The position numbers were made by a program, and so were the translations under genes. Below, one piece after another: positions 1 through 7,658 of a stretch of DNA of 7,658 bases (position 1 is the stretch's first letter; each line of letters begins with the position of its first letter). The notes under the pieces are model-generated. The model did no database searches, was not told where the DNA came from, and saw only the letters and a program-made list of their open reading frames with translations. The stretch is from Cellvibrionaceae bacterium (GTDB taxonomy: Bacteria; Pseudomonadota; Gammaproteobacteria; Pseudomonadales; Cellvibrionaceae), in the NCBI GenBank assembly GCA_027012915.1, contig JALUYN010000581.1, forward strand, positions 1 to 7,658. Direction: 5' to 3'.

Positions 1-507
1 GGTGGTGTCGATTATCGATTGCGGGCGCTGGAGCAGGCGGAGCTCTATCACCACCCCTTGGATGAGGTGGCTGACGCGAGCCTGTTGAAGAGCTTTGAAA
101 GTCTGGTGCCTGATAAGGAAGAGATCCGCGCGGGTGTCGAAGTGGAAGTGGAGGGGCGCCCAATTGCCGCCCGCTACGAAGCTGAAGATGTGGTCTGGTT
201 TGAGTTTCTGGATCTGTGTGACGGGCCTCGCTCGCAAAACGACTATATTGAGCTGGCGAGAGAATATCACGCGGTACTGGTAGCCAATGTGCCTGAGCTG
301 GGACGTGATACTGATGACCAGGCCCGTCGCTTTATCAATATGGTCGATGAATTCTATGATCGTAATGTGAAGCTGATTATTTCGGCGCAGAAGCCGCTGG
401 AAGCTATCTATGCTGGTGGCAAGTTGAATTTCGAATTTGAGAGAACGACTAGCCGCCTCCTGGAAATGCAGAGTCACGAGTATCTGGCGGAGCCGCATCG
501 ACCGTAG
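1..507 (+). CDS. zapE: Cell division protein ZapE (AFG1-like ATPase), C-terminal part
   Basis: The frame is open from the first base, so the gene begins upstream; 168 C-terminal residues are visible, a little under half of the roughly 370-residue family length. Recognisable family blocks are GGVDYRLRALEQAELYHHPL at the left edge, VWFEFLDLCDGPRSQNDYIE in the middle and the RFINMVDEFYDRNVKLIISA block near the end, followed by FEFERTTSRLLEMQSHEYL. The Walker A and B motifs lie outside the window. ZapE is a cytoplasmic P-loop ATPase that associates with the FtsZ ring in E. coli and affects ring stability, mainly under stress or low oxygen. The TTG at base 19 is an internal codon, not the start. 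Location directly upstream of rplM-rpsI matches the common gammaproteobacterial order. A weak 5-bp inverted repeat (CTGAA/TTCAG, 522-536) follows the stop but is too poor to call a terminator. Confidence 0.93.
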   Translation, partial: GGVDYRLRALEQAELYHHPLDEVADASLLKSFESLVPDKEEIRAGVEVEVEGRPIAARYEAEDVVWFEFLDLCDGPRSQNDYIELAREYHAVLVANVPELGRDTDDQARRFINMVDEFYDRNVKLIISAQKPLEAIYAGGKLNFEFERTTSRLLEMQSHEYLAEPHRP

Positions 508-543
508 GTTGTCGATTTTGTCTGAAAAGTGTTCAGTTTGCCC

Positions 544-570
544 TTGAGTTTGTGTCTTAGTCTCTATAGA
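544..570 (+). promoter_or_regulatory. Candidate sigma-70 promoter of rplM-rpsI
   Basis: TATAGA at 565-570 is a good -10 element. The best -35 is TTGAGT at 544-549, giving a short 15-base spacer; TTGCCC at 538-543 would be too far (21). Transcription would start near 577 and give a leader of about 50 bases before rplM. In E. coli L13 represses its own mRNA through the leader. Here I see only a weak TCCA/TGGA stem (579-594) in that stretch. Confidence 0.4.
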
Positions 571-626
571 ATTCGCCCTCCATTTTTCCGTGGATATACA
601 TCCTCATTAGGCAAAGGCAATACAAC

Positions 627-1055
627 ATGAAGACAATTAGTGCCAAACCAGCAGCTGTACAGCGCGACTGGTATGTAATTGACGCCGAGGGTAAGACTCT
701 GGGTCGCATGGCGACCGAGATTGCTACCCGTCTGCGCGGCAAGCATAAGCCTGAGTACACGCCACACGTTGATACCGGTGATTACATTGTTGTAATCAAC
801 GCCGAGAAAGTACGTGTGACTGGTAACAAGGCGAAAGACAAGATCTACCACAGCCACACTGGCTATCCCGGTGGTCTGAAGTCCATCTCTTTCGAGAAGC
901 TGATTGAAAAAGCTCCAGAGCGTACCATCCAGAGCGCCGTTAAAGGCATGCTGCCAAAAGGGCCGCTGGGTCGTGCAATGTTCAAAAAACTGAAAGTTTA
1001 CGCGGGTAGCGAGCATCCACATGCCGCACAGCAGCCGCAAGAACTGACTCTTTAA
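627..1055 (+). CDS. rplM: 50S ribosomal protein L13
   Basis: The 142-residue product has the same length as E. coli L13. It carries the family blocks [21 protein letters not shown] (residues 13-33), [22 protein letters not shown] (47-68), the [12 protein letters not shown] block (72-83) and the [20 protein letters not shown] block (108-127). L13 binds 23S rRNA and is an early assembly protein of the large subunit. The ATG at 627 is preceded by AAAGG at 613-617, nine bases away. rpsI follows after only 16 bases, the usual two-gene ribosomal operon. Nothing is unusual in the protein. Confidence 0.98.
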
Positions 1056-1071
1056 TCTGGGGATTTAAATC

Positions 1072-1464
1072 ATGGCTGAACAACAATACTACGGTACTGG
1101 ACGCCGTAAAACTTCTACAGCTCGTGTGTTTATCGCTCAGGGTAGCGGTAACATCACTGTTAACGACAAGTCTCTGGACGAATACTTCGGTCGCGAAGTG
1201 GCGCGTATGATCGTACGTCAGCCGCTGGAGCTGGTTGAAATGACTGATAAGTTCGACGTAAAAGTTACCGTTAAAGGTGGCGGTAGCTTTGGTCAGGCGG
1301 GTGCTATTCGTCACGGTCTGACTCGCGCTTTGATGGAGTACGATGAGTCTCTGCGTCAGTCTCTGCGTGCGGCGGGTTACGTTACCCGTGATGCTCGTGA
1401 AGTTGAGCGTAAGAAAGTGGGTCTGCGTAAAGCGCGTAAGAAGCCACAATTCTCCAAGCGTTAA
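1072..1464 (+). CDS. rpsI: 30S ribosomal protein S9
   Basis: The 130-residue product is full length for bacterial S9. It shows the N-terminal [15 protein letters not shown] block (residues 6-20), the family signature around [19 protein letters not shown] (69-87) and the very basic C-terminal tail [17 protein letters not shown]. In other bacteria the tail of S9, ending in Lys-Arg, reaches the P-site tRNA on the 30S head. GGGGA at 1059-1063 lies eight bases before the ATG, right after the rplM stop, so the two are cotranscribed. The gene is closed by the terminator at 1491-1522. Confidence 0.98.
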
Positions 1465-1490
1465 TTTTTCGCGAAAGCGTTACATACTTG

Positions 1491-1522
1491 GCCCAGGTTG
1501 GTTTCAATCTGGGCTTTTTTTT
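1491..1522 (+). terminator. Rho-independent terminator of rplM-rpsI
   Basis: GCCCAGGTTG (1491-1500) pairs with CAATCTGGGC (1505-1514) in a 10-bp stem with one G-T wobble and a GTTT loop, followed by eight T's (1515-1522). It ends the ribosomal operon and isolates it from the bc1 operon. Confidence 0.93.
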
Positions 1523-1583
1523 GATCTGTGTCGTGGGATGGCCTCTCAGTATGGCTTTGACCTTATGCAGACCGTGGTTTTCC

Positions 1584-1612
1584 TTGAGAGTAAACCGCAA
1601 CTTCATTAATAT
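1584..1612 (+). promoter_or_regulatory. Candidate sigma-70 promoter of the petA-petBC operon
   Basis: TTGAGA (1584-1589, 5 of 6 to consensus) and TAATAT (1607-1612, 4 of 6) are separated by an ideal 17 bases. The predicted leader to petA is about 95 bases. An 8-bp perfect palindrome, GTGCGCAC (1613-1620), abuts the -10 and would cover the start of transcription, a position where a bound protein would block polymerase. The region from 1523 to 1712 holds no other gene I can support. Confidence 0.5.
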
Positions 1613-1699
1613 GTGCGCACTTTTTTGTGGGTCGTAAGACTGAATCGATGTAAGTCAGTGGGTTAGTGGCTATATTTAGTCATTTATCAGGGCTGTAAT

Positions 1700-1704
1700 G
1701 GGAG
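1700..1704 (+). promoter_or_regulatory. Ribosome binding site that decides the petA start
   Basis: GGGAG ends eight bases before the ATG at 1713. An upstream in-frame ATG at 1698 overlaps this site and has only a weaker AGGG at 1689-1692 before it. Starting at 1713 also gives an N-terminus (MSGDGVNEGRRRFL) that lines up with Rieske proteins of Pseudomonas as I remember them. Confidence 0.7.
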
Positions 1705-1712
1705 AAAGCGTC

Positions 1713-2312
1713 ATGAGTGGTGACGGAGTAAACGAGGGGCGTCGTCGTTTTTTAACAGCGGCTACCTGCGTAGTAGGTGGAGCAGGTGCCGTTGGCGCTG
1801 CCGTACCTTTCGTAGCATCTTGGAATCCAAGTGCCAAAGCAAAGGCTGCCGGTGCGCCGGTTAAGGCCAATCTCGCCAAGATTGAACCAGGTCAGATGGT
1901 GATTGTTGAGTGGCGCGGTAAGCCAGTCTACATCGTGCGTCGCTCGGCGGAGACTCTGGCGGATCTGGAAAAGATGGATAACCTGCTGCGTGATCCGAAT
2001 TCTGGAGAGTCCAAGCAGCCAGAATACGTTCAGGGCTTGGCTCGTACCATTGAGGGCAAAGAAGAGTTCCTGATCCTGCTGGGTCTTTGTACTCATCTGG
2101 GTTGTGCTCCTATGTATCGTCCGGAAGTTGGCGCAACTGACTTGGGTGGTGATGAGTGGTTGGGTGGTTTCTTCTGTCCTTGTCACGGTTCCAAGTTTGA
2201 CTTGGCTGGTCGCGTGTTTAAAGGCGTTCCAGCTCCAATCAATCTGGAAGTTCCTCCCCACAGATACGAATCCGACACCGTGATTACCATCGGTGTGGAC
2301 CAGGAGGCCTAA
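1713..2312 (+). CDS. petA: Ubiquinol-cytochrome c reductase Rieske iron-sulfur subunit
   Basis: This 199-residue protein holds the [2Fe-2S] cluster of the cytochrome bc1 complex, which takes the first electron from ubiquinol at the Qo site and hands it to cytochrome c1. The N-terminus carries a twin-arginine signal (R10-R11-R12-F-L) followed by an uncleaved membrane anchor at about residues 18-37, with the soluble domain in the periplasm. The cluster ligands sit in the two Rieske boxes: CTHLGC at 126-131 (C126, H128) and CPCHGS at 155-160 (C155, H158). C131 and C157 form the usual stabilising disulfide. The gene lies four bases upstream of the cytochrome b-c1 gene, whose ribosome binding site is inside the last petA codons, so expression is coupled. 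Length and motifs are normal. Confidence 0.97.
   Translation: MSGDGVNEGRRRFLTAATCVVGGAGAVGAAVPFVASWNPSAKAKAAGAPVKANLAKIEPGQMVIVEWRGKPVYIVRRSAETLADLEKMDNLLRDPNSGESKQPEYVQGLARTIEGKEEFLILLGLCTHLGCAPMYRPEVGATDLGGDEWLGGFFCPCHGSKFDLAGRVFKGVPAPINLEVPPHRYESDTVITIGVDQEA
2302..2307 (+). promoter_or_regulatory. Consensus ribosome binding site of the petB-petC fusion
   Basis: AGGAGG lies inside the 3' end of petA, nine bases before the ATG at 2317. It fixes that ATG as the start rather than the in-frame ATG at 2293, which lies within petA. Confidence 0.85.
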
Positions 2313-2316
2313 GATA

Positions 2317-4371
2317 ATGAGTAAATTCGAATCCTTTATGGCCTGGGTTGATGCGCGTCTGCCTGTTACTCGCGCATTCGAAGACCATATGAGCAAATAC
2401 TACGCGCCGAAGAATTTTAACTTCTGGTATTTCTTTGGTGTGTTGTCCATGCTGGTGCTGGTTAACCAACTGTTGACCGGTATCTGGTTGACCATGAACT
2501 ATACGCCTTCCGCTGAGGAAGCGTTTGCCTCCGTTGAGTACATCATGCGTGATGTGGATTACGGCTGGCTGCTGCGTTATATGCACTCCACGGGTGCTTC
2601 GGCGTTCTTTGTTGTTGTATACCTGCATATGTTCCGCGGCTTGATGTACGGCTCTTATAAGGCACCTCGCGAGCTGGTATGGATCTTCGGTATGACCATC
2701 TACCTGATCCTGATGGCTGAAGCTTTCATGGGTTATGTGCTGCCATGGGGACAGATGTCCTACTGGGGTGCGCAGGTAATTGTATCGCTGGCTGGTGCGA
2801 TCCCTGTAGTGGGTGAAGACCTGGTGCAGTGGGTACGTGGTGACTACTTGATCAGTGGTGCGACGCTCAACCGCTTCTTTGCTCTGCACGTTGTGGCGCT
2901 GCCTATTGTTCTGCTGGCTCTGGTTGTATTGCACATCCTGGCTCTGCACGAGGTGGGATCCAACAACCCTGACGGCATCGAAATCAAGAAGAACAAAGAC
3001 GAAAACGGTATTCCTAAAGACGGCGTGCCTTTCCATCCGTTCTACACCGTTCACGATCTGGTTGGTGTATCCGTCTTCCTGTTTGTGTTCTGTTTCGTGA
3101 TGTTCTTTATGCCTGAAATGGGTGGTTTCTTCCTTGAGTACGCTAACTTCGAAGAAGCTAACGGCCTGAAGACTCCTCCGCACATTGCGCCGGTATGGTA
3201 CTTCACGCCTTTCTACGCGATTCTGCGTGCTGTGACCTTCGATATTGGTCCTTTGAGCTCCAAGTTCCTGGGGCTGGTAGCTATGGGAGCTGCGATTGCG
3301 ATCTTGTTTGTACTGCCTTGGCTCGACAGAAGCCCTGTTAAGTCCATGCGTTACAAAGGCAACTTCAGCCGCATTGCGCTGCTGGTGTTTGCCGCTGCGT
3401 TCGTAATCCTGGGTTACCTGGGTGTTAAATCTCCTACTCCTGGCCGCACTATTCTGGCTCAGGTATGTACCGTGATTTACTTTGCGTACTTCATCGCTAT
3501 GCCGTTCTGGACTTCTCGTGAGAAGTGCTCTCCAGAGCCTGAGCGTGTACAAAGCAAAGGCTTGCCAGCAGGAATGGTATGGGGCGGCTTTATTCTCTTC
3601 GTACTGTTGACTGTTGTGCCGATTAAGGCTGTGGGCGCCGAGGGCGCCTTCAACTGCGGTAGCATCCAGTGTGATGAAATGGTTCCTGACCTGAAAGACA
3701 AAGAGTCTCTGCAAAGCGGTGCCAAGTGGTTCACCAATTACTGCATGGGTTGTCATTCAGCCAAGTTTTCTCGCTACGAGCGCGTAGCTGACGATCTGGG
3801 TATCCCTCACGAGCTGATGATGGATAACATGGTATTCGGCGATGAGAAAATCGGTGCACTGATGGAGATATCCATGGAGGCTAAGCAGTCCAAGGGCTGG
3901 TTTGGTGCAACTCCTCCGGATCTGACTCTGGTAGCTCGTTCTCGCTCTCCCGAGTGGCTGTACACTTACCTGCGCAGCTTTTATGCCGACGAAACTCGTC
4001 CTACTGGTGTAAACAACAAGGTTTTCGACAAAGTGGGTATGCCTCACGTAATGCTGGAGCTGCAAGGCCTGGCTGAGTGTGCGCCTGGTCCAAAGTTGGA
4101 TAGCCACGGTCACATTATTCGTGATCAGGTTACCGGTGAGCCAATCGCAGAAAACCCGTGTGGAACTCTGAAAGTAGGCGATATAAAAGGCTCCATGACA
4201 ACTGAAGAGTTCGACAAGGCTGTATATGACCTGGTGAACTTTATGGAGTACCTGGCAGAGCCTATCGCTGAAGAGCGCAAAGCTATTGGTGTATACGTTT
4301 TGTTGTTCCTGGTTGTACTGTTTGTGTTTGTTTATCTGCTGAATCGTGAGTACTGGAGAGACATCCATTAA
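2317..4371 (+). CDS. Fused cytochrome b / cytochrome c1 of the bc1 complex (petB-petC fusion, fbcH-like)
   Basis: One uninterrupted 684-codon frame encodes two bc1 subunits that are separate genes in most gammaproteobacteria. Residues 1-400 are cytochrome b, with eight predicted membrane helices (about 36-58, 90-108, 121-141, 187-208, 247-266, 317-336, 353-370, 379-397). The b-heme ligands are H90/H104 in helix B and H191/H206 in helix D. PVWY at 292-295 is the Qo-site motif. Residues 421-441 form a signal-peptide-like hydrophobic stretch ending in VGA. Residues 442-684 are cytochrome c1: the c-type heme site CMGCH at 476-480, probable axial M575 in GMPHV, and a C-terminal anchor at 657-675. 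With eight b helices the junction lies in the cytoplasm, and the ninth segment would put c1 in the periplasm, the correct topology whether or not the chain is cut. No internal stop or good internal start separates the halves. The alphaproteobacterial fbcH polyprotein is the known parallel. Confidence 0.96.
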   Translation: MSKFESFMAWVDARLPVTRAFEDHMSKYYAPKNFNFWYFFGVLSMLVLVNQLLTGIWLTMNYTPSAEEAFASVEYIMRDVDYGWLLRYMHSTGASAFFVVVYLHMFRGLMYGSYKAPRELVWIFGMTIYLILMAEAFMGYVLPWGQMSYWGAQVIVSLAGAIPVVGEDLVQWVRGDYLISGATLNRFFALHVVALPIVLLALVVLHILALHEVGSNNPDGIEIKKNKDENGIPKDGVPFHPFYTVHDLVGVSVFLFVFCFVMFFMPEMGGFFLEYANFEEANGLKTPPHIAPVWYFTPFYAILRAVTFDIGPLSSKFLGLVAMGAAIAILFVLPWLDRSPVKSMRYKGNFSRIALLVFAAAFVILGYLGVKSPTPGRTILAQVCTVIYFAYFIAMPFWTSREKCSPEPERVQSKGLPAGMVWGGFILFVLLTVVPIKAVGAEGAFNCGSIQCDEMVPDLKDKESLQSGAKWFTNYCMGCHSAKFSRYERVADDLGIPHELMMDNMVFGDEKIGALMEISMEAKQSKGWFGATPPDLTLVARSRSPEWLYTYLRSFYADETRPTGVNNKVFDKVGMPHVMLELQGLAECAPGPKLDSHGHIIRDQVTGEPIAENPCGTLKVGDIKGSMTTEEFDKAVYDLVNFMEYLAEPIAEERKAIGVYVLLFLVVLFVFVYLLNREYWRDIH
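3577..3639 (+). other. Internal signal-peptide-like segment at the cytochrome b/c1 junction
   Basis: Codons 421-441 encode VWGGFILFVLLTVVPIKAVGA, a hydrophobic core followed by V-G-A, a good -3/-1 signal peptidase I site before E442. This is where a free-standing cytochrome c1 would have its export signal. The linker before it (398-420) is short and polar. An in-frame Met (codon 420, base 3574) has only AAAGG 13 bases upstream and AGGA touching it, so separate initiation of c1 looks weak. Cleavage after A441 is inferred, not shown. Confidence 0.6.
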
Positions 4372-4398
4372 TCTCGCGTTTTCGCAATAAAAGTGTTC

Positions 4399-4436
4399 CG
4401 GGCGGACTGTTTTTGGCAGTCCGCCCGTTTGTTTTT
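4399..4436 (+). terminator. Rho-independent terminator after the bc1 operon
   Basis: CGGGCGGACTG (4399-4409) pairs perfectly with CAGTCCGCCCG (4417-4427), an 11-bp GC-rich stem with a 7-base loop, followed by a T-rich tail (4428-4436 and beyond). It lies between petBC and sspA, only 27 bases before the sspA ribosome binding site region. Confidence 0.93.
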
Positions 4437-4462
4437 GTGTTTTTCAAGTTTGAGGTGATTTT

Positions 4463-5098
4463 ATGGGGGTTGTGGCTAAACGTTCTTCCATGACGTATTT
4501 TTCTGATGCACAGGATCACTACAGTCATCGCGTGCGTATTGTTTTGGCTGAGAAGGGTGTGTCTGTTGAGATCATCGATGTTGATCCGGAGAACAAGCCC
4601 GAGTCACTGGCTGAGCTGAATCCGTACAACGATCTGCCGACGCTGGTTGATCGCGAGTTGGCTCTGTATGAAACCAAGGTGATGATGGAGTATCTCGACG
4701 AGCGCTTCCCGCATCCTCCACTGCTGCCAGTTTACCCTGTTGCACGTGCTCAAAGCCGTTTGTGGATGCACCGCATTGAGAAGGACTGGAGCCCTATGGT
4801 TGATACTATTGTCAACGGACAGGACGACAAGGCTGCGGATGTGGCGCGCAAGGAGCTTAAAGATAACCTGTTGAGTGTGGCACCTATTTTCGCTGAGATG
4901 CCTTACTTTATGAGTGAAGAGTTCACCATTGTGGACTGTTGTCTGGCCCCGATTCTGTGGCGCCTCGAAGTCATGGGTATTGAGCTGCCAAGTACCAAGC
5001 AGGCTAAGCCTTTGACGGATTATATGGAGCGTCTGTTTGCTCGTGAATCCTTCCAGGAAAGCCTGACTGAGCTTGAAAGAGAGATGCGCAGAGTTTAA
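4463..5098 (+). CDS. sspA: Stringent starvation protein A
   Basis: The 211-residue product is nearly the same length as E. coli SspA (212). It has a thioredoxin-like N-terminal half and an all-alpha glutathione-S-transferase-like C-terminal half. Clear family blocks are [16 protein letters not shown] (22-37), [13 protein letters not shown] (58-70), the [21 protein letters not shown] block (75-95) and MHRIEKDW. The PHP surface motif at 83-85, needed for activity in E. coli, is present. SspA binds RNA polymerase and changes promoter choice under starvation and acid stress; it lacks GST activity. GAGG at 4452-4455 stands seven bases before the ATG. I see no clear promoter between the upstream terminator and the gene, so expression may rely on readthrough or on a promoter inside petBC. 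sspB follows after 41 bases. Confidence 0.96.
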
Positions 5099-5139
5099 TC
5101 CGCGCTCTTTACCAACTGACCCTAAGGCGGCGATTTGCT

Positions 5140-5541
5140 ATGGCAATGACTTCCAGTCGACCCTATATGATTCGCGCTCTATACGAGTGGATCGTAGACA
5201 ATCAGTGCACGCCCTATCTTCTGGTGGACGCTCATGCTGACGGCGTCAGCGTTCCACAGCAGTTTGTGAATGATGAGGGGCAGATTGTGCTCAACGTTTC
5301 TCCGACGGCTGTGCAGGGCCTTGAGATCAAGAACGAAGGCATTCAGTTCAATGCCCGCTTTGGTGGTATGCCCACCGACATCTATATCACCTGCAGTGGT
5401 GTATTGGGGATTTACGCTCGCGAGAACGGTCAAGGTATGATTTTTGATCCCGAGACCAATCCCGCCCCTGAACCTCCGCCGAAAGATGATGGTGCAGGAG
5501 CAGCGGGTGGCAAGCGCCCAAGTCTCAAGGTAATCAAGTAG
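5140..5541 (+). CDS. sspB: ClpXP protease specificity-enhancing factor SspB
   Basis: This 133-residue protein is the adaptor that binds ssrA-tagged and some other substrates and delivers them to ClpXP. The folded substrate-binding domain covers about residues 5-105, including RPYMIRALYEWIVDN (7-21), VSPTAVQGLEI (53-63) and FNARFGGMP (70-78). A flexible Pro/Gly/Ala-rich linker (about 107-124) leads to the C-terminal ClpX-tethering motif RPSLKVIK (126-133), matching the family consensus. The start at 5140 has GGCGG at 5126-5130, nine bases upstream; the ATG two codons later is less well placed. It forms an operon with sspA, with no terminator between them. Confidence 0.96.
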   Translation: MAMTSSRPYMIRALYEWIVDNQCTPYLLVDAHADGVSVPQQFVNDEGQIVLNVSPTAVQGLEIKNEGIQFNARFGGMPTDIYITCSGVLGIYARENGQGMIFDPETNPAPEPPPKDDGAGAAGGKRPSLKVIK

Positions 5542-5575
5542 GTCTGGCTACCTTCAGGGTGAAACCAGGTTTGCA

Positions 5576-5613
5576 AAAAAGAGCGATTAACCGCAAGGCT
5601 AATCGCTCTTTTT
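5576..5613. terminator. Bidirectional terminator between sspB and cysK
   Basis: GAGCGATTA (5581-5589) pairs with TAATCGCTC (5600-5608), extended inward past one A/C mismatch by CC/GG around a GCAA tetraloop. It is flanked by A's on the left (5576-5580) and T's on the right (5609-5613), so it has a U-tract when read from either strand and serves both convergent genes. Confidence 0.92.
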
Positions 5614-5636
5614 GATTGGGCTACTACTATATAGGG

Positions 5637-6605
5637 TTATTGCTTAAGTTCTTTGTCCGTAAATTCGTCGGCGAACATAATGCTTGAAAGGTAGCGTTCG
5701 CCGGAATCTGGCAGGATAACCACGACATTTTTATCGGCGTTTTCCGGGCGATCAGCAACGCGCAGTGCTGCGCAGAGTGCGGCGCCGCATGATATCCCGG
5801 CCAGAATGCCTTCTTCTTTCATGAGGCGCTTGGCGGTTGCTACGGCATCTTCGTTCGATACAGTTTCGACGCTGTCGACCAGGTCCAGATCCAGGTTTTT
5901 CGGAATAAAGTTGGCGCCGATGCCCTGGATCTTGTGCGGTGCCGGGGTAATGTCTTCGCCGCTTCGGGTTTGACTGATGATCGGTGAGGCTTCTGGTTCT
6001 ACGGCGACGGCTTCAATGTCCAATCCTTTCTCTTTCTTCAGGTAACGCGAAACGCCACTGAGTGTGCCGCCGGTGCCTACGCCTGCGACAAAGATGTCCA
6101 CTTTTCCGTCGAGATCGCGATAGATCTCGGGCCCGGTAGTCTTTTCGTGAATTTCGGGGTTGGCCGGATTCTCAAACTGGCGCGGTATAAAGGTGTTATC
6201 CGGATCGTTGGCGTGAATTTCTTCGGCTTTGTCTACCGCGCCTTTCATGCCTTTGGCGCCTGGTGTCAACTCCAGTTCTGCTCCCAGTGCTTTAATGAGT
6301 TTCCGGCGCTCGAGGCTCATGGTGTCAGGCATAGTCAGTACCAGGTGGTATCCACGGGCGGCGCAGACAAAGGCCAGAGCAATACCAGTGTTACCGCTGG
6401 TGGGTTCCACAACAGTCATTCCGGGCTTTAGTACGCCGCGCTTCTCCGCGTCCCAAATCATATTGGCACCAATCCGGCACTTTACCGACGCCGCCGGGTT
6501 TCGGGATTCCAGCTTGGCGTAGACGTTTTTGTCGGTAATGCGGCCGAGCTTTACCAGTGGCGTGTTGCCAATGGTCTGGGTGTTGTCGGGGAAAACCTGG
6601 CTCAT
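5637..6605 (-). CDS. cysK: Cysteine synthase A (O-acetylserine sulfhydrylase)
   Basis: A 322-residue pyridoxal-phosphate enzyme making L-cysteine from O-acetylserine and sulfide in the cytoplasm. Visible features: K42 in SVKCR, the PLP Schiff-base lysine; the substrate loop TSGNTG (69-74); NPANPEIH (146-153); the phosphate-binding loop GTGGT (177-181); [11 protein letters not shown] (225-235); and S272, which contacts the PLP ring nitrogen. The next residue is C273 (GISCGAA) where E. coli CysK has Ser. The high match across the length, including [20 protein letters not shown], favours CysK over CysM. The ATG (6605-6603) has GAGG (complement of 6612-6615) six bases upstream. It converges on sspB and diverges from the Yip1 gene. 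The close identity of the 42-60 region to E. coli makes this a safe call. Confidence 0.96.
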
Positions 6606-6639
6606 TGAGGACCTCGCATAGAATTTATGATTATTGGCT

Positions 6640-6652
6640 ATCTATGATAGAT
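6640..6652. promoter_or_regulatory. Palindrome upstream of cysK, candidate operator
   Basis: ATCTAT-G-ATAGAT is a perfect 6-1-6 palindrome lying 35-47 bases before the cysK start, within the likely promoter or leader of that gene. A second perfect palindrome, GCTATATAGC, lies at 6669-6678. I recognise neither as a named regulator site. Confidence 0.3.
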
Positions 6653-6679
6653 CCTGTGTGACTCAAGGGCTATATAGCG

Positions 6680-6706
6680 TTTCAAAATTAGCCGAATTTT
6701 TATAAT
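6680..6706 (+). promoter_or_regulatory. Candidate promoter of the Yip1-family gene
   Basis: TATAAT at 6701-6706 is a perfect -10 box. The -35 is poor: TTTCAA (6680-6685) at 15 bases. The spacer contains an inverted repeat, AAAATT (6684-6689) and AATTTT (6695-6700). A weak -35 with a perfect -10 would suit an activator-dependent promoter. The expected start is near 6713, leaving a leader of about 95 bases. Confidence 0.45.
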
Positions 6707-6716
6707 GACGAAAACT

Positions 6717-6771
6717 TATTGGTGCGTTAGATCGATCTCACCAATACTGAAATCGTGTTGGTGGAAACCAA
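6717..6771 (+). repeat. Nested inverted repeats in the Yip1 leader with alternative pairings
   Basis: Segment 1, TATTGGTG (6717-6724), is the exact reverse complement of segment 2, CACCAATA (6739-6746); the spacer holds a 10-bp palindrome, AGATCGATCT (6729-6738). Segment 3, TTGGTG (6758-6763), can pair with segment 2, while its first five bases can instead pair with segment 4, ACCAA (6767-6771), around a GGAA tetraloop. So 1:2 with 3:4 excludes 2:3. No T-run follows, so a transcription attenuator is not evident. Confidence 0.5.
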
Positions 6772-6807
6772 ATAAAAATAATTAGAGTCAATGATGAGGA
6801 GTCAGAT

Positions 6808-7422
6808 ATGGCCATTTTGGAACATACGCTCGGAATTATGTTGCACCCTGACAGTGAGTGGAAAGCCATTCGAAATGAGCGCCATTCCTTTATGCAGGTG
6901 TTTGTTAGTCACGTTCCCTTTCTAGCGCTAATCCCAACGATTGCGACCTATTACGGTGTGACCCAGGTGGGTTGGACCATCGGCGGCGGCGATCCGGTAA
7001 TGCTCACCGCGAACAGTGCGCTTAGTCTCTGTGCTGCCACCTATGTTGCGTTGCTTGCATCAGTGTATATCTTGGGTGAATTTGTAAACTGGATGGCAAA
7101 AACCTATGGCGTTAAAGACGAGGCGGAGCAGCGTCACTACGAAGGTACTGCTCTTGCAGTGTATGTGAGCACGCCAACATTTTTAGCTGGAATATTTATG
7201 GTTTATCCCGATATGTGGTTAAACGCTATAGCGATGGGCATTGCCTTGGCCTATACCATTTATCTGGTGTACGAGGGTATTCCGATTCTGATGAATATCA
7301 ACAAAGAGCAGGCCTTTATGTACGCCACATCGGTGGTGACCGTAGGTCTGGTACTGGCGGTTACCGTTCGCATTATCTCAGTAATGATCTGGGGTATGGG
7401 GGTTGGACCGGAGTACGTCTAG
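6808..7422 (+). CDS. Yip1-domain inner-membrane protein of unknown function
   Basis: The 204-residue protein resembles the bacterial Yip1-domain family. Typical marks are the N-terminal HPDSEWKAIRNE block (13-24) just before the first helix and the C-terminal YLVYEGIPILMNINKEQAF block (152-170) followed by a last long helix. Five hydrophobic segments can be drawn at about 30-50, 68-95, 115-133, 136-160 and 172-196. No catalytic motif, cysteine cluster or signal peptide is visible, and the cellular role of bacterial members is not established. GAGGAG (6796-6801) stands six bases before the ATG. The gene appears to be transcribed alone, from the region shared with cysK, to its own terminator at 7450-7475. 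Confidence 0.85.
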   Translation: MAILEHTLGIMLHPDSEWKAIRNERHSFMQVFVSHVPFLALIPTIATYYGVTQVGWTIGGGDPVMLTANSALSLCAATYVALLASVYILGEFVNWMAKTYGVKDEAEQRHYEGTALAVYVSTPTFLAGIFMVYPDMWLNAIAMGIALAYTIYLVYEGIPILMNINKEQAFMYATSVVTVGLVLAVTVRIISVMIWGMGVGPEYV

Positions 7423-7449
7423 TAGTTGGAACTTAGCAGTAAATCTGAA

Positions 7450-7475
7450 GGGGCGGGTCATACCTGCCCCTTTTT
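7450..7475 (+). terminator. Rho-independent terminator of the Yip1-family gene
   Basis: GGGGCGGGT (7450-7458) pairs with ACCTGCCCC (7462-7470), nine pairs including one G-T, around a 3-base loop, followed by TTTTT (7471-7475). On the minus strand only TT follows the stem, so it mainly serves the plus-strand gene. Confidence 0.88.
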
Positions 7476-7504
7476 CGTTGTGAGCAAGAGCTATTGGGTC
7501 AATA

Positions 7505-7658
7505 TCAATCTTTGTTCATCTCAAACGCGTCTGCCAGCAGGCGATAGGAGTGCTTTCGGGCATCAAAATCATGGGTGATGGTTACCGTCATGATTTCATC
7601 TGCGCCAAACTGATCGGCGAGCTGTTGCAGTTTTTCCCTAACTTGTAGTGCTGTGCCT
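7505..7658 (-). CDS. Luciferase-like (LLM class) flavin-dependent monooxygenase, C-terminal end
   Basis: Reading the minus strand from the right edge gives 50 codons and a TGA stop (complement of 7505-7507); the rest lies outside the window. The peptide includes REKLQQLADQFGADEIMTVT, then ITHDFDARKHSYRLLADAFE. The pattern of an amphipathic helix, GADE-(I/V)-M-(hydrophobic) strand, THD and a final YRLLA-AF helix is typical of the C-terminus of bacterial luciferase-like oxidoreductases of the YhbW/alkanal-monooxygenase-like kind, TIM-barrel enzymes using reduced flavin and oxygen. The substrate cannot be inferred. It is convergent with the Yip1-family gene, and no minus-strand terminator is obvious at its end. 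Confidence 0.72.
   Translation of the reverse strand, partial: GTALQVREKLQQLADQFGADEIMTVTITHDFDARKHSYRLLADAFEMNKD

Follow-up and report, generated by a model that had tools for sequence, protein, structure and literature searches.

An old fusion of cytochrome b and cytochrome c1 genes, shared by Cellvibrionaceae and their relatives and probably undone at least twice

Introduction

Is a reading frame that joins cytochrome b to cytochrome c1 in a Cellvibrionaceae bacterium a local accident or the mark of a larger group, and what would become of its product? The frame lies in a stretch of 7,658 nucleotides (contig JALUYN010000581.1 of assembly GCA_027012915.1), here called the window. The original prediction, made from the letters of the window, had offered two origins, a clade-specific fusion or a local joining by loss of the petB stop, and had pointed to the fbcH architecture as a parallel. 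The fusion of b and c1 is an already known architecture (FbcH). In Bradyrhizobium, the FbcH precursor is cut at the junction into two subunits. In the literature searched (most subscription journals lie outside it), we found no description of a gammaproteobacterial b/c1 fusion, of its distribution, of a trace of its fission or of a cassette exchange within it. Databases do already list fused gammaproteobacterial members, for instance as 'ubiquinol-cytochrome c reductase'.

Results

A single gene for cytochromes b and c1

The gene, petBC, is a single uninterrupted frame of 684 residues that starts with ATG at 2317 and ends with TAA at 4369-4371, with neither an internal stop nor a frameshift (Table 1). 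Three Pfam domains lie in the one protein, Cytochrome_B (residues 27-214), Cytochrom_B_C (280-389) and Cytochrom_C1 (530-682), and together with the frame they confirm the fusion that had been read from the letters. The Rieske gene petA is located directly upstream, its 3' end separated by 4 nt from the petBC start codon, and an AGGAGG sits 9 nt upstream of that ATG. The window carries, in order, zapE/AFG1 (cut), rplM, rpsI, petA, petBC, sspA, sspB, cysK (reverse) and a gene with a Yip1 domain. As read from the window sequence, petA-petBC is flanked on both sides by terminator-like stems; these two are the longest of the scan, which gave 5 stems in the window versus a mean of 4.0 in shuffles, single stems being weak evidence.

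Table 1. Features of the petA-petBC locus, in positions of the window
Feature	Position	Strand	Basis
Terminator-like stem downstream of rpsI, 11 pairs	1490..1515	+	stem scan
petA, Rieske iron-sulfur subunit	1698..2312	+	TIGR01416 230 bits (cut-off 97.4), Pfam
AGGAGG, likely ribosome binding site of petBC	2302..2307	+	sequence reading
petBC (fbcH-type): cytochrome b, junction helix and cytochrome c1, 684 aa	2317..4371	+	frame, translation, Pfam
Cytochrome b portion (residues 1-411), modelled with eight membrane helices	2317..3549	+	Pfam, model helices
Qo motif PVWY, residues 292-295	3190..3201	+	translation, alignment
Apparently exchangeable cytochrome b C-terminal segment, about residues 331-410, short form here	3307..3546	+	alignment, trees
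Junction helix, residues 418-436 (418-443 in model)	3568..3624	+	hydropathy, model
Predicted signal peptidase site V439-G-A441 / E442	3631..3642	+	motif reading
Heme c motif CMGCH, residues 476-480	3742..3756	+	translation, alignment
Invariant M575, candidate for the axial ligand of heme c1	4039..4041	+	alignment
Cytochrome c1 C-terminal membrane anchor, residues 657-675 (helix 651-681 in model)	4285..4341	+	hydropathy, model
Terminator-like stem downstream of petBC, 13 pairs	4399..4427	+	stem scan

H90, H104, H191, H206, W294-Y295, C476/C479/H480 and M575 are invariant in 50 aligned fused proteins, that of the window included; from their roles in the family we take the histidines, C476/C479/H480 and M575 to be heme ligands. 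The b histidines, Qo motif, CMGCH, methionine and anchor listed in the original prediction are all in place. The canonical Qo motif of bc1 is PEWY. The window has PVWY, not PEWY, and PVWY is also found in the P. aeruginosa bc1 structure 8smr and in most of the split and fused relatives listed, so that PEWY does not define this branch. Alignment, family assignments and fold together recover all hallmarks of bc1, namely the four b-heme histidines, the Qo site, CxxCH, the C-terminal anchor and a Rieske partner; by these residues and the cofactor binding they predict, the window encodes a proteobacterial ubiquinol:cytochrome c oxidoreductase (bc1). In a fold search the cytochrome b of 8smr, the closest solved structure, ranked first (76% identity; TM-score 0.84, normalised by target length), and the c1 chain of that structure came at rank 50 (51% identity, TM-score 0.69). 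The P. aeruginosa enzyme differs in having separate chains and a 403-residue cytochrome b without a junction helix.

At the start of mature c1, a CX4C pair (CGxIxC, residues 447-452, nt 3655-3672) is present in at least 90% of the 50 aligned fused proteins. The pair also occurs in the split loci L129, L131 and L135 and is absent from several other fused proteins; it could possibly form a disulfide.

The junction is predicted to be a membrane helix followed by a cut

An AlphaFold model built from a 50-row alignment (mean pLDDT 66.6, pTM 0.64) has eight helices, which we assigned to helices A-H of cytochrome b, then a ninth helix at the junction and finally the anchor. With pLDDT of 88 and 84 for residues 421-440, the junction helix is one of the more reliably modelled regions. 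With eight helices in the membrane, cytochrome b ends on the cytoplasmic side, and a further crossing by the junction helix is needed to bring c1 out; by helix parity in the model the c1 part is predicted to be periplasmic. Behind the junction helix, 61/69 fused rows show a plain [AV]xA site and 8/69 lack one; the motif alone gives modest support, because 59% of shuffled tails have it too. Taken as a whole, the modelled order of eight helices, junction helix, V-G-A site, c1 and anchor predicts a single precursor cut by signal peptidase.

No conserved internal start was found at the junction, a start codon with a Shine-Dalgarno sequence occurring in 2/69 junctions versus 7/276 control stretches. 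This comparison rules out separate synthesis of c1 from a conserved internal start, and it helps the plausible idea that b and c1 synthesis would be held at 1:1.

The fusion is shared by many lineages of the order

A homologue search with the fused protein showed that all of the best 120 of 7999 scored proteins carry both domains. The closest among the matches listed is from 'Candidatus Pelagadaptatus aseana', with 91% identity over the whole length, and other names among these 120 are Simiduia, Gilvimarinus, Teredinibacter, Marinimicrobium and Cellvibrionaceae bacterium. A scan of named genomes gave 23 fused and 57 split loci by frame reading among the best 80 of 592 loci. The fused ones belong to Cellvibrionaceae, Halieaceae, Porticoccaceae, Zhongshania, Pseudohongiella and unplaced gammaproteobacteria; the split ones comprise every Pseudomonas, Halomonas and Marinobacter locus read, plus betaproteobacteria.

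In a GTDB sample of the order (145 genomes, 137 with a bc1 match), reading of the DNA identified 46/137 loci as fused (31 short form and 15 long form, see below) and 25/137 as split; for the remaining 66, frame length was the sole basis for calling them split, and two of these, G053 (cut at a contig end) and G122 (not listed), are doubtful. Among the matches listed for a class sample (185 genomes, 153 with a match), the centre genome holds the only stop-free fusion, and four other long frames proved to be split once their DNA was read. In a phylum sample (249 genomes, of which 221 gave a match), the matches listed include three stop-free fusions, all from the order. A long open frame is itself no proof of fusion, as G063 (735) and G096 (736) were found split on reading the DNA.

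In all, fused loci were found by reading among Cellvibrionaceae, Halieaceae, Porticoccaceae, Spongiibacteraceae and Pseudohongiella-like lineages. A large and mostly marine set of bacteria shares the fusion, which is old and no local accident. A technical or local joining in one genome, by assembly error or a lost stop codon, has a negligible probability and is ruled out by conservation in the best 120 homologues listed and in dozens of independent assemblies. The suggested loss of the petB stop therefore falls; the junction in the window has neither a stop nor an indel, and close relatives are fused, not all separate.

Two further observations concern names and arrangements. The gene fbcH carries the label 'cytochrome b/c1 subunit' in one report (PMC12456017). 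The same name is given to P0122, P0139, P0141 and others, proteins of about 427-444 aa without a c1 domain, so the label alone does not prove a fusion. In Marinobacterium (L015) and several other genomes, petB and petC lie in the same frame with a single stop between them, an arrangement close to fusion; we draw no frequency for its betaproteobacterial cases, as the search may favour single long matches.

Some split relatives keep the junction helix

In the split loci L117, L127 and L138, cytochrome b has 40-41 extra residues past PERV/PDRI, and petC comes next with its own signal peptide. The extra tails resemble the junctions of fused proteins (69 rows; median z 7.3, up to 15.3) and show no likeness to the N-termini of separate c1 proteins (95 rows; median 0.5, at most 4.0). 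L194 and L197 are also split relatives in which the junction helix is the ninth helix of cytochrome b.

A search with the L117 protein (P0242) gave 121 rows including the query, the best 120 of 8000 scored, of which 20 are split, 98 fused and 3 shorter with an incomplete c1; P0243, 99% identical to P0242, bears the name BD1-7 clade bacterium. Every one of these 20 split cytochromes b retains the junction helix. In seventeen a short tail comes after it, whereas P0265, P0314 and P0345 end at the predicted cut. The DNA behind P0265 was not met among 390 genomes sampled, where its nearest matches are fused (83%). In a cytochrome b tree, six fused rows (the P0250 group) fall between split ones with weak support (85), a position that one fission alone would not give.

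The BD1-7-type split bc1 (P0243; G063, G577, G021, G096, G150) resembles the fused enzyme in that its cytochrome b reaches 87% identity with fused relatives and carries a homologue of the junction helix at the C-terminus; it differs in a stop after a short tail (mostly ..AAAH), followed by petC with its own signal peptide. Their sequences suggest that one re-split lineage, of the BD1-7 type, keeps the former junction helix as the ninth helix of cytochrome b.

Trees place split lineages among fused ones

We then compared trees from different sets of genes, the groups for the AU tests having been chosen after earlier trees had been seen. The b-c1 trees (78 rows) require 4 changes of the fused state, and one fused clade is not rejected by AU (p=0.361; 0.473 and 0.385 in two subsets). 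In the tree of flanking genes (zapE, rplM, rpsI, petA, sspA and sspB; 48 rows), the split L117, L127 and L138 lie in a 16-row, otherwise fused clade (93/90), with AU values above 0.05 (p=0.085 for all fused rows, 0.181 without L104). With all genes of the locus together (44 rows), 3 changes are needed and one fused clade is rejected (p=0.0199).

The tree of RpoB and RpoC (40 genomes, 2751 columns) places four nine-helix genomes (100/100) inside an 11-row clade (92/92), and the split G038, G077 and G078 inside a 16-row clade (96/95); a 29-row clade (96/99) holds both split groups. Of the four nine-helix genomes, two (G063 and G577) are nearly copies of each other, and the nine-helix split state of G577 and G021 was confirmed by reading their DNA. 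A single clade of fused genomes, G094 left out, is rejected by AU (p=0.00012). The fused G094 (L104) lies outside the main fused clade of the RpoB and RpoC tree and at the base of the fused rows in the tree of all locus genes, and it may represent a separate fusion or a horizontal transfer.

Because the RpoB and RpoC tree puts split lineages inside the fused assemblage, we conclude that the fusion is ancient and has probably been lost again on at least two occasions; taken by themselves, neither the b-c1 trees nor the flanking-gene tree would compel this conclusion. The proposed clade-specific fusion holds insofar as many lineages of the order are fused, and fails insofar as split lineages nest inside them.

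A segment of cytochrome b appears to have been exchanged

Fused proteins come in two lengths, a short form of about 684 residues and a long form of about 740. What sets the long form apart is an insert of 66 columns behind residue 400, present in 45/45 long and 0/75 short proteins (120 proteins; P0073, of 648 aa, was dropped by length from the comparison), and the insert holds two membrane helices, as judged by eye. On quick trees, the form changes 14 times when residues 1-300, 411-684 or both are used, 14-21 times on six 90-column control stretches, and once on residues 316-405 with the insert excluded (98). Two pairs of opposite forms illustrate the pattern. P0013 and P0066 are 99% identical over residues 1-300, 94% over 446-684 and 66% over 341-405; the corresponding values for P0009 and P0047, both from Simiduia, are 100%, 92% and 66%. 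When pairs are 90-100% identical outside the segment, mean identity inside it is 96.5% for the same form (27 pairs) and 67.0% for opposite forms (3 pairs). Exchange of the segment by recombination apparently explains these protein comparisons better than slow co-adaptation.

Discussion

We consider it likely that petBC is a vertically inherited FbcH-type gene of the respiratory bc1, that its precursor is cut, and that its history comprises one old fusion and at least two later splits. One b/c1 precursor would be inserted in the membrane, and the junction helix would carry the c1 part to the periplasm, where signal peptidase I would cleave after A441 and heme c would be attached to the c1 part. 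The products would be a nine-helix cytochrome b of about 50 kDa and a separate c1 of about 27 kDa (calculated from the window sequence, heme not counted), as opposed to about 77 kDa for the uncut chain; formed at about 1:1, they would assemble with the Rieske protein to an ordinary ubiquinol:cytochrome c oxidoreductase. The trees suggest one old fusion near the base of an assemblage of Cellvibrionaceae, Halieaceae, Porticoccaceae, Spongiibacteraceae and Pseudohongiella-like bacteria, and at least two later splits, one of which would have left the junction helix on cytochrome b.

Alternatively, the chain might stay uncut as a single 684-residue subunit in which the junction helix and a linker hold c1 to cytochrome b. 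The comparatively good prediction of the junction helix in the model would fit such a tether, as would the modest excess of [AV]xA over shuffled tails, but a V-G-A/E-type site recurs widely at the periplasmic end of the helix, the cytochrome b of three split relatives terminates at that very point, and the FbcH of Bradyrhizobium is cut; an uncut chain is accordingly quite improbable. The other question is the direction of change. If fusions had arisen repeatedly, the split cytochrome b with nine helices seen in BD1-7-type bacteria would represent a stage before fusion and not a trace of fission. Fusion looks easy, given the in-frame petB-petC pairs with a single stop outside the fused group (L015 and several other rows), and repeated gains agree with the b-c1 and flanking-gene trees that leave one fused clade unrejected, with the separate place of G094, and with the weakly supported P0250 group. 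However, by our count on the RpoB and RpoC tree about 6-7 changes, all of them gains, are needed if fusion is irreversible, versus 4 with fission, and the split groups nest inside supported fused clades. Repeated fusion is therefore unlikely, and one old fusion with later splits is the reading that we prefer.

The same one-frame order of b and c1 behind a Rieske gene, as described for the FbcH of Bradyrhizobium and related alphaproteobacteria, bears out the parallel drawn at the outset. FbcH differs in belonging to another bacterial class, and the window branch has PVWY, short and long forms and nested natural split relatives. In a search for an alphaproteobacterial fused gene, no fusion was seen in three plasmid regions read from the 40 listed of 100 records, and no c1 domain was found in 120 listed homologues of an alphaproteobacterial cytochrome b. 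The nested position of the window branch among Pseudomonadales speaks for a separate origin of its fusion.

The gene is also, in our estimate, probably a mosaic, the last helices of cytochrome b (the F/G/H region) forming a two-state cassette that recombines between species, in a fusion that is reversible and whose re-split lineages keep the ninth helix. If true, this would be an unusual recombination inside an essential membrane enzyme, and it would hint at a frequently changing partner or environment that is served by the two extra helices. A core respiratory enzyme that was fused and then naturally re-split offers a ready comparison of the effect of fusion on assembly and stoichiometry, and the split cytochromes b that keep the junction, or stop at it, predict both the position of the cut and a nine-helix mature subunit.
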